From positions 2,728,001-2,792,000 of the forward strand of contig NZ_CP097332.1 in assembly GCF_023516435.1 (NCBI RefSeq): DNA of 64,000 nt, given 5' to 3'. The translations under genes were made by a program, and so were the position numbers. The notes beneath the pieces are model-generated. The model did no database searches. It saw only the letters and a program-made list of their open reading frames with translations, and was not told where the DNA came from. Positions 1 through 64,000 of this stretch are shown here, piece by piece. Every line of letters starts with the position of its first letter. Position 1 is the stretch's first letter. The stretch comes from Jatrophihabitans telluris. Its GTDB lineage: Bacteria; Actinomycetota; Actinomycetes; Mycobacteriales; Jatrophihabitantaceae.

Positions 1-25
1 AGCGGCTCAAGCGACGGCGCCCGTG

Positions 26-838
26 TCATCGGGAGGTCCGCGGGGTGGCCGGGTGGGAACCGGCGGTCACGAGATCGGCAACGGCTTGCCGGGGGTGTCC
101 GGAGGTCACCAGCCCCTCACCGACCAGCACTGCGTCAGCGCCCGCCGCGGCATAGGTGATCAGATCATGGGCATCTCGTACACCGGATTCGGCGATCTTG
201 ACGATGCTGCTCGGCATTCCTGGCGCGATCCGCTCGAAAATCGAGCGGTCGACCTCCAGCGTCTTCAAACTCCGTGCGTTCACACCGATCACCTTCGCCC
301 CGGCATCCAGCGCCCGGGACGCCTCATCCTCATCGTGCACCTCGACCAGGGCGGTCATGCCCAGGGACTCGATGCGTTCACGAAGACCGATGAGCGCGTT
401 CTGCTCGAGAGCCGCGACGATCAACAGCACCAGATCGGCGCCGTGCGCCCTGGCCTCATGAACCTGATAGGAGCTGACGACGAAATCCTTGCGCAGCACG
501 GGAATGCTCACCCGCGAACGGACCGAGTCCAGGTCGGCCAGCGAACCGCCGAAGCGCCGCTGCTCGGTCAACACACTGATGACCCGGGCGCCGCCGTCCT
601 GGTACTCCGCGGCCAGGCCCGCCGGATCGGAGATCTCGGCCAGCGAACCCTTGGACGGGCTGCGGCGCTTGACCTCGGCGATCACCGCCACGCCTGGCGC
701 TCGCAACGCCGCAAGCGCATCCAATGCCGGGGGCGCTGCCTGAGCCGCTGCCTTGACCTCGGCGAGGCTCACCTGTGCTTCGCGCGCGGCAACGTCTTCT
801 CGTACACCGACGACGATGTCGTCGAGAACGTTGGACAC
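26..838 (-). CDS. trpC: Indole-3-glycerol phosphate synthase
   Basis: Cytoplasmic TIM-barrel enzyme that closes the indole ring: CdRP to indole-3-glycerol phosphate, the penultimate step of tryptophan synthesis. The 270-residue protein has the family signature around [13 protein letters not shown] (catalytic Lys/Ser region), [11 protein letters not shown], the [11 protein letters not shown] strand, IGVNARSL and the phosphate-binding IAESGVRD and [12 protein letters not shown] segments. Length is normal for the family. The start is a GTG at 838 with GGAG five bases upstream. It is the last gene of the hisI-trpE-membrane protein-trpC run, 67 bp after the preceding gene. trpB and trpA would be expected beyond the window's left edge. 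Identification is secure. Confidence 0.97.
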
Positions 839-905
839 TGCGACTCCTCAGCTTCCGTTGGGGACCGGCTCTGCACGGACGGGGCGGCGGGCTGTAGCCA
901 TGATG

Positions 906-1526
906 CTAGCGATCGGAAATTGTCGGATCGTCACCGCGGTCCAACCGACGCCACGGATCCTCCGTCGGCGTCGGAGCATCCGCGGGACCGGAACCGCTTG
1001 CAACGGGCGCCTCAAACCGCCGGGATAGCCCGTTGCGCCAGCGTGGCGCGCCCACCGCCAGGTACACCGCCCCGACGACGCAGAGGGCGGCTCCAGAAAC
1101 CGCAAGTGCGGCCCACACTCCGTGGTTCGTGGCCGAGATGGCCCCGCCGCCGACCTGGGACGGCCCGCCCAGTAGTTCGACCAACCGGCCACGGCTGGGT
1201 GTCATGAACCCGCGGGCGGCAGTCCAGCCGGCCACCACAGCGAGTACGGCCAACAGCATCGCCAGCACAAGTCGCGGCCACTTACCACTGACCAGCGCCA
1301 ACACCGCTCCGAGCAGCATCACCACGGCAATCCCCGCCACGGCGCCGAATTCCTGCTTGCCGCTCACCTGCGCCGTCAGCGCGCCGAACGGGGCCGGGCG
1401 CACCGCCGTGAGCCGCAGCCACACGCGGCTGCTGCTGAAGAGCATGACGGCCCCTCCGAGGGCGATCAGGCCGACGCAGAGCCCGAGAGCGCGGCGTTGC
1501 CGATCCATCCCCGCGGAATCGCTCAC
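906..1526 (-). CDS. Trp region-associated membrane protein (TIGR02234-like)
   Basis: Integral membrane protein of 206 residues with four hydrophobic segments (roughly residues 13-31, 60-77, 83-103 and 137-158) and a short, charged, proline-rich C-terminal tail. Its place between trpE and trpC matches an uncharacterised actinobacterial family that recurs in this position; the family's function is unknown and I do not assign one. The GTG start overlaps the trpE stop as GTGA (1523-1526), so translation is probably coupled to trpE. Co-expression with tryptophan genes suggests a role linked to tryptophan or anthranilate, but that is only positional inference. Confidence 0.85.
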   Translation of the reverse strand: MSDSAGMDRQRRALGLCVGLIALGGAVMLFSSSRVWLRLTAVRPAPFGALTAQVSGKQEFGAVAGIAVVMLLGAVLALVSGKWPRLVLAMLLAVLAVVAGWTAARGFMTPSRGRLVELLGGPSQVGGGAISATNHGVWAALAVSGAALCVVGAVYLAVGAPRWRNGLSRRFEAPVASGSGPADAPTPTEDPWRRLDRGDDPTISDR

Positions 1527-3022
1527 GGCCGGTGCTGCCGCAAGGTCTCCGCTGTGGCGATCGCCTGAAGCACCGCGCGCGCCTTGTTCCTGGTCTCGGC
1601 CTCCTCGTTGGCCGGGATGGAGTCCGCGACGATGCCCGCCGAAGCCTGCACGTAGGCGAGGCCGTCACGCATCACGGCCGTCCGGATCGCGATTGCGAGG
1701 TCCATGTCGCCGGCGGCGTCGAGATAACCGACCGCGCCGCCGTACACCCCGCGCCGGACCGGCTCGAGCTCGTCGATCAGCTCCATCGCCCGCACCTTGG
1801 GCGCACCGGTCAGCGTGCCGGCCGGGAAGGTCGCCGTGAGCACGTCGAAGGCATCCTTGTCGTCGGCAACGGTGCTGGTCACCGTCGAGACGATGTGCCA
1901 GACGTGGCTGTAGCGCTCCACCGCACCGAACTCGACGACCTCGACCGACCCGGCGGTGGACACGCGTCCGAGATCGTTGCGGGCCAGATCGACCAGCATG
2001 ATGTGTTCGGCCTGCTCCTTCGGGTCATTGAGCAGCTCGCTGGCCAGCGCCGCGTCCCGTTCCGGGGTCAGGCCACGCTTTCGCGTGCCGGCGATCGGGT
2101 GGAGCACCGCGCCGCCGTTCTTGACACTCACCAGTGCCTCCGGGCTGCAGCCGACGATGTCGAAGTCCGCCATGCGCACGAAGTACATGTACGGCGACGG
2201 GTTCAACGTGCGCAGCACTCGGTAGACGTCGAACGGCTGCGCTCCGGTTTCGACCACGAACCGCTGACCGATCTGGATCTGGAACACCTCGCCTGCCCGC
2301 ACCGCCTCCAGTGCCGCCTCCACCGCGGGCAGGTACTCGCCCTGCGGAGTCCGCGACCGCGCCTGCGCCGGGGGCACCACCGACAGGCTCCCGACCGTGG
2401 ACGGCGACGGCGCCGACAGGTCCGCCGCCATCGCGTCCAGGCGCGCCAGCGCGTCGGCGTGAATCGCGTCGAGTTCGGACTCGGACAACCCGGGTTCGAG
2501 GAACACGTTCGCGATGAGTACGACAGTGCACTCGTGGTGGTCGACCGCGGCCAAGTCGGTGACGAGCAGCATGGTGAGCTCCGGGATCGCCAGCTCGTCG
2601 ACCGCCTTGTTGGGCAGCCGCTCGATCCGGCGCACCACGTCGTAGGCGAGGTAGCCCACAAAACCACCGGTCAGAGGCGGCAAACCGGGAAGCCGGGGCG
2701 AGGCGATCGCGCGCCACGCCTGACCCAGGGCTTGCAGGGGATCGTCGATGTCGGTGCCTGCGCCGGGCGCCACGCCGTCCCAGTGGGTGCGGCCGTCGCG
2801 GGCGGTCAGCGTCGCGACTGCGTTCACTCCGACAAAGGACCACCGGGAGAACGACGCTCCCGGCTCGGCGGACTCGAGCAGGAACGTCCCCGGCCTGTCC
2901 TTGGCCAGCTTCCGGTACACGCCCACGGGTGTCTCGGCATCGGCGAACAGGGTGCGGGTGATCGGCACCATGCGATGGGTCCGGGCCAGTTCTCCCAGTT
3001 GGGAACGGTCGACCGAGCTCAT
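1523..3022 (-). CDS. trpE: Anthranilate synthase component I
   Basis: Chorismate plus ammonia (from the TrpG amidotransferase) to anthranilate, the committed step of tryptophan synthesis. The 499 residues carry the N-terminal anthranilate-synthase domain, including the feedback-site LLESAE motif near residue 50, and the chorismate-binding domain with [33 protein letters not shown] and [21 protein letters not shown] start overlaps the hisI stop as ATGA. I see no leader peptide or attenuator directly in front, consistent with read-through from hisI. trpG is not in the window and is presumably elsewhere. A pabB or other chorismate enzyme is unlikely given the trp neighbours. Confidence 0.96.
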
Positions 3023-3405
3023 CGGGCGATGCCCGCGGCAGATCCGACCACCGGGCTGAGGACACCCGCGTCGAAGCAGGTCCGGTCGCCGGTGTGGCAG
3101 GCCGCACCGACCTGATCGACCTTCACCAACAGCGCGTCGCCGTCACAATCCAGCGCGACCGACTTGACGTACTGAGCGTGGCCCGACGTGGCGCCCTTGA
3201 CCCAGTACTCCTGCCGTGACCGCGACCAGTAGGTGGCCCGTCCGGTGGACAACGTCCGGTGCAGCGCCTGGTCGTCCATCCATCCCACCATCAGCACCTC
3301 CCCCGTGTCGTGCTGCTGGACGACAGCGGCGACGAGGCCCGCCGGGTCACGCTTGAGCCTGGCCGCGACGGCCGGATCGAGATCGGAGGCGGGGACGCTA
3401 GACAT
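3019..3405 (-). CDS. hisI: Phosphoribosyl-AMP cyclohydrolase
   Basis: Third step of histidine synthesis: opens the purine ring of PR-AMP to give ProFAR. The 128-residue protein has [12 protein letters not shown], the [15 protein letters not shown] core, KGATSGHAQ and the metal-site [11 protein letters not shown] followed by the zinc cysteine motif CHTGDRTCF. It is the stand-alone HisI domain; the HisE pyrophosphohydrolase must be encoded elsewhere. It overlaps trpE by 4 nt and lies 107 bp downstream of the histidine kinase gene, so it is separated from hisF by five non-histidine genes. Confidence 0.96.
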
Positions 3406-3512
3406 GCCCCCAATTCTGCCCCGTGAGGTGAACCGACTGTGGACGGGAGGGCTCCTGCGGCACGGCAGCGAACCGACGGGGCCAACGAGAGGGCACCGCT
3501 CGGCGCCACGTC

Positions 3513-5117
3513 TCAGAGATCGACGGCCGAAACGCCGGCCAGCGGCAGGAGCACGGTGACGACGGTTCCGCGTTCGACGGAGGAGGTGAAGTCCACCGTG
3601 CCGGCGTGCGCCTCGGCGATCTGCGCGACGATCGCCATGCCCAGACCACTGCCGCCGCGGGCGCGGCTACGAGCCTTGTCGGCGCGCCAGAACCGTTCGA
3701 AGACGTGCTCTGCCTCCTCCGGCGGAAGACCGGGACCGCGATCGATGACCCGAAGGGCAACCGCCGGGCCGGCAGCGGTGGAGCCGCGCACCCCCTCGAG
3801 GCGGATCGGCCCGTCCGGCGACGTGTGGACAGCGGCATTGTTGAGCAGATTCACCAGCAGCCGTACGAGCTGATCGCGGTCGCCCAGGACGACGGCGCCC
3901 CCCGATTCGGCAAGCTCGAAGGCCCGTTCGGGATGCGCCGAACGCACACTGGACACGGCGTCGGCCAGCAACATGTCGACCTCGACGGCCTCCCTGAGGA
4001 CCTCCGCGCTGCGGTCATCGCCGCGAGCCAGCACGAGCAGGTCCTCGACCAACCGCGACATCCGCGTGCCCTCGACCTCGATGCGCAGCATCGGATCGTC
4101 GGGATCGTTGAAGTGCCGGCCCTGCAGCCGCGACAACTCGGCATAGCCCCGGATCGAGGTCAGCGGCGTGCGCAGTTCGTGGGAGGCGTCGGCCAGGAAC
4201 TGCCGCATCCGATCCTCGCTCGACACCCGCGCGGCGAACTCCGTTTGAACCGCCTCCAGCAGGGTGTTCACCGACGAGGCGACCTGCCCGACCTCAGTGG
4301 TCGGATCCGCCACGTCGACGCGCCGGTCCAGACCCTCGCCGTCCGGTCCGAGCTCGGCGGTGACCTCCTGCGCGGTACGCGTCACCCGGTACAGCGGCCG
4401 CAGCCCCACCCGCACACCCCACGCGGTCGCCCCGGCGGCGATGGCCACCGCCGCGGCCCCGATCGCCACCTCGAGGGCCAGCAGCCGTCCGAGAGTGTCA
4501 CGCACGTATTGGGTGGAGATCCCGACCAGCCCGTACCCACCTGGCTGGCTCAGGTTCACGTAGTCCAGCGGCACCGCGAGCGCGCGCAGTTCGACGCCGT
4601 CGGTCGTGGAGACCGTATGGGGCTTCGTGGGATCGGAGGTCAGCCGCTGTTCGGCGTCAGGTGACAGGCGAAGGGTATGGATACCCGCGTGGCTCGACAG
4701 CGTGATAGCCGTGGTCCCGTTGTCGAAGATGAAGCTGATCCAGATGTCCTGCGCGCCGCCGACCACCGAGGAGTTGCCGGAATTGAGGATCTGTTTGAGG
4801 GCCTCGGCGTTGGCGGCGGTGGACAACTGTTGGTCGAGCTTGTCGTACAGGACCGGCCGCAATGCCAGATACGTCGCCGCTCCGATGCTGGTGACGACCA
4901 GGATCACCAGGGTGACGACGAAAGCGAGCAGTCGTCCGGCGATCGTCCGGGGCACCAGATGCCGCCACCACGGAATTCGCTGCGCCGGAGTCGGAGCAGG
5001 CGGTGGCGCCCACCCCAGCCCGGGACGCGCCGAGCCCCCCGAGGTGGACAGGTCGAAATGATCGGAGTCCAAAGGGGCGTCGGAGATCTCCGTGAGCTGA
5101 GGGGGCGGTTGGGTCAC
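3513..5117 (-). CDS. Two-component sensor histidine kinase (HAMP, HisKA, HATPase)
   Basis: Membrane sensor kinase of about 534 residues, partner of the adjacent OmpR-type regulator. From the GTG start: proline-rich cytoplasmic head, TM1 about residues 64-86, extracytoplasmic sensor of roughly 125 residues, TM2 about 212-234, HAMP, H-box [17 protein letters not shown] with the phosphorylated His at about 313, N-box [12 protein letters not shown], and G boxes [16 protein letters not shown] and [11 protein letters not shown] chose the GTG at 5117 because it forms a GTGA overlap with the regulator stop (5114-5117); the open frame continues upstream to 5255. The sensor domain has no recognisable ligand fold. 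Layout resembles TrcS/PrrB-type actinobacterial kinases, but I do not assign an orthologue. Confidence 0.93.
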
Positions 5118-5872
5118 ACCCTCGGTGCCTTGATGACGTAACCCGCCCCACGAACCGTGTGAATCAACTTCGGCTCCACTGCATCGACCTTCTTGCGCAG
5201 GTATCCAATGTAGAGCTCGACGATGTTTGATTGGCCCTGGAAATCGTATTTCCATACGCGGTCCAGGATCTGCGCCTTGGACAGCACGACCCGTTCGTTG
5301 CGCATCAGGTAACGCAGCAGCTCGAACTCAGTGGCGGTCAGGTGGATCTCCTCACCCCCGCGGGTCACCTCGTGACTGCTCTCGTCCAGTTCGAGGTCGG
5401 CGACCTTGAGGACGGGCCGATCCTCGTCGGCCGCGGTCCGCCGAAGTACGGCGTGCACCCGAGCCAGCAGTTCCTCGACGCTGAACGGCTTGACCACGTA
5501 GTCGTCGGCACCGGCCCGCAATCCGTTGATGCGGTCGTTGGCGGTGTCGCGCGCAGTCAGGAAGATCACCGGCACGGTGGAGCCGGCGGAGCGGAGATTC
5601 TGCAGGACTGCGTGCCCGTCCAAACCAGGCATCATCACGTCGAGGACGACCAGATCAGGGTTGTGCTCGGCGACGGCGGACAAGGCCGAGTTGCCGTTGT
5701 CGGCGGTCACCGCCTCGAAGCCGTCGAAGCGAAGAGCCGAGGCGACGAGGTGGACGACATTTTCCTCGTCGTCGACGACGAGGACCTTCCGCTTGGTGCG
5801 TGAAGCGGCGGCGGGTTGAGCTGCAGCAAGCGATGAACTCATGCTGTGAGCCTGCATTGTGCTGGTAGGCAT
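5114..5872 (-). CDS. OmpR/PhoB-family response regulator
   Basis: DNA-binding response regulator of about 252 residues. The receiver domain has the acidic pair VVDDE (Asp34/35), phospho-acceptor Asp78 in LVVLDVMMPGLDG, Thr in FLTARD, and Lys128 in YVVKPFS. The winged-helix domain has LTATEFELLRYLM, VLSKAQILDRVW, VELYIGYLRKK and IHTVRGAGYVI. Start is uncertain: ATG 5872 or 5842, since the frame is open up to 5953. It is translationally coupled to the kinase (GTGA). The C-terminal domain most resembles the TrcR/TcrX group of mycobacteria by memory. Target genes are unknown; nearest candidates are the flanking membrane protein and MFS gene. Confidence 0.93.
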   Translation of the reverse strand: MPTSTMQAHSMSSSLAAAQPAAASRTKRKVLVVDDEENVVHLVASALRFDGFEAVTADNGNSALSAVAEHNPDLVVLDVMMPGLDGHAVLQNLRSAGSTVPVIFLTARDTANDRINGLRAGADDYVVKPFSVEELLARVHAVLRRTAADEDRPVLKVADLELDESSHEVTRGGEEIHLTATEFELLRYLMRNERVVLSKAQILDRVWKYDFQGQSNIVELYIGYLRKKVDAVEPKLIHTVRGAGYVIKAPRV

Positions 5873-5904
5873 GTACTGAGCTTCGTCTGTGAATGAGCTA
5901 TGCG

Positions 5905-6372
5905 CTAGTCCGCAGCCGATTCGTTTCCGCCGCTGCCCCGAACCCACGCCCACGACGTCGGCACCAAAGCCAGCACGATCGCCACCGCCGCGCCGATCAG
6001 CACGGCTGCCGGAACCTGCGGATCACCGGTAGAGGTATCGACCAGGAAGTCCACCGAGATCGCCAGAGCCAGGAGTTGGCCGCCGATGAACAGCCAGCGC
6101 CCGCGGCCGTTGAGCAGTCGCCCCATGCCCGCGAACACGACGAAAAGGAAGACCAGCGCGATCACGCCGGCGGCGGTTTCACCTGCACGAGAATTGGTGA
6201 TGTCCGGCTGCGCCACCGGTACGAAGGTTCCGCGAGCGATGAACAACAGCGCGTAGACGATCAGGAAAGGGACAACGACGGTGCCGGCCGCAACCGCCCC
6301 GATGACGGTCCCGGGTGTCCGGTTCGGGTCCAGCGATCGTGGCGCTCGCTCGGTGCTCTCCCGGGCTTTCAT
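5905..6372 (-). CDS. Small four-TM membrane protein, unknown function
   Basis: A 155-residue protein with four predicted membrane helices (about residues 23-45, 66-83, 93-108 and 121-140), short loops and a basic N-terminus. No catalytic or binding motif is visible and I do not recognise the family. It lies between the MFS exporter (84 bp upstream) and the response regulator, all on the minus strand, so the four genes could be one transcript. It may be an accessory of the two-component system, but only position supports that. Confidence 0.75.
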   Translation of the reverse strand: MKARESTERAPRSLDPNRTPGTVIGAVAAGTVVVPFLIVYALLFIARGTFVPVAQPDITNSRAGETAAGVIALVFLFVVFAGMGRLLNGRGRWLFIGGQLLALAISVDFLVDTSTGDPQVPAAVLIGAAVAIVLALVPTSWAWVRGSGGNESAAD

Positions 6373-6456
6373 TGGCGGGCCGACTCCTCGGTCTTCGGGG
6401 TGGACTGGCGACTTACCCGGTACTCATGGTGCCGCATATCTGGCCGGCTCGCTCGC

Positions 6457-7743
6457 TCAGCCCACACCTCGGCGCGCCCGGGCGCCCTCGGTGGCCGTGA
6501 CCCGATCCGCCGCCTGCCGATCCAGACGTCCGGAAACCAGGGCCACGGCAAGACCGGCCAGAGCGAGGAATCCGCCGACCCTGCTGGGCCACTCGTAGCC
6601 CAGACCCGCGTCGAGGACCACGCCGCCGAGCCACGCACCGAGGGCATTGGCCAGATTGAGCGTCGAGTGGTTCAGCGCTGCTGCCAGCGACTGGCCCTCC
6701 CGAGCCACGTCCATGAGCCGTGTCTGCAGGATTGGGATCAGCAGCGACCCGGACAGGCCCAGAACGAGTACCGCGAGTACCGCACCCGGTTTGGTGTGGA
6801 CGACGACGCCGAAGCCGAACAGAACGATCGCTGATAGCACGAGGCCGCCGTACAGCGACGGCATCAGAGCCCGGTCGGCCAACCGGCCACCGATGATGAC
6901 CCCGATCGTCATGCCCACCCCGTAGACCGCGAGCAAGCCGGTCACGGCCGTCTCGCTGAAGCCCGCCAGGGTAGTCATCGTCGGGGTGATGTATGAGTAG
7001 GTGGCGAACATGCCGCCGAAGCCGACCGTGCCCACCAGCAAGGCGAGCCAGACCTGCCGCTGCCGCAGCGCACTGAGCTCGGACCCGATCGTGGCGTCGG
7101 CCTCGGGTGGGCGCCCGGGCACCCAGAACAGCACCGCGGCCAGGGTGAGCATGGCCAGGATTCCTACGGCGGCGTAAGGCCAGCGCCAGCTCAGCACCTG
7201 GCCCAGATAGGTCGTCGCGGGGACGCCGACCACGTTGGCCACCGTCAGGCCGCTCATCATCATCGACACCGCCCACGCGCGCCGGGTCGGCGCCACCAAC
7301 GAAGCACCGACGACCGCGCCGATGCCGAAGAAGGCGCCGTGTGGCAGACCCGAGAAGAAGCGCGCCAGCAGCAGAGTCGGATAGTTCGGCGCCACCGCGG
7401 AGGCCAGGTTGCCCAGCACGAAGGCCGCCATCAGCACCCACAACAGACGCTTGCGCGGCCACTTGGCCGCGAAGGCGGCGATCAGTGGCGCACCGACCAT
7501 GACCCCGATGGCATAGGCCGAAATGACGTGTCCGGCCTGCGGGATGCTGATGTTGACGCCCGCCGCGATGTTGGGCAACAAGCCCATCGAGACGAACTCA
7601 CCGGTGCCGATCGCGAAACCGCCGATGGCCAATGCGAACAAGGCAAGATTGGCGTGCTTGGCCGCCGGGCGGTCACCTTCCCGATCGCGCTCCCCGATCT
7701 GATTCGATTCGGTCGTGCCGTCGGCCGTTATTTCGGACGTCAT
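6457..7743 (-). CDS. MFS transporter, DHA1 (AraJ/NepI-like) family
   Basis: Twelve-helix major facilitator of 428 residues with a hydrophilic N-terminal stretch of about 30 residues. The first helix carries the GTGEFVSMGLLP motif typical of the AraJ/PbuE-like drug:proton antiporter branch; the loop 2-3 motif is present as GAPLIAAFAAKWPRKR, and a loop 4-5 motif as ARFFSGLPHGAFFGIGA. Predicted proton-coupled exporter of small molecules such as drugs, sugars or purine nucleosides; the substrate is not readable from sequence. It begins 10 bp after the hisF stop and may be co-transcribed with histidine genes. Confidence 0.9.
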   Translation of the reverse strand: MTSEITADGTTESNQIGERDREGDRPAAKHANLALFALAIGGFAIGTGEFVSMGLLPNIAAGVNISIPQAGHVISAYAIGVMVGAPLIAAFAAKWPRKRLLWVLMAAFVLGNLASAVAPNYPTLLLARFFSGLPHGAFFGIGAVVGASLVAPTRRAWAVSMMMSGLTVANVVGVPATTYLGQVLSWRWPYAAVGILAMLTLAAVLFWVPGRPPEADATIGSELSALRQRQVWLALLVGTVGFGGMFATYSYITPTMTTLAGFSETAVTGLLAVYGVGMTIGVIIGGRLADRALMPSLYGGLVLSAIVLFGFGVVVHTKPGAVLAVLVLGLSGSLLIPILQTRLMDVAREGQSLAAALNHSTLNLANALGAWLGGVVLDAGLGYEWPSRVGGFLALAGLAVALVSGRLDRQAADRVTATEGARARRGVG

Positions 7744-7752
7744 CGAGGCGGC

Positions 7753-8526
7753 TCAGCGAACCGTCACGCCGTGGGAGGCCAGCTCGGCCTTGACCTCGCC
7801 GATGCTCACCGTGGCGAAATGGAACACGCTCGCCGCAAGGACCGCGTCCGCGCCCGCGGCGACCGCCGGCGCGAAGTCCTCGGCCTTGCCCGCGCCGCCG
7901 CTGGCGATCACCGGCACCGACACGACGGCCCGAACCAGGCGGATGAGTTCCAGGTCGAAGCCGTCCCGCGTGCCGTCGGCGTCCATCGAGTTGAGCAGGA
8001 TCTCCCCGGCGCCGAGGTCGGCGGCTCGCGCAGCCCAGTCGAGAGCGTCGATCCCCGTGCCCTGCCGACCCCCGTGCGTGGTGACTTCGAAACCGGACGG
8101 CGTCGGCCGTTCGCCCGCAGGAACTCGCCGCGCGTCCACTGAGAGCACCAGCACCTGGCGCCCGAACCGCTCGGCGATCTCGGCGAGCAGACTCGGTCGA
8201 GCGATGGCGGCGGTGTTCACGCCGACCTTGTCCGCGCCCGCCCGCAGTAGGGCGTCGACATCCCCGACCGAGCGCACACCCCCGCCGACGGTGAGCGGAA
8301 TGAAGACCTGCTCGGCCGTCCGGCGGACGATGTCGTACGTCGTCTCACGTCCCGCCGACGAGGCGGTGATGTCGAGAAAGGTGAGTTCGTCGGCTCCCTC
8401 GGCGTCGTAGCGACGCGCCAGCTCGACCGGGTCGCCCGCATCGCGCAGGCCGACGAAGTTCACGCCCTTGACCACCCGCCCCGCGTCCACGTCGAGACAC
8501 GGGATCACCCGGACGGCTACTGGCAT
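7753..8526 (-). CDS. hisF: Imidazole glycerol phosphate synthase, cyclase subunit
   Basis: With HisH (10614-11345) forms the glutamine-dependent complex that converts PRFAR to imidazole-glycerol phosphate and AICAR. The (beta/alpha)8 barrel of about 257 residues has [17 protein letters not shown] with the catalytic Asp, [37 protein letters not shown] and the second catalytic Asp in [10 protein letters not shown], then the phosphate loop IASGGAG and LAASVFHF. Start taken at ATG 8526; an in-frame ATG at 8535 would add three residues and is equally plausible. The same frame runs open to 9099, but that is antisense to the next gene. Confidence 0.96.
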
Positions 8527-8588
8527 GGCCCCCATTCTGCCGTACCCGCCGCGCACCCTCCCCTCAGGCTGTGCGGAGCAGAACGCAC

Positions 8589-9728
8589 CTACTTCTTCGG
8601 CTTCTTCGCCGCCAGCAACGCGCGCCACGTGGGGACGTTGACGCCGGTGGTGTGGCCGAGCCGGCGCAGCTTCTTGAACGCCACGATCCGGCTCGCGGTG
8701 CGGGCGTCGAAGACCGAGGTGACGTCGAGCCCCAGCGCGGCCTGAACAGCTGCCACCGCGGGACCCGTGCTGCCGCGGTCCATGCTGATGCCGGAATACT
8801 GGACGAGTTGCCGCATCACGGCGGAGGAATGTGCCGGAGCACCCACCTTGGGGTAATCGCGGCAGCCCTGGGTGTTGACGCCCTTGTAGTTGGACGCCCA
8901 GTTGAGATCCGGCATCCGGCAGGGACCGTAGTCGGTGGTGGTGACGACGTGCCTGCTGAAGAACGAGGTCTTGCCCAGCGCACCGTCCCACGACAGCGAG
9001 ATGTGCATGTGGTTTCGATGGCAGGCAGAGTCGAGCGACTTCTGCGGCGTCTTGGAACAACCGTTGTAGGCCTCCCACTTGCCGCTCCAGGCGCCCCACA
9101 TGCGGTTGTTCCAGATGATGTACATGACGCCCATGCGCCGGGCGAGGGCGAAGGTGTGGCCGGCGGAATCGGTGGCCAGCAGCGACTTGATGACGGCGTT
9201 GGCCTGGGCCCTGCCGGTGGCGGTGCGGACCGAGTTCATCCAGTCGACCGCGCGTCCCTCGTAGTGCTCGCTGCGAGATCCGTCCGTTCCGCAGGCGTAG
9301 TCCCCGCCGAAGCTGGTGTCGGGGTACGTCCGGACCAGGAGCCGGCCGAGGGCGAGCGTGCCCGGGCGGAACGCGGGCTGGCAGGAGGTCTGGCCGACGT
9401 AGGTGGCCAGCGGTTCAATCGCGCTGGGCATTCCGGCCGGAGCCTTGATGCGTTTGACGGAGGTGACGGACAGCGTCGAACCGTCGCCGGGGGTGCGGAG
9501 GGGTCCGACGCTGATCGGCCCAGCACCGGACAACCCAGCACCGGACATCCCCGTGCTCAGCCGGGGCTGACTGACCGGCGCCGGTGAGGAATTGAGCGGC
9601 GCGGCGACCGCCGGGGGGCCAGCCACCATGGCCGCGGTCCCGGCGAGGGCGAGCACGGCTAGCGCGGTCAGCGGCCCGCGAAACCGGACGAAGCCGGGAC
9701 GCTGGCGACGGGTCTGCGAGCAAGGCAT
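8589..9728 (-). CDS. Secreted cell-wall protein: M15-like domain plus peptidoglycan-binding domain
   Basis: Exported protein of 379 residues. A basic N-terminus, a hydrophobic helix (about 17-40) and AVA-A cleavage site near residue 42 make a signal peptide. A low-complexity linker follows. The middle domain has [10 protein letters not shown] (His, Asp) and a downstream [11 protein letters not shown] pair of histidines, spaced as in zinc D,D-peptidase-like (M15-fold) domains annotated as ARB_07466-like in actinobacteria. The C-terminus is a PG_binding_1-type repeat ([15 protein letters not shown]). Likely a peptidoglycan-associated hydrolase; enzymatic activity is inferred, not shown. It sits between hisA and hisF with 160 bp upstream. 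Confidence 0.82.
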
Positions 9729-9888
9729 GAATCGGGTCCTCAGAGATCGGCCACGGAGCTGTTTTCGCGCGACGTGGTTTCCGATCGGCCGGTGGGGCCC
9801 CAGCGTTAGCTACTCTGCGCAACCAATTGTCACCAGATGTAGCGGCCGAGGGTCACCTCCCCACTACATGGCGTGCCCCCGGCTGCCT
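9729..9888 (-). promoter_or_regulatory. 160-bp upstream region of the secreted cell-wall gene
   Basis: Intergenic gap between hisA and the secreted cell-wall gene. On the minus strand it carries GTGACA, about 15 bp upstream of TAGCTA, a poor but possible sigma-A promoter, followed by about 60 bp of leader with a CCACG/CGTGG stem. I looked for a c-di-AMP (ydaO) riboswitch because this is a cell-wall gene and could not find its conserved core. Confidence 0.3.
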
Positions 9889-10617
9889 CTAACCGGCTTC
9901 TGCCACGGCCGCCAAGGCCTCGGGCAGCGTGAACGCTCCCGCGTACAGGGCCTTGCCGACGATCGCAGCTTCGACTCCGTTCACGCCGAGCGAGGCGATC
10001 GCCCGAAGATCATCCAGGGACGACACGCCGCCGGAGGCGACGACGGGCCGCGGGGTCGCAGCGGTGACCTCGCGCAGCAGTTGCAGGTTCGGGCCGGTCA
10101 GCGTGCCATCGCGGTGTACGTCGGTGACGACGTATCGCGCGCAGCCGTCGGCATCGAGCCGGGCCAGCGCCTCGTACAGGTCGCCGCCCTCGGACGTCCA
10201 GCCGCGGGCAGCCAGGGTCGTTCCCCGGACGTCGAGTCCGACGGCGATCTTGTCCCCGTGCCGAGCGATGGCCGAACGCACCCAGTCGGGCGATTCCATG
10301 GCGGCCGTTCCCAGGTTCACGCGTGCGCACCCGGTGGCCAGCGCGGCCTCGAGCGTTGCGTCGTCGCGGATCCCGCCGGAGAGCTCGACCGCGACGTCCA
10401 GGCGCCCCACGACCTCGGCGAGCAGGTCGCGGTTGCTCCCCCGTCCGAAGGCCGCGTCCAGGTCGACGAGATGCACCCATTGCGCTCCGTCGCTCTGCCA
10501 CTGCAGCGCGGCGTCCAGCGGGCTGCCGTAGGAGGTCTCGCTGCCGGCCGCGCCCTGCACGAGGCGCACCGCCTGGCCGCCGGCTACGTCAACCGCCGGC
10601 AGCAACACCAAAGTCAT
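9889..10617 (-). CDS. priA: ProFAR isomerase, HisA/PriA type
   Basis: Isomerises ProFAR to PRFAR in histidine synthesis. In actinobacteria this protein (PriA) usually also acts as TrpF, phosphoribosylanthranilate isomerase. The 242-residue barrel has [18 protein letters not shown] (catalytic Asp), [35 protein letters not shown], the second catalytic Asp in [16 protein letters not shown] and VASGGVSS. No trpF is present next to trpC/trpE, in keeping with the dual-function assignment, though that function is inferred from family knowledge. Translation is coupled to hisH by an ATGA overlap (10614-10617). Confidence 0.95.
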
Positions 10618-11345
10618 GATTCTCCTTGTTCAGCAGGGATATTCTCGTTCGACGCGGGGTGACTACGGGCCGGGGGCGATGCCTGGGGCGGGTGTGGACC
10701 GGCCAGCCGCGCGGCCACCGATCGGATCCAGTTGCGCAACAGCGCCTGGCCGGCGGCTCCGGACTTCTCCGGATGGAACTGCGTCGCCGAGAGCACGCCG
10801 TGCTCGGCGGCCGCGACGAAACGGTCGCCGTGCTCGGTGAGCGTGGCGAGGTAGGGCGAAGCGGGATCCGGAGCCGGCACCGCGTAGGAGTGGACGAAGT
10901 AGAAGCGGGTGCCGGGTTCGATTCCCTCGAACAGGACCGACCCGGCCGGGGGCGTCACGGTGTTCCAGCCCATGTGTGGCACCACCGGCGCCCGCAGCGG
11001 CTGGACGCGCCCGGGCAGCAGTCCGAGTCCGTCGGTGTGGACCCCGTGCTCGATGCCGTCGGCGAACAGCACCTGCATCCCGACGCAGATGCCCAGCACG
11101 GGGCGGGCGTCGGCAAGGCGCTCGGCGAGGATGCCGGCCGCGTCCACCCGGCCCAGGCCGGCCATGCACGCGGCGAACGCGCCGACCCCGGGAACCACCA
11201 GACCGTCGGCCGCCACCGCCGCTGCCCGATCCGCGGTCAGCCGGATCGATACCTCGTGGGAATCGAGGGCCGAACCGACCTTCTCCAGTGCGCGCACGGC
11301 AGAGCGGACGTTGCCCGACCCGTAGTCGAGAACGACGATCTCCAC
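10614..11345 (-). CDS. hisH: Imidazole glycerol phosphate synthase, glutaminase subunit
   Basis: Class I glutamine amidotransferase that feeds ammonia to HisF. About 243 residues from the GTG at 11345, four bases after the hisB stop; this start puts the family N-terminus [13 protein letters not shown] at residue 4. The triad is visible: nucleophile Cys in [13 protein letters not shown], with His and Glu in [10 protein letters not shown]. The C-terminus has an unusual extra tail of about 35 Pro/Ala/Ser-rich residues beyond LRNWI. The frame is open upstream to 11411, antisense to nothing useful and lacking homology. Confidence 0.95.
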
Positions 11346-11349
11346 CGGC

Positions 11350-11952
11350 CTACAACACACCCTTGGTCGAGGGCACACCGCTCTGCCGCGGATCCGGCTC
11401 GACCGCGGCACGCAACGCCCGTGCCACCGCCTTGTACTGCGCCTCGGTGATGTGGTGCCAGTCGCGGCCGGCGTGCACGCTCACATGCAGCGCGATCCGG
11501 GCGTGATAGGTGAAGGACTCGAAAACGTGGCGGGTCAGGGTCGTCGCGTAGGAGCTGTCGCGTCCGAGGATGTAGGCCGGAGCACCGTCAGGCTCGTTGT
11601 GGACGAGGTACGGACGGCCGGACAGATCGACCGCGGCCGACACGAGTGCCTCGTCCATCGGGACCACGGCGTCACCGAAGCGCTGGGTGCCGCGCTTGTC
11701 CCCGGCCGCCTCCCCGAACGCCTGTCCGAGTGCGATCGCGGCGTCCTCGACCGTGTGGTGGGAGTCGATGTGCAGATCGCCCTCGACCTGGACGGTCAGG
11801 TCGAACAGGCCGTGTTTACCGAAGGAGGACAGCATGTGGTCGTAGAAACCGACGCCCGTACTCACATCCGTGTGGCCGGCGCCGTCCAGGTCGATTTCGA
11901 CCAGGACCTTCGTCTCGGCGGTTGTGCGCTCTACGCGGCCGGTTCGGCTCAC
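11350..11952 (-). CDS. hisB: Imidazoleglycerol-phosphate dehydratase
   Basis: Manganese enzyme that dehydrates IGP to imidazole-acetol phosphate. The 200-residue single-function HisB has the duplicated metal motifs: [16 protein letters not shown] and [14 protein letters not shown] in the first half, and [14 protein letters not shown] plus [20 protein letters not shown] in the second. Length is standard. GTG start overlaps the hisC stop as GTGA (11949-11952). Lies between hisC and hisH. Confidence 0.97.
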
Positions 11953-13208
11953 CTGCCTACCCCTTCGTCTGCGGGGGACGCCGCACGGTCGGCTGATCCG
12001 CTTGCGGCATCAGCACCGGCGTCCTGCCGTCCATTGTCGCGTACCGCGGGAAGCTCATTGCCCCCAGGCGCCACTTGCAGCAACGCCGCACGGAATGCGG
12101 CCATCTCGGCGGTGGTCCCGACCGAGACCCGCAGCCAGCCGTCGGGGCCGGTCTCACGGATCAGCACGCCGCGATCGAGCAGGCCCTGCCAGCGCGAGTG
12201 CCGGTCCCGGAATCGCCCGAACAGCACGAAGTTGGCGTCGGAGTCCGCCGCGCTGAATCCATGCTCGCGCAACCACGTGATGGTGTCGTCCCGGGCCGAG
12301 CGCAGGTCCTGCACCCGGGCCAATGCCTCCGAGCGGTGCGACAACGCGGCATGGGCGGCGGCCTGCGCAACCGCGGACAGGTGATAGGGCAGCCGGACGA
12401 TCCGGACTGCGTCCACCACCGCGCGAGTCGCGGCGAGATAACCCAGCCGGCCACCGGCGTAGGCGAAGGCCTTGCTCATCGTGCGGGTGACGATCAAGCG
12501 CGGGTGGGCGGGCAACAGGCTCACCGCGCTGGGCACCCCGTCGCGGCGGAACTCGGCGTACGCCTCGTCCACTATGACCACCCCGGGAGCTATCGCGAGC
12601 ACGGCGCGGACCGTCTCCAGGGGCAGCGCCGTGCCCGTCGGGTTGTTCGGCGAGGTCAGGATCACCACGGACGGACGGTGCTGGGAAATCAGCCCGACCG
12701 CGTGGGCGGTGTCGATGCTGAAATCGGCCGCGCGGTGGCCTACGACCCAGCGGGTGTGGGTGTTGCGGGCGTACTCGGGGTACATCGAATAAGTCGGCGC
12801 GAACGACAACGCGGTCCGGCCGGGGCCGCCGAAAGCCTGGAGCAACTGCTGCATGATCTCGTTCGAGCCGTTGGCCGCCCAGATGTTCTCCGGCTCCAGC
12901 CGGACCAGGCCCCCGCCGCTGTCGGCGGTGAGAAAGCGCCCGAGTTCGGCCCGCAACGCCAGGAACTCCCGATCGGGATAACGGTTGATCGACGCCGTCG
13001 CCTCGGCCACCGCGGCGGCGATCTCGGCGATCACCGTCGCGCTCGGCGGGTAGGGGTTCTCGTTGACGTTGAGCCTGACGGGGACATCGGGCTGGGGAGC
13101 GCCGTAGGGCTGTTCGCCGCGGAGGTCTTCACGCAGCGGCAGATCCGCGAGGCTGATGTCGGCCGGGACCGACGCTGTCTCGGCGGGCGCGGGGTGCGGG
13201 CCGGTCAT
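11949..13208 (-). CDS. hisC: Histidinol-phosphate aminotransferase
   Basis: PLP enzyme (fold type I) transferring the amino group from glutamate to imidazole-acetol phosphate. About 419 residues: a roughly 30-residue acidic/proline N-terminal stretch, then [49 protein letters not shown], and the PLP lysine in [17 protein letters not shown], with a final arginine contact near LRVSVGT. The ATG at 13208 overlaps the hisD stop (ATGA). The same frame stays open to 14180, but that upstream part is antisense to hisD and has no homology. The C-terminal about 40 residues are Ala/Asp-rich and non-conserved. Confidence 0.95.
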
Positions 13209-14557
13209 GCCAGCCGTACCTTGACCGCCGCGCCGTGGGCCGGGAGGTCCTCGGCATCGGCCAGCGCTATGACGTGAGCGGACACCTCCACCAGCGCCTC
13301 GTGGTCGTACTCCACCAGGTGCACGCCCTTGAGGAAGGACTGCACGGACAGGCCGGATGCGTGGCGGGCCGTGCAGCCGGTCGGCAGCACGTGGTTGGAC
13401 CCCGCGCAGTAGTCGCCCAACGACACCGGCGAGGACGCCCCGACGAAGATGCAGCCCGCGCTGCGAACGCGTTCGGCCCACTTGCGGGCATCGACCGTGA
13501 TCACTTCGAGGTGTTCGGCGGCGTAGGCGTTGACGACCTGCAGACCCTGCTCGAGATCGCCGACCAGGACGGTTGCCGACTGCGGGCCGGACAGCGCGGT
13601 CCGGACGCGGTCGGTGTGCTTGGTGATCTGGACCTGGCGCGACACCTCGGCGTCCACCGCGTCGGCGAGTTCGGCGGAGTCGGTCACCAGGACCGACGCG
13701 GCCATCGGGTCGTGCTCGGCCTGGCTGATCAGGTCGGCGGCGACATGAGCCGGGTCCGCGCTGGCGTCGGCCAGGATCGCGATCTCGGTCGGGCCCGCCT
13801 CGGCGTCGATTCCGATGACGCCGCGGAGCACGCGCTTGGCGGCCGCGACGTAGATGTTGCCCGGGCCCGTCACCACGTCCACCGGCTCGATCAGCACGCG
13901 CCCGGCACTGTGACCGTCTGCCTCCCCCGAATCGCCATACGCCATTAGGGCGATCGCCTGCGCGCCACCGATCGCGTAGACCTCCTCGACGCCCAGCAGC
14001 GCGCACGCGGCGAGAATGGTCGGGTGCGGCAGCGAGCCGAATTCCTTCTGGGGCGGGGAACACACGACCAGCGACGGGACTCCGGCTTCCTGGGCCGGCA
14101 CCACGTTCATCACGACCGAGGACGGGTAGACGGCCAGGCCGCCCGGCACGTACAGGCCCACCCGGTCGACCGGGATCCACTTCTCCGTGACCGTGCCGCC
14201 CGCAACGACCTGCACCTCGACCGTGGGCCGGCGCTGTTTGCGGTGCACGATCCGCGCCCGGCGGATGGATTCCTCCAGAGCGGCGCGCACCGCCGGGTCG
14301 AGGGTGGCCAGCGCGTCCGTGATGGCCGCGGCCGGCACCCGGGGGTCGGCCAGATCGACACCGTCGAAGCGCGCCGTCGCCTCCCGCGCGGCAGGGTAGC
14401 CACGATCGCGGACACCCTCGATCACCGGGGTCACCGCGGCGATCGCCGCGTCGACGTCCATCTCGGCCCGAGGCAGCACCTGACGCAACCGATGGCCGGA
14501 GGTGAAGGAGGGTTCTTGCTCGGCGGCGGAGGGGCGGAGGTCGACTCGGCGTAGCAC
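13205..14557 (-). CDS. hisD: Histidinol dehydrogenase
   Basis: Zinc- and NAD-dependent two-step oxidation of L-histidinol to L-histidine. About 450 residues from GTG 14557 (LRRVDLRP). Visible: [60 protein letters not shown], and the metal/catalytic segments ISQAEHDP and YAAEHLEV. The ATG ten codons upstream (14587) is less attractive: the GTG lies seven bases after a TAGAAT hexamer, has no Shine-Dalgarno, and starts where homologues start, so the mRNA may be leaderless. First gene of the hisDCBHA run, divergent from the LON-domain gene. Confidence 0.95.
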
Positions 14558-14570
14558 GAACCGGATTCTA
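14558..14570 (-). promoter_or_regulatory. Candidate leaderless promoter of hisD (-10 TAGAAT)
   Basis: On the minus strand TAGAAT (14570-14565) is followed by seven bases and then the hisD GTG at 14557. This is the usual spacing between a -10 hexamer and a transcription start, so the mRNA would begin at or next to the start codon. No good -35 hexamer is visible at 16-18 bp, and there is no ribosome-binding site between. Confidence 0.5.
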
Positions 14571-14613
14571 GTTCGGTTGCTCGACATGCCGGACTACCCG
14601 CTCAGGCCGTACC

Positions 14614-15384
14614 GTGAGTCACGTGGAGGAGCAGCTGCCCGAACCCCGTCCCGAGTCGGCCCAGCCGCTCGAGCTCCTCCCGCTGTTCCCGCTCGGCACG
14701 GTGCTCGTGCCAGGCATGCCGCTGGCTCTGCAGGTCTTCGAACCGCGCTACCGCCGACTCATGGCCGATCTGCTGGACGGCGTCGATGCCGAGCCCGACG
14801 ACGAGACCCATCCGGTCGGCGCGTCCGCGGTCTTCGGCGTCGTGGCGCTGCGCCGCGGGTGGGAGGTCGGTGCGGTCGGCGATCTGCACGAGATCGGGAC
14901 GACCGCCCGGATCAGCAGCGTGCGGCAGACTCCGGACGGCCGCTACGAGCTGGAGGCCTTCGGCGAGCAACGTTTCCGCATCCACGGGCTCGACCAGGGC
15001 AGCCAGCCGTACCTGCTCGGGTCGGTGGAATATCTCGACGAGCCGGACGGACCACTGAGCGACCACGCCAGCGTCAGCACACGGCTGGCCTGGCGGGACC
15101 ATCTGGCGGCTCTGCACGCGCTCACCGACGGCGCCGGCCTCGACCCCGAGGGACTGGACGAAAAGGCGGTCCCGCTGATTGCGGGGCGCCCGCTGTCCTA
15201 CGCCATCGCCGAGTTGCCCTCGTTACCGGTGGCCGACCGTCAGCAGCTACTCAGCTGTCCCGACACCGCGACCCGGCTCACCACGGCCAGAAGGGTGCTG
15301 CACCGGGAGACCGTCCTGGTTCGCCGGCTCCGCGCCATACCGGCCACCGCCGCCACGTTCTCGGCCGCCATCAGCGCCTGCTGA
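14614..15384 (+). CDS. LON substrate-binding-domain protein
   Basis: Stand-alone LON N-terminal domain protein of 256 residues without the AAA or protease domains of Lon. Core features: LLPLFPLGTVLVPGMPLALQVFEPRYRRL, FGVVALRRGWEVG, GTTARISSVRQTPDGRY, the FRI-HGLDQGSQPYLLGSVEYL strand pair, and a C-terminal helical bundle. Such proteins are common in actinobacteria; the presumed role is substrate or adaptor binding, with no established reaction. GTG start at 14614, 56 bp from the divergent hisD start. Its last 138 bp overlap the 3' end of the opposite-strand gene at 15247-16008. Confidence 0.88.
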   Translation: MSHVEEQLPEPRPESAQPLELLPLFPLGTVLVPGMPLALQVFEPRYRRLMADLLDGVDAEPDDETHPVGASAVFGVVALRRGWEVGAVGDLHEIGTTARISSVRQTPDGRYELEAFGEQRFRIHGLDQGSQPYLLGSVEYLDEPDGPLSDHASVSTRLAWRDHLAALHALTDGAGLDPEGLDEKAVPLIAGRPLSYAIAELPSLPVADRQQLLSCPDTATRLTTARRVLHRETVLVRRLRAIPATAATFSAAISAC

Positions 15385-16008
15385 CGCCGCGGCCACCACA
15401 TCGGCGGGGTCAGGCCGCGTCTCGGAGTCGGTTCCCGGATACGACAGTGGTGCCGTCTGCGGCGGCGCGACGAATGCCGCGTCGTTGGACAGGCCGGCCA
15501 GACCGGCGTACACGAGAACCGCCAGGAACGGTTGGACGAACACCAGCACACCGGCGTGCAGGTGCAGCGGCGGATGGATGATGCTGTTGAGCGGGCCGCT
15601 GTTCGATCCCGGCGCCAGCGCCTGGCCGACAGCGACCGCCACGAGCGAACTGAGCACCCCGGCCGCAGCTATCCAGAGCAGGACGAGGACCCCGCGCAGC
15701 GGCTTGAGCAGGAACCAGCCGGCGAGGCCGGTGAGCACGCCGGCGGCCAGACAGAGCAGGAAGAATCTGCCGTCGGCGGCGATCTGGGTCTCGGCCTCGG
15801 CGGGAATGATCACCGGCCGGTTCGCTGCGTCCGGCACCAGGTAGGAGACCGCTCGCGGCGACCACCAGAGCCACGCGAGGCCGATCCCGACACCGGCCAA
15901 CAGTTGCGCGCCGAGCACCGTCAGCAGCGGCCGAAACCGTCTCGGCGGGTCCGAGGCAAGGACGTCGGCAGGGGGCGGGTCGGCGAGCTGAACGCGGTAG
16001 TCGGTCAT
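15247..16008 (-). CDS. Membrane protein, DUF2567-like
   Basis: About 253 residues with four membrane helices: roughly residues 30-49, 83-101, 105-125 and 150-172, bracketing an extracytoplasmic loop with LVPDAANRPVIIPAEAETQIAADGRF. The look is that of actinobacterial DUF2567 proteins, whose function is unknown. ATG 16008 overlaps the amidohydrolase stop (ATGA), so the two are probably co-translated. The C-terminal about 60 residues are hydrophilic, Gly/Ala/Asp-rich and read antisense to the LON gene, overlapping it by 138 bp tail-to-tail; this tail is probably not conserved. Confidence 0.75.
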   Translation of the reverse strand: MTDYRVQLADPPPADVLASDPPRRFRPLLTVLGAQLLAGVGIGLAWLWWSPRAVSYLVPDAANRPVIIPAEAETQIAADGRFFLLCLAAGVLTGLAGWFLLKPLRGVLVLLWIAAAGVLSSLVAVAVGQALAPGSNSGPLNSIIHPPLHLHAGVLVFVQPFLAVLVYAGLAGLSNDAAFVAPPQTAPLSYPGTDSETRPDPADVVAAASAGADGGRERGGGGRYGAEPANQDGLPVQHPSGRGEPGRGVGTAE

Positions 16009-17309
16009 CCGCTGGGGTTCTCCCGTACTGCTCGTGGGGCCGCTACGCCCGAGTTGTCGGCTTGTCTCACGGTAAGCCGTCCACCCAAGAACACCGCTGC
16101 CGGTGTGCGCCACACCCCGGGTTCGGCCAGTGGACTGAACGGCAGCAGGACCAGCGCGGCGTCCTGGCCGGCCTCGATGCGACCGAACCTGCGCCTCATC
16201 CCGATCGCCTCGGCCGAAGCCTGGGTGGCCGCTCTGAGGGCGCCGAGCCGGCCGAGACCGGTGTCGGCGATGCGGTCGAGCTCGCGGGGGTCCACTCCTG
16301 GGCCGGTGCCCGCGTTGCCGAGGTCGGTTCCGTAGCGCAGCACCACCCCGGCCGCGACGAGGTCGGCGGCGTTGTCGGCCGCGGTGCGCCCCGTACCCGC
16401 GGAGAAGAAGGTCTGCAGTGTCGACACCACCGCCGTACCGCTGTCGGCGATCCTGCTGATCAGTTCCGGGTCCAGCCGCTCGGTCGGGGTGTGGGCGAAT
16501 TCGTCCACGCCGGCGTCCAGAGCGCGGGCCACGTACTCGGCGCTCAACGCGTGGGCGGTCACTCCCAGGCCCAGCGCGTGCGCGGCGTCGACCACCGCCC
16601 GCAATACGTCCGGCGCGAGCACCGGCCACGGATTGCGGCTCGAGCCGCCGTCCTGCAGGGCGACCTTGATCAGATCGACCCCTTCCGATGCCAGCTGTTG
16701 GACGGCCGACCGGGCCCGCGCCGGCGACTCCACGAACTCGGCGTACCCGTCTGCGCCCCAGCTCTGAGACGGATAGCCGCCGGGGGCGGTGAGCACCGGG
16801 CCGGCCCCGGCGACGAACGGCCGATGTGCGGGGATCGGCCGGTGCCCGGTGCGCCACTGTTGGGTCCAGCGCATGGGTGCTCCGAGATCGCGGACGGCGA
16901 CCAGGCCGGAGGCGGGACCGCTGATCGGGCTGTCGGGACGATCGGGATCGGCACGTGGGTCGAAGCCCAGGTGAACGTGCGCGTCCACAATTCCCGGGAC
17001 CACCCAGTGGTGCTCGCCTCCGAGCACGAGCAGGTCGCGCGGCAGAGTCTCGCGCGGGCCTAGCCGCACCTCGACGACCCGACCACCACCGTCGACAACG
17101 ACCACCCCGGGGGTTGGCTCGGCGTCGCCACCGGTCCATACGGTGCCGGCAAAGGCCACGCCGCGGCTGGGCGCGGCGCCCACGCTCGCACGACGCTCCC
17201 GGACGACGGTCAGCCCGGCCTGCGCGCGGGCGGCCAGCTTGGTGCCCAGGCGCCAGGCGCGGCCCGCGAGCGGGGCGGCGAAGCGAAGGTGGTCCGGGCG
17301 GTCAGTCAC
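16005..17309 (-). CDS. Amidohydrolase-superfamily protein (imidazolonepropionase-like)
   Basis: Predicted metal-dependent hydrolase of 434 residues. After an N-terminal beta-sandwich part comes the metal motif VDAHVHLG (about residue 108), then VRDLGAP, a lysine in LIKVALQDGG that could be the bridging ligand, HALSAEYVARALDAGVDEFAHTP (two metal histidines), and GTDLGN where the catalytic Asp is expected, closing with GRIEAGQDAALVLLPFSPL. This order fits imidazolonepropionase/prolidase-like amidohydrolases. The substrate cannot be read; no hut genes are nearby. GTG start. It is followed by the overlapping membrane gene. Confidence 0.87.
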   Translation of the reverse strand: MTDRPDHLRFAAPLAGRAWRLGTKLAARAQAGLTVVRERRASVGAAPSRGVAFAGTVWTGGDAEPTPGVVVVDGGGRVVEVRLGPRETLPRDLLVLGGEHHWVVPGIVDAHVHLGFDPRADPDRPDSPISGPASGLVAVRDLGAPMRWTQQWRTGHRPIPAHRPFVAGAGPVLTAPGGYPSQSWGADGYAEFVESPARARSAVQQLASEGVDLIKVALQDGGSSRNPWPVLAPDVLRAVVDAAHALGLGVTAHALSAEYVARALDAGVDEFAHTPTERLDPELISRIADSGTAVVSTLQTFFSAGTGRTAADNAADLVAAGVVLRYGTDLGNAGTGPGVDPRELDRIADTGLGRLGALRAATQASAEAIGMRRRFGRIEAGQDAALVLLPFSPLAEPGVWRTPAAVFLGGRLTVRQADNSGVAAPRAVRENPSG

Positions 17310-17402
17310 AGTCGGTGGTCTCGCTCACGTGAGGGCTGGTGATGGTCAGCACGATTCTGGCCCCTGGTGCCGCTCCGGGCGGCCTGCCCTGCCGCTTCGG
17401 CT

Positions 17403-17951
17403 TCAGCTGAGGGTGTGGCGTCGCAGCAGTACGTGCAACTCGTCCAGCGTCGAGGTGTCCACCACCTGCCCCAGATCGAAGCTGCGAAGCCTCGCGAGGG
17501 TGTCGGCGCGCCTGCGTGAGCGGAGCAGGCGCAGCCCGATCAACGCCGGCCCCCACGGTGCGGACGGCAGGCCGATTCGCCGCAGCTCGGCGCGCAGACC
17601 CCGTCGTGTGCGCCCGACCAGCCGTTCGACCTGCATTCCCGCAGGACCCATCGCCTCCAGACCGGACAGGCGCCGCTGGAGGCCGGAGAGCAACATTCGG
17701 ATCAGCAGGATCACGGCGGCGACGAGACCGAACAGCACAGCGAGGACTTTCAGACCGCCGAACCACAGTGCGACGGCCAGGACGAGCACGGCGATCGCGG
17801 CCCAGTGCACGGTGCGCACGATCGAGGCGCCGATGGCCTGGCTCAACAGGTATCGACGGAGCAGCCATTGCGAGGCCTCCGAACCCTGCGCGAACGAACC
17901 CACCTGCGGGTCTGGACGCTTTGGATCGGGCGGCACGATCTCGTAACTCAT
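17403..17951 (-). CDS. Two-TM protein of unknown function
   Basis: A 182-residue protein: acidic/proline N-terminus (MSYEIVPPDPKRPDPQVG), a hydrophobic pair of helices at about 49-68 and 70-88, then a basic, arginine-rich, probably cytoplasmic C-terminal domain of about 90 residues ending in a leucine-rich helix (DTSTLDELHVLLRRHTL). I do not recognise the family. It lies between dnaE (51 bp upstream) and the amidohydrolase (93 bp downstream), all on the minus strand. Confidence 0.72.
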   Translation of the reverse strand: MSYEIVPPDPKRPDPQVGSFAQGSEASQWLLRRYLLSQAIGASIVRTVHWAAIAVLVLAVALWFGGLKVLAVLFGLVAAVILLIRMLLSGLQRRLSGLEAMGPAGMQVERLVGRTRRGLRAELRRIGLPSAPWGPALIGLRLLRSRRRADTLARLRSFDLGQVVDTSTLDELHVLLRRHTLS

Positions 17952-18002
17952 GACGGTTCAACGCCGCAGGGTTGGGTGTGGTTCACGATGTTCGCCCAGG
18001 GC

Positions 18003-21000
18003 TCAGCCGGCGACCGAGTTGGGCCCGAGCAGCGCCTTGAGGTCACCCATCAGCGCCGGCGAGGCGGTGACCCGCAACGCGTCGGGCAGTTTGTAGCGAT
18101 GCCGTCGCTCACCGCTGACGAGTTCGAGGTGCACTTCCGTGGTGCCGGGATGGCCGCGCAGGACGTCTCGGAGTCGCTCGACCATCGGCGGCGTGCAGCG
18201 CGACGGCGCGATCTGCAACTTGACCGGGCCGTTCGGCCCCTCGGTGAGATCGGGCAGTGTCAGGTCGGAGCCGATGAGCCGGATCGTGTCCTCACGGCTG
18301 TCCACCCGGCCCTTGATCACGACGATCGCGTCCTCGGCGATCTTCATACCGACCTGGGCGTAGGAGGCGGGGAAGAACAGGACCTCGACCGCGCCCTCGA
18401 GATCCTCCAGGGCCACTTGGGCCCAAGGCTTACCGTCCTTGGTCATCCGGCGCGTGACACCGGACAGAATGCCGGCGACCGTCACCGTCTGGCCGTCGTT
18501 GACCAGGTCGGACTGCAGATCGGCGATGCTGACCTCGGCCGCGGTGGCGAGGATGTGCTCGACACCGAACAGGGGATGATCGGAAACGTAGAGCCCGAGC
18601 ATCTCCCGCTCGAAGTTCAGGAGCACGGACTTGTCCCATTCCCCGTCCGGCACCCGGACTGCGAACACATCTGTCTCGGCGGCCGAATCCTCGGTCCCGA
18701 AGCCGAAAAGGTCGAACTGCCCGATCGCTTCGGCCTTCTTCGTGTCGACGACGGCGTCGATGGACTGTTCGTAGACGGTGATCAGGCCGCGTCGGGTGTG
18801 GCCGAGGGAATCGAAGGCACCGGACTTGATCAAGGCCTCGACGGTGCGCTTGTTGCAGGCCACCGCGTCCACCTTGCGCAGGTAGTCGGCGAAGTCGAGA
18901 TAGCTCTGCTTCTCCTTGCGGCGGGCCACGATCGAGGACACCACGTTGCCGCCCACGTTGCGGACGGCGGACAGGCCGAAGCGGATGTCCGTCCCCGTCG
19001 GGGTGAAGTTGGCGTCGGAGGAGTTCACGCAAGGTGGCAACACTTTGATGCCCATCCGCCGACACTCGGCCAGGTAGACAGCCATCTTGTCCTTGTCGTC
19101 CTTGACCGAGGTCAGCAACGCCGCCATGTACTCGGCCGGGTAGTTCGCCTTGAGGTAGCCCGTCCAGTAGGACAGCACCCCGTAGGCCGCGGTGTGCGCC
19201 TTGTTGAACGCATAGTCGGAGAACGGGAGCAGGACGTCCCAGAGGGCCTTGACCGCAGCCGCTGAGTAACCGTTGGTCTTCATGCCACCGGAGAAGATCT
19301 CGTACTGGGCGTCCAGCTCGGACTTCTTCTTCTTGCCCATCGCGCGACGAAGCAGATCAGCCGCGCCGAGCGTGTAACCGGCGAGCTGCTGCGCGATCGC
19401 CATGACCTGTTCCTGGTAGACGATCAGGCCGTAGGTGTCGCCGAGCAGGTCCTTGAGCGGTTCGGCCAGCTCCGGATGGATCGCCACGACGGGCTTGCGG
19501 TCGTTCTTGCGATCGGCGTACTCGTTGTGCGAGTTGGCGCCCATCGGACCCGGTCGATACAGGGCCAGAACCGCGGAGATGTCCTCGAAGTTGTCCGGTC
19601 GCATTGATCGGAGCAAGGCCCGCATCGGTCCGCCGTCGAGCTGAAAGACCCCCAGGGTGTCACCGCGGGCCAGCAGCTCGTACGTCGCCTGGTCGGTGAG
19701 CTCGAGGTCCTCCAGCACGAGCTCGTGATTGCGGTTGGCCTTGATGTTGGCCACCGCGTCGTCGAGGATCGTGAGGTTTCGCAACCCCAGGAAGTCCATC
19801 TTGATAAGGCCGAGCTTCTCGCAGGACGGGTAGTCGAACTGGGTGATGATCGCGCCGTCCTGCTCGCGGCGCATGATCGGTATGACGTCGACGAGCGGTT
19901 CGGAGGACATGATCACGCCCGCGGCGTGGACACCCCACTGTCGCTTGAGTCCTTCCAGACCTTGGGCGGTGTCGACGACCTTCTTGACTTCGGGGTCGGC
20001 CTCGTACAGGGACCGGAATTCGCCGCCCTCGCCGTAGCGCTCATGGCTGGAGTCGAAGATCTTCGACAGCGGGACGTCCTTGCCCATGACCGGGGGCGGC
20101 ATGACCTTGGTGATCCGGTCGCCCATCGCGAACGGGTACCCGAGCACCCGCGCGGCGTCCTTGACCGCCTGCTTGGCCTTGATGGTGCCGTAGGTGACGA
20201 TCTGAGCCACCCGGTCGTCGCCGTACTTGTCGCTGACGTAGCGGATGACCTCGCCCCGCCGACGTTCGTCGAAGTCGACGTCGAAGTCGGGCATCGACAC
20301 CCGGTCGGGGTTGAGGAATCGCTCGAAGATCAAGCCGTGGCGCAGCGGGTCCAGGTCGGTGATGCGCATCGCGTAGGCGGCCATCGAACCCGCGCCCGAA
20401 CCGCGGCCGGGACCGACCCGGATGCCGTTCTTCTTGGCCCAGTTGATGAAGTCGGCGACGACGAGGAAGTAGCCGGGGAAGCCCATCTGGACGATGACGC
20501 CGACCTCGTAGTCGGCCTGCTTGCGGACCTCGTCGGGAATGCCGTGCGGGTAGCGGTCCAGCAGACCCGCCTCGACCTCCTTGATGAACCAGGAGGTCTC
20601 GTCCTCGCCCTCGGGGACCGGGAAGCGCGGCATGTAGTTGGCCGCTTCGTTGAAGCTGACGTCACAGCGCTCGGCGATGAGCAGGGTGTTGTCGCAGGCT
20701 TCACGCAGCTCGTACTTGTCCGCCCAGAGCGAGCGCATCTCGGCCGGCGACTTGAGGTAGAAGTCCTTGGCATCGAACTTGAACCGGTTCGGGTCGGCCA
20801 TGGTCTTGCCCGACTGAACGCACAGCAGCACCTCGTGCGCGTCAGCATCGGCCGGTTTGGTGTAGTGCAGGTCGTTGGTGGCGATCATCGGCAGGCTGAG
20901 ATCCCGGCCGAGTTTGATCAGTCCCTCGCGGACCCGGGTCTCGATCCCCAGACCGTGATCCATCAGTTCCAGGAAGAAGTTGTCCTTGCCGAAGATGTCC

Positions 21001-21557
21001 CTGAACTCCGCGGCACTGGCACGGGCGTTGTCGTAGTTGCCGATCCGCAGCCAGGTCTGGATTTCTCCTGAGGGGCACCCGGTCGTCGCGATCAAGCCCT
21101 GGGAATAGGTGTGCAGGAGTTCGCGGTCGGCTCGCGGCTTGTAGAAGAAGCCTTCCAGGCTCGACCGCGAGGACAGTCGGAACAGGTTGTGCATTCCGGT
21201 GGTGTTCTCAGCGAGCAGCGTCATGTGGGTGAACGCCCCGGCACCCGATACGTCGTCCTCGCCGCCGTTGCTCCAGCGCACCCGGGTGCGGTCGCCGCGG
21301 TGGGTGTTGGGTGTGAGGTAGGCCTCCATCCCGATTATGGGATTCACGCCGGCGGCCTTGGCCTGCCGGTAGAAGTCGTAAGCGCCGAAGACGTTGCCGT
21401 GGTCGGTCATCGCCAGCGCCGGCATGCCCATCTCCGCGGTGGTCGCGAAGAGGTCCTTCAGCCGCGCCGCACCGTCGAGCATCGAATACTCGGTGTGGAC
21501 GTGCAGGTGGACGAAGGAGTCGTTGGAACCGGTGTTCGATCCGGTAGGCCCGCTCAT
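18003..21557 (-). CDS. dnaE1: DNA polymerase III alpha subunit
   Basis: Replicative polymerase of 1184 residues. N-terminal PHP domain begins FVHLHVHTEYSMLDGAARL; further PHP metal motifs include MTDHGNVFGAYDFY. The polymerase active site is visible in GPGRGSGAGS and in MPDFDVDFDERRR (the two catalytic aspartates), with the third carboxylate expected near YASCEKLGLIKMDFLG. Helix-hairpin-helix and OB-fold (about residues 980-1070, VTVAGILSGVTRRMTKDG) regions follow, then a C-terminal tau-binding part. Length and composition match DnaE1 rather than DnaE2/ImuC. No LexA box lies in the 240 bp upstream. Confidence 0.98.
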   Translation of the reverse strand: MSGPTGSNTGSNDSFVHLHVHTEYSMLDGAARLKDLFATTAEMGMPALAMTDHGNVFGAYDFYRQAKAAGVNPIIGMEAYLTPNTHRGDRTRVRWSNGGEDDVSGAGAFTHMTLLAENTTGMHNLFRLSSRSSLEGFFYKPRADRELLHTYSQGLIATTGCPSGEIQTWLRIGNYDNARASAAEFRDIFGKDNFFLELMDHGLGIETRVREGLIKLGRDLSLPMIATNDLHYTKPADADAHEVLLCVQSGKTMADPNRFKFDAKDFYLKSPAEMRSLWADKYELREACDNTLLIAERCDVSFNEAANYMPRFPVPEGEDETSWFIKEVEAGLLDRYPHGIPDEVRKQADYEVGVIVQMGFPGYFLVVADFINWAKKNGIRVGPGRGSGAGSMAAYAMRITDLDPLRHGLIFERFLNPDRVSMPDFDVDFDERRRGEVIRYVSDKYGDDRVAQIVTYGTIKAKQAVKDAARVLGYPFAMGDRITKVMPPPVMGKDVPLSKIFDSSHERYGEGGEFRSLYEADPEVKKVVDTAQGLEGLKRQWGVHAAGVIMSSEPLVDVIPIMRREQDGAIITQFDYPSCEKLGLIKMDFLGLRNLTILDDAVANIKANRNHELVLEDLELTDQATYELLARGDTLGVFQLDGGPMRALLRSMRPDNFEDISAVLALYRPGPMGANSHNEYADRKNDRKPVVAIHPELAEPLKDLLGDTYGLIVYQEQVMAIAQQLAGYTLGAADLLRRAMGKKKKSELDAQYEIFSGGMKTNGYSAAAVKALWDVLLPFSDYAFNKAHTAAYGVLSYWTGYLKANYPAEYMAALLTSVKDDKDKMAVYLAECRRMGIKVLPPCVNSSDANFTPTGTDIRFGLSAVRNVGGNVVSSIVARRKEKQSYLDFADYLRKVDAVACNKRTVEALIKSGAFDSLGHTRRGLITVYEQSIDAVVDTKKAEAIGQFDLFGFGTEDSAAETDVFAVRVPDGEWDKSVLLNFEREMLGLYVSDHPLFGVEHILATAAEVSIADLQSDLVNDGQTVTVAGILSGVTRRMTKDGKPWAQVALEDLEGAVEVLFFPASYAQVGMKIAEDAIVVIKGRVDSREDTIRLIGSDLTLPDLTEGPNGPVKLQIAPSRCTPPMVERLRDVLRGHPGTTEVHLELVSGERRHRYKLPDALRVTASPALMGDLKALLGPNSVAG

Positions 21558-21797
21558 GCGGCCGTGCTTGCGAGAACGCCAGAGGTCATGGCGATGCCTT
21601 CTTCCGGATCAGGTGGCGCCCATCGTTCGGGCTGACCAGCGATCTAGATTCTGCACCCCACCTCTGACAGCTTCGGCGTGTCGGCGCGAGCATCGGCGTG
21701 TCGAGCGTGTCGAGCGCGTGGTGGACGGTGGATGGTCCTGTGCGACTCAGCACCACCCACCGTCACCTAACCGATCGGCAGGAGGACCATCGAGTTC

Positions 21798-22136
21798 ATG
21801 TCGATCATCAAAATCAATGCGATCACCGTGGCTGCCGACAGCGGGGACGAGCTTGCCCATCGGTTCGCCGCTCGGGCCGGGGCGGTCGACGACGCCGACG
21901 GTTTCGAGGGTTTCGAGCTGTTGCAACCGACGGACGCACGCACGACGTGGCTGGTGATCACGCGCTGGCGGGACGAGCAGGCGTTCGCGGCCTGGGCCAA
22001 CTCGCCCGCCTTCGGCCGTGGGCATCGAAGTGAGCATCAACCCGAGGGTGAGACTTCTGAACCACCGAAACGGCCGGTGGGGCTCAGCAGTGAGCTGTGG
22101 AGCTACACGGTCGCGGGCGGAACGGGTTCACCCTGA
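21798..22136 (+). CDS. MhuD-like haem-degrading monooxygenase
   Basis: ABM-fold protein of 112 residues. The start MSIIKINAITV and the spacing of Asn7, Trp66 and His76 match the haem-ligand and ruffling residues known for mycobacterial MhuD (Asn7, Trp66, His75), within DGFEGFELLQP, WLVITRWRDEQAFAAWANSPAF and GHRSEH. MhuD cleaves haem without releasing CO, giving mycobilin and iron. A strong AGGAGG lies 11 bp before the ATG. The residues from about 80 on are low in similarity. It is a lone plus-strand gene between dnaE and rluD; there are no haem-uptake genes beside it. Confidence 0.85.
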   Translation: MSIIKINAITVAADSGDELAHRFAARAGAVDDADGFEGFELLQPTDARTTWLVITRWRDEQAFAAWANSPAFGRGHRSEHQPEGETSEPPKRPVGLSSELWSYTVAGGTGSP

Positions 22137-22187
22137 TCTCGCCACCCTCCGGGGTCGGGACTGTAAGTGCCGTCGCGGCAACCGTTG

Positions 22188-23117
22188 TCATGCCTCGGCC
22201 TCCAGCACGTCCAGCGCCCTCTGGAGATCGGCCGGGAACGGCGAAACGACCCTGACCCGCTCCCCCGAGGTCGGATGGTCGAAGCCGAGCTCGCGGGCGT
22301 GCAGCCATTGCCGCGTCAGCCCGAGGTGCCGGCTCAGGACCGGATCCGCGCCGTAGAGGGCGTCCCCGCAACACGGGTGCCGCATCGCGGCCAGGTGCAC
22401 CCGAATCTGATGGGTACGTCCGGTTTCCAGGTGGACGTCGAGCAGCGTCGCCGCGCGGTAGGCCTGCACCGTCTCATAGTGCGTCACGCTGTCCCGGCCG
22501 TCGGCGACCACCGCGAATTTCCACTCCGAGGACGGATGACGGCCCAGCGGCGCGTCGATGGTTCCGCTGGTCGGATCCGGATGGCCCTGAACGAGTGCCG
22601 AATACAGTTTCTCCACCGTGCGTTCCTTGAACGCCCGTTTCAGCACGGTGTAGGCGATCTCGCTCTTGGCGACCACCATGACTCCCGTGGTTCCGGCGTC
22701 GAGTCGATGGACGACACCCTGCCGTTCGGGGGCGCCGGAGGTGGAGATCCGGTATCCCATCGCGGCCAGGCCCTGGACGACGGTAGGCCCGTCCCACCCG
22801 ATCGTGGGGTGAGCGGCCACGCCCACCGGCTTGTCCACCACGACCACGTCGGCGTCGTCGTACAGCACGACCAGTCCGTCCACCGCCTGGGCCGGGGCCG
22901 TGCTGAGGTCCACCGGGTCGGGAATCGTGATCTCCAGCCAGGAGCCGGCTACCACCTTCGACGACCGGGCGGGCATCGAGCCGTCGACGCTGACCGCACC
23001 GTCATCGATGAGGTCCGCCGCGGCGGTCCGGGACAGGCCGAACAATCGGGAGATGGCCACGTCCAGGCGCAGCCCCTCCAAGCCGTCAGGGACCGGCACC
23101 ATCCGGCTGTCAGGCAT
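22188..23117 (-). CDS. rluD: 23S rRNA pseudouridine synthase, RluD family
   Basis: About 309 residues from ATG 23117 ([15 protein letters not shown]). An N-terminal S4 RNA-binding domain ([27 protein letters not shown]) is followed by the RluA/RluD catalytic domain: [13 protein letters not shown], then [16 protein letters not shown] with the catalytic Asp, the Tyr-containing [10 protein letters not shown], and [11 protein letters not shown]. Expected to modify helix 69 uridines in 23S rRNA. It overlaps the lspA stop by 8 bp, and the lspA-rluD pairing is typical. The frame is open to 23300, antisense-free but without homology, so the shorter start is preferred. Confidence 0.94.
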
Positions 23118-23868
23118 CGGTCGTCCGCTCCGCGGCACCGGGAGTGACCGTACCGCCGCCGGAGGTTTCCGGTCCTGGGCCGCGGTCGGGCTCGTCCGCC
23201 GCAGGGCCCGGACTGCTTTCACCGACACCATCGCGCTGAGTGGGGTCGCGCTGAGTGGGGTTGCGCGGAGTAGGGGCGCTGTCGTCGTCGTCGCCGTCAT
23301 CGTCGTCGTCGTCGGCGATCGGATTCCGTCCGCCGTTGAAGTCCACCCCGCGAACGGACAGCAGGACCGCGACCGCCCCGCCGACGACGATGCACGAGTC
23401 GGCCAGATTGAAGATCGGGTAGTACTTTCCGGCGTCGCCGAACACCGAGATCCAGTCGACCACGTGCCCGCGTCCCGGTCCCGGGGAACGGAACAGCCGG
23501 TCGACCAGATTTCCGAGGGCGCCGCCGAGGACGAGGCCGAGAGCGACCGCCCACGCGGTCGAGGTCAGGCGCCGCGCGGCACGAAGGATCACCGCGACCA
23601 CGATCAATGCGATGGCGGTGAGCGCGACCGTGGCGCCCGTCCCGACCGAGAACGCGGCCCCGGAGTTGCGGGCCTGGTCGAGATAGACCAGGCCTCCGAG
23701 CAGCTTGATGCCAGGTTCGGTTGCCGAAATGTGGGCGACGACCAACAACTTGGAGATCGCGTCGGCGGCCAGGGCAAGCCCGGCAACCGCGGCGAAGATG
23801 CCGATCTTGGTCGGCCGGCGGGCGGTCCGTGGAGCGGGGGCAGCCGGTTCGGTCCCGGGAGAGGTCAC
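23110..23868 (-). CDS. lspA: Lipoprotein signal peptidase with acidic repeat tail
   Basis: Inner-membrane aspartyl peptidase (signal peptidase II) that cleaves prolipoproteins after lipidation. Four helices (about 23-43, 82-95, 103-124 and 155-172). The catalytic aspartates are in GNLVDRLF (about residue 121) and [11 protein letters not shown] (about 154), with the NSGAAFS segment before. The family ends near residue 172. Here a further 75 residues follow, starting with a run of nearly uninterrupted aspartates ([13 protein letters not shown]), then two PTQRD repeats and a Gly/Pro/Glu-rich end. GTG start. Coupled to rluD. Confidence 0.94.
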
Positions 23869-23900
23869 AGGGGCATTCTCCCCTACCGGCTCCGGTCAGC

Positions 23901-24809
23901 TCAGCGGCGCTCCTCGCGCGCCTTGCACGCCGCGTCCAGGGTGGCCATCGGCAACGCCTGCAGCCGCGCCTTGGGGATGGGTTTGCCGCAGTTCTCGCAC
24001 AGGCCGTAGGTGCCGGAGTCGATTCGCTCGATGGCGTGCTCGATCTGGACGATCAGGTCGTGCCGGTTGTTGGCGATCGATTGTTCCTGCTCCCGCTCGA
24101 AGGTCTTGCTCCCAGCGTCGGCCTGGTCGTCGCCGGCCCCGTCCGTGTTGGTCGTCTGCAGTTCGTTGAGCTGCACCATGGACCGGTCGTAATCGCTACG
24201 CAGGCCGTGCAACTCGGCTTCCAACTGCGATCGCAGGGCCTGCAGTTCCTTCGGCGTCAGCTCGGGCTTCGCCGCGGCAACGGCCGCCTTGGTGACCGCG
24301 GCCGATGCGGACTTCTTAACGGGCGCCGCCTTGGTCGCCGGCGCTGCCTTCTTGACCGGCGCCGCCTTGGTCGCCGGCGCTGCCTTCTTGACCGGCGCTG
24401 CCTTCTTGACCGGCGCTGCCGTCTTGACCGGCGCTGCCTTCTTGGCCGGCGCTGCCGTCTTGACCGGCGCCGCCTTCTTGACCGGCGCTGCCGTCTTGAC
24501 CGGCGCTGCCTTCTTGACCGGCGCTGCCGTCTTGACCGGCGCCGCCTTCTTGACCGGCGCTGCCTTCTTGACCGGCGCTGCCGTCTTGACCGGCGCCGCC
24601 TTCTTGACCGGCGCCGCCTTCTTGACCGGCGCTGCCTTCTTGACCGGCGCCGCCTTCTTGACCGGCGCCGCCTTCTTGACCGGCGCCGCCTTCTTCGCGG
24701 GACTCACCGTGGTCGCCACCTTCCGAGCCGGTGCTTTGGCAGCCGCGACCGCGGTGGACCCCGTTGCCCGCCGCAAGGCCTGACCGATCCGTCCCCGAAC
24801 TCCCGCCAT
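23901..24809 (-). CDS. DksA/TraR-like zinc-finger protein with Lys/Ala/Pro repeat domain
   Basis: About 302 residues from ATG 24809, chosen because GGAGAGG lies six bases upstream. N-terminal 38 residues are basic; residues 39-164 are 21 hexapeptides of the form K-[KT]-A-A-P-V, histone H1-like; the C-terminal domain (about 165-302) has the coiled-coil hairpin (ELTPKELQALRSQLEAEL) and the TraR/DksA finger GTYGLCENCGKPIPKARLQALP. The finger has Cys271, Cys274 and Cys295, but the usual third cysteine is Asp (about 292). Mycobacterial/streptomycete relatives are RNA-polymerase-binding or nucleoid proteins by family; role here is unproven. Positioned between lspA and the ileS T-box. Confidence 0.86.
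   Translation of the reverse strand: MAGVRGRIGQALRRATGSTAVAAAKAPARKVATTVSPAKKAAPVKKAAPVKKAAPVKKAAPVKKAAPVKKAAPVKTAAPVKKAAPVKKAAPVKTAAPVKKAAPVKTAAPVKKAAPVKTAAPAKKAAPVKTAAPVKKAAPVKKAAPATKAAPVKKAAPATKAAPVKKSASAAVTKAAVAAAKPELTPKELQALRSQLEAELHGLRSDYDRSMVQLNELQTTNTDGAGDDQADAGSKTFEREQEQSIANNRHDLIVQIEHAIERIDSGTYGLCENCGKPIPKARLQALPMATLDAACKAREERR
24318..24695 (-). repeat. 18-bp coding tandem repeat, 21 units (KKAAPV/KTAAPV)
   Basis: Twenty-one consecutive in-frame 18-bp units inside the TraR-like gene. Unit consensus on the plus strand is ttcttgaccggcgcYgcc. Variants differ mainly at the second Lys/Thr codon (AAG versus ACG) and at Val/Ala; the near identity of third-codon positions points to recent unit duplication. 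The copy number is likely to vary between strains. Confidence 0.95.
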
Positions 24810-24987
24810 GGCGAACCTCTCCGAAAGCCTCGTGCGATCCGATGAACATTTGTCTAGTAAACGAACCGGAGCGCTCACGATACGAGCGCGGTGATCTTCG
24901 CGCTAGAGCCACGTCTGCGTCCGCGGCGCCGCCATATCTATACCAGCCGGACCAAACGGACTGCGTCGGGGCACGCCGCATACCGAC
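24810..24987. other. Divergent gap between the TraR-like gene and the ileS leader
   Basis: No gene is visible. It must contain the promoter of the TraR-like gene on the minus strand, but no convincing -35/-10 pair is seen. A small inverted repeat, GCGCTC (24871-24876) with GAGCGC (24884-24889), could be an operator or a short hairpin. Confidence 0.4.
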
Positions 24988-25016
24988 GTGATCCCCACCC
25001 CGACTGCCTCTAGACT
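24988..25016 (+). promoter_or_regulatory. Candidate ileS promoter
   Basis: GTGATC (24988-24993) and TAGACT (25011-25016) are 17 bp apart, a reasonable actinobacterial sigma-A promoter. Transcription would begin around 25022-25025, just where the T-box leader begins. Confidence 0.55.
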
Positions 25017-25023
25017 CGGTACG

Positions 25024-25293
25024 GGCGCTGACGAGGACAAGTAGCGCCGGAAACGAGCCAAAGCGACCCGGGGACGGTGCGAGCCCGGGGGCCACGCCCG
25101 GCGGCGAAATCACCTTCGAGCCCGCGGAAGAACGCCGACCGCCATCAAGGCCGGCCAGTAGAGCCGCTGCACCAGCAAGAGCGGGCGTCGATCGCTGACG
25201 CCAAGAGGGGTGGTACCGCGGCGGCTTCCGTCGTCCCTTCACCAAATGCATCGTCGGCACCGGCCGGCGGTCGAGGCGAAGGAGAACCACCGG
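25024..25293 (+). promoter_or_regulatory. T-box riboswitch (ileS, translational type)
   Basis: The T-box signature AGGGGTGGTACCGCGG lies at 25206-25221, with UGGU (25211-25214) able to pair with the ACCA end of uncharged tRNA-Ile. A candidate isoleucine specifier ATC is at 25109-25111 in the context GGCGAAATCACC, within a short stem I as known for actinobacterial ileS leaders. The stem CGGCGG/CCGUCG after the T-box forms the antisequestrator. CCCTTC (25235-25240) can pair either with the AGGGG of that structure or with GAAGG (25278-25282) of the ileS Shine-Dalgarno, so control is probably at translation. No terminator run of U is present. Confidence 0.88.
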
Positions 25294-28200
25294 ATGACGT
25301 CGTACCGCCCGGACCAGACGAGCGCCGAAACCGCGCCCCCCGCTTACCGCGCGCTGCCCGCCCACGTCGATCTGGCCGCGACCGATCACGAGGTGATCGA
25401 ATTCTGGCGACGCGCGGACGTCTTCCGACGCAGCCTGGCCCAGACCGAGGGCGGCCCCCGCTACACCTTCTACGAAGGTCCGCCGACGGCTAACGGCACG
25501 CCGGGCACCCACCACATCGAGGCTCGGGCGTTCAAGGATCTCTTCCCCCGGTTCAAGACGATGAAGGGTTATCACGTCCCCCGCATGGCGGGCTGGGACT
25601 GCCACGGTCTTCCGGTGGAGCTGGCGGTCGAGAAGCAGCTCGGGTTCACCGGAAAGCCCGACATCGAGCGCTTCGGCATCGCGGAGTTCAACGCGGCCTG
25701 CCGCACGGAGGTCCAGCGCAACGTCGACCAGTTCCTGGCCATGAGTGAGCGCATGGGCTACTGGGCCGATTACGACAACGCCTACTGGACGATGAACGCC
25801 TCCTACATCGAGTCGGTCTGGTGGGCCCTCAAACAGATCTTCGACCAGGGCCTGCTGGTCGAGGACCATCGGGTGGCCCCGTACTGCCCCCGGTGTGGCA
25901 CCGGGCTGTCCGACCACGAGGTGGCCCAGGGCTACGAGACCGTGGTCGACCCCTCGGTGTACGTGACGTTCCCGCTCACCTCGGGTCCCTACGCGGGCGA
26001 AGCGTCTCTCTTGGTGTGGACGACGACGCCCTGGACCCTCGTCTCCAACACCGCCGTCGCGGTCAATCCCGAGGTCACCTACCTGGTCGTGCGGACGGTC
26101 GGCGGCGAGCGGGAGCCGGCGCAGACGCTGGTCGTAGCCGCTCCGCTGGTCGACAAGGCCCTCAACGGCGCCGAGTACTCCGAGCTCGCGCGGCTTCCAG
26201 GACGCGACCTGGAGCGCTGGACCTACCAGCGGCCCTTCGAGTTCGTCCCCATCGGCGATGCCGAGAACCCCGCGCACTATGTGGTCCTGGCCGACTACGT
26301 GACCACCGAGGACGGCTCCGGCCTGGTGCATCAGGCACCGGCCTTCGGAGCCGACGACCTCGCAACCTGCCGCACCTACGGGCTGCCGGTGGTCAATCCG
26401 GTTGGCAAGGACGGCCACTTCCTCGCCGATGTTCCGGTCGTCGGCGGCGTCTTCTTCAAAGACGCCGACGCCGAACTGGTGCGCCTGCTTCGCGATGCCG
26501 GCTTGCTGCTGCGGCATGTGAACTACGAGCACGCCTATCCCCATTGCTGGCGTTGCCACACGCCGCTGATGTATTACGCGCTGCCCTCGTTCTACATCCG
26601 CACCACCGCCCGCAAGGACGAGCTGCTGCGTGAGAACGAGCGCACGAACTGGTACCCGGAGACGATCAAGCACGGTCGGTACGGCGACTGGCTCGACAAC
26701 AACATCGACTGGGCGCTGTCGCGGGATCGGTACTGGGGCACCCCGCTACCGATCTGGCGCAACGATGCCGACCCCACCCACCTCGTCTGCGTCGGTTCCC
26801 TCGCCGAGTTGTCCGCGCTGACGGGCCAGGACCTGTCCGAGCTCGACCCACACCGGCCGTTCGTCGACGCCCCGACCTTCACGCTGCCGGACGTGGCGGG
26901 CACTTTCCACCGAGTTCCGCAGGTGATCGACGGATGGTTCGACTCCGGCTCGATGCCCTTCGCCCAGTTCGGGGCGCCGCACCGCAACGCCGAGCTGGCG
27001 AAGGCGGCCTATCCGGCGGACTTCATCTCCGAGGCGATCGACCAGACGCGAGGCTGGTTCTACACACTGATGGTGGTGGGAACGCTGGTCTTCGACCAGT
27101 CCAGCTACCGCAATGTCGTGTGCTTGGGGCACATCCTGGCCGAGGACGGCCGCAAGATGAGCAAGCACCTGGGAAACATCCTCGAACCGATCTCGCTGAT
27201 GGACCAGCACGGGGCCGACGCCGTGCGGTGGTTCATGCTGGCCGGCGGTTCGCCCTGGTCGGCACGGCGGGTCGGCCACAAGAACCTTGAGGAGATCGCC
27301 TCCAAGGTGCTGCGAACGTACTGGTCGATTGCCTCGTTCCAGTCGCTCTATGCCCGCGCCAACGACTGGACGCCGGGGACCGCTCACGGACTGGAGCCCA
27401 CCGCGCTGGACCGCTGGGCGACCAACGAGACACATCGAGTTGCGCTCGAGGTCGATGACGCTCTGGAGGCCTACGACCCGGCGCGTGCGGGGCGCGCCCT
27501 GGCTGGTCTCATCGATGACCTGTCGAACTGGTACGTCCGCCGCTCCCGTCGGCGTTTCTGGGACGGTGACCCCGCTGCCCTGCAGACGCTGCACGACTGC
27601 CTCGATGTGCTCACCCGGCTACTCGCGCCGTTCGTCCCGTTCGTCACCGAGCGGGTTTGGGGCGCGCTGTTCGCGCAGAGCACCGGCGTCGAATCCGTCC
27701 ACCTGGCGCCCTGGCCCGAGCGCTCGGTCTCGGTCGACTCCGAGCTGTCCGAGCAGGTCGCCCTGGTGCGACGGATCGTCGAGCTCGGACGAGCCGCGCG
27801 GGCCGAATCGAAGGTGAAGACGCGCCAGCCGCTGGCTCGTGCTCTGGTTTCGGCGCCAGGCTGGGATCGCATACCGGACCCGCTCAAGGCGGAGGTCACC
27901 GACGAGCTCAACGTGCTGGAACTGGCCGCACTGGCTGATGCCGAGGATCTGGTCGACGTGTCGGTCAAGCCGAACTTCCGGGCCCTGGGCAAACGGTTCG
28001 GCTCAGGGACGAAGGACGTCGCCACGGCTATCTCCGCGGGCGATCCCACCGCCCTCGCGCACGCGGTCCGGCAGGGCGGTTCCGCGACGGTCACGGTGGG
28101 TGGCGAGGAGATCAGGGTGGGCTCGGACGAGCTGATCGTGACCGAGGCGCCGCGGTCGGGCTGGGCGGTCACCAGCGAAGGGGCCGAGACTGTCGCCCTC

Positions 28201-28551
28201 GACCTGGAACTGACCGGTGAGCTACGGCGTCTCGGGCTGCTGCGCGACGTGATCCGTCTGGTGCAGGAGGCCCGCAAGAACGCCGGGTTCGAGGTGACCG
28301 ACCGGATCCAGCTGCGCTGGCGGGTCGGCGGTTCACCCGATCCGGCCGAAGCGATCCGGCACCACGCGACGGAACTGGCCACCGAGGTGCTGGCTACCGA
28401 CATCGTCGAGGGCGCCGTCGACACCAGTCCCGATCGAAACATCGCCGGCAACAGTGACGACGCCATCGCGAGTGCTCCGACGTCCGATGCCGACTGGTTC
28501 TCCGGTCACGACGAGGAGATGGGCCTGCATTTCTGGATCCGCCGCAGCTGA
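25294..28551 (+). CDS. ileS: Isoleucyl-tRNA synthetase
   Basis: Class I synthetase of 1085 residues that charges tRNA-Ile. ATG 25294 has GGAG nine bases upstream. The first signature reads GPPTANGTPGTHHIEARAFKD, so the HIGH position is G71-T-H-H74; the second is GRKMSKHLGN (Lys621). The CP1 editing domain contains LLVWTTTPWTLVSNTAVAVNP; GWDCHGLPVELAVEKQLG and RGWFYTLMVVGT are typical IleRS. The long form with a C-terminal extension fits the eukaryote-like IleRS2 group found in actinobacteria, which is naturally less sensitive to mupirocin. Expression is likely set by tRNA-Ile charging via the T-box upstream. Confidence 0.97.
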   Translation: MTSYRPDQTSAETAPPAYRALPAHVDLAATDHEVIEFWRRADVFRRSLAQTEGGPRYTFYEGPPTANGTPGTHHIEARAFKDLFPRFKTMKGYHVPRMAGWDCHGLPVELAVEKQLGFTGKPDIERFGIAEFNAACRTEVQRNVDQFLAMSERMGYWADYDNAYWTMNASYIESVWWALKQIFDQGLLVEDHRVAPYCPRCGTGLSDHEVAQGYETVVDPSVYVTFPLTSGPYAGEASLLVWTTTPWTLVSNTAVAVNPEVTYLVVRTVGGEREPAQTLVVAAPLVDKALNGAEYSELARLPGRDLERWTYQRPFEFVPIGDAENPAHYVVLADYVTTEDGSGLVHQAPAFGADDLATCRTYGLPVVNPVGKDGHFLADVPVVGGVFFKDADAELVRLLRDAGLLLRHVNYEHAYPHCWRCHTPLMYYALPSFYIRTTARKDELLRENERTNWYPETIKHGRYGDWLDNNIDWALSRDRYWGTPLPIWRNDADPTHLVCVGSLAELSALTGQDLSELDPHRPFVDAPTFTLPDVAGTFHRVPQVIDGWFDSGSMPFAQFGAPHRNAELAKAAYPADFISEAIDQTRGWFYTLMVVGTLVFDQSSYRNVVCLGHILAEDGRKMSKHLGNILEPISLMDQHGADAVRWFMLAGGSPWSARRVGHKNLEEIASKVLRTYWSIASFQSLYARANDWTPGTAHGLEPTALDRWATNETHRVALEVDDALEAYDPARAGRALAGLIDDLSNWYVRRSRRRFWDGDPAALQTLHDCLDVLTRLLAPFVPFVTERVWGALFAQSTGVESVHLAPWPERSVSVDSELSEQVALVRRIVELGRAARAESKVKTRQPLARALVSAPGWDRIPDPLKAEVTDELNVLELAALADAEDLVDVSVKPNFRALGKRFGSGTKDVATAISAGDPTALAHAVRQGGSATVTVGGEEIRVGSDELIVTEAPRSGWAVTSEGAETVALDLELTGELRRLGLLRDVIRLVQEARKNAGFEVTDRIQLRWRVGGSPDPAEAIRHHATELATEVLATDIVEGAVDTSPDRNIAGNSDDAIASAPTSDADWFSGHDEEMGLHFWIRRS

Positions 28552-28576
28552 CCGCGGTCCTGCTGCCCAGCTCGAC

Positions 28577-28650
28577 GTTGAGGTTGCCCTTGTTGCGCGC
28601 ATTCCCGCGTTGAGGTTGCCCTTGTTGCGCGCAACAAGGGCAACCTCAAC
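28577..28650. repeat. Dispersed short repeat: two direct copies and one inverted copy forming a 42-bp palindrome
   Basis: GTTGAGGTTGCCCTTGTTGC occurs at 28577-28596 and 28609-28628, and its reverse complement at 28631-28650. The second and third copies form a perfect 42-bp palindrome (28609-28650) with no loop. It lies between the ileS stop (28551) and the stop of the opposite-strand gene (28646), so it could act as a bidirectional terminator. The same 20-mer recurs inside ftsI (46426-46512). Confidence 0.9.
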
Positions 28651-29290
28651 TGGTACGGGCGACGCTCGTGTCTGGATCGCAGAGGGCGCATGGAGTGAAC
28701 CCGTCCTCGACCGCCTGACTCAGCGGGATCGATTCCACCGGTCGGCCGTTCAGGAATCCGCAGCTGCGGACGTGGTAACGGGGCCGGCCGTCGAGGACCC
28801 ACACGAGATCGTCACCGTGTCGTCGCAGGGGCGCCTCGGTGTCGGCCATCGCAGGTTCAGGCTCGGGCGCCTCAGCCGCAGCCGCAGGCACAGTCGCGGG
28901 AGAAACCACGGCAACATCGGCGACGCCAGCAGGAGCGGCGGGAGCGGTCTCGACGACGCCAGCGGCAGCGGCGGGAGCGGCCTCGGCGATCTGGCGGGCG
29001 GTCCCCAGCCGGGCAGCCGAGTGCTTGCCGCCACCGATAGTCGTGGCCACGGTTGCGGCGACCGACTCCGACGCGGCGGGAAGATCCGCCGCGCCCGCCG
29101 CATGCGAGCGGGCGGGAGCGTCGGCCCCAACCGGCGCCTCAGCTCGGGCGCGGCGGGCCCGGACGACGGCAATGATGGCGACGGCACTGGCGACGACAGA
29201 GGCGACGACCAGCGGTGTGCTGCCACCGATCAGACCGAGAACCAGAAATCCGAGGGCCACGACCAGAACAAGCAGGATCGCCAGTTGCAC
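28646..29290 (-). CDS. Membrane-anchored protein with C-terminal Cys/His motif
   Basis: A 214-residue protein. Two N-terminal helices (about 1-22 and 25-43) are followed by a basic patch, a long Ala/Pro/Val-rich linker (about 50-150) and a conserved-looking C-terminal module: VWVLDGRPRYHVRSCGFL, then VEDGFTPCALCDP. The Y-H-x3-C and C-x2-C spacing suggests one zinc site, as seen in various actinobacterial proteins of unknown role. GTG start at 29290. It is transcribed after wag31, beyond a strong hairpin, so it may have its own promoter in the 111-bp gap. Function unknown. Confidence 0.8.
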   Translation of the reverse strand: MQLAILLVLVVALGFLVLGLIGGSTPLVVASVVASAVAIIAVVRARRARAEAPVGADAPARSHAAGAADLPAASESVAATVATTIGGGKHSAARLGTARQIAEAAPAAAAGVVETAPAAPAGVADVAVVSPATVPAAAAEAPEPEPAMADTEAPLRRHGDDLVWVLDGRPRYHVRSCGFLNGRPVESIPLSQAVEDGFTPCALCDPDTSVARTS

Positions 29291-29347
29291 GTCTTACTCC
29301 CGTCTGCCTCAGCCCTCGCCGGTAGCGGCTGGGATCGTGCGATCAGA

Positions 29348-29388
29348 CCCAGACGGGCCGGACTCTGAAGGAGTCCGGCCCGTCTGGG
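29348..29388 (-). terminator. Strong hairpin after wag31
   Basis: CCCAGACGGGCCGGACTC (29348-29365) and its exact reverse complement (29371-29388) enclose a 5-base loop TGAAG: an 18-bp perfect GC-rich stem beginning 13 bp after the wag31 stop. No U run follows in the minus direction (TCTGATC), which is common for actinobacterial terminators. Confidence 0.85.
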
Positions 29389-29401
29389 TTCGTGTTGGTG
29401 A

Positions 29402-30451
29402 TCAGCCGCGGTTCTCTGCTTCGGCCGGCTGTTGGGCCTGCTGGGCCTGCGGATCGGTGCCGCCGCTGGCGTCCAGGTCGTGCAGCTGCGACTCCAGGTA
29501 GCTCTTGAGCCGCGAGCGGTATTCGTGCTCGAAGGTGCGAAGCTCCTCCAGCCGCTTCTCCAGCGCTGCCTTGCGCTGCTCCAGCTGGGTGGTGATCTGG
29601 GCGGCGCGCTGCTCGGCTTCCTGAACGGTGTTCGACGCACGTGACTGCGATTCCCGATCGAGCTGCTCGGCACGCTGCTGAGCTTCGGAAACGGTCTTCT
29701 CGTGGAACGCGCGGGCCTCGGCCTGCACGCGATCCTGGTGGGCCTTGGCGTCGGCCACGGTCTTCTCGTGGTGCGCCTTGGCTGCGGCGGTCTGTTCGTC
29801 GGCGGCCTGCTGGGCCAGGGCCAGCACCCGTTCGGCCTGCGCCAACTGGTTGACGCCAGCCGCAACGGGAGCACCGCCGGCGGCCTGCCCGCCCTGAGCC
29901 GGAGCCTGAGCCGCCGCGGCCTGAGCCTGCTGAGCAGCCTGCCGGGCCTGGGCCGTCTCCTGCTGGGCTCGGTTGAGTGCACCCTCGAGCTCGGAGGCTC
30001 GAGCGGTTGCTCGCTGCAGCTCCTCGCGGGCCGAGGCCAGCGCGGCGGCGTCACCACCGGCGGCGGTTGCCCGCTGCCGCGACGCGGCCACTTCCTGCTG
30101 GGCCGCGGCCAGGTCCTGCTGCGCCTTGGTCTGCGCCTGCTTGGTCTGGTTCAGGCTGCCTTCCAGCTCCTGAACGCGCGACTGCAGCTTGTTGATCTCC
30201 TCGCGCGCTCCGTTGAGAGCCGCGGCGTCGCCGCCGCCTCCCTGCGCGGCAGCGGCCGCTGGAGCAGCGGCGGGAGCAGCGCCACCCTTGTCGGCGCGAT
30301 CGCGCAGGTCCTTGTTCTCGTCGATCAGGCGAGCGAGCTCGACCTCGATGATATCGAGGAAGGCGTCGACCTCCTCCTCGTCGTACCCGCGCTTGCCGAT
30401 CGGGGGCTTCTTGAAGACCACATTGTGGACTTCGGCGGGAGTCAAAGGCAT
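29402..30451 (-). CDS. wag31: Polar growth/cell division protein DivIVA (Wag31)
   Basis: Coiled-coil scaffold that marks cell poles and drives apical growth in actinobacteria. The 349 residues begin [42 protein letters not shown], the membrane-binding DivIVA domain, followed by an Ala/Gln/Pro-rich linker (about 50-80), heptad-rich coiled coil (about 80-320, with an Ala/Gly-rich interruption near 180-205) and a short tail ending [17 protein letters not shown] four bases before the ATG is a clear ribosome-binding site. It closes the dcw cluster and has its own 244-bp upstream region. Confidence 0.97.
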
Positions 30452-30695
30452 CGATTCACCTCATGTGTTGTCAGACGTTGCGCTCCAGTTGGAGCACCGC
30501 AAACTCGAGATCGGACGGGTGGACGGAACAGCTGGTCTAACACGGGCACCAAGAAAGGTAACCGCTGAACACCCGATTGGTTAAGTCGGGGCATCACGAG
30601 GATACCGATCATGTAGGTCAGGACCACGCACGACGTGCCAATCCCGACTACAACCTAGACCCGAAGCGGTTCGGGACGTCAATGACCGGCCGCCC
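30452..30695 (-). other. wag31-yggT intergenic region
   Basis: Holds a short inverted repeat CCCGAA/TTCGGG (30660-30675) right after the yggT stop, which may be a weak terminator or part of the wag31 promoter. AT-richer stretches follow towards wag31. I find several -10-like hexamers but no convincing single promoter. Confidence 0.35.
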
Positions 30696-31007
30696 TCAGC
30701 GAGCGGGACCATAGGCCGAAGTGGCCAGTGATCCGACGATCTGCTGAAGGATGTAGATGATCACGAAGAGCACGATCACGCTGACGTCGATGCTCATCCC
30801 GCCGACCCTCAGGGGCGGAATCAGACGTCGGAGCAGCTTCATCGGGGGGTCCGTGATGCTGTAGACCACCTCGAGCCCGATCGCGGCCACGCCGGCCGGA
30901 CGCCATGAGCGGGCGAAGCTGCGGGTGAACTCCACGATCAGGCGCGCGACCACGAGCAGGTAGAACACCAGGAGCAGCAACCCGAGGGATGCCCAAAACG
31001 TCGCCAT
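30696..31007 (-). CDS. YggT-family membrane protein
   Basis: A 103-residue protein with two YggT-type hydrophobic segments (about residues 5-28 and 75-95). The central RSFARSWRPAG and the conserved SITDPPMKLLRRLIPPLRVGGMSIDVS between them are diagnostic for the family. Homologues sit between sepF and divIVA in most Gram-positive dcw clusters and are linked to membrane/division functions without a defined activity. It lies 81 bp downstream of sepF. Confidence 0.92.
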   Translation of the reverse strand: MATFWASLGLLLLVFYLLVVARLIVEFTRSFARSWRPAGVAAIGLEVVYSITDPPMKLLRRLIPPLRVGGMSIDVSVIVLFVIIYILQQIVGSLATSAYGPAR

Positions 31008-31088
31008 GCGGTAAGTGTTCCATCTCTCGTCGGGCAGCGTTCGGACAGGCCCGTCCGCGGCCAGCCGGCCGAGCGCTGGACCCGCCCG

Positions 31089-31598
31089 CTAGCTCTGGTT
31101 GTAGAAGCCGCCTTCGACGATCCGCTGCTTGTCCGCCGCGGTGACCGAGACATTATGCGGGCTGAGCAGGAAGACCTTGGGAGTGACCCGCTCGATGCTT
31201 CCGTGCAGGCCAAAGGTCAAACCCGCGGCGAAGTCGACGAGCCGCTTGGCGTCGGCGTCGTCCATCTCGGTCAGGTTCATGATCACCGGGGTGCCGCCGC
31301 GGAACTGCAACCCGATCGTCTTGGCCTCGTTGTACGTCCTCGGGTGCAGCGTGGTGATGCGCTGCAACGGCTGCGGCTCGTAGGCGGCCTCGAAGCCGTA
31401 TTCCTCCTCGTACCCCTCGGCGTGGGTGTCGTGGGTCGTTGCGGCGTCGTACCCGCGCGGCGGGCTCACCTCGACCTCCCGCCGACCGGTGTACTGCGGG
31501 TCGCGGGCCAAAGCACCGTAGGACTCGGTGCCTTCCGGGTATTCGTCGTCCTCGACGAGTCCCAGGTAGACGCCCATCTTCCGAAAGGCTGTCGCCAT
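31089..31598 (-). CDS. sepF: Cell division protein SepF
   Basis: FtsZ membrane anchor. The 169 residues comprise the N-terminal amphipathic membrane-binding helix ([19 protein letters not shown]), an acidic/Tyr-rich linker with [17 protein letters not shown], and the globular SepF domain: [38 protein letters not shown]-type core, [16 protein letters not shown] precedes the ATG by six bases. In actinobacteria SepF replaces FtsA/ZipA as the essential FtsZ tether, and none of those occurs here. Confidence 0.95.
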
Positions 31599-31685
31599 TT
31601 CGTCCTCCTGTGTCGGTACTGCCCGTTACTTGTCACGCCGCGGGCGTTGTTCGGCTGGAGCCTCGGAGCCCGCTTCGAGGCGACG

Positions 31686-32444
31686 TTAGCCGATGGTGGG
31701 CTTACGAGGGCCGAGCAACGCCGTACCGATTCGTACGTGTGTCGCGCCATGTTCGATCGCACTGTCCAGGTCGGCCGACATCCCTGCCGAGATCATGGTC
31801 GCTCCCCCGTGCTGGGCTCGCAACGCGGCCGAGAGTTGAAGCAATTCGCTGAATGCGTCGGCTGGATCGCGATCCTGCGGCGGCACGCTCATCACGCCGG
31901 CCACGACGAGCTCTGGCCGCGAGGCGACCTGATCAGCCAGCGCGAGCAGGTCCCCGGGCCGCACGCCACCTCGTTCGGAGGCGCCGGACGGTCCCGCGAT
32001 CGTGTTGACATCGTTGACATCGAGGCTGACCTGCAGCAGCACCGCGAGCGGCGCCCGATCGGCCGCACGCACCCCGTTGGCCAGAGCATCCACCAGCGCC
32101 GCCCGGTCGACGCTGTGCACGACGTCCGCGTAGCTCGCGACCGAGCGGGCCTTGTTCGTCTGCAACCGGCCGACGAAGTGCCACGAAACCGGCGATGGGC
32201 TGAGGTCGGCGAACTCGGCAGCCTTGGTCGAGGCGTCCTGGTCACGGCTTTCCCCGAAATCGGTCACCCCGGCCTCGGCGAGAGCGAGGACGTCGGCCAC
32301 CGGGAAGAACTTCGTGACCGCGATCAAGGTGATCGTGTTCGGATCGCGACCGGCCCGTTCGGCAGCGGTCGCGATCCGAAGTCGAACCGCGCGCAGGTTC
32401 GCCCGCAACTCAGCGGCGCGGTCAGGTGCGCTCATCGACACCAT
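31686..32444 (-). CDS. YggS-family PLP homeostasis protein
   Basis: PLP-binding protein with alanine-racemase-like N-terminal fold, about 252 residues. The PLP lysine lies in LIAVTKFFP; other family marks are DFGESRDQDASTKA, SWHFVGRLQTNKAR, VHSVDR, LQVSLDVND, GVMSVPP and SAGMSADLDSAIEHGATHVRIGTALLG. No racemase activity is expected; the family buffers vitamin B6. ATG 32444 or 32435 are both possible. It follows ftsZ by 32 bp; the usual pgeF gene between them is absent. Confidence 0.93.
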   Translation of the reverse strand: MVSMSAPDRAAELRANLRAVRLRIATAAERAGRDPNTITLIAVTKFFPVADVLALAEAGVTDFGESRDQDASTKAAEFADLSPSPVSWHFVGRLQTNKARSVASYADVVHSVDRAALVDALANGVRAADRAPLAVLLQVSLDVNDVNTIAGPSGASERGGVRPGDLLALADQVASRPELVVAGVMSVPPQDRDPADAFSELLQLSAALRAQHGGATMISAGMSADLDSAIEHGATHVRIGTALLGPRKPTIG

Positions 32445-32476
32445 CTGACCGCTCGGTCCTGCACGCAGGCATCGCC

Positions 32477-33649
32477 CTACTTGAGGAAGTCGGGAACGTC
32501 GAGTTCGTCCTCGTCGACCTGGACGGGCTTGCGTATCTGCGGGGCCGGCGTCCAGGTCGCTCCCGGCGTGCCGGGGATCGGCGTGGGCGGGTTGCTGGCC
32601 GGCTTGGGCGTCGTCGAGGTCGTAGCCGACAGGCTGGATCCGCCGGCGCCGGTGATCGCGCCCGCTTCGTCACGGCGGGGCTCCACCTTCTTGTAAGGAA
32701 GCTGGCCCGAATCGAAACCGGCCGCGATCACCGTGACCTTGACCTCGTCACCGAGGGTGTCGTCGATGACGGCACCGAAGATGATGTTTGCGTCCGGGTG
32801 AGCGGCCTCGGCAACCAGGGAAGCGGCATCGTTGATCTCGAACAGGCCGAGATCGGATCCGCCGTAGATCGACAGCAGAACGCCGTGCGCGCCCTCCATC
32901 GATGCCTCCAGCAGCGGCGAGGCGATGGCCATCTCGGCCGCGGCCCGCGCGCGCCCGTCGCCGCGGGCCGAACCGATGCCCATCAACGCCGAGCCCGCTC
33001 CGCTCATGACGCTCTTGACGTCGGCGAAATCGAGGTTGATCAGGCCCGGGGTGGTGATGAGATCGGTGATGCCCTGGACACCGGACAGCAGCACCTGGTC
33101 AGCGCTGCGGAAGGCGTCCATGACGGAGACGTTGTGGTCGGAGATCTGCAGCAGGCGATCGTTCGGGATCACGATCAGCGTGTCGCACTCGCTGCGGAGT
33201 TGTTCGATGCCGGTCTCGGCCTGGGTCGCCCGCTTCTTGCCCTCGAAGGAGAACGGACGGGTCACCACGCCGATGGTCAGGGCGCCGAGCTTGCGGGAGA
33301 TGCTGGCGATGACCGGGGCACCGCCGGTACCCGTGCCGCCACCCTCACCTGCGGTGACGAACACCATGTCGGCACCCTTGAGCACCTCTTCGATCTCGTC
33401 GCGATGGTCTTCTGCGGCCTTGCGGCCCACCTCGGGCTGAGCGCCGGCGCCGAGGCCGCGGGTCAGCTCGCGGCCGACGTCGAGTTTGACGTCGGCGTCG
33501 GACATCAACAGCGCCTGTGCGTCGGTGTTCACGGCGATGAACTCGACACCCTTGAGGCCCTGTTCGATCATCCGGTTGACGGCGTTGACACCTCCGCCAC
33601 CGACGCCGACGACCTTGATGACGGCGAGGTAGTTGTGCGGGGCGGTCAC
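32477..33649 (-). CDS. ftsZ: Cell division GTPase FtsZ
   Basis: Tubulin homologue forming the Z-ring; 390 residues. N-terminal [20 protein letters not shown], tubulin signature [19 protein letters not shown], the T7 catalytic loop in [24 protein letters not shown], a Pro/Thr-rich linker, and the conserved C-terminal tail [10 protein letters not shown] that binds SepF and other partners. Located 203 bp after ftsQ with its own promoter region. Confidence 0.98.
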
Positions 33650-33730
33650 GAGGCCACCACGCTGGATTCGTGCTGTGGCTGTGCGGTCATGACTCTCCTG
33701 CTTTCGATCGGCGGCCCGGAAACTCTCACC

Positions 33731-33764
33731 CTCAGGTAGACCCTTAACGTTATGTCAACCTGAG
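33731..33764 (-). promoter_or_regulatory. ftsZ upstream element: inverted repeat around TTGACA
   Basis: On the minus strand CTCAGGT, then 20 bp, then ACCTGAG form a 7-bp inverted repeat about 80-115 bp before the ftsZ start. The left arm runs into TTGACATAACGT. A TTGACA hexamer here suggests a -35 element, but the best -10 downstream is poor, so the exact promoter is unclear. The arrangement suggests a protein-binding site or a hairpin at the 5' end of the ftsZ mRNA. Confidence 0.45.
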
Positions 33765-33852
33765 CGCTATCCCGAAAGGTAGTTCCCGAAGCGTCAAGGG
33801 CAAGCGAGGCGCGCCGCGACACGCCCCATTTCCAACGGCCGGATCGCCCCGC

Positions 33853-34554
33853 TCAGCGAGAGATGACGCTGCTCGGATCGCTGATGTCGAAATAGCTGCC
33901 AGGACGTCCCAGCAGGGCGGGCAGCAGCCTGGCCTTGTCGGCGTTGCCATCCATGCCGCCCCACAGCACCGTCCGGCCATCGCGCAGCACGAGCGTGACC
34001 GCCTCCGCGCTGAGCGCCGAGATTCGGGCGACCGATGATCGAACGGGCCCGTTCAGCGCGCCGGAAACCTGAGCGATCTCGGAGTCCAGCGCGTCGCTGC
34101 CGCTGCTGATCAGCACGGGCAATGCCTTGGGAGTGCTGCTCAAAGTCCGGAACGCCACATCGTCGACGTCGACCTCGACCGTGGCCCCGGCCAGCATCCG
34201 GTATCCCACGCCCACTCGCTCGGTGATCGCGATCGTCACGGTCGAGGGGTAACTGGTACTGACCCGAACCGAACGCACCACGGGCAACTTCGCCACGCGG
34301 CGCTCGATCGCCGCGGTGTCCAGCCGCACCAACGGTGTGCCAGGCCGGATAGCCGCACTCGCGCGGATCTGTCCCGGCGAGAGCAGCCGCGTACCGGTCA
34401 CCTGAACCGTCGACACCCCCAGCAGCGAGGAGAACGCCACGACCCAGACCGCGAGCACGACGGTGAACACTAACGCGCCGATCCAGAGCCAACGCCGCAC
34501 GCCTGAGCGGGGGTGAGCCTCGGTCGGGGCGGGTCGCTCAGCCACAGTCGTCAT
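33853..34554 (-). CDS. ftsQ: Cell division protein FtsQ
   Basis: Bitopic divisome protein, about 233 residues from ATG 34554, which overlaps the murC stop as ATGA. Short cytoplasmic N-terminus, one membrane helix (about 22-42), then the periplasmic POTRA domain (STVQVTGTRLLSPGQIRASAAI) and FtsQ/DivIB beta domain (VRVSTSYPSTVTIAITER). Sequence is divergent, as usual for FtsQ, but order and topology are clear. The open frame extends to 34611 without homology. Confidence 0.93.
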   Translation of the reverse strand: MTTVAERPAPTEAHPRSGVRRWLWIGALVFTVVLAVWVVAFSSLLGVSTVQVTGTRLLSPGQIRASAAIRPGTPLVRLDTAAIERRVAKLPVVRSVRVSTSYPSTVTIAITERVGVGYRMLAGATVEVDVDDVAFRTLSSTPKALPVLISSGSDALDSEIAQVSGALNGPVRSSVARISALSAEAVTLVLRDGRTVLWGGMDGNADKARLLPALLGRPGSYFDISDPSSVISR

Positions 34555-36179
34555 TGCTCGCCGCCGGTGCCGGGTTGCCCATCGCCGAGAAGAGCCAGGA
34601 TCTCGGCACACAACAGATGGACGTCACCGATTCCCATCGTCATGACGACGTCGCCGGCCCGACTGAGCGCGGCGACCCGGCCGGCGGTGTCCGACCAGCG
34701 AGGTTCGTAGACGAGGCGGTCCGCCGGCAGCGGAATGCGTTCTGCGATCAGGGCACCGGTGACGCCGGGAATCGGTTCCTCCCGGGCGGGAAAGATGTCC
34801 ATCACCACCGCGACGTCAGCGATCGCCAAAGCCTCGGCGAACTCCTGCGCAAAGGTCTGGGTTCTGCTGAAGGTCCCGGGTTGGAAGATGGCGACCAGCC
34901 GACCACGGCCACCGTCGGGCGCCGCGTGCTCTCCGATGATCGACCGCGCCGCGGACAGGGCAGCTCGCACCTCGGTGGGGTGGTGGGCGTAGTCGTCATA
35001 GACCCGCACTCCCCCGGCTTCGCCGTGGAACTCGAACCGGCGATGCACCCCCTGGAATTCACGCCAGATCTGCTCGACCCGATACGGATCGAAGCCGAGT
35101 TCGACGGCCACCGCGAAAGCAGCGGCGGCATTGAGGGCCATGTGACGGCCGAGCAACGAGCCGATCCGCAGCCGGTGGGAACGGCCCGAGGCCAGGCGCA
35201 CCGTGAACTCGACGGAGTCCGGATGCTCGATGATGTCGCCGACACGGACGTCGGCGTCATCCGCGGTGCCGTAGGTGCGCACGGGCACCCCTTGCGCTCG
35301 CGCGTAGTCGGCGATCCGGCGCGCCCCGGCATCGTCGGCGCAGGCCAGCAGCAGACCCCCGCTGGGCGAGGAACGGTCGATACGGTCGACGAAGAGCTCG
35401 AACGCGCGAAAGACTCCTTCGAGGTCACCGTGATTTTCCAGATGATCGGCTTCGACGTTGGTCACGATGGCCAGTTCCGGCCGTAGGAGCAGGAACGAGC
35501 CGTCACTCTCGTCCGCCTCGACGATGAACAGTTCGCCGCTGCCGGCGTGCGCGTTCAATCCCGACTCGTAGAGGTTTCCCCCTATGGCGAAGGACGGATC
35601 GAGTCCGCAGGCCTGGGCGGCGACGGTGAGCAGCGAGGTCGTCGTGGTCTTGCCGTGGGTGCCGGCGATGGCGACCGCGCGCTTGCCGGTGATCATCGCG
35701 GCCAGGCCGGTCGCGCGCCGTATGACCCGCAGACCGCGGGACCTGGCCGCGGCGAGCATCTCGTGCCTGGGATTGATGGCGGTGGTGTACACGAGCGTGT
35801 CGGTGTCGTCGAGCAGGCTGAGCGGATGGCCGATCGTGACGGGAATCCCCAGTGCCCGCAGGGCGGTCACGGTGACCGAATCACGGCCTTCGCTCCCGGA
35901 CACGTCCAGACCTCGGTCGAGCATGATCCGCGCCAGACCACTCATGCCGGCGCCGGCGATACCCATGATGTGGACGCGACCCAGGTCCTCGGCGGCGGGG
36001 ATCTGCTCGGTCGCGGCGGAGGCGACCAGCGCGGCCCCAGGGGCCTGCCAACCTTCGGGTCGCTGGTAGCTGGATTGGCTGCGGGTAGCTGCATCCGGCA
36101 GCCACTGGCGAGGCCCCGCACCGGCGTCGTCGGACGACGCCGTGGACGAGCTGTCGGATTCCTCAGGAGTGGTGACCAC
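34551..36179 (-). CDS. murC: UDP-N-acetylmuramate-L-alanine ligase
   Basis: Adds L-Ala to UDP-MurNAc. About 542 residues from GTG 36179, chosen because a perfect GGAGG lies six bases upstream; it overlaps murG by 17 bp. An unusual N-terminal extension of about 75 Ser/Ala/Gln-rich residues precedes the Rossmann start VHIMGIAGAGMSGLARIMLDRG. ATP loop AIAGTHGKTTTTSLLT, the central NVEADHLENHGD, and YDDYAHHPTEVRAAL follow. Part of the overlapping murG-murC-ftsQ run. Confidence 0.96.
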   Translation of the reverse strand: MVTTPEESDSSSTASSDDAGAGPRQWLPDAATRSQSSYQRPEGWQAPGAALVASAATEQIPAAEDLGRVHIMGIAGAGMSGLARIMLDRGLDVSGSEGRDSVTVTALRALGIPVTIGHPLSLLDDTDTLVYTTAINPRHEMLAAARSRGLRVIRRATGLAAMITGKRAVAIAGTHGKTTTTSLLTVAAQACGLDPSFAIGGNLYESGLNAHAGSGELFIVEADESDGSFLLLRPELAIVTNVEADHLENHGDLEGVFRAFELFVDRIDRSSPSGGLLLACADDAGARRIADYARAQGVPVRTYGTADDADVRVGDIIEHPDSVEFTVRLASGRSHRLRIGSLLGRHMALNAAAAFAVAVELGFDPYRVEQIWREFQGVHRRFEFHGEAGGVRVYDDYAHHPTEVRAALSAARSIIGEHAAPDGGRGRLVAIFQPGTFSRTQTFAQEFAEALAIADVAVVMDIFPAREEPIPGVTGALIAERIPLPADRLVYEPRWSDTAGRVAALSRAGDVVMTMGIGDVHLLCAEILALLGDGQPGTGGEQ

Positions 36180-37272
36180 GCGCCACCTCCAATACCGCTC
36201 GTGCCATTGTCTCACCGGCGTGGCGGGTGCCCGCGCCGCGAGCCGCAGCGGTCATGGCCGACAACCGAGACGGGTCGAGCAGCACTCCCACGACGTTGTC
36301 GGCCACCCATTCGGGCGTGCACTCGGCGTCGCTGACGAGCAGTCCCCCGCCGGCTGCGACGATCGGCTCCGCGTTGAGGCGTTGCTCCCCGCCGCGTAGC
36401 GGTAGGGGCACGTAGGCGGCGGGAAGTCCCACGGCCGTGAGTTCGGCGCAGGTCATGGCACCGGAACGGCACAGCACGAAGTCGGCGGCCGCGTAGGCGT
36501 CGGCCATCGTCTCCAGATACGGCAGCACCCGGTAAGGAGCGTGACCCGCGGTGCGCTCCGGGGCCAGGACGGGATTCTTGGGACCGGCGATGTGCAGTAC
36601 CTGCACGCCCGCGGCCTCGAACGCCGGGGCGGCTCCGAGGGCGGCACCGTTGATGCGCTGCGCGCCCTGCGAGCCTCCGGTCACCAGGAGCGTCGGCCGA
36701 TCGGCGTCCAGCTTCAGCTTGCTTCGCGCGGCCGGGCGCGCCGCGGTCCGGTCGAGTTCGGTGATCGCCGGCCGCAGCGGGATCCCGATCGCGACACCGT
36801 GGCGGATCCTGACCGAGTCCGACGCGGTGAAAACGTGCGTGGTCAGGCGAGCCGCAAGCCGATTGGCGACGCCGGTACGGGCGTTGGCCTCGTGCACCAC
36901 GATCGGAATCCCGCGTCGGCGAGCGGCGAGGTAGGCGGGGACCGCGACGTAGCCACCAAAGCCGACGACAACATCTGCCCCGACACGATCAAGAACGGCT
37001 GCGGCCGCGGCGACCGCCGCCCGCAGCTTGCCCGGCGTCTGAAGCAGCGCCTTGCCCGGCCTGCGCGGCAGCGGTACCGGCGGGATCAACTCCAGCGGGT
37101 ATCCGCGGGCCGGAATCAGCGTCGTGTCCAGGCCGCGTTCGGTGCCCAGCGCCGTGATTCGGACGCTTGGCTCCAGTCTGCGGATGGCGTCGGCAACGTT
37201 CATCGCCGGCTCGATGTGACCGGCCGAATGGCCGCCGGCGATCACCACCGACAGGCCGGCTGATGCCGTCAT
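36163..37272 (-). CDS. murG: Undecaprenyl-PP-MurNAc-pentapeptide GlcNAc transferase
   Basis: Makes lipid II from lipid I at the inner face of the membrane. The 369-residue GT-B protein has the N-terminal VIAGGHSAGHIEPAMNVADA (G-loop 1), VVGFGGYVAVPAYLAA (G-loop 2), VVHEANARTGVANR, LVTGGSQGAQRIN (G-loop 3), and the UDP-GlcNAc site FVLCRSGAMTCAELTAVGLPAAYVPLP. ATG overlaps the ftsW stop (ATGA). The open frame that continues to 38253 is antisense to ftsW. Confidence 0.97.
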   Translation of the reverse strand: MTASAGLSVVIAGGHSAGHIEPAMNVADAIRRLEPSVRITALGTERGLDTTLIPARGYPLELIPPVPLPRRPGKALLQTPGKLRAAVAAAAAVLDRVGADVVVGFGGYVAVPAYLAARRRGIPIVVHEANARTGVANRLAARLTTHVFTASDSVRIRHGVAIGIPLRPAITELDRTAARPAARSKLKLDADRPTLLVTGGSQGAQRINGAALGAAPAFEAAGVQVLHIAGPKNPVLAPERTAGHAPYRVLPYLETMADAYAAADFVLCRSGAMTCAELTAVGLPAAYVPLPLRGGEQRLNAEPIVAAGGGLLVSDAECTPEWVADNVVGVLLDPSRLSAMTAAARGAGTRHAGETMARAVLEVARGHHS

Positions 37273-38825
37273 CGGCCTCGGCCATTCTCGGTTCCGGTCG
37301 GGCGGAGGGCGTCCGCGCGGGCAGCGGCGGTCGAGCGTTGAGTCGTGGCAGGTGCAGCCGCGCGCTGAGCAGCCGCGCGTTGAGTCGCGCGTTGAGTCGT
37401 GTGAGGTGCCGCCGCGCGCTGAGCAGCCGTGCGTTGAGTAGTCGGAGGAGTTGCCGCGCGTTGAGTCGCGGTGCGCGGACGTCCCGCGGCGCGGCCGGAA
37501 CCAGCCTCGCTCGTCGTGACACCCGAGGTACGGCTGCCGGCTGGGCGCACCTTGCGACGTACGACATCGGTGACGGCCGCCGGTCGGCCGAGGCGCAACC
37601 ACCGGACCCAGCGCGGCGTCAGCCCGGCAGCCGCGGTCGTCGCCGCGGCACTCACCGCGGCTGGCTCGTGGCGCGCGAAGGACACGAGCATGCCCAGCAC
37701 GCCGCAGGTGAGGATCAGCGACGTACCGCCGTTGGAGATGAACGGCAGCGGAATGCCGGTGACCGGCAGCAGCGCGGTCACATAACCGATGTTGATGAGG
37801 GCCTGGCCGGCGATCCAGATCGCGGTTCCGGCGGCGACCAGCCTGATGAACGCGTCGTTGCTGCGGAAGGCGATGCGCAGCGCGGCGTAGGTGAACAGGG
37901 CGAACAGGAGCAGCACGGCGGTGGTGCCGAGCAGGCCCAGCTCCTCTCCGACGACGGCGAAGACGTAGTCGGTGTTCGCGTTGGGTACCCAGCCGTACTT
38001 GAGGGTGCCGCGGCCGAGCCCGACACCGAAGACGCCGCCCGAGGACAGCGCCCACAACCCGTGCAGAGCCTGGAATCCGTGATGCTGCGGATCGAGGTTC
38101 GGATGCAGGAATGTCGTCAGGCGTTGCAACCGGTACGGCTCGGTCACGGCCATCACGGTGACCGCCCCGGCGATCAGGAGCACGATCACCGCGAAGAAAC
38201 GAAACGGCAGGCCAACGGTCCAGAGCAGCCCGATGAGCAGCAGCATGAAGCACAGGCTCGTGCCGAGATCGGGTTCCATCATGACCAGGCCGATGATGGC
38301 GAGGAACCCAGGCACGAGCGGAACCAGCACGTGCCGGGCACTGTGCAGCGACTGCAGGGACTCCTTGCGCGCCAGCAGGTCTGCCCCCCAGAGCAGAACC
38401 GCCAGCTTGGCGAACTCCGAGGGCTGAACCGTGAACGGACCGAGCTGCAGCCAGCGGTGAGCGCCGTTGATCGTGACGCCGACCCCGGGAATGAGCACGC
38501 CGAGCAGCGCGACCAGCGCCAGGGCGAGGACGGGATAGGCCAGGCGCCGGTAGACGCGCGGTGGTATCCGCATCGCGAACCAGAACACCGGGACGCTCAT
38601 GGTCAGGAACTCCGCCTCGCGGATGAGCTGGGACCAGATGTTGTCGCCGGTCGTGTGCAGCGAGGCCGAGATGGTCGTCGAGGCCGACATGAGCAGGCCG
38701 AAGAACAGCAATCCGCCGCCGGCGAAGGCGAGCAGTTGCAGGGAGGCGTACGGGCTCTCCAGGTAGCGGCCGGACGCACGGACGACCCGGGTGTCCGACA
38801 CCCGGGAACGGATTCCGTTGATCAC
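37269..38825 (-). CDS. ftsW: Lipid II glycosyltransferase/division protein FtsW
   Basis: SEDS-family peptidoglycan polymerase partnered with FtsI. Ten or so helices over residues 27-400; SEDS marks include GAHRWLQLGPFTVQPSEFAKLA and PVTGIPLPFISNGGTSLI, the expected catalytic Asp in the MMEPDLGTSL loop, and GRGTLKYGWVPNANTDYVFAVVGEELG. The C-terminal about 110 residues are cytoplasmic and low complexity, with many T-Q-R-A-A and A-A-A-P-x-T-T-Q-R repeats (about 37310-37490). GTG start overlaps murD stop as GTGA. Confidence 0.96.
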   Translation of the reverse strand: MINGIRSRVSDTRVVRASGRYLESPYASLQLLAFAGGGLLFFGLLMSASTTISASLHTTGDNIWSQLIREAEFLTMSVPVFWFAMRIPPRVYRRLAYPVLALALVALLGVLIPGVGVTINGAHRWLQLGPFTVQPSEFAKLAVLLWGADLLARKESLQSLHSARHVLVPLVPGFLAIIGLVMMEPDLGTSLCFMLLLIGLLWTVGLPFRFFAVIVLLIAGAVTVMAVTEPYRLQRLTTFLHPNLDPQHHGFQALHGLWALSSGGVFGVGLGRGTLKYGWVPNANTDYVFAVVGEELGLLGTTAVLLLFALFTYAALRIAFRSNDAFIRLVAAGTAIWIAGQALINIGYVTALLPVTGIPLPFISNGGTSLILTCGVLGMLVSFARHEPAAVSAAATTAAAGLTPRWVRWLRLGRPAAVTDVVRRKVRPAGSRTSGVTTSEAGSGRAAGRPRTATQRAATPPTTQRTAAQRAAAPHTTQRATQRAAAQRAAAPATTQRSTAAARADALRPTGTENGRGR

Positions 38826-40267
38826 CGCGGCTGCTCCGGCGGCACCGGCCCCGTCACGGCACCGGGAAGTTGCCCGACCGCGCGGGCGAACGACTCACCG
38901 CGGGCGGAGTAGCTCGCGAACATGTCCAGTGATGCCCCGGCAGGCGCGAGCAGAACGACGTCGGAGGCGTGCGCCAGCGACGCCGCGGCCGCGACGACTT
39001 CCTGCATGGCCCCATCGTCCGTCCTTGACACGGTGATCACGGGGACATCCGGCGCGTGTCGCGCGAGAGCAGACGCGATCAGGTCCCGGTCCTGGCCCAG
39101 CAGGACCGCCGCGCGTAGCCGGGGGGCATGCCGGTCGACCAACTCGGCGATCGGAGCGCCCTTGAGCTGGCCGCCGGCGATCCAGACGACCGAGGGATAG
39201 GCGGCGAGCGAGGCATCGGCCGCGTGCGGGTTCGTCGCCTTGGAGTCGTCCACGTAGTCCACGTCGGAGACGGTCGCGACCAGCTGGTTTCGGTGCGGAT
39301 CCGGTACGAAGGCCCGCAACCCGGCCGCGATCTGCTCCGGGCCCACGCCGGCCGTTTCAGCCAGCGCCGCGGCCGCGAGCGCGTTGGCCACGTTGTGCTC
39401 CCCCGGTGGCCGGATCTCGGCGGCGGGCAGGAGCACCCGGCCCTGGGCATCGCGAAGCAACCCGTCCACCACCCCGTAGCTGCCCGGACCGCCGTGGTGG
39501 GTGGAGAAGGTCAGCCTCGACGTTGCGGCCTCCTCCAACCGAGCCAGCACCGTCGGATCGTCCGCGTTGCCGATCGCGGTGTCACCGGCGAAGACCTTGG
39601 TCTTCTCCCGGGCGTAGGCCGACATCGTCCCGTGCCAGTCGAGGTGATCCGGTGCCACGTTGAGCAGGGCTCCGGCCAGGGGCGCGATCGTGGCCGAGTG
39701 GTGCAGCTGGAAGCTGGAGGCCTCCACGGCAAGCACGTCGTAGCCGGGGTCGGCCAGCACGGCGTCGATGATCGGCACGCCCACGTTGCCGACCGCCAAC
39801 GCTCGGAGGCCGGCCGACCGCAGCACGGCCTCGAGCATTCGCACGGTCGTGGTCTTGCCGTTGGTTCCGGTGATCATCAACCAGGCGGCGGGGTCGTTGC
39901 CCCTGATCCGCCAGGCGAATTCGAGCTCTCCGAAGACCGGCAGCCCGCGCTGGTAGGCCTGCTGAAGCAGGAACTGGTCGGGACGCAGTCCGGGCGAGGT
40001 CACGACGAGATCGATACCGTCGGGAATCACCTCGACGGCACCGAGGAATTCGGCCCCCTCAGGCAGGCCGCCGCCGAGCCGAGCCGGGCCGGCGTCGGTC
40101 ACGAGCACCGAGCAACCAAGCCGGACGAGGGCCCGGGCCGCGGAGGCACCCGCCACCCGCGCGCCGAGGACGAGCGCCCGGGCTCCGGCGAATTCCAGCC
40201 GGTCGGCGAATCGGGGCGAGGACGCGGCGCGCTCGGCCGGAGTCGGAACGGTCGAGGCGTCAGTCAT
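38822..40267 (-). CDS. murD: UDP-MurNAc-L-alanine:D-glutamate ligase
   Basis: Adds D-Glu to UDP-MurNAc-L-Ala. About 481 residues from ATG 40267 (MTDASTVPTPAERA). Rossmann start ARALVLGARVAGASAARALV, ATP loop ITGTNGKTTTVRMLEAVL, LLNVAPDHLDWHGTMSAYAREKTKVF, and YVDDSKATNPHAADASLAAY. It overlaps the mraY stop (ATGA) and the ftsW start (GTGA). The frame open to 41470 is antisense to nothing functional but lies under mraY in another frame, so it is ignored. Confidence 0.97.
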   Translation of the reverse strand: MTDASTVPTPAERAASSPRFADRLEFAGARALVLGARVAGASAARALVRLGCSVLVTDAGPARLGGGLPEGAEFLGAVEVIPDGIDLVVTSPGLRPDQFLLQQAYQRGLPVFGELEFAWRIRGNDPAAWLMITGTNGKTTTVRMLEAVLRSAGLRALAVGNVGVPIIDAVLADPGYDVLAVEASSFQLHHSATIAPLAGALLNVAPDHLDWHGTMSAYAREKTKVFAGDTAIGNADDPTVLARLEEAATSRLTFSTHHGGPGSYGVVDGLLRDAQGRVLLPAAEIRPPGEHNVANALAAAALAETAGVGPEQIAAGLRAFVPDPHRNQLVATVSDVDYVDDSKATNPHAADASLAAYPSVVWIAGGQLKGAPIAELVDRHAPRLRAAVLLGQDRDLIASALARHAPDVPVITVSRTDDGAMQEVVAAAASLAHASDVVLLAPAGASLDMFASYSARGESFARAVGQLPGAVTGPVPPEQPR

Positions 40268-41358
40268 CCGTAGGAGACGAATTCCGCGTAGAACAAGCCC
40301 ATTCCGAACGCGACCGCGAGCCCCCCGACGATCCAGAACCGGACGATCGTGGTCACCTCGTCCCAACCACCCAGTTCGAAGTGATGGTGGAACGGCGCCA
40401 TTCGGAACACGCGCCGGCCGGTGCCGGTCTTGATCCGGGTGAACTTGAACCAGCCCGTCTGGATCACGCTCGACAGGGTTACCACGGCGAACAGGCCACC
40501 CAGCACGACGAGCAGCAGTTCGGTCCGCGACAGGATCGCCAAGCCGGCCATCAGTCCGCCCAGGGCCATCGAACCCGTATCGCCCATGAAGATCTGCGCC
40601 GGCGAGGCGTTCCACCACAGGAAGCCGAAACAGGCACCCATCGCCGCGGCCGCGATGAGCGCCAGGTCCTGCGGATCTCGCACGATGTAACAGCCGGCCG
40701 GATGCCGCACGCCGCAGACGTTCTTGAACTGGATGAAGGTGATCAGGGTGTAGGCGCCCATCACCATCGCGGCGCTGCCCGCCACCAGCCCGTCCATCCC
40801 GTCGGTCAGGTTCACCGCGTTCGTGGTGGCTGTGACGATGAGGTAGGCCAGCACGAGGAAGCCGACCACGCCGAGGGAGAGCGGGGCGAGATCGCGAACG
40901 TAGGAAAGGTGTTTCGACGCCGGGGTCAGGCCGTTGTGTGCCTTGAACATCATCGCTCCGGCGCCGAACACCAGGGCGACGCCCAGCTGCCCGAGGAATT
41001 TCGCCCGGGCCCGCAAACCGAGATTGCGCCGTCGTCGCAACTTGATCAGGTCGTCGAGAAAGCCGACACCGCCCGAACCCAGCATGAGAAACAGCAACAA
41101 CAGCCCGGAGGCGGTCGGTCCGGCGTGATCGTGCCGGACGGCGGCCACCAGATGCGCGGCGACGTAACCCACGATGGTCGAGCCCATGATGGCCACGCCG
41201 CCCATGGTCGGCGTTCCCCGCTTGATCAGGTGGCTCTGCGGACCGTCCTCGCGGATCTCCTGACCGAAGCCGTGGCTGCGGAAGTACCGCACGACCAGCG
41301 GAGTGCACAGGATGGAGGTCATCAGGCCGAACAGGGCCGCGACCAGGATCGTCTTCAC
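40264..41358 (-). CDS. mraY: Phospho-MurNAc-pentapeptide translocase
   Basis: Transfers phospho-MurNAc-pentapeptide to undecaprenyl phosphate to make lipid I. The 364 residues form ten helices with the family signatures GTPTMGGVAIMGS, LDDLIKLRRRRNLGL (Mg site), NAVNLTDGMDGLVAGSA and FMGDTGSMALGG, and HHHFELGGWDE near the C-terminus. GTG start overlaps the murF stop as GTGA. Confidence 0.98.
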   Translation of the reverse strand: MKTILVAALFGLMTSILCTPLVVRYFRSHGFGQEIREDGPQSHLIKRGTPTMGGVAIMGSTIVGYVAAHLVAAVRHDHAGPTASGLLLLFLMLGSGGVGFLDDLIKLRRRRNLGLRARAKFLGQLGVALVFGAGAMMFKAHNGLTPASKHLSYVRDLAPLSLGVVGFLVLAYLIVTATTNAVNLTDGMDGLVAGSAAMVMGAYTLITFIQFKNVCGVRHPAGCYIVRDPQDLALIAAAAMGACFGFLWWNASPAQIFMGDTGSMALGGLMAGLAILSRTELLLVVLGGLFAVVTLSSVIQTGWFKFTRIKTGTGRRVFRMAPFHHHFELGGWDEVTTIVRFWIVGGLAVAFGMGLFYAEFVSYG

Positions 41359-42773
41359 TGCACACCCTCCGCCAGGGCGACCGCGGCCGGACGCACGTGC
41401 GCCCGCACAATCGCCTCGGCCACTCGTTCCATGCCCACCGAGCGGGACGCCTTGACGAAAACCACGTCACCGGGCTCGAGAATGGCCCTCAAGCGCTCGG
41501 TGGCGGCCTCGACGTCGGCCACCGCTTCCACATCCGTCATGCCGGCCTGCTCGGCGCCGTGGCGGATACCGGAAGCGGCCCGCCCGACGATGAGGGCCCG
41601 GGCGACGCCCAGATCCGCGACCGCGCGGCCGACCCGGACGTGTTCGGCCTCGGAGGCGTCACCGAGCTCGGCCATCTGCCCGAGTACCGCTACGGACCGG
41701 CGTCCGTGGCTCATCGACATCAGCGCGGCGAGTCCCGCCAGCATCGACTCCGGATTGGCGTTGTAGGCGTCATTGACGACCGTGATCCCGTCCTCGGTCG
41801 TGGTGACCTCCATGCGCCAACGCGACGACGCAGTCGCCGCCGACAACGCACGGCCGATCTCACCGACCGGCATGCCCAGCCGCCAGGCCGCGGCCGCGGC
41901 CGCGAGGGCGTTGCCGACCTGGTGCCGGCCGTGAACCGACAGCACGACCGGTGCGCTTTGCCCCGCGATCGACAGCAGGAACTCCGGCCGCCCGGACTCC
42001 GGTACCCGAAGGTCCACGGCCCGGACGTCGGCTTGTTCGGACTCGCCGAAGCGGATGACCTGTGCGGTGGTGCGCTCGGCCATGGCCGCCACCAGAGGGT
42101 CGTCGGCGTTGAGGATCGCCGCTCCCCCGTCAGCCTGCGACGGCAAGGCCTCGACGAGCTCGCCCTTGGCCTGCGCGATCGCCTGCACCGATCCGAACTC
42201 GCCGACGTGAGCGTGCCCCACGTTCAGCACGATCCCCAGCTGGGGACGGGCGATTGCGGTCAGGTGGGTGATGTGCCCGATGCCGCGCGCGGAGGTCTCC
42301 AGGACCAGGAATCGCGTGCCGGCGTCGGCCAGCAGCACCGTGTACGGATAGCCGAGTTCGTTGTTGAAGCTGCCCGGGGGCGCCACGGTCGTCCCGAGCC
42401 CCGACAGCACTTGAGCCAGCAGGTCCTTGGTCGAGGTCTTGCCGGACGAGCCCGTGACACCGATGACAGTCGCTGCCAGTCGGCGGCTCGCCGCGGTGGC
42501 CAATGCGCTGATCGCCGCGAGCGGATCGCTCACGACCACCGATCCGGTCGGCACCGAGCGGGTGGACAGCACAGCCACGGCCCCGGCGTCGACCGCGGCC
42601 TGGGCGTAGTCGTTGCCGTCGGCGCGCTCGCCCGGGAAGGCGAGAAAGAGGTCGCCGGGACGGACCCGGCGGCTGTCGAATTCTGCGCGGCCGGTGACTT
42701 CGACGTGAGGATCGAGGTGATCGGGACGCCCTCCGACGATGCGGGCGATTTCCCCGACGGTCATCGGGATCAC
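41355..42773 (-). CDS. murF: UDP-MurNAc-tripeptide D-Ala-D-Ala ligase
   Basis: Completes the pentapeptide precursor. The 472 residues begin MIPMTVGEIARIVGG; ATP loop VIGVTGSSGKTSTKDLLAQVL, LVLETSARGIGHI, LNVGHAHVGEFGS, LNADDPLVAAMA, and NDAYNANPESMLAGL are all typical. Start at GTG 42773 gives a GTGA overlap with murE; the ATG three codons later (42764) is an alternative. Confidence 0.96.
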   Translation of the reverse strand: MIPMTVGEIARIVGGRPDHLDPHVEVTGRAEFDSRRVRPGDLFLAFPGERADGNDYAQAAVDAGAVAVLSTRSVPTGSVVVSDPLAAISALATAASRRLAATVIGVTGSSGKTSTKDLLAQVLSGLGTTVAPPGSFNNELGYPYTVLLADAGTRFLVLETSARGIGHITHLTAIARPQLGIVLNVGHAHVGEFGSVQAIAQAKGELVEALPSQADGGAAILNADDPLVAAMAERTTAQVIRFGESEQADVRAVDLRVPESGRPEFLLSIAGQSAPVVLSVHGRHQVGNALAAAAAAWRLGMPVGEIGRALSAATASSRWRMEVTTTEDGITVVNDAYNANPESMLAGLAALMSMSHGRRSVAVLGQMAELGDASEAEHVRVGRAVADLGVARALIVGRAASGIRHGAEQAGMTDVEAVADVEAATERLRAILEPGDVVFVKASRSVGMERVAEAIVRAHVRPAAVALAEGVQ

Positions 42774-44338
42774 CGTCCGCTCACCCCCTGTTCCGTCATC
42801 GTGTCGGCCGACGGGCCCGGCGCGTCTGCCACCTGGTAGCCGGCGTGCGCCAAGGCCTGCGCCAGCACCGTCACATCGTCGAAAGGCAGCATATCCGCCC
42901 CCACCTGCTGGCCCGTCTCGTGCCCTTTGCCGGCCACCAGCACGGTGTCGCCGACCCGCGCCACCGCGACCGCCCGCTCGATCGCCGCCCGGCGGTCTCC
43001 GATTTCCTCGATGAGGGCGGGCCGATCGGCCGCCACCGCGCGGGCACCGGCAAGCATCGCGGCGCGGATCGTGGCCGGGTCCTCCGAGCGCGGATTGTCG
43101 TCGGTGACGATCAGCAGGTCGGCGGCGCGGGCGGCTACCTCACCCATGAGCGGCCGTTTGCCGCGGTCGCGGTCACCGCCACAGCCGAGCACGATGATCA
43201 GGCGCCCGGCGGTCAGCGGGCGCAGCGCCTGCAGGGCCGAGCTCACGCCGGCCGGCTTGTGGCTGTAGTCGACCACCGCCAGGAACGGCTGGTCACCGTC
43301 CACCCGCTCCATCCGTCCCGGGACCTGGGCGGCGGCAACTGCCGGGGCCGCCCGCGCCGGGTCGACCTCCAACTCGGCGAGCACCGCCAGGGCCAGCAGG
43401 GTGTTGGCGATGTTGTACGCGCCCGGGATGCGACATCCCGCGGCGAAGCTGCGACCCGGTCCCCGCACGGTGAACCGGGTCGACCCATCGGAGCCGACGA
43501 CGACGTCGGAAGCGGTCCAGTCCGCACCGCCGCTGGTGGACACGGTGATGCGGCCGGGCTCGACCAGCCGTCGACCCCACTCGTCGTCGACCACGACGAT
43601 CTCGCGCCGGGCACGTCCGTCGAACAACATCGCCTTGGCCGCGAAGTAATCCTCCATGTCGGAGTGGAAGTCCAGGTGGTCCTGCGACAGGTTGGTGAAC
43701 GCGCCGACCGCGAAGCAGACACCCCCGACCCGACCCATGCGCAGTGCGTGGGACGAGACCTCCATGCCGACAACGTCGATCGAGTCCTCCACCATCGCGG
43801 CCAGCAGTGCTTGCAGCTGGTCTGCCTCGGGGGTCGTGAAGGCGGTCTTCACCGATCGCGTACCGAAGAACACACCGACGGTGCCGATGAGGCCGACGTG
43901 CCGACCGGCGGCCGCCAGACCCGCCCGAACCAGGAACGTGGTGGTCGTCTTGCCCGACGTACCGGTGATCCCGTACAGCGAGAGCGCCTCGCTGGGATGC
44001 CCGTAAACCGCTGCCGAAACCGGCCCGAGGTCGTCGCGGGGACGCGCGGCGAGCAGCACGGGCACGGTGAGGCCGGCGGCTCGAACGGCACGTAACCCCT
44101 CGCCGTCGGTGAACACGGCCTGCGCGCCGGCCGCAACCGCGGCAGCCGCGAACCGGGCGCCGTGGCCGCTGCCGCCAGGCAGTGCGGCGAAGAGGTCTCC
44201 GGGCAGTACCGCCGTCGAGCTGGAGGTGATTCCGGAGACCGAGATCTCCGGACCGCCGTCCAGGATCAGCGAGCCGGTGGCCAGGGCACCGAGCGGGGTC
44301 GGCGGAACGTGGCGCGGACGCAACGGCGTCTGGACCAC
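42770..44338 (-). CDS. murE: UDP-MurNAc-L-Ala-D-Glu:diaminopimelate ligase
   Basis: Adds the third stem residue. The 522-residue protein has GITSSSTAVLPGDLFAALPG, ATP loop GITGTSGKTTTTFLVRAGL, GMEVSSHALRMGRVGGV, NLSQDHLDFHSDMEDYF, and the amino-acid selecting motif TDDNPRSEDP; the D-N-P-R tetrad points to meso-diaminopimelate rather than lysine as substrate. GTG start with AGGGG six bases upstream. It follows ftsI by 96 bp. Confidence 0.97.
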   Translation of the reverse strand: MVQTPLRPRHVPPTPLGALATGSLILDGGPEISVSGITSSSTAVLPGDLFAALPGGSGHGARFAAAAVAAGAQAVFTDGEGLRAVRAAGLTVPVLLAARPRDDLGPVSAAVYGHPSEALSLYGITGTSGKTTTTFLVRAGLAAAGRHVGLIGTVGVFFGTRSVKTAFTTPEADQLQALLAAMVEDSIDVVGMEVSSHALRMGRVGGVCFAVGAFTNLSQDHLDFHSDMEDYFAAKAMLFDGRARREIVVVDDEWGRRLVEPGRITVSTSGGADWTASDVVVGSDGSTRFTVRGPGRSFAAGCRIPGAYNIANTLLALAVLAELEVDPARAAPAVAAAQVPGRMERVDGDQPFLAVVDYSHKPAGVSSALQALRPLTAGRLIIVLGCGGDRDRGKRPLMGEVAARAADLLIVTDDNPRSEDPATIRAAMLAGARAVAADRPALIEEIGDRRAAIERAVAVARVGDTVLVAGKGHETGQQVGADMLPFDDVTVLAQALAHAGYQVADAPGPSADTMTEQGVSGR

Positions 44339-44434
44339 CTCGTACCCCTTTCGTTACGCGATCGGACCGGCGGCCGACCACCCTGCCACGCTACCCAGGC
44401 CCGATCGGATCGCGGTCGGGTCGGCTGCGGGCCG

Positions 44435-46612
44435 CTACTGACCAAGGGTCAGCGGGACCAGCTTTCCGACCGATCCGGACGCGGCGATCTTGGCCGCGGC
44501 CAATTCGTAGGAGGCGATCTCGTGGAACAGCGGAGCGGCGACATCGCCACCCTCCAGCCCGTGCGCGGGATTGTTGATCATGATCGCCACCGCGAAGCGC
44601 GGGTTGTCCGCCGGTGCCATCCCCGCGAAGGTGTCCCAGTAGACCGAGTCGGAGTACACGCCCGTCTTCGGATCGGGTTGCTGCGCCGTGCCGGTCTTGC
44701 CCGCCACCCGGTAACCCGGGATCGCCGCCCGCACACCGGTTCCGCCCTTCATCGTGACCGACTCCAGCATGGTACGAACGGTTTGGGCGGTCTTGGGCGA
44801 GACGACGGTCACCGCTGCCGGCTGCTGGGTCTGGCTCACCGAGCCGTCAGCCTTGGTCACGGACTGAACGATGCGTGGCGCGATCCGCTTGCCGTCGTTG
44901 GCGATCGCCTGGTACATCGACGCCAACTGCAGCGAGGTCATCGCGACTCCCTGACCGATCGGAAGGTTGGTGAACGTCGAGGGCGACCAGGTGCTGAGAT
45001 CCGGCAGCAGGCCGCTGCTCTCCCCGGGGAGCTCGACGCCGGTGGCCTGGCCCAGACCGAACTTCTTGAGGTAGTCGTAGAAGCTCTGCTCCCCCACCCG
45101 CTGGGCGATCTCGAGCGTGCCGACGTTGGAGGACTCCGCCAGCACCCCGGTCGCGGTGAACTTCTGCACCGGGTGCCACCAGGCGTCGTGAATGGTCACG
45201 CCCCCCGCCTGGATGCTGTCGGGCACGCTCAGGACCGTCCGCGGCGTGATCAGGCCCTTCTCGATTGCGGCGGACATGGTGACGATCTTGTTCGCCGAGC
45301 CCGGCTCGAAGACCTGCTGGATGTTCGGGTCCAGTGGCTGATTCGCGCCGATCGTCGAGGGGTCCTGGGCATCGAACGTGCCGCTGGAGGCCAGCGCCAG
45401 CACCTGCCCGGTCTTGACGTCCAGGATCGCGACCTGCCCGTTGCGGGCCTGGGAGGCCTTGATGGCCGAATCCAGGTAGTGCTGGGTGATGTACTGCAGA
45501 TCCTGGTCGATGGTGAGCTGCACCGTGCCGCCGTCCACGGCGTTCTTGCGCTTGATGGCACCGGCAGGGTTGACGTTGCCGTTGGCGTCGAGCTCGTAGT
45601 CCACCGCGCCGTCGGTGCCCTTGAGCATGGCGTCGTAGCTCTGTTCGATACCCGCAGCACCGGTGCCGTTCGAGTGCACCAGGCCGACGACGTTGGCCGC
45701 GGTGGTACGTCCCGGATAGAGCCGCTGCAGCGTCGCCTGGCTGAAGATGCCCACCAATGGCTTGCCCCGCAGAGTCAGGTTCTCCACCTGCTGGGCCAAC
45801 GCCGGCGGCAACGCGGTACCGAGCAGGGCGTAGCGGGAATTACTCGACAGCAACTGGGTAATCGTCATCACCGGCCGGCTGACGATCGGCGCGATCATGC
45901 TCGCATAGCTGGCCCGGTCGGCGGGCGCGATCATGCTGGGATCAGCCACGATGTCCTTGGCGTCGGCGGTGTAGGCCAGCGATATTCCGTTGCGGTCCAC
46001 GATCGACCCGCGCGCGGCATGCAAGGTCACTCCGCCGAGGCTCTGCTGGGTCGCTGCGTTGGCGTAGCCCCCGGAATCCAGGCCCTGCAACCAGACCAGC
46101 CGCACGAAGACCACCGACAGCAGCAGGCACACGATCACGACGCCGGACCGCACCCGCTTGGCGGCCTGCCCGAGCCGCATGCGCTTCGCCTGGGCCTTTC
46201 GTCGAGCGGCCGGCGCCTGGGCCCCACGTGGTGCCGGGCGCGTCGGTCCGACCTTGGCCGCGCTCTGGGGACGCGGCCGACCGGGCGTTGCGGCGCCGGG
46301 ACGGGGTCCGCCGCGGTTCGCTTGCGCCGGTCGCACCGGAGGCTGGCCGAGGTTCGGACGAGCCGGCCGCACCGGCGGCTGGCCGCGGTTCGGACGAGCC
46401 GGCCGCACCGGAGGCTGGCCCAAGCGTTGAGGTTGCCCTTGTTGCGCGGCACCCGGGGTCGACGTTGCCCTCGTTGCTTCGCCACGGCGTTGAGGTTGCC
46501 CTTGTTGCGCGGCCGGCGGACGCTGACCGTCGCGAGCCTGTGGGCTGCGCTGAGGCGGCTGAGGCTGATGAGGCTGATGAGGTCCGCGAGGCGGCTGAGG
46601 CGGTCGGTTCAT
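44435..46612 (-). CDS. ftsI: Peptidoglycan transpeptidase FtsI (class B PBP) with long repeat N-terminus
   Basis: Septal transpeptidase, about 725 residues. A roughly 155-residue Pro/Arg/Gln-rich cytoplasmic tail precedes the single membrane helix (about 157-174). The dimerisation domain starts LHAARGSIVDRNGISLAY; the transpeptidase has the S-x-x-K motif in FEPGSANKIV (Ser439, Lys442), S-x-N in LAESSNVGTLE and K-T-G in VAGKTGTAQQ. No PASTA domain. ATG 46612 is one base after the preceding stop. The tail contains three 12-residue repeats (GQPPVRPARPNR type) and two in-frame copies of the dispersed repeat (AAQQGQPQR). Confidence 0.96.
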   Translation of the reverse strand: MNRPPQPPRGPHQPHQPQPPQRSPQARDGQRPPAAQQGQPQRRGEATRATSTPGAAQQGQPQRLGQPPVRPARPNRGQPPVRPARPNLGQPPVRPAQANRGGPRPGAATPGRPRPQSAAKVGPTRPAPRGAQAPAARRKAQAKRMRLGQAAKRVRSGVVIVCLLLSVVFVRLVWLQGLDSGGYANAATQQSLGGVTLHAARGSIVDRNGISLAYTADAKDIVADPSMIAPADRASYASMIAPIVSRPVMTITQLLSSNSRYALLGTALPPALAQQVENLTLRGKPLVGIFSQATLQRLYPGRTTAANVVGLVHSNGTGAAGIEQSYDAMLKGTDGAVDYELDANGNVNPAGAIKRKNAVDGGTVQLTIDQDLQYITQHYLDSAIKASQARNGQVAILDVKTGQVLALASSGTFDAQDPSTIGANQPLDPNIQQVFEPGSANKIVTMSAAIEKGLITPRTVLSVPDSIQAGGVTIHDAWWHPVQKFTATGVLAESSNVGTLEIAQRVGEQSFYDYLKKFGLGQATGVELPGESSGLLPDLSTWSPSTFTNLPIGQGVAMTSLQLASMYQAIANDGKRIAPRIVQSVTKADGSVSQTQQPAAVTVVSPKTAQTVRTMLESVTMKGGTGVRAAIPGYRVAGKTGTAQQPDPKTGVYSDSVYWDTFAGMAPADNPRFAVAIMINNPAHGLEGGDVAAPLFHEIASYELAAAKIAASGSVGKLVPLTLGQ
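46313..46423 (-). repeat. 36-bp coding tandem repeat in ftsI (3 units)
   Basis: Three consecutive 12-residue units of the form GQPPVRPAxxNx in the cytoplasmic tail of FtsI. The second and third units differ from the first by a few substitutions. It immediately abuts the first in-frame copy of the dispersed palindromic repeat. Confidence 0.85.
46426..46512. repeat. Dispersed short repeat inside ftsI (two exact copies, one degenerate)
   Basis: GTTGAGGTTGCCCTTGTTGC occurs exactly at 46426-46445 and 46489-46508, each followed by GCGCGG or GCGC. A degenerate copy, GTCGACGTTGCCCTCGTTGC, is at 46459-46478 (17 of 20 identical). On the coding strand each intact copy reads AAQQGQPQR in frame. The same 20-mer forms the palindrome after ileS (28577-28650), 18 kb away. 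Confidence 0.9.
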
Positions 46613-46613
46613 G

Positions 46614-47414
46614 TCAGTGACCCCGGGATGGTGTGGACGACGGTGTGATGGACGGCTTCGGCATCGACTGCGGCGCGGACTTCGGTGCCGACTTCGACAC
46701 GGTGACCGTGGGTTTGCTCGCGGTGCCGGCCGAGGAGCGTGCACTGGCCGTCACCGTCACCGTGACCACCGGACGGCCGGGGCTCGACGTCGCGCCTGCA
46801 CTCGCGCGCGGACTGGCGCTCGGGGTCGAGGTCGGCTTCGGCGTCGGCTTCGGCGTCGGCTTCGGCGTCGGCTTCGGGGCGGGCGCGACGGTGGCTGGGG
46901 TCGGGGACCCGAGCACACTCACCGTGCCGTCACGGTTGATCCGAAGGAACGCAGGGTTCGGGTTGGGGACCAGGCCGAGGCTGGCCGCCGCCGCTGCCAG
47001 TGCGGCCGGCGCCTGCTTGGCCGCGAGATCGCGCAGCAGTTGTTGTTCGCTGTCGGAGGTCGTCGAGTTGTTATCGCTGACCGTACGGTTCTGTACCTCC
47101 AACGCCGCCGACGCGGTGTTGAGCGCCAGCAACGCACACAGTCCGCCGGCGAGCATGCCGCCCAGGATCACCGGAAGTGGGAGCCGACGTCGTCGGGTGA
47201 CCTGCAGTCCCGGAGGCAGCGCGGCGGACAGGGCGGCGTCCGATGCTGCCGCCCGCGTTGCCGACGACGTTGCCGACCGCGTTGCCGACGGCGCTGCCTT
47301 CGAGCCCGGGGTGGAGGTCACTCGGGGACGTACCCCAGCCGCCCGCGCGGGATGGTTGAACCGCAAGGCGGGTCGGGTGGGCGGGGTGTCGTCGGAGGTG
47401 ATGCGACGGCTCAC
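46614..47414 (-). CDS. FtsL-like bitopic divisome protein
   Basis: Position between rsmH and ftsI and topology (cytoplasmic N-terminus, one helix about residues 80-100, then a leucine-rich extracytoplasmic stretch [25 protein letters not shown]) identify it as the FtsL equivalent. It is unusual: 266 residues, with an 80-residue basic Ser/Ala/Thr N-terminus and a 110-residue C-terminal tail of K-P-T-P repeats and Ser/Pro/Val-rich sequence. The coiled coil expected of FtsL is short. GTG start overlaps rsmH (GTGA). The call rests mainly on synteny. Confidence 0.78.
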
Positions 47415-48436
47415 GCTGCTGCCTTCCTGATGCGTTCCGCGGCCCGCAGGCGGACGGAGGCGGCCCGAGGGTTCTCGGCGATCTCGGGTTCGGAGGCCGG
47501 CTCCGAGCCACGGCTCAACAACTGCAACTGCGGGCCGGCCTCGGCGAGGGTGACCGGCAGGCCCGGCGGGGTTCGGTCGACTGCCAGTTCGGCCAAGGCG
47601 CGCTTGACGATCCGGTCCTCCAGCGACTGGTAGGACAGCACGACGATCCGTCCACCCACGGCCAGGGCGGACAGGGCCGCGGGAATAGCCCCGGCGACCG
47701 CCTCGAGCTCTCGGTTGACCTCGATGCGCAGGGCCTGGAAGGTGCGCTTGGCCGGATGCCCACCCGTACGGCGGGTGGCGGCAGGAATCGCCTCGCGCAC
47801 CAGTTCGGCCAGTTCCGTCGTGGACTCCAAGGGAGCCGACCGGCGACGACGTCCGATGGCCTGGGCGATCCGCAGCGCGAAACGCTCCTCGCCGAACTCC
47901 CTCAGCACCCGCGCCAGTTCGGCAACGGGGTAGGTGTTGACCACCTCATGCGCGGTCAGCGCGTCCGCCGGGTTCATCCGCATGTCCAACGGTGCCGGCT
48001 GGGAGTAGCTGAACCCCCGCTCGGTAACGTCCAGTTGCATCGAGGAGACGCCGAGATCGAACAGGGCGCCCTGGATCTCACCGACGCCGAGCCGGTCCAG
48101 GATGTCGGGCAGCTCGTCGTAGACGGCGTGCACCAGTTCCACGCGGGCGGCGAACGGGGCCAGCCGCTCGGCGCTGAGTCGCAGCGCCTCGGTGTCCCGG
48201 TCGAGCCCGATCAACCGCAGGCCGGGATGTGCCTGCAGCAGAGCCTCACTGTGGCCGCCCAGGCCGAGCGTGGCGTCCACCACGACCGCGTCCGCGGCCG
48301 CGAGTGCCGGTGCGAGCAGACCCAAGACCCGGTTGAGCAGCACTGGCACATGGACCGGCCGCGCGGGGAAGTCCGGGGACGCCGGGCGGGACGCCGGGTC
48401 GGCGGGGTCTGACCCCGGCGGCTCGGGATTACCCAT
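47411..48436 (-). CDS. rsmH: 16S rRNA (cytosine1402-N4)-methyltransferase
   Basis: SAM-dependent methylation of C1402 in 16S rRNA. The 341 residues contain [13 protein letters not shown], the SAM loop [56 protein letters not shown], and [23 protein letters not shown] lies seven bases upstream of the ATG. Second gene of the dcw cluster. Confidence 0.97.
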
Positions 48437-48674
48437 CTGCTGATCCTCCGTGCGGTGATGGCGGTTCGACTACGTCGGTCAGGCCGGTGCGGTGCGGTGC
48501 GGGCGATTGGGGTGGGGGACGGTGGGGAGTTCGGACGAGCGGACGATCTCGCGCTAGCGGGTCCCCGCCCGCCGGTCCCTGCCCTGGCGCCGGGGAAGTG
48601 CGTCAGGACGGGGAACTGGGCGGGAGGAGGCCGACCGGCACGATGTCCGCCAGGGCGGAGCGTCGCCGGAGGTC
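48437..48674 (-). other. mraZ-rsmH intergenic region
   Basis: This 238-bp gap has no gene. It holds two GTGGG motifs 10 bp apart on the plus strand (48512-48516 and 48522-48526), resembling half of the mraZ operator but in opposite orientation, and a GGTGCGGTGCGGTGC run. The rsmH ribosome-binding site is at its left end. Confidence 0.45.
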
Positions 48675-49103
48675 CTAGAGCAGGCCGGGCAGCACCTCCT
48701 CGGCGTCGGCGAACGATTGCTCGGTGGATTCGAGGTAGCTCTGCCACGCGTGGGCGTCCCAGACCTCCACGCGGGTGTTGGCGCCGATCACCACGCAGTC
48801 CTTGCTGAGGCCCGCGTAGTCGCGAAGCGGCGCGGGGACAGTGATGCGGCCCTGGTTGTCCGGAACCTCGTGGGACGCGCTGGCGAAGAAGACGCGGCTG
48901 TAGTCCCGCACGCTGCGCTGGGTCACGGGCGCTTCCCGGAGCAGGCCGGTGATCCGGTTGAACTCCGTCATCGGGAAGACGAACAGGCATCGTTCCTGAC
49001 CTTTGGTGATCACCAGCCCGCCCTCCATTTCCGTCCGGAACCGCGCGGGGAGCGCCAGGCGGCCCTTGTCGTCGAGTCGAGGGGTATGGGTGCCGAGGAA
49101 CAC
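48675..49103 (-). CDS. mraZ: Transcriptional regulator MraZ
   Basis: First dcw gene: an AbrB-like DNA-binding regulator of 142 residues with two MraZ repeats, [20 protein letters not shown] and, after the linker, the second copy [18 protein letters not shown]. In other bacteria MraZ binds direct repeats in its own promoter and represses the dcw operon. GTG start with GAGGGGAGGGG upstream. A matching operator is 56-80 bp ahead. Confidence 0.97.
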
Positions 49104-49554
49104 GACCCCTCCCCTCTCCAGCAGCCCGAGCCCGAACCGCCGCTCAACTCACAACTTCCCCACTTCGACCCACCATACCCCACCAGTCACCACAAAGGAT
49201 CGGTGCGCTCGGGCGATTCTTAAGCGTGTCCCCCTAATTTCTTGGCCTGTACCGGGTGGGGGGCGGTGGGGAGTCCCGGCCTCCGCCGAGCCGCCGTCGC
49301 GGCCCGACGCCCCCAGCGCGGTCAGCACTCTGCCGAAGGGACTCACACCGACAGAGCCCCCGAACCACCGCCGGTGAGCCCTCGCTCAATCGTCGGAGGC
49401 CTGCCGTGAGCGCGCGGAGCAACGTAGAGTCACGCCGAACATGGCGAATGTCGAGTTGGCGTGAAGACCGCTCGACAGATCGAATGTTGTCGACAACGCT
49501 TGACGGTGAGCCGGTTCGTCGCCGGCACGGGGACACGGACAGGACGGACCACGA
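49104..49554. other. Divergent regulatory region between mraZ and moxR (451 bp)
   Basis: No gene is visible. It contains the MraZ operator (49159-49183), a second pair of GTGGG motifs on the plus strand 10 bp apart (49256-49260 and 49266-49270), a TAGAGT hexamer (49425-49430) that could be a moxR -10, and a perfect 12-bp palindrome GTTGTCGACAAC (49486-49497) 58 bp before the moxR GTG. The binding protein for that palindrome is unknown. Confidence 0.5.
49159..49183 (-). promoter_or_regulatory. MraZ operator (three GTGGG direct repeats)
   Basis: On the minus strand GTGGG occurs three times at exactly 10-bp intervals (49183-49179, 49173-49169 and 49163-49159), one DNA helical turn apart. MraZ proteins of other bacteria are known to bind such T-G-G-G-type direct repeats upstream of mraZ. 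The site is 56-80 bp before the mraZ start. Confidence 0.8.
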
Positions 49555-50670
49555 GTGACGCACGCAGCACCCCTGGCGGGATCCGGTGATTTCGGTCCTG
49601 CCCAGGGCAACGATCCGTCCAAGGGCTCAGAGCTGGACGGGCGGGCCTCTTACCCGACGACGAACAGCACGGACCTCGGTCCGGACTCGTTCTCCGGAGG
49701 CGGCTCGGCCCGCCAGCGGGTGGACGTCAGCGACGTCGCGGCCGCCGCCGCCCGCATCGTGGACAACATCGAGAAGGCCATCGCCGGCAAGTACGACGTG
49801 ATCCGGCTCGGGGTCACAGTGCTGCTGGCTGAAGGACACCTGCTGATCGAGGACGTTCCGGGCGTGGGAAAGACGACCTTCGCCAAGGCGCTGGCCCGTT
49901 CCATCGACAGCACCGTCCGCCGGATTCAGTTCACACCCGACCTGCTGCCCTCGGATGTGACGGGCGTGAGCGTGTTCAACTCCGATTCGACCGAGTTCGA
50001 GTTCAAACCGGGTCCGGTGTTCGCCAACATCCTGCTCGGTGACGAGATCAACCGCGCCTCCCCCAAGACGCAGGCGGCGCTGTTGGAATGCATGGCCGAG
50101 CGGCAGGTCACCGTCGACGGCACGCGCTACGAGCTGCAGTCACCCTTCCTCGTCCTGGCCACCCAGAACCCGGTGGAGATGGAGGGCACCTACGCCCTGC
50201 CGGAGGCCCAGCGCGACCGGTTCACGGCCAAGATCTCCCTCGGCTATCCCGATCGTGCGGCCGAAGTGGCCATGTTGTCCGACCAGACGACCTCTGATCC
50301 GATCGACGAGCTCAAGCCGGTCGCCGATGCCGCCGGAATCCGAGCGCTCATCGAAGCCGTCCGCCACGTGCACGTCGCCGAGGCGATCAAGGACTACGTG
50401 GTTTCGCTGGCCGAGGCGACCCGTAACCATCCCGAGATCCGGCTCGGCGCCTCACCGCGCGCCTCGCTCCACCTGCTGCGAACGGCCAAGTCGAGCGCCG
50501 CGATCTCCGGCCGGGATTACGTCCTGCCCGACGACGTGCAGCAGCTGGCGGTTCCCGTGCTGGCCCACCGGATCATTCCGGCCCCGGCCGCGACCGTCGC
50601 GGGGCACTCCCCTGAGGAACTGGTCGCTGCCATCGTTGCCCGCACCGCCATCCCGACCGCGACCCGCTGA
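49555..50670 (+). CDS. MoxR-family AAA+ ATPase
   Basis: Chaperone-like ATPase of 371 residues. A nonconserved Ser/Gly-rich N-terminus of about 50 residues is followed by the AAA_3 core: Walker A EDVPGVGKTTFAKAL, sensor/linker TPDLLPSDVTGVSVF, Walker B-like GPVFANILLGDEINRASPKTQAALLECM, FLVLATQNPVEMEGTYALPEAQRDRF, and the C-terminal lid. It is the usual partner of a DUF58 protein and a transglutaminase. Likely acts in cell-envelope protein maturation, but the actual substrate is unknown. GTG start at 49555. Confidence 0.93.
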   Translation: MTHAAPLAGSGDFGPAQGNDPSKGSELDGRASYPTTNSTDLGPDSFSGGGSARQRVDVSDVAAAAARIVDNIEKAIAGKYDVIRLGVTVLLAEGHLLIEDVPGVGKTTFAKALARSIDSTVRRIQFTPDLLPSDVTGVSVFNSDSTEFEFKPGPVFANILLGDEINRASPKTQAALLECMAERQVTVDGTRYELQSPFLVLATQNPVEMEGTYALPEAQRDRFTAKISLGYPDRAAEVAMLSDQTTSDPIDELKPVADAAGIRALIEAVRHVHVAEAIKDYVVSLAEATRNHPEIRLGASPRASLHLLRTAKSSAAISGRDYVLPDDVQQLAVPVLAHRIIPAPAATVAGHSPEELVAAIVARTAIPTATR

Positions 50671-50687
50671 GCAGAACCGGTAACACG

Positions 50688-51977
50688 GTGGCCCCGAAAC
50701 CGTACGACGCGCCCGTCGCCGGAGGCGCGCAACGCATCGGTCTGTCCAGCCGGGGCCGCACGTTCGTCACGGTCGGGATCATCTCCACGCTCGCCGGGCT
50801 CGTCCTCGGCGTGACCGACCTCCAGCGCGTCGGCGTCCTGCTGCTGGCGCTGCCCGTCCCCGCCTGGCTGGCGGTGCGGCAGTCCCGCGCCGGGCTCCGG
50901 GTCAGCCACGCGGTTCATCCCGAGCGGGTCGAGGTCGGCCAGCGAGTCGAGGTCCGGCTCACGCTGGGCAACCCCAACGCGTTCGCCACCGGACCGCTTC
51001 GAGTCACCGAGACCGTCCCCGGCGGTCGGCCGCTCCGCTTCAGCGTGGCGGGGATTCGCGGCCGCCAGCGCCGTACCGTGGCCTACCCACTGCCGCCGCT
51101 GCACCGTGGTCGATACCTGGTCGGCCCGACCGAAGTCACCGCCAGCGACCCGTTCTCGCTGGTGATGGCCAACAGCCGCTCCGCCGACACCGCCGAAGTG
51201 ATCGTCCAACCACGACGCGACGTACTCGCTCCGCTGACCTTGCCGATGGCGTGGCAGGACGGCGGGGCGCACTCGAGTCACTCGGTGGGATCGGGAGGCT
51301 CGGACGACGCGTCGGTTCGCGATTATCGCTACGGCGACGACCTGCGCAAGATCCATTGGCGCAGCAGTGCCCGGTCGGGAAACCTCATGGTGCGGCAGGA
51401 GGAACGGCCCTGGCACGGACAGTGTCTGGTGCTGCTCGACTCCCGGATCACCGCCTACCCGGTCAGGCCCGGCGAGCGCGAGTCCCCGACCTTCGAATGG
51501 GCGGTGTCGGCGGCGGCCAGTATCGGCACGCATCTGGCTGAACGAGGACGAAGGGTGTTGCTGGTGACCGGGTCGGGCCAGGCGGTCCACGAAGACCAGC
51601 TGGCCATGCTCGATCTCCTGGCCGACACTCGACCTGCCTCCCGCGCCGACGTCGAGCCCCTGTCGGATTCGTTGCACGGCGTCGGGCGGGACGCATCGGT
51701 GTTCGCGATCCTGTCCTGCCACGATCGGGGTCAGCTGGCCAGCCTCGCGGCGCGGCCACGGCTTCCGGGTTCGGCGGTCGCGCTCCTGATCAAGCCGTGG
51801 ACCTTCGAGCCCGGCTGGACCGCCGACGGCGATGCCGATCTGGAATCGGAAGCGCTGTGGCAGGAGATTTCCGGCCTGCTGCACGCCAACGGCTGGCGGG
51901 TGATCGGGGTGAGCTCCGCCGACGCACTGCCTACCTTGTGGCCCTACCTGCTGGCCACCGCCGGAGTGCGGCGATGA
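50688..51977 (+). CDS. DUF58-domain protein
   Basis: A 429-residue protein with two N-terminal hydrophobic segments (about 28-45 and 47-63), a beta-sandwich region, and the DUF58 signature VRDYRYGDDLRKIHWRSSARSGNLMVRQEE followed by a von-Willebrand-A-like domain. Always linked with MoxR ATPases. GTG start 17 bp after the moxR stop. It overlaps the transglutaminase gene by ATGA. Confidence 0.92.
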   Translation: MAPKPYDAPVAGGAQRIGLSSRGRTFVTVGIISTLAGLVLGVTDLQRVGVLLLALPVPAWLAVRQSRAGLRVSHAVHPERVEVGQRVEVRLTLGNPNAFATGPLRVTETVPGGRPLRFSVAGIRGRQRRTVAYPLPPLHRGRYLVGPTEVTASDPFSLVMANSRSADTAEVIVQPRRDVLAPLTLPMAWQDGGAHSSHSVGSGGSDDASVRDYRYGDDLRKIHWRSSARSGNLMVRQEERPWHGQCLVLLDSRITAYPVRPGERESPTFEWAVSAAASIGTHLAERGRRVLLVTGSGQAVHEDQLAMLDLLADTRPASRADVEPLSDSLHGVGRDASVFAILSCHDRGQLASLAARPRLPGSAVALLIKPWTFEPGWTADGDADLESEALWQEISGLLHANGWRVIGVSSADALPTLWPYLLATAGVRR

Positions 51978-54355
51978 CCGCGACGTCCGCCCGTCCTGCC
52001 GGAGCGAGCCGAGCGCAGCGGCCGGCCGGACGCACACCGAGCGGGCCGGCCGGGCCGGGCGCGCAGGCACGCGCCGAAGGTCGCTTGCTGGCGGTCGGCA
52101 CCGCGACGGTGACGGCTGGGGTTCTGCTCACGATGCTGCCGATGAAGTCCGTCTACACCGACTGGACCTGGTTCTTCGCGTGCGCCGGTTGTGCCCTGCC
52201 CTACCTGGCGGTGGTGCTGCCGTTCCGGTTGCGGATGAAGAACGACTGGTGGCAGGTGTGGTTGGGCCTGCTTGCCTGCGTCGTCGTGTTGATCTGGGCG
52301 TTCCTGCCGCAGCATCTGATCGCGGGCGTGGTCCCGAGCCTCGGAACGGGATCGGACCTGCGCGCGCTGCTGACCGACGCCCACCAGAGCATGCAGGTCG
52401 AGCACGCGCCGCTGCCCTCGACGTCGGCCTTGCGGTTCCTCACCGCGGCCGCGGTCATCCTGCTGGTTGCTCTCGCCGATGCGCTCGGCGTCCTCATGCG
52501 ACGACCGTTGTTGGCCGCTGCTCCGCTGCTGGAGGTCCTGGCGGTGGCCTCCGCGACCTCGGGGCGCGCAGCCGGACCGCTGGTCTTCGCGGGCGCCGCG
52601 ATCGGTTTTCTGCTGATCCTGGTGGCGGGAACCCGACTGCAGGACCGTGACTGGGGCCCGTCCGTCGACGGCTCGGCGGGCCGGCTGGGCGGCGCGCGGC
52701 GAATGGCCGTCACAGGCATCATCGCGGCGCTGATCGTGCCCATCGTGCTGCCGTCGGTGTCAGTGAACCTGCTCGCCCGGGCGGCGCACCACAACGGGAC
52801 CGGATCCGGATCGGGCAGCGGGTCGAACATCGAACTCAACGACACCGCGGACCTGTCCGGCTCGCTCAAGCGCGGTGACCCGGTACCGCTGCTCCAGGTC
52901 CACGTGGGCTCGACGGATCGTCCTTTCTACGTACGGCAGAAGGTGCTCGACGTCTTCGACAACAGCGGCTGGATCGCCTCCACCGAGGACGCCGCCGAGA
53001 CCAGACCGGTCTACCGGCGCGATTTCTCCGCCGAGCCCGCGTTGACGTCCGGGAACCAGGACAGCACTCAGGTCAAGGAGATGCAGGCGCGCTTCCAGGT
53101 GCTACAGCTGGGCGGCAACAGCCTGCCGCTGCTGGCCAATCCGGTCGATCTTCAGGTGGGCATCGGGGCGCGCTGGGACCCGACGACCTCGACCGTGGCC
53201 GGTGCCAGCCTGAGCACGGGCGTCAGTTACTCCGAAACCGTCGCCCAGCCCGACCCGTCCGAGGCTGCGTTGCGCAACGCGCCGAGCTGGCGCCCGACGG
53301 GAAACACCGCCTTGGATGCCCGGTACCTGAAGTTGCCGCCCCAGCCGGCGGAGGTCACTCAGCTCGCCCAGCGTCTGACCGGCGGCCAGACCAGCGACTA
53401 CGACAAGGCGCGTGCGATCTCGGCGTATTTCACCGACGCCGCCAATGGCTTCACGTACTCGCTGGAAACCGCGCCCATCGCCAACGGCGATTCGGCCCTG
53501 CTGAGCTTCCTGCACAACAAGCAGGGCTTTTGCCAGCAGTACGCCGCTGCGGCCGCGGTACTGATGCGGGCGGCCGGGCTGCCCAGCCGAGTCGTGCTGG
53601 GCTACACCCACCAGGGCCCCGACGCCGATGGCAACTTCACCGTCACGACGGCCGATGCGCACGCCTGGGTCGAGGTGTACTTCACCGCGATCGGGTGGAT
53701 CCCGTTCGACCCGACTCCGCTGTCAGGCGTCGACTCTGCCCGCGCGGTCCCCCTGCCGTGGGCCACCCACGCGACTTCAGCGCCCTCGAACTCAGCCAGC
53801 GCTACGACTTCGAGGTCGCGGACCAACGATGTTCCCAGCGCGCGCAGGACGGATGCCGCCCAACAGAACAGCACGACCGGCGGTGGCTCCGGGCTGCACG
53901 TCCCCTGGAAGCATCTCGCGATCGCGCTGGCCGTCATCCTGGCGGTTCTGTTGCTCGTGACCGGCCCGCAACTGCTACGACGTCGCCAGCGGCATCGCCG
54001 TTTCGCGCGCGCGATCGGCTCCGGAAGCCCTGAACCGCTCTGGGAGGAGCTGGCCGCAAACGCGGTCGACCGCGGCCAACTCTGGCCGGAGACCGTAACA
54101 GTGGGCCAGGTCCCCGGTTGGCTCCGCGAGCACGGTGTGGACGTGCGGGGCTCGGAGGCGGTTGCGGCACTCGCGCTCCAGGTCGAGCGCGCTCGCTTCA
54201 GTAGCACCGGAGCGAGCGGAGTGGATGAGTCGGCCGTCACCGGAGTCGACCAGGCCATGCGGCGGTGGGGTCGACGGGCCGAGCGACGCCAACGCATCGG
54301 GCGCTGGCTGCTTCCCGCGTCCGTGATCCGGCGCTCGACCGACCATCGGCGCTGA
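51974..54355 (+). CDS. Transglutaminase-like membrane protein (TgpA type)
   Basis: About 793 residues from ATG 51974. Five or six helices over residues 35-270, a periplasmic core with the cysteine-protease-like triad Cys520 (GFCQQYAAAAAV), His563 (ADAHAWVEVY) and Asp579 (WIPFDPTP), a low-complexity Ser/Thr linker, one more helix (about 643-662), and a DUF4129-like C-terminal cytoplasmic domain. Matches the DUF3488/transglutaminase (TgpA) layout. Forms an operon with MoxR and DUF58. Likely cell-wall or protein crosslinking, but substrate unknown. Confidence 0.92.
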   Translation: MTATSARPAGASRAQRPAGRTPSGPAGPGAQARAEGRLLAVGTATVTAGVLLTMLPMKSVYTDWTWFFACAGCALPYLAVVLPFRLRMKNDWWQVWLGLLACVVVLIWAFLPQHLIAGVVPSLGTGSDLRALLTDAHQSMQVEHAPLPSTSALRFLTAAAVILLVALADALGVLMRRPLLAAAPLLEVLAVASATSGRAAGPLVFAGAAIGFLLILVAGTRLQDRDWGPSVDGSAGRLGGARRMAVTGIIAALIVPIVLPSVSVNLLARAAHHNGTGSGSGSGSNIELNDTADLSGSLKRGDPVPLLQVHVGSTDRPFYVRQKVLDVFDNSGWIASTEDAAETRPVYRRDFSAEPALTSGNQDSTQVKEMQARFQVLQLGGNSLPLLANPVDLQVGIGARWDPTTSTVAGASLSTGVSYSETVAQPDPSEAALRNAPSWRPTGNTALDARYLKLPPQPAEVTQLAQRLTGGQTSDYDKARAISAYFTDAANGFTYSLETAPIANGDSALLSFLHNKQGFCQQYAAAAAVLMRAAGLPSRVVLGYTHQGPDADGNFTVTTADAHAWVEVYFTAIGWIPFDPTPLSGVDSARAVPLPWATHATSAPSNSASATTSRSRTNDVPSARRTDAAQQNSTTGGGSGLHVPWKHLAIALAVILAVLLLVTGPQLLRRRQRHRRFARAIGSGSPEPLWEELAANAVDRGQLWPETVTVGQVPGWLREHGVDVRGSEAVAALALQVERARFSSTGASGVDESAVTGVDQAMRRWGRRAERRQRIGRWLLPASVIRRSTDHRR

Positions 54356-54503
54356 CCGCGCTCGGCTGACGAGTCGGCGTGCCGCAACTGACCGGCCCGG
54401 CGCTCCATCCAGCCGCGCTGGATGACCGCGTTCCCGGGCTCGCTGACGACACTGCCCACCCGGCAGGAGCCGAGTGGGCAGATGCGTCAGGCGTGGTCGC
54501 GCG

Positions 54504-54890
54504 TCAGCTTTCGTCGAAGCGTCGACGCATCCGATCTTCCATCTTGTTGCGCAGGCCGGATTGCTTGTTACTGCCACGCGAGTCGTTCGACCGCGGACCG
54601 AGCGGTATCGGACCATTTGTCTTCGGGCCGCGCAGCGCGCTTGCGGCGGCTACGCACGACCCGACGATGAGGACGAATCCGAGGACGCCCAACGGGATGA
54701 TGTTGTTGGTCAGGCCTATGAGTACGACCGCCAGGCCTGCGATCACGCCGACAAAGGCCGCGACCAGCATCATTCGCGCCCGATTGCGCGGACGCGCCGA
54801 CCGTACCGACGAGGCGAACTTCGGATCTTCGGCATACAAAGCCTGCTCGATCTGCTCGAGAAGGCGCTGCTCATGCTCGGAGAGCGGCAC
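54504..54890 (-). CDS. DUF3040-domain protein
   Basis: A 128-residue protein with two membrane helices (about 40-62 and 66-86). The N-terminus MPLSEHEQRLLEQIEQALYAEDPKFASSVR is the DUF3040 signature, common in actinobacteria; function is unknown. GTG start with AGGAGG six bases upstream. It faces the transglutaminase tail-to-tail, 148 bp away, and lies 188 bp downstream of dinB. Confidence 0.9.
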   Translation of the reverse strand: MPLSEHEQRLLEQIEQALYAEDPKFASSVRSARPRNRARMMLVAAFVGVIAGLAVVLIGLTNNIIPLGVLGFVLIVGSCVAAASALRGPKTNGPIPLGPRSNDSRGSNKQSGLRNKMEDRMRRRFDES

Positions 54891-55078
54891 CGTGCCCTCC
54901 TATCCCTGCCGCACCCCAGTGTTCGAGCCGACGTCGGCTTGAGCGCCGTGCGGTGGTGCGTCCCGCGCGGCTGCCCTTATCCCACGAGCATACGAGTCGA
55001 ATCGGCGGCGCGAAAGTTAAGTGAGCCGATTGCAGGCGCGCCATGGCTATTTGTTATCTCCGCAGGGGAATTAGGACG
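54891..55078 (-). other. Gap between dinB and the DUF3040 gene
   Basis: No gene seen. TATGCT with a weak TTTCGC 17 bp upstream on the minus strand could be the DUF3040 promoter. No hairpin terminator for dinB is obvious. Confidence 0.3.
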
Positions 55079-56668
55079 TCAATCCGGGGTCGGAGCGGCA
55101 ATCCGGCCGCGTTTCACCGTCTCGGCCGCCGTTGCTGGAGACGAGCCGGAGCGCTGGTCCGCGCTCCGTGCGTCCGACGGCGCCGATTTCGATGGCACGG
55201 GCGTGCTGGCCGCGGGCAGGGACCGGGTGACCTCGTTCGCAGTTCTGCCCATTCCGATCAATGAGGCGGGACGCACCGTGGACTGGCCGAACCGTGCGGT
55301 GAGTGCATCGACGGCTCGCTCGGCGGCCGCATCCCGGTCACGCCGGCGGGAACTTCGCTCGTGGTCGCGGGCCGCAACGGGCCCGGTCGGGGCGGCTAGA
55401 GTTCGGGCGCTGTGCGCCGGCGGTAGTGCATGCGGAGGACCGTCCGCTCTGGTCCCGTCCCGTTCGAGGCCCGCCTGCGGCGCACCGGCCTCCGGCGCGC
55501 TTGCCTGCAGCGCACCGGCCCGGGGCATTCCGGCCCGCGGCGAGCCCGTTGGGAAGTCGAGCGCAAGCTGAGTGGGCTCGTCGGCGTTTCGCAGGTTCTC
55601 GGCCTTGACGCCGACCAGGCGAATCCGGGGACGGTCCAGGTGAAGTTCCCGGTAGAGCTGCATCGCGACCTCATGGATCGTCGCGGACGAGTTCGTGGGT
55701 TCGTCCAGGGTTCGGACCCTGGTGATGGTCGTGAAGTCAGCGAAGCGGATCTTGATGCCCACCGTCCGGGCCTGCCTGGCGTTCAGTCGCAATCGCTCCC
55801 CGACCTCGCCGGCCCCGCGGAGCAACTCACGCGCGACTTCGTCCTCCGTCTGCAGATCGTGGGCCAGAGTCCGATCGGTGGACACGGACTTCTCCGGAGC
55901 CCGCTGCACGACAGCTCGATCGTCACGACCGTTGGCCAGCGCGTGCAGATGTTCGCCCGCGGCGACGCCGATAGCTCGGCGCAGGGTGTCCAGCGGCGTC
56001 GCGGCCAGCTCGCCGACCGTGCGGATACCCAGGCCGTGCAGTGGAGCCGCGGTCTTGTCGCCGACTCCCCACAGCGCCGTAACCGGAAGGGGGTGCAGGA
56101 AGTCGAGCGTGCCGGCCCGCGGGACGACCCGCAGGCCGTCGGGCTTACAACTCGACGAGGCAAGCTTGGCGACAGATTTGATCGTGGCGATGCCGACCGA
56201 ACAGGTGAGCTGCTGATCAGCCAGGACTCGAGCGCGAATCTGACGCGCGATCTCGGCTGGGCGGCCGAACAGCCCGATCGCTCCGGATACGTCGAGAAAG
56301 GCTTCGTCCAACGACAGGGGCTCGACCAGCGGGGTGAACTCAGCAAAGATCGCCATGATGGCGCGGGAGGCCTCGGTGTAGGCGCCGCGACTCGGCGAGA
56401 TGACTACTGCCTGCGGACACAGCCGCAGGGCCTGGGCCATCGACATCGCGCTGTGCACCCCGAAGCGGCGCGCTTCGTAGGAGGCCGCCGCGACGACCCC
56501 TCGGCCCTCCATGCCGCCGACGACCACAGGCCGACCCCGCAGCTCCGGCCGGGAGCGAATCTCGACGCTGGCGAAGAAGGCGTCCATGTCCACATGCAGG
56601 ACGGTGCAGCCTGTGTCGTCGCCGTCCGTCTCGCCCGCCGAGCGAGGGAGATTGCCGCTACGTCCCAT
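55079..56668 (-). CDS. dinB: DNA polymerase IV (Y family) with long C-terminal extension
   Basis: Translesion polymerase of 529 residues. Catalytic motifs: HVDMDAFFASVE (metal Asp and steric-gate Phe), SYEARRFGVHSAM, and PLSLDEAFLDV; then helix-hairpin-helix and little-finger domains, ending near VGVKAENL. The last about 160 residues are low-complexity, Ala/Pro/Arg-rich (repeats of the APEAGAPQAG kind), with QLALDF (372-377) a possible beta-clamp motif just after the little finger. It is the third gene behind the LexA box at 57925-57940. Confidence 0.93.
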   Translation of the reverse strand: MGRSGNLPRSAGETDGDDTGCTVLHVDMDAFFASVEIRSRPELRGRPVVVGGMEGRGVVAAASYEARRFGVHSAMSMAQALRLCPQAVVISPSRGAYTEASRAIMAIFAEFTPLVEPLSLDEAFLDVSGAIGLFGRPAEIARQIRARVLADQQLTCSVGIATIKSVAKLASSSCKPDGLRVVPRAGTLDFLHPLPVTALWGVGDKTAAPLHGLGIRTVGELAATPLDTLRRAIGVAAGEHLHALANGRDDRAVVQRAPEKSVSTDRTLAHDLQTEDEVARELLRGAGEVGERLRLNARQARTVGIKIRFADFTTITRVRTLDEPTNSSATIHEVAMQLYRELHLDRPRIRLVGVKAENLRNADEPTQLALDFPTGSPRAGMPRAGALQASAPEAGAPQAGLERDGTRADGPPHALPPAHSARTLAAPTGPVAARDHERSSRRRDRDAAAERAVDALTARFGQSTVRPASLIGMGRTANEVTRSLPAASTPVPSKSAPSDARSADQRSGSSPATAAETVKRGRIAAPTPD

Positions 56669-56682
56669 GCCGACCCGCCATC

Positions 56683-57453
56683 TCAGGCGCCTGCGGCCGG
56701 ACCGGCCCGACGGGCAATGATGTGCAGTCGAGCGGCGATGTCCCGATACGGCGCGCGCGTGCCTGCGACCTGGTCGAGTTCAGCAAGCGCGACTTGGGCA
56801 CCTGGTCGTTCGAGTTCGATGCCCGGAACGAGATCGCTGAACACGCCGATACCGTCGATCTGATCGACGTGCAGACCCGCCGCCTCGCAGCGACGGGTCA
56901 GGGCGGGCACATCCCACTCAGCACTCTCGGACTGCCGGATCAGCGACAACGCACCGACCAGATCACCGGCGAGGGCGCGCCCGATGACCGCGGCGACCGG
57001 ATTGGCCACCACGATGCTCACGACGCCCCCAGGCCTGAGTACACCCACGATCTCGGCCAGGGCCATCGTCACGTCGGAGACGTCTTCGAGGACCTCGTGG
57101 GCCAGGACCACGTCGAAGGCCTGAGCGGCCAGCAACGAATGCAGCCCCTCAGCTTCCCCCTGAACAGCGGTGACTCGGTCGGACACGCCAGACTCGGTGG
57201 CTCGGCGGACCAGGGTGCCCAGCGCGTCGATGCTGACGTCCACGACCGTGACCTCAGCGCCCATTACGGCCAGCGGCACCGCGAGACTGCCCGAACCACC
57301 GCCGCAGTCCAAGATGCTCAAGCTCTTGCCAGAAGGTACCGGCAGAGCCTGCACGAGCCCGTGCCACAACTGCGGCGACAGGCCACGCGGGACCGACGGG
57401 GTGGACGGCGCGGGCGGAAGGGTGCTCACGCCTGCAAACCCTAGCGTCGGCAT
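56683..57453 (-). CDS. SAM-dependent methyltransferase
   Basis: Class I methyltransferase of about 256 residues. SAM motif I is LSILDCGGGSGSLAVPL, the acidic end of beta 2 is VTVVDVS, and DVVLAHEVLEDV then LRPGGVVSIVVAN follow. Substrate is unknown; not a clear tRNA/rRNA/protein type. Start is uncertain: ATG 57453 four bases after the HEPN stop, or a GTG at 57429. It lies between the HEPN gene and dinB (14 bp), so it is probably part of the same SOS-controlled transcript. Confidence 0.86.
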   Translation of the reverse strand: MPTLGFAGVSTLPPAPSTPSVPRGLSPQLWHGLVQALPVPSGKSLSILDCGGGSGSLAVPLAVMGAEVTVVDVSIDALGTLVRRATESGVSDRVTAVQGEAEGLHSLLAAQAFDVVLAHEVLEDVSDVTMALAEIVGVLRPGGVVSIVVANPVAAVIGRALAGDLVGALSLIRQSESAEWDVPALTRRCEAAGLHVDQIDGIGVFSDLVPGIELERPGAQVALAELDQVAGTRAPYRDIAARLHIIARRAGPAAGA

Positions 57454-57457
57454 CCGC

Positions 57458-57859
57458 TCAGCTCGCGAGGCCGATCGGCAATTGGCCGGCCATCCGCTCG
57501 GCGATCGCGATGAACTCACCGGCCGCGCGCAAGAGATCGTCGGCGTCGCGCTCGTTCACCACGCTGTGCGAACCAGCCTCGATCGCGGCGCGGCGCTGTG
57601 CACTGTCGGCGAAATAGGCCGACCATTCCGACAGCTCGGGGGCGACGACGTCGAGAAGCACCCAGGCACTGGTCGGCCGACGCCGTACGACGGCGGTCGG
57701 CCTGGCGCGCAGCGCCAGCAACGCGGCCGCGGCGCGCAGGGCGGCGACATGGGCGGCGCGATACTTCTCCGCCGGCTGCGGCTCGAGCACGGCCTCGGCC
57801 CAGGTCGTTTTGGCCTGACCCAGGAGAGCAAGCACGCTGGCGGGAATCGGACCGTACAT
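57458..57859 (-). CDS. HEPN-domain protein (SAV_6107-like)
   Basis: All-helical protein of 133 residues, resembling the SAV_6107-type HEPN family found beside dinB/methyltransferase genes in actinobacteria. HEPN domains often are ribonucleases with R-x4-6-H; no clean R-x4-H motif is visible (closest is R-R-A-A-I-E-A-G-S-H, longer). Function unknown. GAGGTGA lies six bases before ATG 57859. First gene of the LexA-boxed operon. Confidence 0.84.
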   Translation of the reverse strand: MYGPIPASVLALLGQAKTTWAEAVLEPQPAEKYRAAHVAALRAAAALLALRARPTAVVRRRPTSAWVLLDVVAPELSEWSAYFADSAQRRAAIEAGSHSVVNERDADDLLRAAGEFIAIAERMAGQLPIGLAS

Positions 57860-57919
57860 CTCGTGTCACCTCGTTGTTGTGCAGTGGGCGGACTGGTGGC
57901 TGGGCCTTCGCGCGCGTCG

Positions 57920-57949
57920 ATCATTCGAACGCTTGTTCGACTGTAGCAA
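57920..57949 (-). promoter_or_regulatory. SOS promoter: LexA box between -35 and -10
   Basis: TCGAACGCTTGTTCGA at 57925-57940 is a perfect match to the actinobacterial LexA-binding consensus TCGAAC-N4-GTTCGA. On the minus strand it lies in the 18-bp spacer of a promoter with TTGCTA (57949-57944) and AATGAT (57925-57920). The HEPN start codon is 60 bp downstream. LexA binding here would block RNA polymerase. Confidence 0.92.
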
Positions 57950-58025
57950 CCTGTCGTGCGGATCGCCAGCACGTTGGGGTGCCGACAAGGCCGACCTTAG
58001 GCGCGGGGTACGACATTCCCTGCGG

Positions 58026-58118
58026 GACCGAGACCGACCGAAACCGACCGAGACCGACCGAGACCGATGGATGCCGAGACCGAGCGAGACCGATGGAGGC
58101 CGAGCGAGATCGAGACCG
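58026..58118. repeat. Imperfect GACCGA-type tandem array
   Basis: About 93 bp of short, degenerate repeats based on GACCGAGACCGA, including two longer related units near GACCGATGGAtGCCGAG. It ends at the cysG stop (58119). Purine-rich on the plus strand. Confidence 0.8.
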
Positions 58119-59315
58119 TCACCAGCCGAGGGCGGCGACCTCACCGATGACGACAACGGCCGGCGCCGTGAGCCGAGCCGACGCAACCGCCTCCACCAGC
58201 CCTGACAGTGGCGCCCGTACGACCTGCTGCCCCGGCAACGTCGCGCGGTGTATCGCGGCCGCGGGTGTGTGTGGGGGACGGCCGTGGCTGATCAGCTCCT
58301 CGACGATGCCCGCGAGGGTGTCCACGCCCATCAGGACGATCAGTGTGGCCGGCCCGACCGCGAGCTCGGCCCAATTCCATCCCGCCTCGGCCCGCCCTGG
58401 ATCGCGATGCCCCGACACCACTGCGAAATCGGCCGCGAGCCCCCGGTGCGTGACCGGGATTCCGGCCGCGGCGGGTGCAGCGACCGCGGAGGTGATGCCC
58501 GGGACCACGCTCACGTCCACCCCCGCGGACAGGCACGCGGCAACCTCCTCGCCACCCCGGCCGAACACGAACGGATCACCGCCCTTGAGCCGGACCACTC
58601 GCTTGCCCGCCAGCGCGCGCTCGACGATCACCGCGTTGATCTCGTCCTGGGTGAGGTTGTGCCGGTGCGCCGACTTCCCGCAGTCGATGATCTCGACCGA
58701 GGCGTCGAGCTGTTCGAGCAAGGCTCTGGGGGCGAGTCGGTCGGTGACCACGACGTCGGCCTCGAACACCAACCGCCGCCCGCGCACCGTGATCAGTTCG
58801 GGGTCGCCCGGCCCCCCACCCACCAGCGCGACGCTGCCCGCCGCAGCAGGTCGGGCAGGGCGGGCACCGAGGAGTCCGGTGTCCAGCGCGGCTGCGATCG
58901 CATTGCGCACGGCGACCGCCCGCCGCGGGTCATCGCCGGCGTTCACCGACAGGGTGAGGCCACCTGAGCGGAGGACTGACGGCACACGCGCGGTTCCGCC
59001 CGTCGCGTCGTCGGCACGGACGCAGAAGATCCGCCGCCGTTCGGCCTCAGCGGCCACCGCCGCGTTGACCTCGGGATCGTCGGTGGCGGCGACCACCAAC
59101 CACGCTCCGTCCAGGTCGCCGTCGACGAACGCCCGCACCTGCGACCGGACCCCTAGAGCGGTGATGGCAGGCGAGATGTTCGGGGCGATGACCGTCAGCC
59201 TCGCCCCGCCGGCAACGAGTCCTTCGACCCGCCGGGTCGCCACGCCGCCGCCGCCGACGACGACGACCAGACGATCAGTGAGATCCAGCAGCAGGGGGGA
59301 TCCGGTCACGCTCAC
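58119..59315 (-). CDS. cysG: Sirohaem synthase (CysG)
   Basis: Trifunctional enzyme making sirohaem, the cofactor of the sulfite reductase encoded at 62690. From GTG 59315 about 398 residues. N-terminal precorrin-2 dehydrogenase/ferrochelatase: LDLTDRLVVVVGGGGVATRR, LVVAATDDPEVNAAV, and FCVRADD; C-terminal uroporphyrinogen-III methyltransferase: SVALVGGGPGDPELITVRG, GKSAHRHNLTQDEIN, VRLKGGDPFVFGRGGEE, PGITSAVAAPAAAGIPVTHRG. The frame begins at 59351; the GTG at 59315 or 59309 is preferred, with no clear SD. 99 bp after cysN; end of the cys operon. Confidence 0.94.
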   Translation of the reverse strand: MSVTGSPLLLDLTDRLVVVVGGGGVATRRVEGLVAGGARLTVIAPNISPAITALGVRSQVRAFVDGDLDGAWLVVAATDDPEVNAAVAAEAERRRIFCVRADDATGGTARVPSVLRSGGLTLSVNAGDDPRRAVAVRNAIAAALDTGLLGARPARPAAAGSVALVGGGPGDPELITVRGRRLVFEADVVVTDRLAPRALLEQLDASVEIIDCGKSAHRHNLTQDEINAVIVERALAGKRVVRLKGGDPFVFGRGGEEVAACLSAGVDVSVVPGITSAVAAPAAAGIPVTHRGLAADFAVVSGHRDPGRAEAGWNWAELAVGPATLIVLMGVDTLAGIVEELISHGRPPHTPAAAIHRATLPGQQVVRAPLSGLVEAVASARLTAPAVVVIGEVAALGW

Positions 59316-59414
59316 GATTCTCGCGTGTCCAGCCGCCGCGCGGGCGAGCACTGCGAGCGGGTTGCTGAGGCGTGCGCGCGGGTCACCGGCCCGGCCGTGC
59401 GATGGCCGGACAAG

Positions 59415-60659
59415 TCAGTGCACGAGACCGGCGGCGACGGTCGCTCCACTGCTCTCGTCGACCAGCAGGAACGCCCCGGTGGAACGGTTGCGGACGTATG
59501 GATCGACCACGATCTGCTCGGCCAATCGGATCCGCACGCGGCCGATGTCGTTGAGTCCCATCTCGGCCGCCGCAATCGGCTGCACCGAGGCGATATCGAG
59601 CTTGGACTCGACCGCATCGACAACGGCCCGGACGTCGCGAGTGGTGTGCCGCAATTGGAAGCGATCCGCCGAACGCAACGGGCGGTCGGTCAGCCAGCAG
59701 AGAGTGGCCTCGATCTCGCGAGTCACCAGCGGAGCCGGCTCGCCGTCCACCACGATCTGGTCGCCGCGAGCGACGTCGATGTCATCGGTCAGCCTGACGG
59801 TGACCGAACGCCCTGCCCGCGCCGAGTCCAACTCGCCGGTCGGAGTATCGATTCCGGCCACCGTGGAGAATCGTCCGGACGGCAGGATCTGGACCTTGTC
59901 ACCTCGGCGTAGCACCCCGGCTTCCACCCGACCGGCATAGCCGCGATAGTCCGGGTAGTCCGAGCTGCGTGGCCGGATCACTACCTGCACCGGCAGCCGG
60001 GCCGGCAGATCGGGTCCCGCCGACGGTTCGACGGTCTCGAGGAACTCGAGCAGGGATTCACCCGAGTACCACGGCATATTCTCCGAACGGACGACCACGT
60101 TGTCACCCGCCAGCGCCGCGATCGGGATCGGAGTGAAGTGGTCCACGCCAAGGCTCGTGGCGGCCGCGGCGAAGTCGGCGACGATCTCGTCGAAGCGCGA
60201 CTCGGCGTAGCCCACCAGATCCATCTTGTTGACCGCGAGGACGATCTCGGAAACGCGGAGCAGCGACACCACCGCGAGATGGCGCTTGGTCTGCTCGACC
60301 ACACCCGACCGCGCATCGGCCAGGATCACCGCGACGTCAGCCGTGGATGCGCCGGTGACTGTGTTCCGGGTGTACTGCACGTGCCCTGGAGTGTCGGCCA
60401 GGATGAAAGTGCGCTTGGCAGTCGCGAAGTAGCGGTAGGCCACATCGATCGTGATGCCCTGCTCCCGCTCGGCCCGCAGGCCGTCCACGAGTAGAGCGAG
60501 GTCGGCGCCGGCGTACCCGCGCCGTTCCGAGGCCGCTTCGACCGCGGTCATCTGGTCGGCGAGAACCGCCTTGGCGTCGTGCAGCAAACGGCCGACCAAG
60601 GTGGACTTGCCGTCATCGACGGACCCTGCCGTGACCACCCGCAGCAAACCACCGGGCAT
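59415..60659 (-). CDS. cysN: Sulfate adenylyltransferase GTPase subunit
   Basis: EF-Tu-like GTPase that drives APS formation with CysD. The 414 residues have VTAGSVDDGKSTLVGRLL (P-loop), REQGITIDVAYRYF, LADTPGHVQY, and VNKMDLVG, followed by two beta-barrel domains. Unlike mycobacterial CysNC there is no APS kinase fusion; cysC is separate. Start overlaps the cysD stop by one base (TGATG). Confidence 0.96.
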   Translation of the reverse strand: MPGGLLRVVTAGSVDDGKSTLVGRLLHDAKAVLADQMTAVEAASERRGYAGADLALLVDGLRAEREQGITIDVAYRYFATAKRTFILADTPGHVQYTRNTVTGASTADVAVILADARSGVVEQTKRHLAVVSLLRVSEIVLAVNKMDLVGYAESRFDEIVADFAAAATSLGVDHFTPIPIAALAGDNVVVRSENMPWYSGESLLEFLETVEPSAGPDLPARLPVQVVIRPRSSDYPDYRGYAGRVEAGVLRRGDKVQILPSGRFSTVAGIDTPTGELDSARAGRSVTVRLTDDIDVARGDQIVVDGEPAPLVTREIEATLCWLTDRPLRSADRFQLRHTTRDVRAVVDAVESKLDIASVQPIAAAEMGLNDIGRVRIRLAEQIVVDPYVRNRSTGAFLLVDESSGATVAAGLVH

Positions 60660-61585
60660 CAGAAATAGCCCTGTCGTTTGCGATCTTCCATGGCGGCTTC
60701 ACTCGCGCGGTCATCGGCGCGGGTGGCGCCGCGCTCGGAGATGGTGCTGGCGGCGGTCTCGACGACGATGTCGGCCACGGTGCCCGCGGTCGAGGCGACC
60801 GCGCCGGTGCAGGTCGCATCCCCGACGGTGCGGTAGCGAACCGATTCGACGCGAGGGGTTTCGCCTTCCCGCACCGGGGTGAACTCGGTCACCGCGAGCA
60901 GCATTCCGTCCCGGTCTACGACCTCGCGTTCATGGGCGAAGTAGATGTCCGGAACCTCGATGCCTTCGTGCTCGATGTAGGCCCAGATGTCCAGTTCGGT
61001 CCAGTTGGACAGCGGGAAGATCCGGACGTGCTCGCCCCGGCGGTGGCGGCCGTTGTACAGGTCCCACAGTTCCGGGCGCTGATTGCGCGGATCCCACTGG
61101 CCGAAGTCGTCACGCACCGAGAAGACCCGCTCCTTGGCCCGCGCCTTTTCCTCGTCGCGGCGCGCGCCGCCGAGCACGGCGTCGAAGCCGTTCGAGGTGA
61201 TCGCGTCCAGCAACGGCACCGTTTGCAGAGGGTTTCGGGTCTGCCCGGCGGTCTCGGTGACCCGGCCGGAGTCGATCGCGTCCTGCACGCTCGCGACGAT
61301 GAGCTTGGCCCCCCACTCGGTGACCTTTCGATCGCGGTAGGCGATGACCTCGGCGAAGTTGTGGCCGGTGTCGACGTGCATCAGCGGGAAGGGCAGCCGG
61401 GTGGGCCAGAACGCCTTCATGGCCAAGTGGGCCATGACGATGGAGTCCTTGCCACCGGAGAAGAGCAGGACGGGGTTCTCGAACTGACCGAAGACCTCCC
61501 GGATGATGTGGATGGCCTCGTCCTCGAGGTCGGTCAGCCAGGCCCGCTCCAGGGAGCCCGACGGCGAACGCAACACCGCGGTCAT
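60659..61585 (-). CDS. cysD: Sulfate adenylyltransferase small subunit
   Basis: PP-loop ATP pyrophosphatase-like subunit that adenylates sulfate to APS. The 308 residues include PVLLFSGGKDSIVMAHLA (PP-loop), LMHVDTGHNFAEV, FDAVLGGARRDEEKARAKER, WTELDIWAYIE, RYRTVGDATCTGAV, and the conserved C-terminal RKRQGYF. ATG overlaps the cysC stop (ATGA). Confidence 0.97.
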   Translation of the reverse strand: MTAVLRSPSGSLERAWLTDLEDEAIHIIREVFGQFENPVLLFSGGKDSIVMAHLAMKAFWPTRLPFPLMHVDTGHNFAEVIAYRDRKVTEWGAKLIVASVQDAIDSGRVTETAGQTRNPLQTVPLLDAITSNGFDAVLGGARRDEEKARAKERVFSVRDDFGQWDPRNQRPELWDLYNGRHRRGEHVRIFPLSNWTELDIWAYIEHEGIEVPDIYFAHEREVVDRDGMLLAVTEFTPVREGETPRVESVRYRTVGDATCTGAVASTAGTVADIVVETAASTISERGATRADDRASEAAMEDRKRQGYF

Positions 61586-62145
61586 AGCAAATTCTCCTTC
61601 TCCAGCAGTGAAATCAGTTCATCGACGGTGTCGGACACGGTCCGGCCGCTGGTGTCGACGATCAGCTCGGGTTGCAGCGGGGGCTCGTACTCGCCGCCTG
61701 GTCCGCCGGTCCCGGTCAGGCCCTGCATGCCTCCCTCACGCTGTTTGGCGTAGAGGCCTTTCACATCGCGCTCGGCGCAGACATCGACCGCGGTCGCCAC
61801 GTGGATCTCGAGGAAGGGCACCCCGGCCGACTCGTGCAGCGTGCGGACACTGTCGCGCGCCGCCGCGAACGGCGAGACGACCGCGGCCAAAGTGAGCACG
61901 CCGTTGCGCGACAGCAGGGAAGAAACCCAGCCGATCCGCGCCACGTTGGCGTCCCGGTCCGCCCTGCTGTAGCCGAGTTCCGGAGACAGCACCGGCCGGA
62001 CGGCGTCTCCGTCGAGGATCTCCACCCGCCGGTCGTGCTCGGACAGGCGTTCGGCCAGCGCGGTGGCCAGGGTGGTCTTTCCGGCGCTGGGCAGCCCGGT
62101 GAACCACAGGGTGGCTCCGGTGCGGGTCTCGACGGAGACGGTCAT
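61582..62145 (-). CDS. cysC: Adenylylsulfate (APS) kinase
   Basis: Phosphorylates APS to PAPS. The 187 residues have Walker A LWFTGLPSAGKTTLATAL, EILDGDAVRPVLSPELGYSRADRDANVARIG, the APS-binding VVSPFAAARDSVR, FLEIHVATAVDVCAERDVKGLYAK, and GGEYEPPLQPELIVDTS. First structural gene of the cysC-cysD-cysN-cysG unit, 145 bp after the leader peptide. An APS kinase in this cluster suggests PAPS formation for sulfation or for a PAPS-specific reductase. Confidence 0.96.
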   Translation of the reverse strand: MTVSVETRTGATLWFTGLPSAGKTTLATALAERLSEHDRRVEILDGDAVRPVLSPELGYSRADRDANVARIGWVSSLLSRNGVLTLAAVVSPFAAARDSVRTLHESAGVPFLEIHVATAVDVCAERDVKGLYAKQREGGMQGLTGTGGPGGEYEPPLQPELIVDTSGRTVSDTVDELISLLEKENLL

Positions 62146-62290
62146 CGGTGGTGGGGTCCTGATCAGTCGGCGTGATCTCAGCGATCATGTCTGCGGTGGC
62201 AGCAGCCTTCGACCGCGCAGCACTGCACGGCGGGCGGGGCCCGGACATGGGGTACGGCTGGCGATCCTCAGCGGGATCGCGGCAAAGCCG

Positions 62291-62368
62291 TCAGGACATT
62301 CGACATGCCGCGCTGACGACGCGCTGCAAATCGACATGCAGGCGAGCGACCAACGGGACGGATGGCAT
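62291..62368 (-). CDS. Leader peptide upstream of cysCDNG (25 aa)
   Basis: Short ORF with ATG 62368 and TGA 62291-62293. It contains RLHVDLQRVVSAAC, matching the R-x-H-V-D-L-x-R-x-x-S-A-x-C pattern of peptides annotated as putative leader peptides near sulfur genes in streptomycetes and other actinobacteria. No Shine-Dalgarno is present; a CACACT -10 lies six bases before the ATG, with TTGGGA 18 bp upstream, so translation is likely leaderless. The cysteine is near the C-terminus and would let ribosomes sense Cys-tRNA. cysC begins 145 bp downstream. Confidence 0.8.
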   Translation of the reverse strand: MPSVPLVARLHVDLQRVVSAACRMS

Positions 62369-62374
62369 GCCAAC

Positions 62375-62404
62375 AGTGTGACACAACCGCCAGTGACCTC
62401 CCAA
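62375..62404 (-). promoter_or_regulatory. Candidate promoter of the cysC leader peptide
   Basis: On the minus strand TTGGGA (62404-62399), 18-bp spacer, CACACT (62380-62375), then six bases to the leader ATG at 62368. Spacing fits a leaderless mRNA. Confidence 0.55.
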
Positions 62405-62500
62405 CCGTCGGCAGCGAGACCTTCCTCTCGTTGAGCGCTCTCGTTCAGCGCTCCCCGAAGCCCGATCGGGGCGTGCGCGAACCTGTCCCCGGGGATGTGA

Positions 62501-62512
62501 CACCATCATCAG
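62501..62512 (+). promoter_or_regulatory. Candidate -10 of the sulfite reductase leader peptide
   Basis: CACCAT (62501-62506) followed by six bases and the GTG of the leader peptide. Mirrors the -10 of the divergent leader (CACACT, six bases, ATG). No clear -35 is seen. Confidence 0.45.
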
Positions 62513-62587
62513 GTGCGTTCGGCCGGTGACCTGCTGACCTCGCGTCGCCACATCGATCTGGTTCGGGTGGCCGGCGCGAGCTGTTGA
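62513..62587 (+). CDS. Leader peptide upstream of sulfite reductase (24 aa)
   Basis: GTG 62513 to TGA 62585-62587. It contains RRHIDLVRVAGASC and stops right after this cysteine. It aligns with the divergent leader peptide position by position (R-x-H-[VI]-D-L-x-R-V-x-x-A-x-C). No Shine-Dalgarno; the GTG is six bases from CACCAT, so it may be leaderless. The sulfite reductase start is 102 bp further on. Too short to be called by ordinary gene finders. Confidence 0.8.
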   Translation: MRSAGDLLTSRRHIDLVRVAGASC

Positions 62588-62689
62588 CGTCCGCCGCAGT
62601 ACGTCGTCCCACTCATGGGGTCGCGCCCTCGTCCCGCCCGGAACCTGCCGCGCCGCGCCCCGTTCCACCTTTGGAAGGACCGACCGCGA

Positions 62690-64000
62690 ATGGCAGCGGG
62701 TAAAGGACAAGGACAGTGGAAGCTCGGATATCGCGAGCCGCTGAATCCCAACGAGCGCAGCAAGCGCGACAACGACGGCCTGCTCGTCAAGCAGCGCATC
62801 ATCGACATCTACCAGTACACGGGCTTCGACGGCATCGATCCCGGCGACCTGCGCGGCCGCTTCCGCTGGTACGGCTTGTACACCCAGCGAGCCCAGGGCA
62901 TCCCGGGCGGGCGCACCGCGATCCTGGAGCCGGAGGAGCTCGAGGATCGGTTCTTCATGTTGCGGGTCCGGATCGACGGGGGCCAGCTCACGAGTGAGCA
63001 ACTGGCCGTCATCGGTGAGATCTCCACGACCTACGGCCGCGACGTCGCCGACATCACCGACCGCCAGAACGTTCAGCTGCACTGGATCCGGGTGGAGGAC
63101 GTCCCGACGATCTGGGAGAAGCTCGAGGCGGTCGGACTCGACACCACCGAAGCCTGTGGGGACACTCCTCGCGTCATGCTCGGCTGCCCTTTGGAGGGCG
63201 TTGCCGCCGACCACATCCTCGACGCGGGTCCAGCCCTGCGTGCCACCGTGGAGAAGTACGTCGGCGATCCCGCGTTCTCGAACCTGCCGCGCAAGTTCAA
63301 GACCTCGATCTCCGGCTGCACCCAGCACTGCACGAACCACGAGATCAACGACGTCTCATTCGTCGGCGTCCTAGGTCCGGACGGCACGCCGGGCTTCGAC
63401 CTGTGGGTGGGCGGTGGACTCTCGACCAACCCGATGTTCGCCAAGCGACTCGGAGTGTTTGTCCGTGAGGACGAGGTGGGCGACGTCTGGGCCGGGGTGT
63501 GCTCGATCTTCCGTGACTACGGCTACCGGCGCTCGCGCAATCACGCCCGGATCAAGTTCCTGATGGCCGACTGGGGTCCGGAGAAGTTCCGGCAGGTTCT
63601 TGAGGACGAATATCTCGGGCACACCCTGCCGGACGGCCCCGCGCCACCGGCCTCGCCCTCACACCGCGACCACATCGGCCTCATCCCGCAGGCCGACGGG
63701 CTGACCGCGGTCGGCGCCACCACCAAGTCCGGCCGAACCAGTGGGCGGGCCCTCAGCGAGATCGCCGCGCTCGCGGCCGAGTTCGGCACGGCCGGAGGCC
63801 GGGTCAGGACGACGGCACAGCAAGGTCTGGTGGTGCTCGACATTCCGGCCGCGAAGGCCGAGGACGTCGCCGACCGCCTCGAACTGTTGGGCTTGTCGGC
63901 CCGCCCGTCCATCTTCCACCGCGGCACCATCGCCTGCACCGGCATCGAGTTCTGCAAACTCGCCATCGTCGAGACCAAGGCGAGGGCCGAGACGATCCGT
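62690..64000 (+). CDS. sirA: Ferredoxin-sulfite/nitrite reductase, sirohaem type (partial, 3' end beyond window)
   Basis: 437 codons in window, no stop reached; family length is about 555. Reduces sulfite to sulfide with ferredoxin electrons using sirohaem and a 4Fe-4S cluster. Seen: WYGLYTQRAQGIPGG, LRVRIDGGQLTSEQL, ADITDRQNVQLHWIRVED, EACGDTPRVMLGCPLEG, LPRKFKTSISGC, HEINDVSFVGV, GFDLWVGGGLSTNPMFA, KFLMADWGPEKFRQVLEDEY, and the first cluster/sirohaem cysteines in ACTGIEFCKLA (Cys416, Cys422). The second pair lies past the edge. A sulfite role is favoured over nitrite because of the cys genes opposite. AAGGA lies 11 bases before ATG 62690. Confidence 0.93.
   Translation, partial: MAAGKGQGQWKLGYREPLNPNERSKRDNDGLLVKQRIIDIYQYTGFDGIDPGDLRGRFRWYGLYTQRAQGIPGGRTAILEPEELEDRFFMLRVRIDGGQLTSEQLAVIGEISTTYGRDVADITDRQNVQLHWIRVEDVPTIWEKLEAVGLDTTEACGDTPRVMLGCPLEGVAADHILDAGPALRATVEKYVGDPAFSNLPRKFKTSISGCTQHCTNHEINDVSFVGVLGPDGTPGFDLWVGGGLSTNPMFAKRLGVFVREDEVGDVWAGVCSIFRDYGYRRSRNHARIKFLMADWGPEKFRQVLEDEYLGHTLPDGPAPPASPSHRDHIGLIPQADGLTAVGATTKSGRTSGRALSEIAALAAEFGTAGGRVRTTAQQGLVVLDIPAAKAEDVADRLELLGLSARPSIFHRGTIACTGIEFCKLAIVETKARAETIR

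Follow-up and report, generated by a model that had tools for sequence, protein, structure and literature searches.

A divergent pair of single-cysteine leader peptide ORFs between cysC and sirA of Jatrophihabitans telluris: likely cysteine-responsive attenuators with a rare TGT codon

Background

How one codon can report cysteine supply is the question raised by leader peptides that contain a single cysteine. Two candidate leaders of this kind lie back to back in the gap between cysC and sirA in Jatrophihabitans telluris, within the window analysed here, which is the whole stretch of 64,000 nucleotides taken from contig NZ_CP097332.1. Conserved small leaderless ORFs located 5' of nirA/Msmeg_4527 and cysA2, together with ribosome occupancy at cysA2, are described in Shell 2015 (PMC4633059), and PMC9031893 and PMC13236596 credit Canestrari 2020 with cysteine-dependent attenuation of downstream translation in Mycobacterium smegmatis.

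Results and discussion

The two ORFs and their gene neighbours

A first-pass annotation of the window had claimed that the gap contains two tiny ORFs, one per strand, sharing a motif, each with a -10-like hexamer exactly six bases 5' of its start codon, no Shine-Dalgarno sequence and a sulfate-assimilation gene downstream, and all of this was borne out, including coordinates and lengths. The minus-strand ORF (62368-62291; ATG 62368, stop 62291) encodes the 25-aa peptide MPSVPLVARLHVDLQRVVSAACRMS, and the plus-strand ORF (62513-62587; GTG 62513, stop 62587) the 24-aa peptide MRSAGDLLTSRRHIDLVRVAGASC. Both peptides contain R-x-H-[VI]-D-L-x-R-V-x-x-A-x-C, and each has a single Cys codon, written TGT, with no cysteine run in either. 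On inspection of the sequence, no Shine-Dalgarno element is visible upstream of either start codon, and the hexamers are CACACT and CACCAT. From the stop codon of the minus-strand ORF to the cysC start (ATG 62145, minus strand) there are 145 nt, and from that of the plus-strand ORF to the sirA start (ATG 62690, plus strand) 102 nt. The gene that we presume to be sirA is named from its Pfam class (NIR_SIR); no curated NCBIfam cut-off was passed. The features are as follows.

62291-62368, minus strand: putative leader peptide ORF for cysC-cysD-cysN-cysG, 25 aa, one Cys (TGT); NF042934 30.4 bits, core kept in relatives
62513-62587, plus strand: putative leader peptide ORF for sirA-cysH, 24 aa, Cys TGT directly before TGA; NF042934 36.7 bits, core kept in relatives
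62375-62380, minus strand: -10-like hexamer CACACT, ending 6 nt before the start codon, preceded by TGT (extended -10-like TGN); from the sequence and the spacing in relatives
62501-62506, plus strand: -10-like hexamer CACCAT, ending 6 nt before the start codon, preceded by TGA (extended -10-like TGN); from the sequence and the spacing in relatives
62369-62512, no strand: putative divergent promoter region common to both arms, 144 bp from start codon to start codon (computed distance)
62146-62290, minus strand: spacer from the leader stop to the cysC start, without a terminator-like site (sequence, terminator scan)
62588-62689, plus strand: spacer from the leader stop to the sirA start, C-rich and G-poor (first 86 nt: C 0.48, G 0.27), without a terminator-like site
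61582-62145, minus strand: cysC, adenylylsulfate kinase (Pfam APS_kinase; TIGR00455 over cut-off)
60659-61585, minus strand: cysD, sulfate adenylyltransferase small subunit (TIGR02039 over cut-off)
59415-60659, minus strand: cysN, sulfate adenylyltransferase large subunit (TIGR02034 over cut-off)
58119-59351, minus strand: CysG, siroheme synthase-like, uroporphyrinogen methylase plus NAD-binding domain (TIGR01469 and TIGR01470 over cut-off)
62690-64000, plus strand: presumed sirA, assimilatory sulfite reductase class, running past the window end (Pfam NIR_SIR)
L173:7970-8776, plus strand: cysH, 3' of sirA and outside the window (TIGR00434 over cut-off)

Family membership

The assignment of both ORFs to a putative leader peptide family, also made by the first-pass annotation, holds: both exceed the curated cut-off of 27 bits of NF042934 ("putative leader peptide"), the minus-strand ORF with 30.4 and the plus-strand ORF with 36.7 bits, and in a whole-genome profile search the pair is again over the cut-off, with 28.6 and 34.8 bits. 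Three places in the 4.19 Mb genome lie above this cut-off, and two of them are the window pair. The model of the Cys-rich Ms4527A leader (NF042936) matches the two ORFs with 32.2 and 21.3 bits (E 5.7e-8 and 1.4e-4), although its cut-off of 45 bits is reached by neither, and the plus-strand ORF also matches the Ms5788A leader model, below the cut-off of that model. An 18-residue position matrix, trained on the leaders of relatives with the window leaders outside the training set, gave the latter scores of 44.9 and 47.7, while 2 Mb of order-1 Markov DNA yielded two matches of at least 12 and none of at least 15. A search of positions 61900-62900 for Rfam RNA families rendered no match up to E 1.

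Two other matches in the same genome are also sulfur-related. One leader (L002:1456-1569, G000:405605-405718), which is the third place above the NF042934 cut-off, lies 5' of a rhodanese-family gene, starts at ATG 1456 or 1495 and has three Cys codons (TGC, TGC, TGT); from ATG 1495 it scores 40.1 bits with the Ms5788A model, just under the cut-off of 45. The other is a weak leader-like match of 17.9 bits (L004:1501-1557, G000:4140127-4140183) at the 5' end of a TauE/SafE-like permease gene, with TGC as the Cys codon at position 18.

Probable leaderless starts

The first-pass annotation took both ORFs to be leaderless, and comparison with relatives is in favour of this. Sorted by the in-frame ATG or GTG codons in reach, 112 leaders (L067 and L065 dropped) comprise 40 with a single possible start, 68 with several and four with none. 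A hexamer of the form NA...T is found 5' of the start in 40/40 single-start leaders, ending 6 nt (28 leaders) or 7 nt (12) away, and at each of the other spacings from 0 to 14 such a hexamer occurs in 0 to 4 of the 40. Of these single-start leaders, 93% have G at -14 and 62% have T at -15, as in an extended -10 element, and seven have a Shine-Dalgarno-like 4-mer. The 68 leaders with several starts, judged by eye, all have one or more starts that follow such a hexamer by 5-8 nt, and all 15 twin loci inspected (L099 and L183 belonging to one genome) have such a hexamer 6-8 nt from the start on either arm. In positions 62100-62750, no sigma-70 promoter was found by a strict scan that requires both hexamers, so that the promoter assignment rests on the -10-like hexamers and on the comparison. 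The fixed -10 spacing in relatives supports the view that these leaders would be transcribed and translated without a 5' untranslated region.

Spread of the sirA leader and of the divergent pair

A scan based on sirA rendered 80 named loci, which are the best 80 of 582 relatives and over-represent near kin, and a sirA-arm leader was detected with the position matrix in 78 of these 80. The exceptions are L110, which has no leader, and L096, which has one on the divergent strand only; the lowest sirA-arm score is 22.2, for the degenerate leader of L067, and the leader of L095 lacks Cys. Five loci (L065, L066, L068, L069 and L074) lie on the same contigs as other loci and were not counted for the sirA arm, and L035 was set aside because its sirA match is cut. 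A further set of 29 loci (L006-L034), drawn from the genome of the window and from further relatives, has the sirA leader in 26, with L015, L017 and L018 lacking it. Given these two counts, nearly all loci seen have the sirA leader. The closest named sirA sequences among the matches listed belong to Pseudonocardiales and Frankiales metagenome-assembled genomes (80-86% identity), and that of a Jatrophihabitans metagenome-assembled genome has 74%.

Two divergent copies sharing one gap had been considered unusual by the first-pass annotation, which proposed a search for paired leaders in related cysC/sirA gaps. That search contradicts the impression of rarity. In 11 distinct loci with cysC divergent and at most 1 kb from sirA, a cysC-arm leader is present in 10, a sirA-arm leader in eight and both in seven (7/11), a count that leaves out the duplicate L065 and the loci L179-L182 of another bacterial family of the order (f9), which had been chosen for having pairs. 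The cysC leader is kept and the sirA leader not detected in L015, L017 and L018, and the reverse is the case in L029. Both leaders persist at separations of about 1.6 and 2.9 kb in L177 and L178, respectively, the sirA-arm leader of L177 being the degenerate one. Pairs also occur with other neighbours: in L174 the divergent gene is cysD, with cysC not detected, and in L081 and L115 it is a putative sirohydrochlorin-chelatase-like gene. In family f9 the pairs of L179-L183 have 39-66 bp between the start codons (these loci were picked for paired matches, and L183 and L099 are one genome), and 9 of the 24 f9 genomes have opposite-strand matches less than 200 bp apart, by positions in the match listing. 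The divergent pair is therefore a recurring layout. The palindrome CACAGCGCTGTG is the meeting point of the two extended -10 elements in L182 (3055-3222), where simultaneous use of both promoters would thus hardly be possible. Among the top-ranked entries of an open-access literature collection, no printed report of divergent leader pairs was found.

In one relative (L027, genome G034) the two leader types are swapped relative to the window: the LTSRRHVDL type belongs to the cysC arm and the LVARLHVDL type to the sirA arm.

The TGT codon at the conserved cysteine

Of 106 unique cores, 95 have TGT as the conserved Cys codon, which stands at position 18 of the core. Arm by arm, TGT is found in 85 of 99 sirA-arm rows, with TGC in 13 and no Cys in one (L095), and in all 15 divergent-arm rows; each set holds one duplicate (L067 repeats L010 in the 99 rows and L065 repeats L007 in the 15), and the figure of 106 removes repeats. 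The sirA coding sequences of the same loci use TGT for only 33 of 579 cysteine codons. The preference is specific for the position: in cores with several Cys codons, codon 18 is TGT in 30 and TGC in one, while the remaining Cys codons are TGC in 43 cases and TGT in 14. Among the other NNY codons of the cores (His, Asp, Phe, Tyr, Ser AGY, Asn), 339 of 426 have C as the third base. Outside these sets, 32 of 33 additional unique cores (other genes, f9 sulfur loci) have TGT. The 13 rows with TGC (L033, L114, L117, L119, L122-L124, L126, L127, L130, L138, L142, L143) seem to represent one Pseudonocardiaceae group; given these rows and L095, neither TGT nor Cys is absolute. ARAGORN, run on 30 loci around tRNA matches (46 matches overall), found one tRNA-Cys gene, whose GCA anticodon would recognise UGU through wobble pairing. 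No printed report of a TGT/UGU bias was found among the top-ranked entries of an open-access literature collection. What is new here is that a rare TGT stands nearly always at the conserved Cys codon, and this hints at the mechanism.

Proposed attenuation by cysteine supply

The reading that we favour, with a probability of roughly 0.7, is that both ORFs are translated leader peptides with leaderless starts, each acting as the cysteine-supply sensor of its own operon. By homology to the mycobacterial leaders, regulation is likely to take place by cysteine-responsive attenuation. As suggested by the fixed -10 spacing, transcription would start at the start codon or 1-2 bases from it, and the ribosome would load at the 5' end and make the core R-[RL]-H-[VI]-D-L-x-R-V-x-x-A-x-C. 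With charged tRNA-Cys in short supply, it would pause at the Cys codon, a rare TGT, and the paused ribosome would alter the fate of the spacer RNA, allowing cysCDN-cysG or sirA-cysH to be expressed; with no pause, the operon would be held down. The ribosome's wait for cysteine probably sets both operons: since the two leaders in the one gap would control opposite strands independently, one signal could reach both arms of sulfate assimilation. Both arms would then have separate sensors of the same kind, a provision made repeatedly and with different neighbour genes. Counting against attenuation is the single Cys codon per leader, as compared with the cysteine run of the tested mycobacterial leaders. 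How one codon could suffice has two testable answers: slow decoding, suggested by the position-specific TGT, and nascent-chain arrest, suggested by the conserved peptide.

The output step

The output that follows the pause could be either the unmasking of a ribosome-binding site (RBS) or relief from Rho-dependent termination. For the mycobacterial polycysteine leaders, Canestrari and colleagues reportedly found that stalling of the ribosome within the Cys tract blocks structures that hide the next RBS. Unmasking of this kind, with the stalled ribosome preventing a hairpin from hiding the downstream RBS, may operate here too; we give it somewhat less than an even chance. In three relatives (L011, L012 and L013) a CCCTT-type tract just 3' of the leader stop is complementary to a GAAGGG RBS, and masking of the Cys codon frees the RBS in L012 (16.3 to 7.7 kcal/mol) and L013 (12.9 to 3.2 kcal/mol), but brings no relief in L011 (11.5 to 11.6) and does not open the RBS of the window sirA leader (5.5 to 6.5 kcal/mol). 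Over the 95 loci that could be placed (L030 had no start, and L010, L067 and L095 were dropped), a decrease of at least 1 kcal/mol was found in 31, against 241 of 950 shuffles, and the mean of 0.65 against 0.30 is barely above them; the starts in this test were picked by rule as having the best Shine-Dalgarno sequence in frame, which seems to have chosen wrongly in L007 and L144. When stalling was scanned codon by codon in 94 loci, with the starts of L007 and L144 changed and L008 dropped as a near-duplicate, the peak was at codon 18 with a mean of 0.71, but codon 7 reaches 0.61. In the same scan the window sirA leader showed no relief, and the window cysC leader had 1.8 kcal/mol at codon 18 but a higher value, 2.6, at codon 6. 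Folding of leader plus spacer was no better for the two window transcripts than for shuffles (z -0.07 and -0.48).

It can also be the case that Rho loads on the spacer and that a ribosome pausing where the leader ends shields this region, a tentative reading that we place clearly below an even chance. The absence of any intrinsic terminator found in positions 62100-62750 favours it, and a C-rich, G-poor spacer would also fit Rho. C exceeds G in the spacer of 91 of 92 sirA-arm loci (mean skew 0.205; L007, L008 and L144 dropped in addition to L010, L067 and L095), as compared with 31 of 92 for stretches 5' of the leader and 99 of 205 for generic upstream regions (mean 0.001). Rho was proposed for terminator-less mycobacterial cys leaders in Seliverstov 2005 (PMC1262725), where the authors' own prediction is called weak. 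On the other hand, the generic-region control is loose, because it was built on heuristic gene calls and includes untranscribed promoter DNA, and the spacer of L009 has the opposite skew. It also counts against Rho that a tested leader of the Canestrari study reportedly works by RBS sequestration. If Rho is the output, these leaders would be a simple natural system for testing how ribosomes and Rho compete on leaderless messages.

Selection on the peptide and further readings

The motif had been expected to be conserved in close relatives, and so it is: the core is kept and under purifying selection in about 100 leaders. The sirA arm, with 1252 pairs among 90 unique cores (L010, L067 and L095 dropped), has an omega of 0.31, and the divergent arm, with 75 pairs among 14 cores, one of 0.19, the pairs being non-independent in both. 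The invariant Arg5 is encoded by four codons in the 106 unique cores (CGC 59, CGT 19, CGA 16, CGG 12), and the third base of Leu, Val and Ala is also variable. Compared with synonymous recodings (L010, L067 and L095 dropped from the sirA-arm cores), the cores fold with a mean z of -0.75, with 18 of 104 at p ≤0.05 and none at ≥0.95; the excess is clear for the window sirA leader (z -2.61) and for L011 and L012, and absent for the window cysC leader (z -0.13). The codon variety, the omega values and the modest fold excess together indicate that the peptide is what is kept, with some constraint at the RNA level in part of the set. A conserved RNA fold had been considered as well, as alignment folds gave strong z values against shuffled columns, but the synonymous test rendered only the modest excess mentioned; since the shuffled-column null ignores coding constraint, no such fold is claimed.

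Selection at the peptide level bears on a rival in which codon supply is not the sole sensor: the exit tunnel would read the core, and the nascent chain together with cysteine or another sulfur metabolite would stall the ribosome at the Cys or the stop codon. A sensor based on the codon alone needs no conserved neighbours, and yet R5, H7, D9, R12, V13 and A16 are kept. Moreover, if Cys18 occupies the A site and residue 17, in the P site, is taken as the reference, the distances of R5, D9 and R12 are -12, -8 and -5. The functional residues W12, D16 and I19 of TnaC have the same distances from P24 (positions from PMC3902921), a match that was noticed post hoc and in one peptide only. The conserved residues and this spacing make nascent-chain arrest a rival worth weighing, but we consider it unlikely, as the TGT preference points to decoding speed and the mycobacterial leaders have cysteine runs, with elongation described in PMC9031893 as depending on cysteine availability. 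An extension of this idea, equally doubtful to us, is that the core might be a cysteine-tuned arrest peptide across actinobacteria that combines codon and nascent-chain sensing; a tunnel-facing motif and a near-obligatory slow UGU at a fixed position would then make one Cys codon enough, and the divergent pairs, down to 39 bp in one family, would be a bidirectional leaderless switch. That the ORFs are not functional peptides, and are open by chance over DNA conserved as an RNA hairpin or a promoter element, would agree with the somewhat better fold than synonymous recodings, clear in the window sirA leader, L011 and L012, but is highly improbable in view of omega below 0.35 on both arms, the four codons for an invariant Arg5, the start codon at a fixed distance from the -10 hexamer, and the window cysC-arm core without any excess of fold.

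Comparison with known systems

Cysteine-supply sensing by leaderless leader peptides, the reading preferred here, can be set beside several described elements. NF042934 has the same core and sulfur genes downstream, and its cut-off is passed by both window ORFs; its entry line names neither a mechanism nor paired use. The Ms4527A leader (NF042936), found in mycobacteria 5' of sirA/nirA, has the same downstream gene class and the same core as the window leaders, but is Cys-rich, while the window leaders have one Cys codon each; one relative (L034) has a cysteine cluster 5' of sirA. The arrest peptide TnaC (PMC3902921) resembles the leader core in having functional residues at -12, -8 and -5 from the stall residue, as for R5, D9 and R12, and differs in sensing free tryptophan and in being gamma-proteobacterial. 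A cysteine attenuator of cysS in Rhodobacterales, which according to PMC8632094 has mostly UGC codons and a terminator, is a different element.

The Cys leaders predicted by Seliverstov et al. 2005 (PMC1262725) precede actinobacterial cys operons and are short ORFs with no terminator, as here, but have runs of Cys codons near the stop and come from other genomes. The polycysteine ORFs of M. smegmatis (Canestrari et al. 2020) are leaderless, as the window leaders probably are, and like these located 5' of cysteine-pathway operons, with cysteine as the likely signal in both; they have a cysteine run, whereas the window leaders have no run and form a divergent pair. We conclude that the leaders described here are a single-cysteine, paired variant of an already known kind of actinobacterial attenuator.
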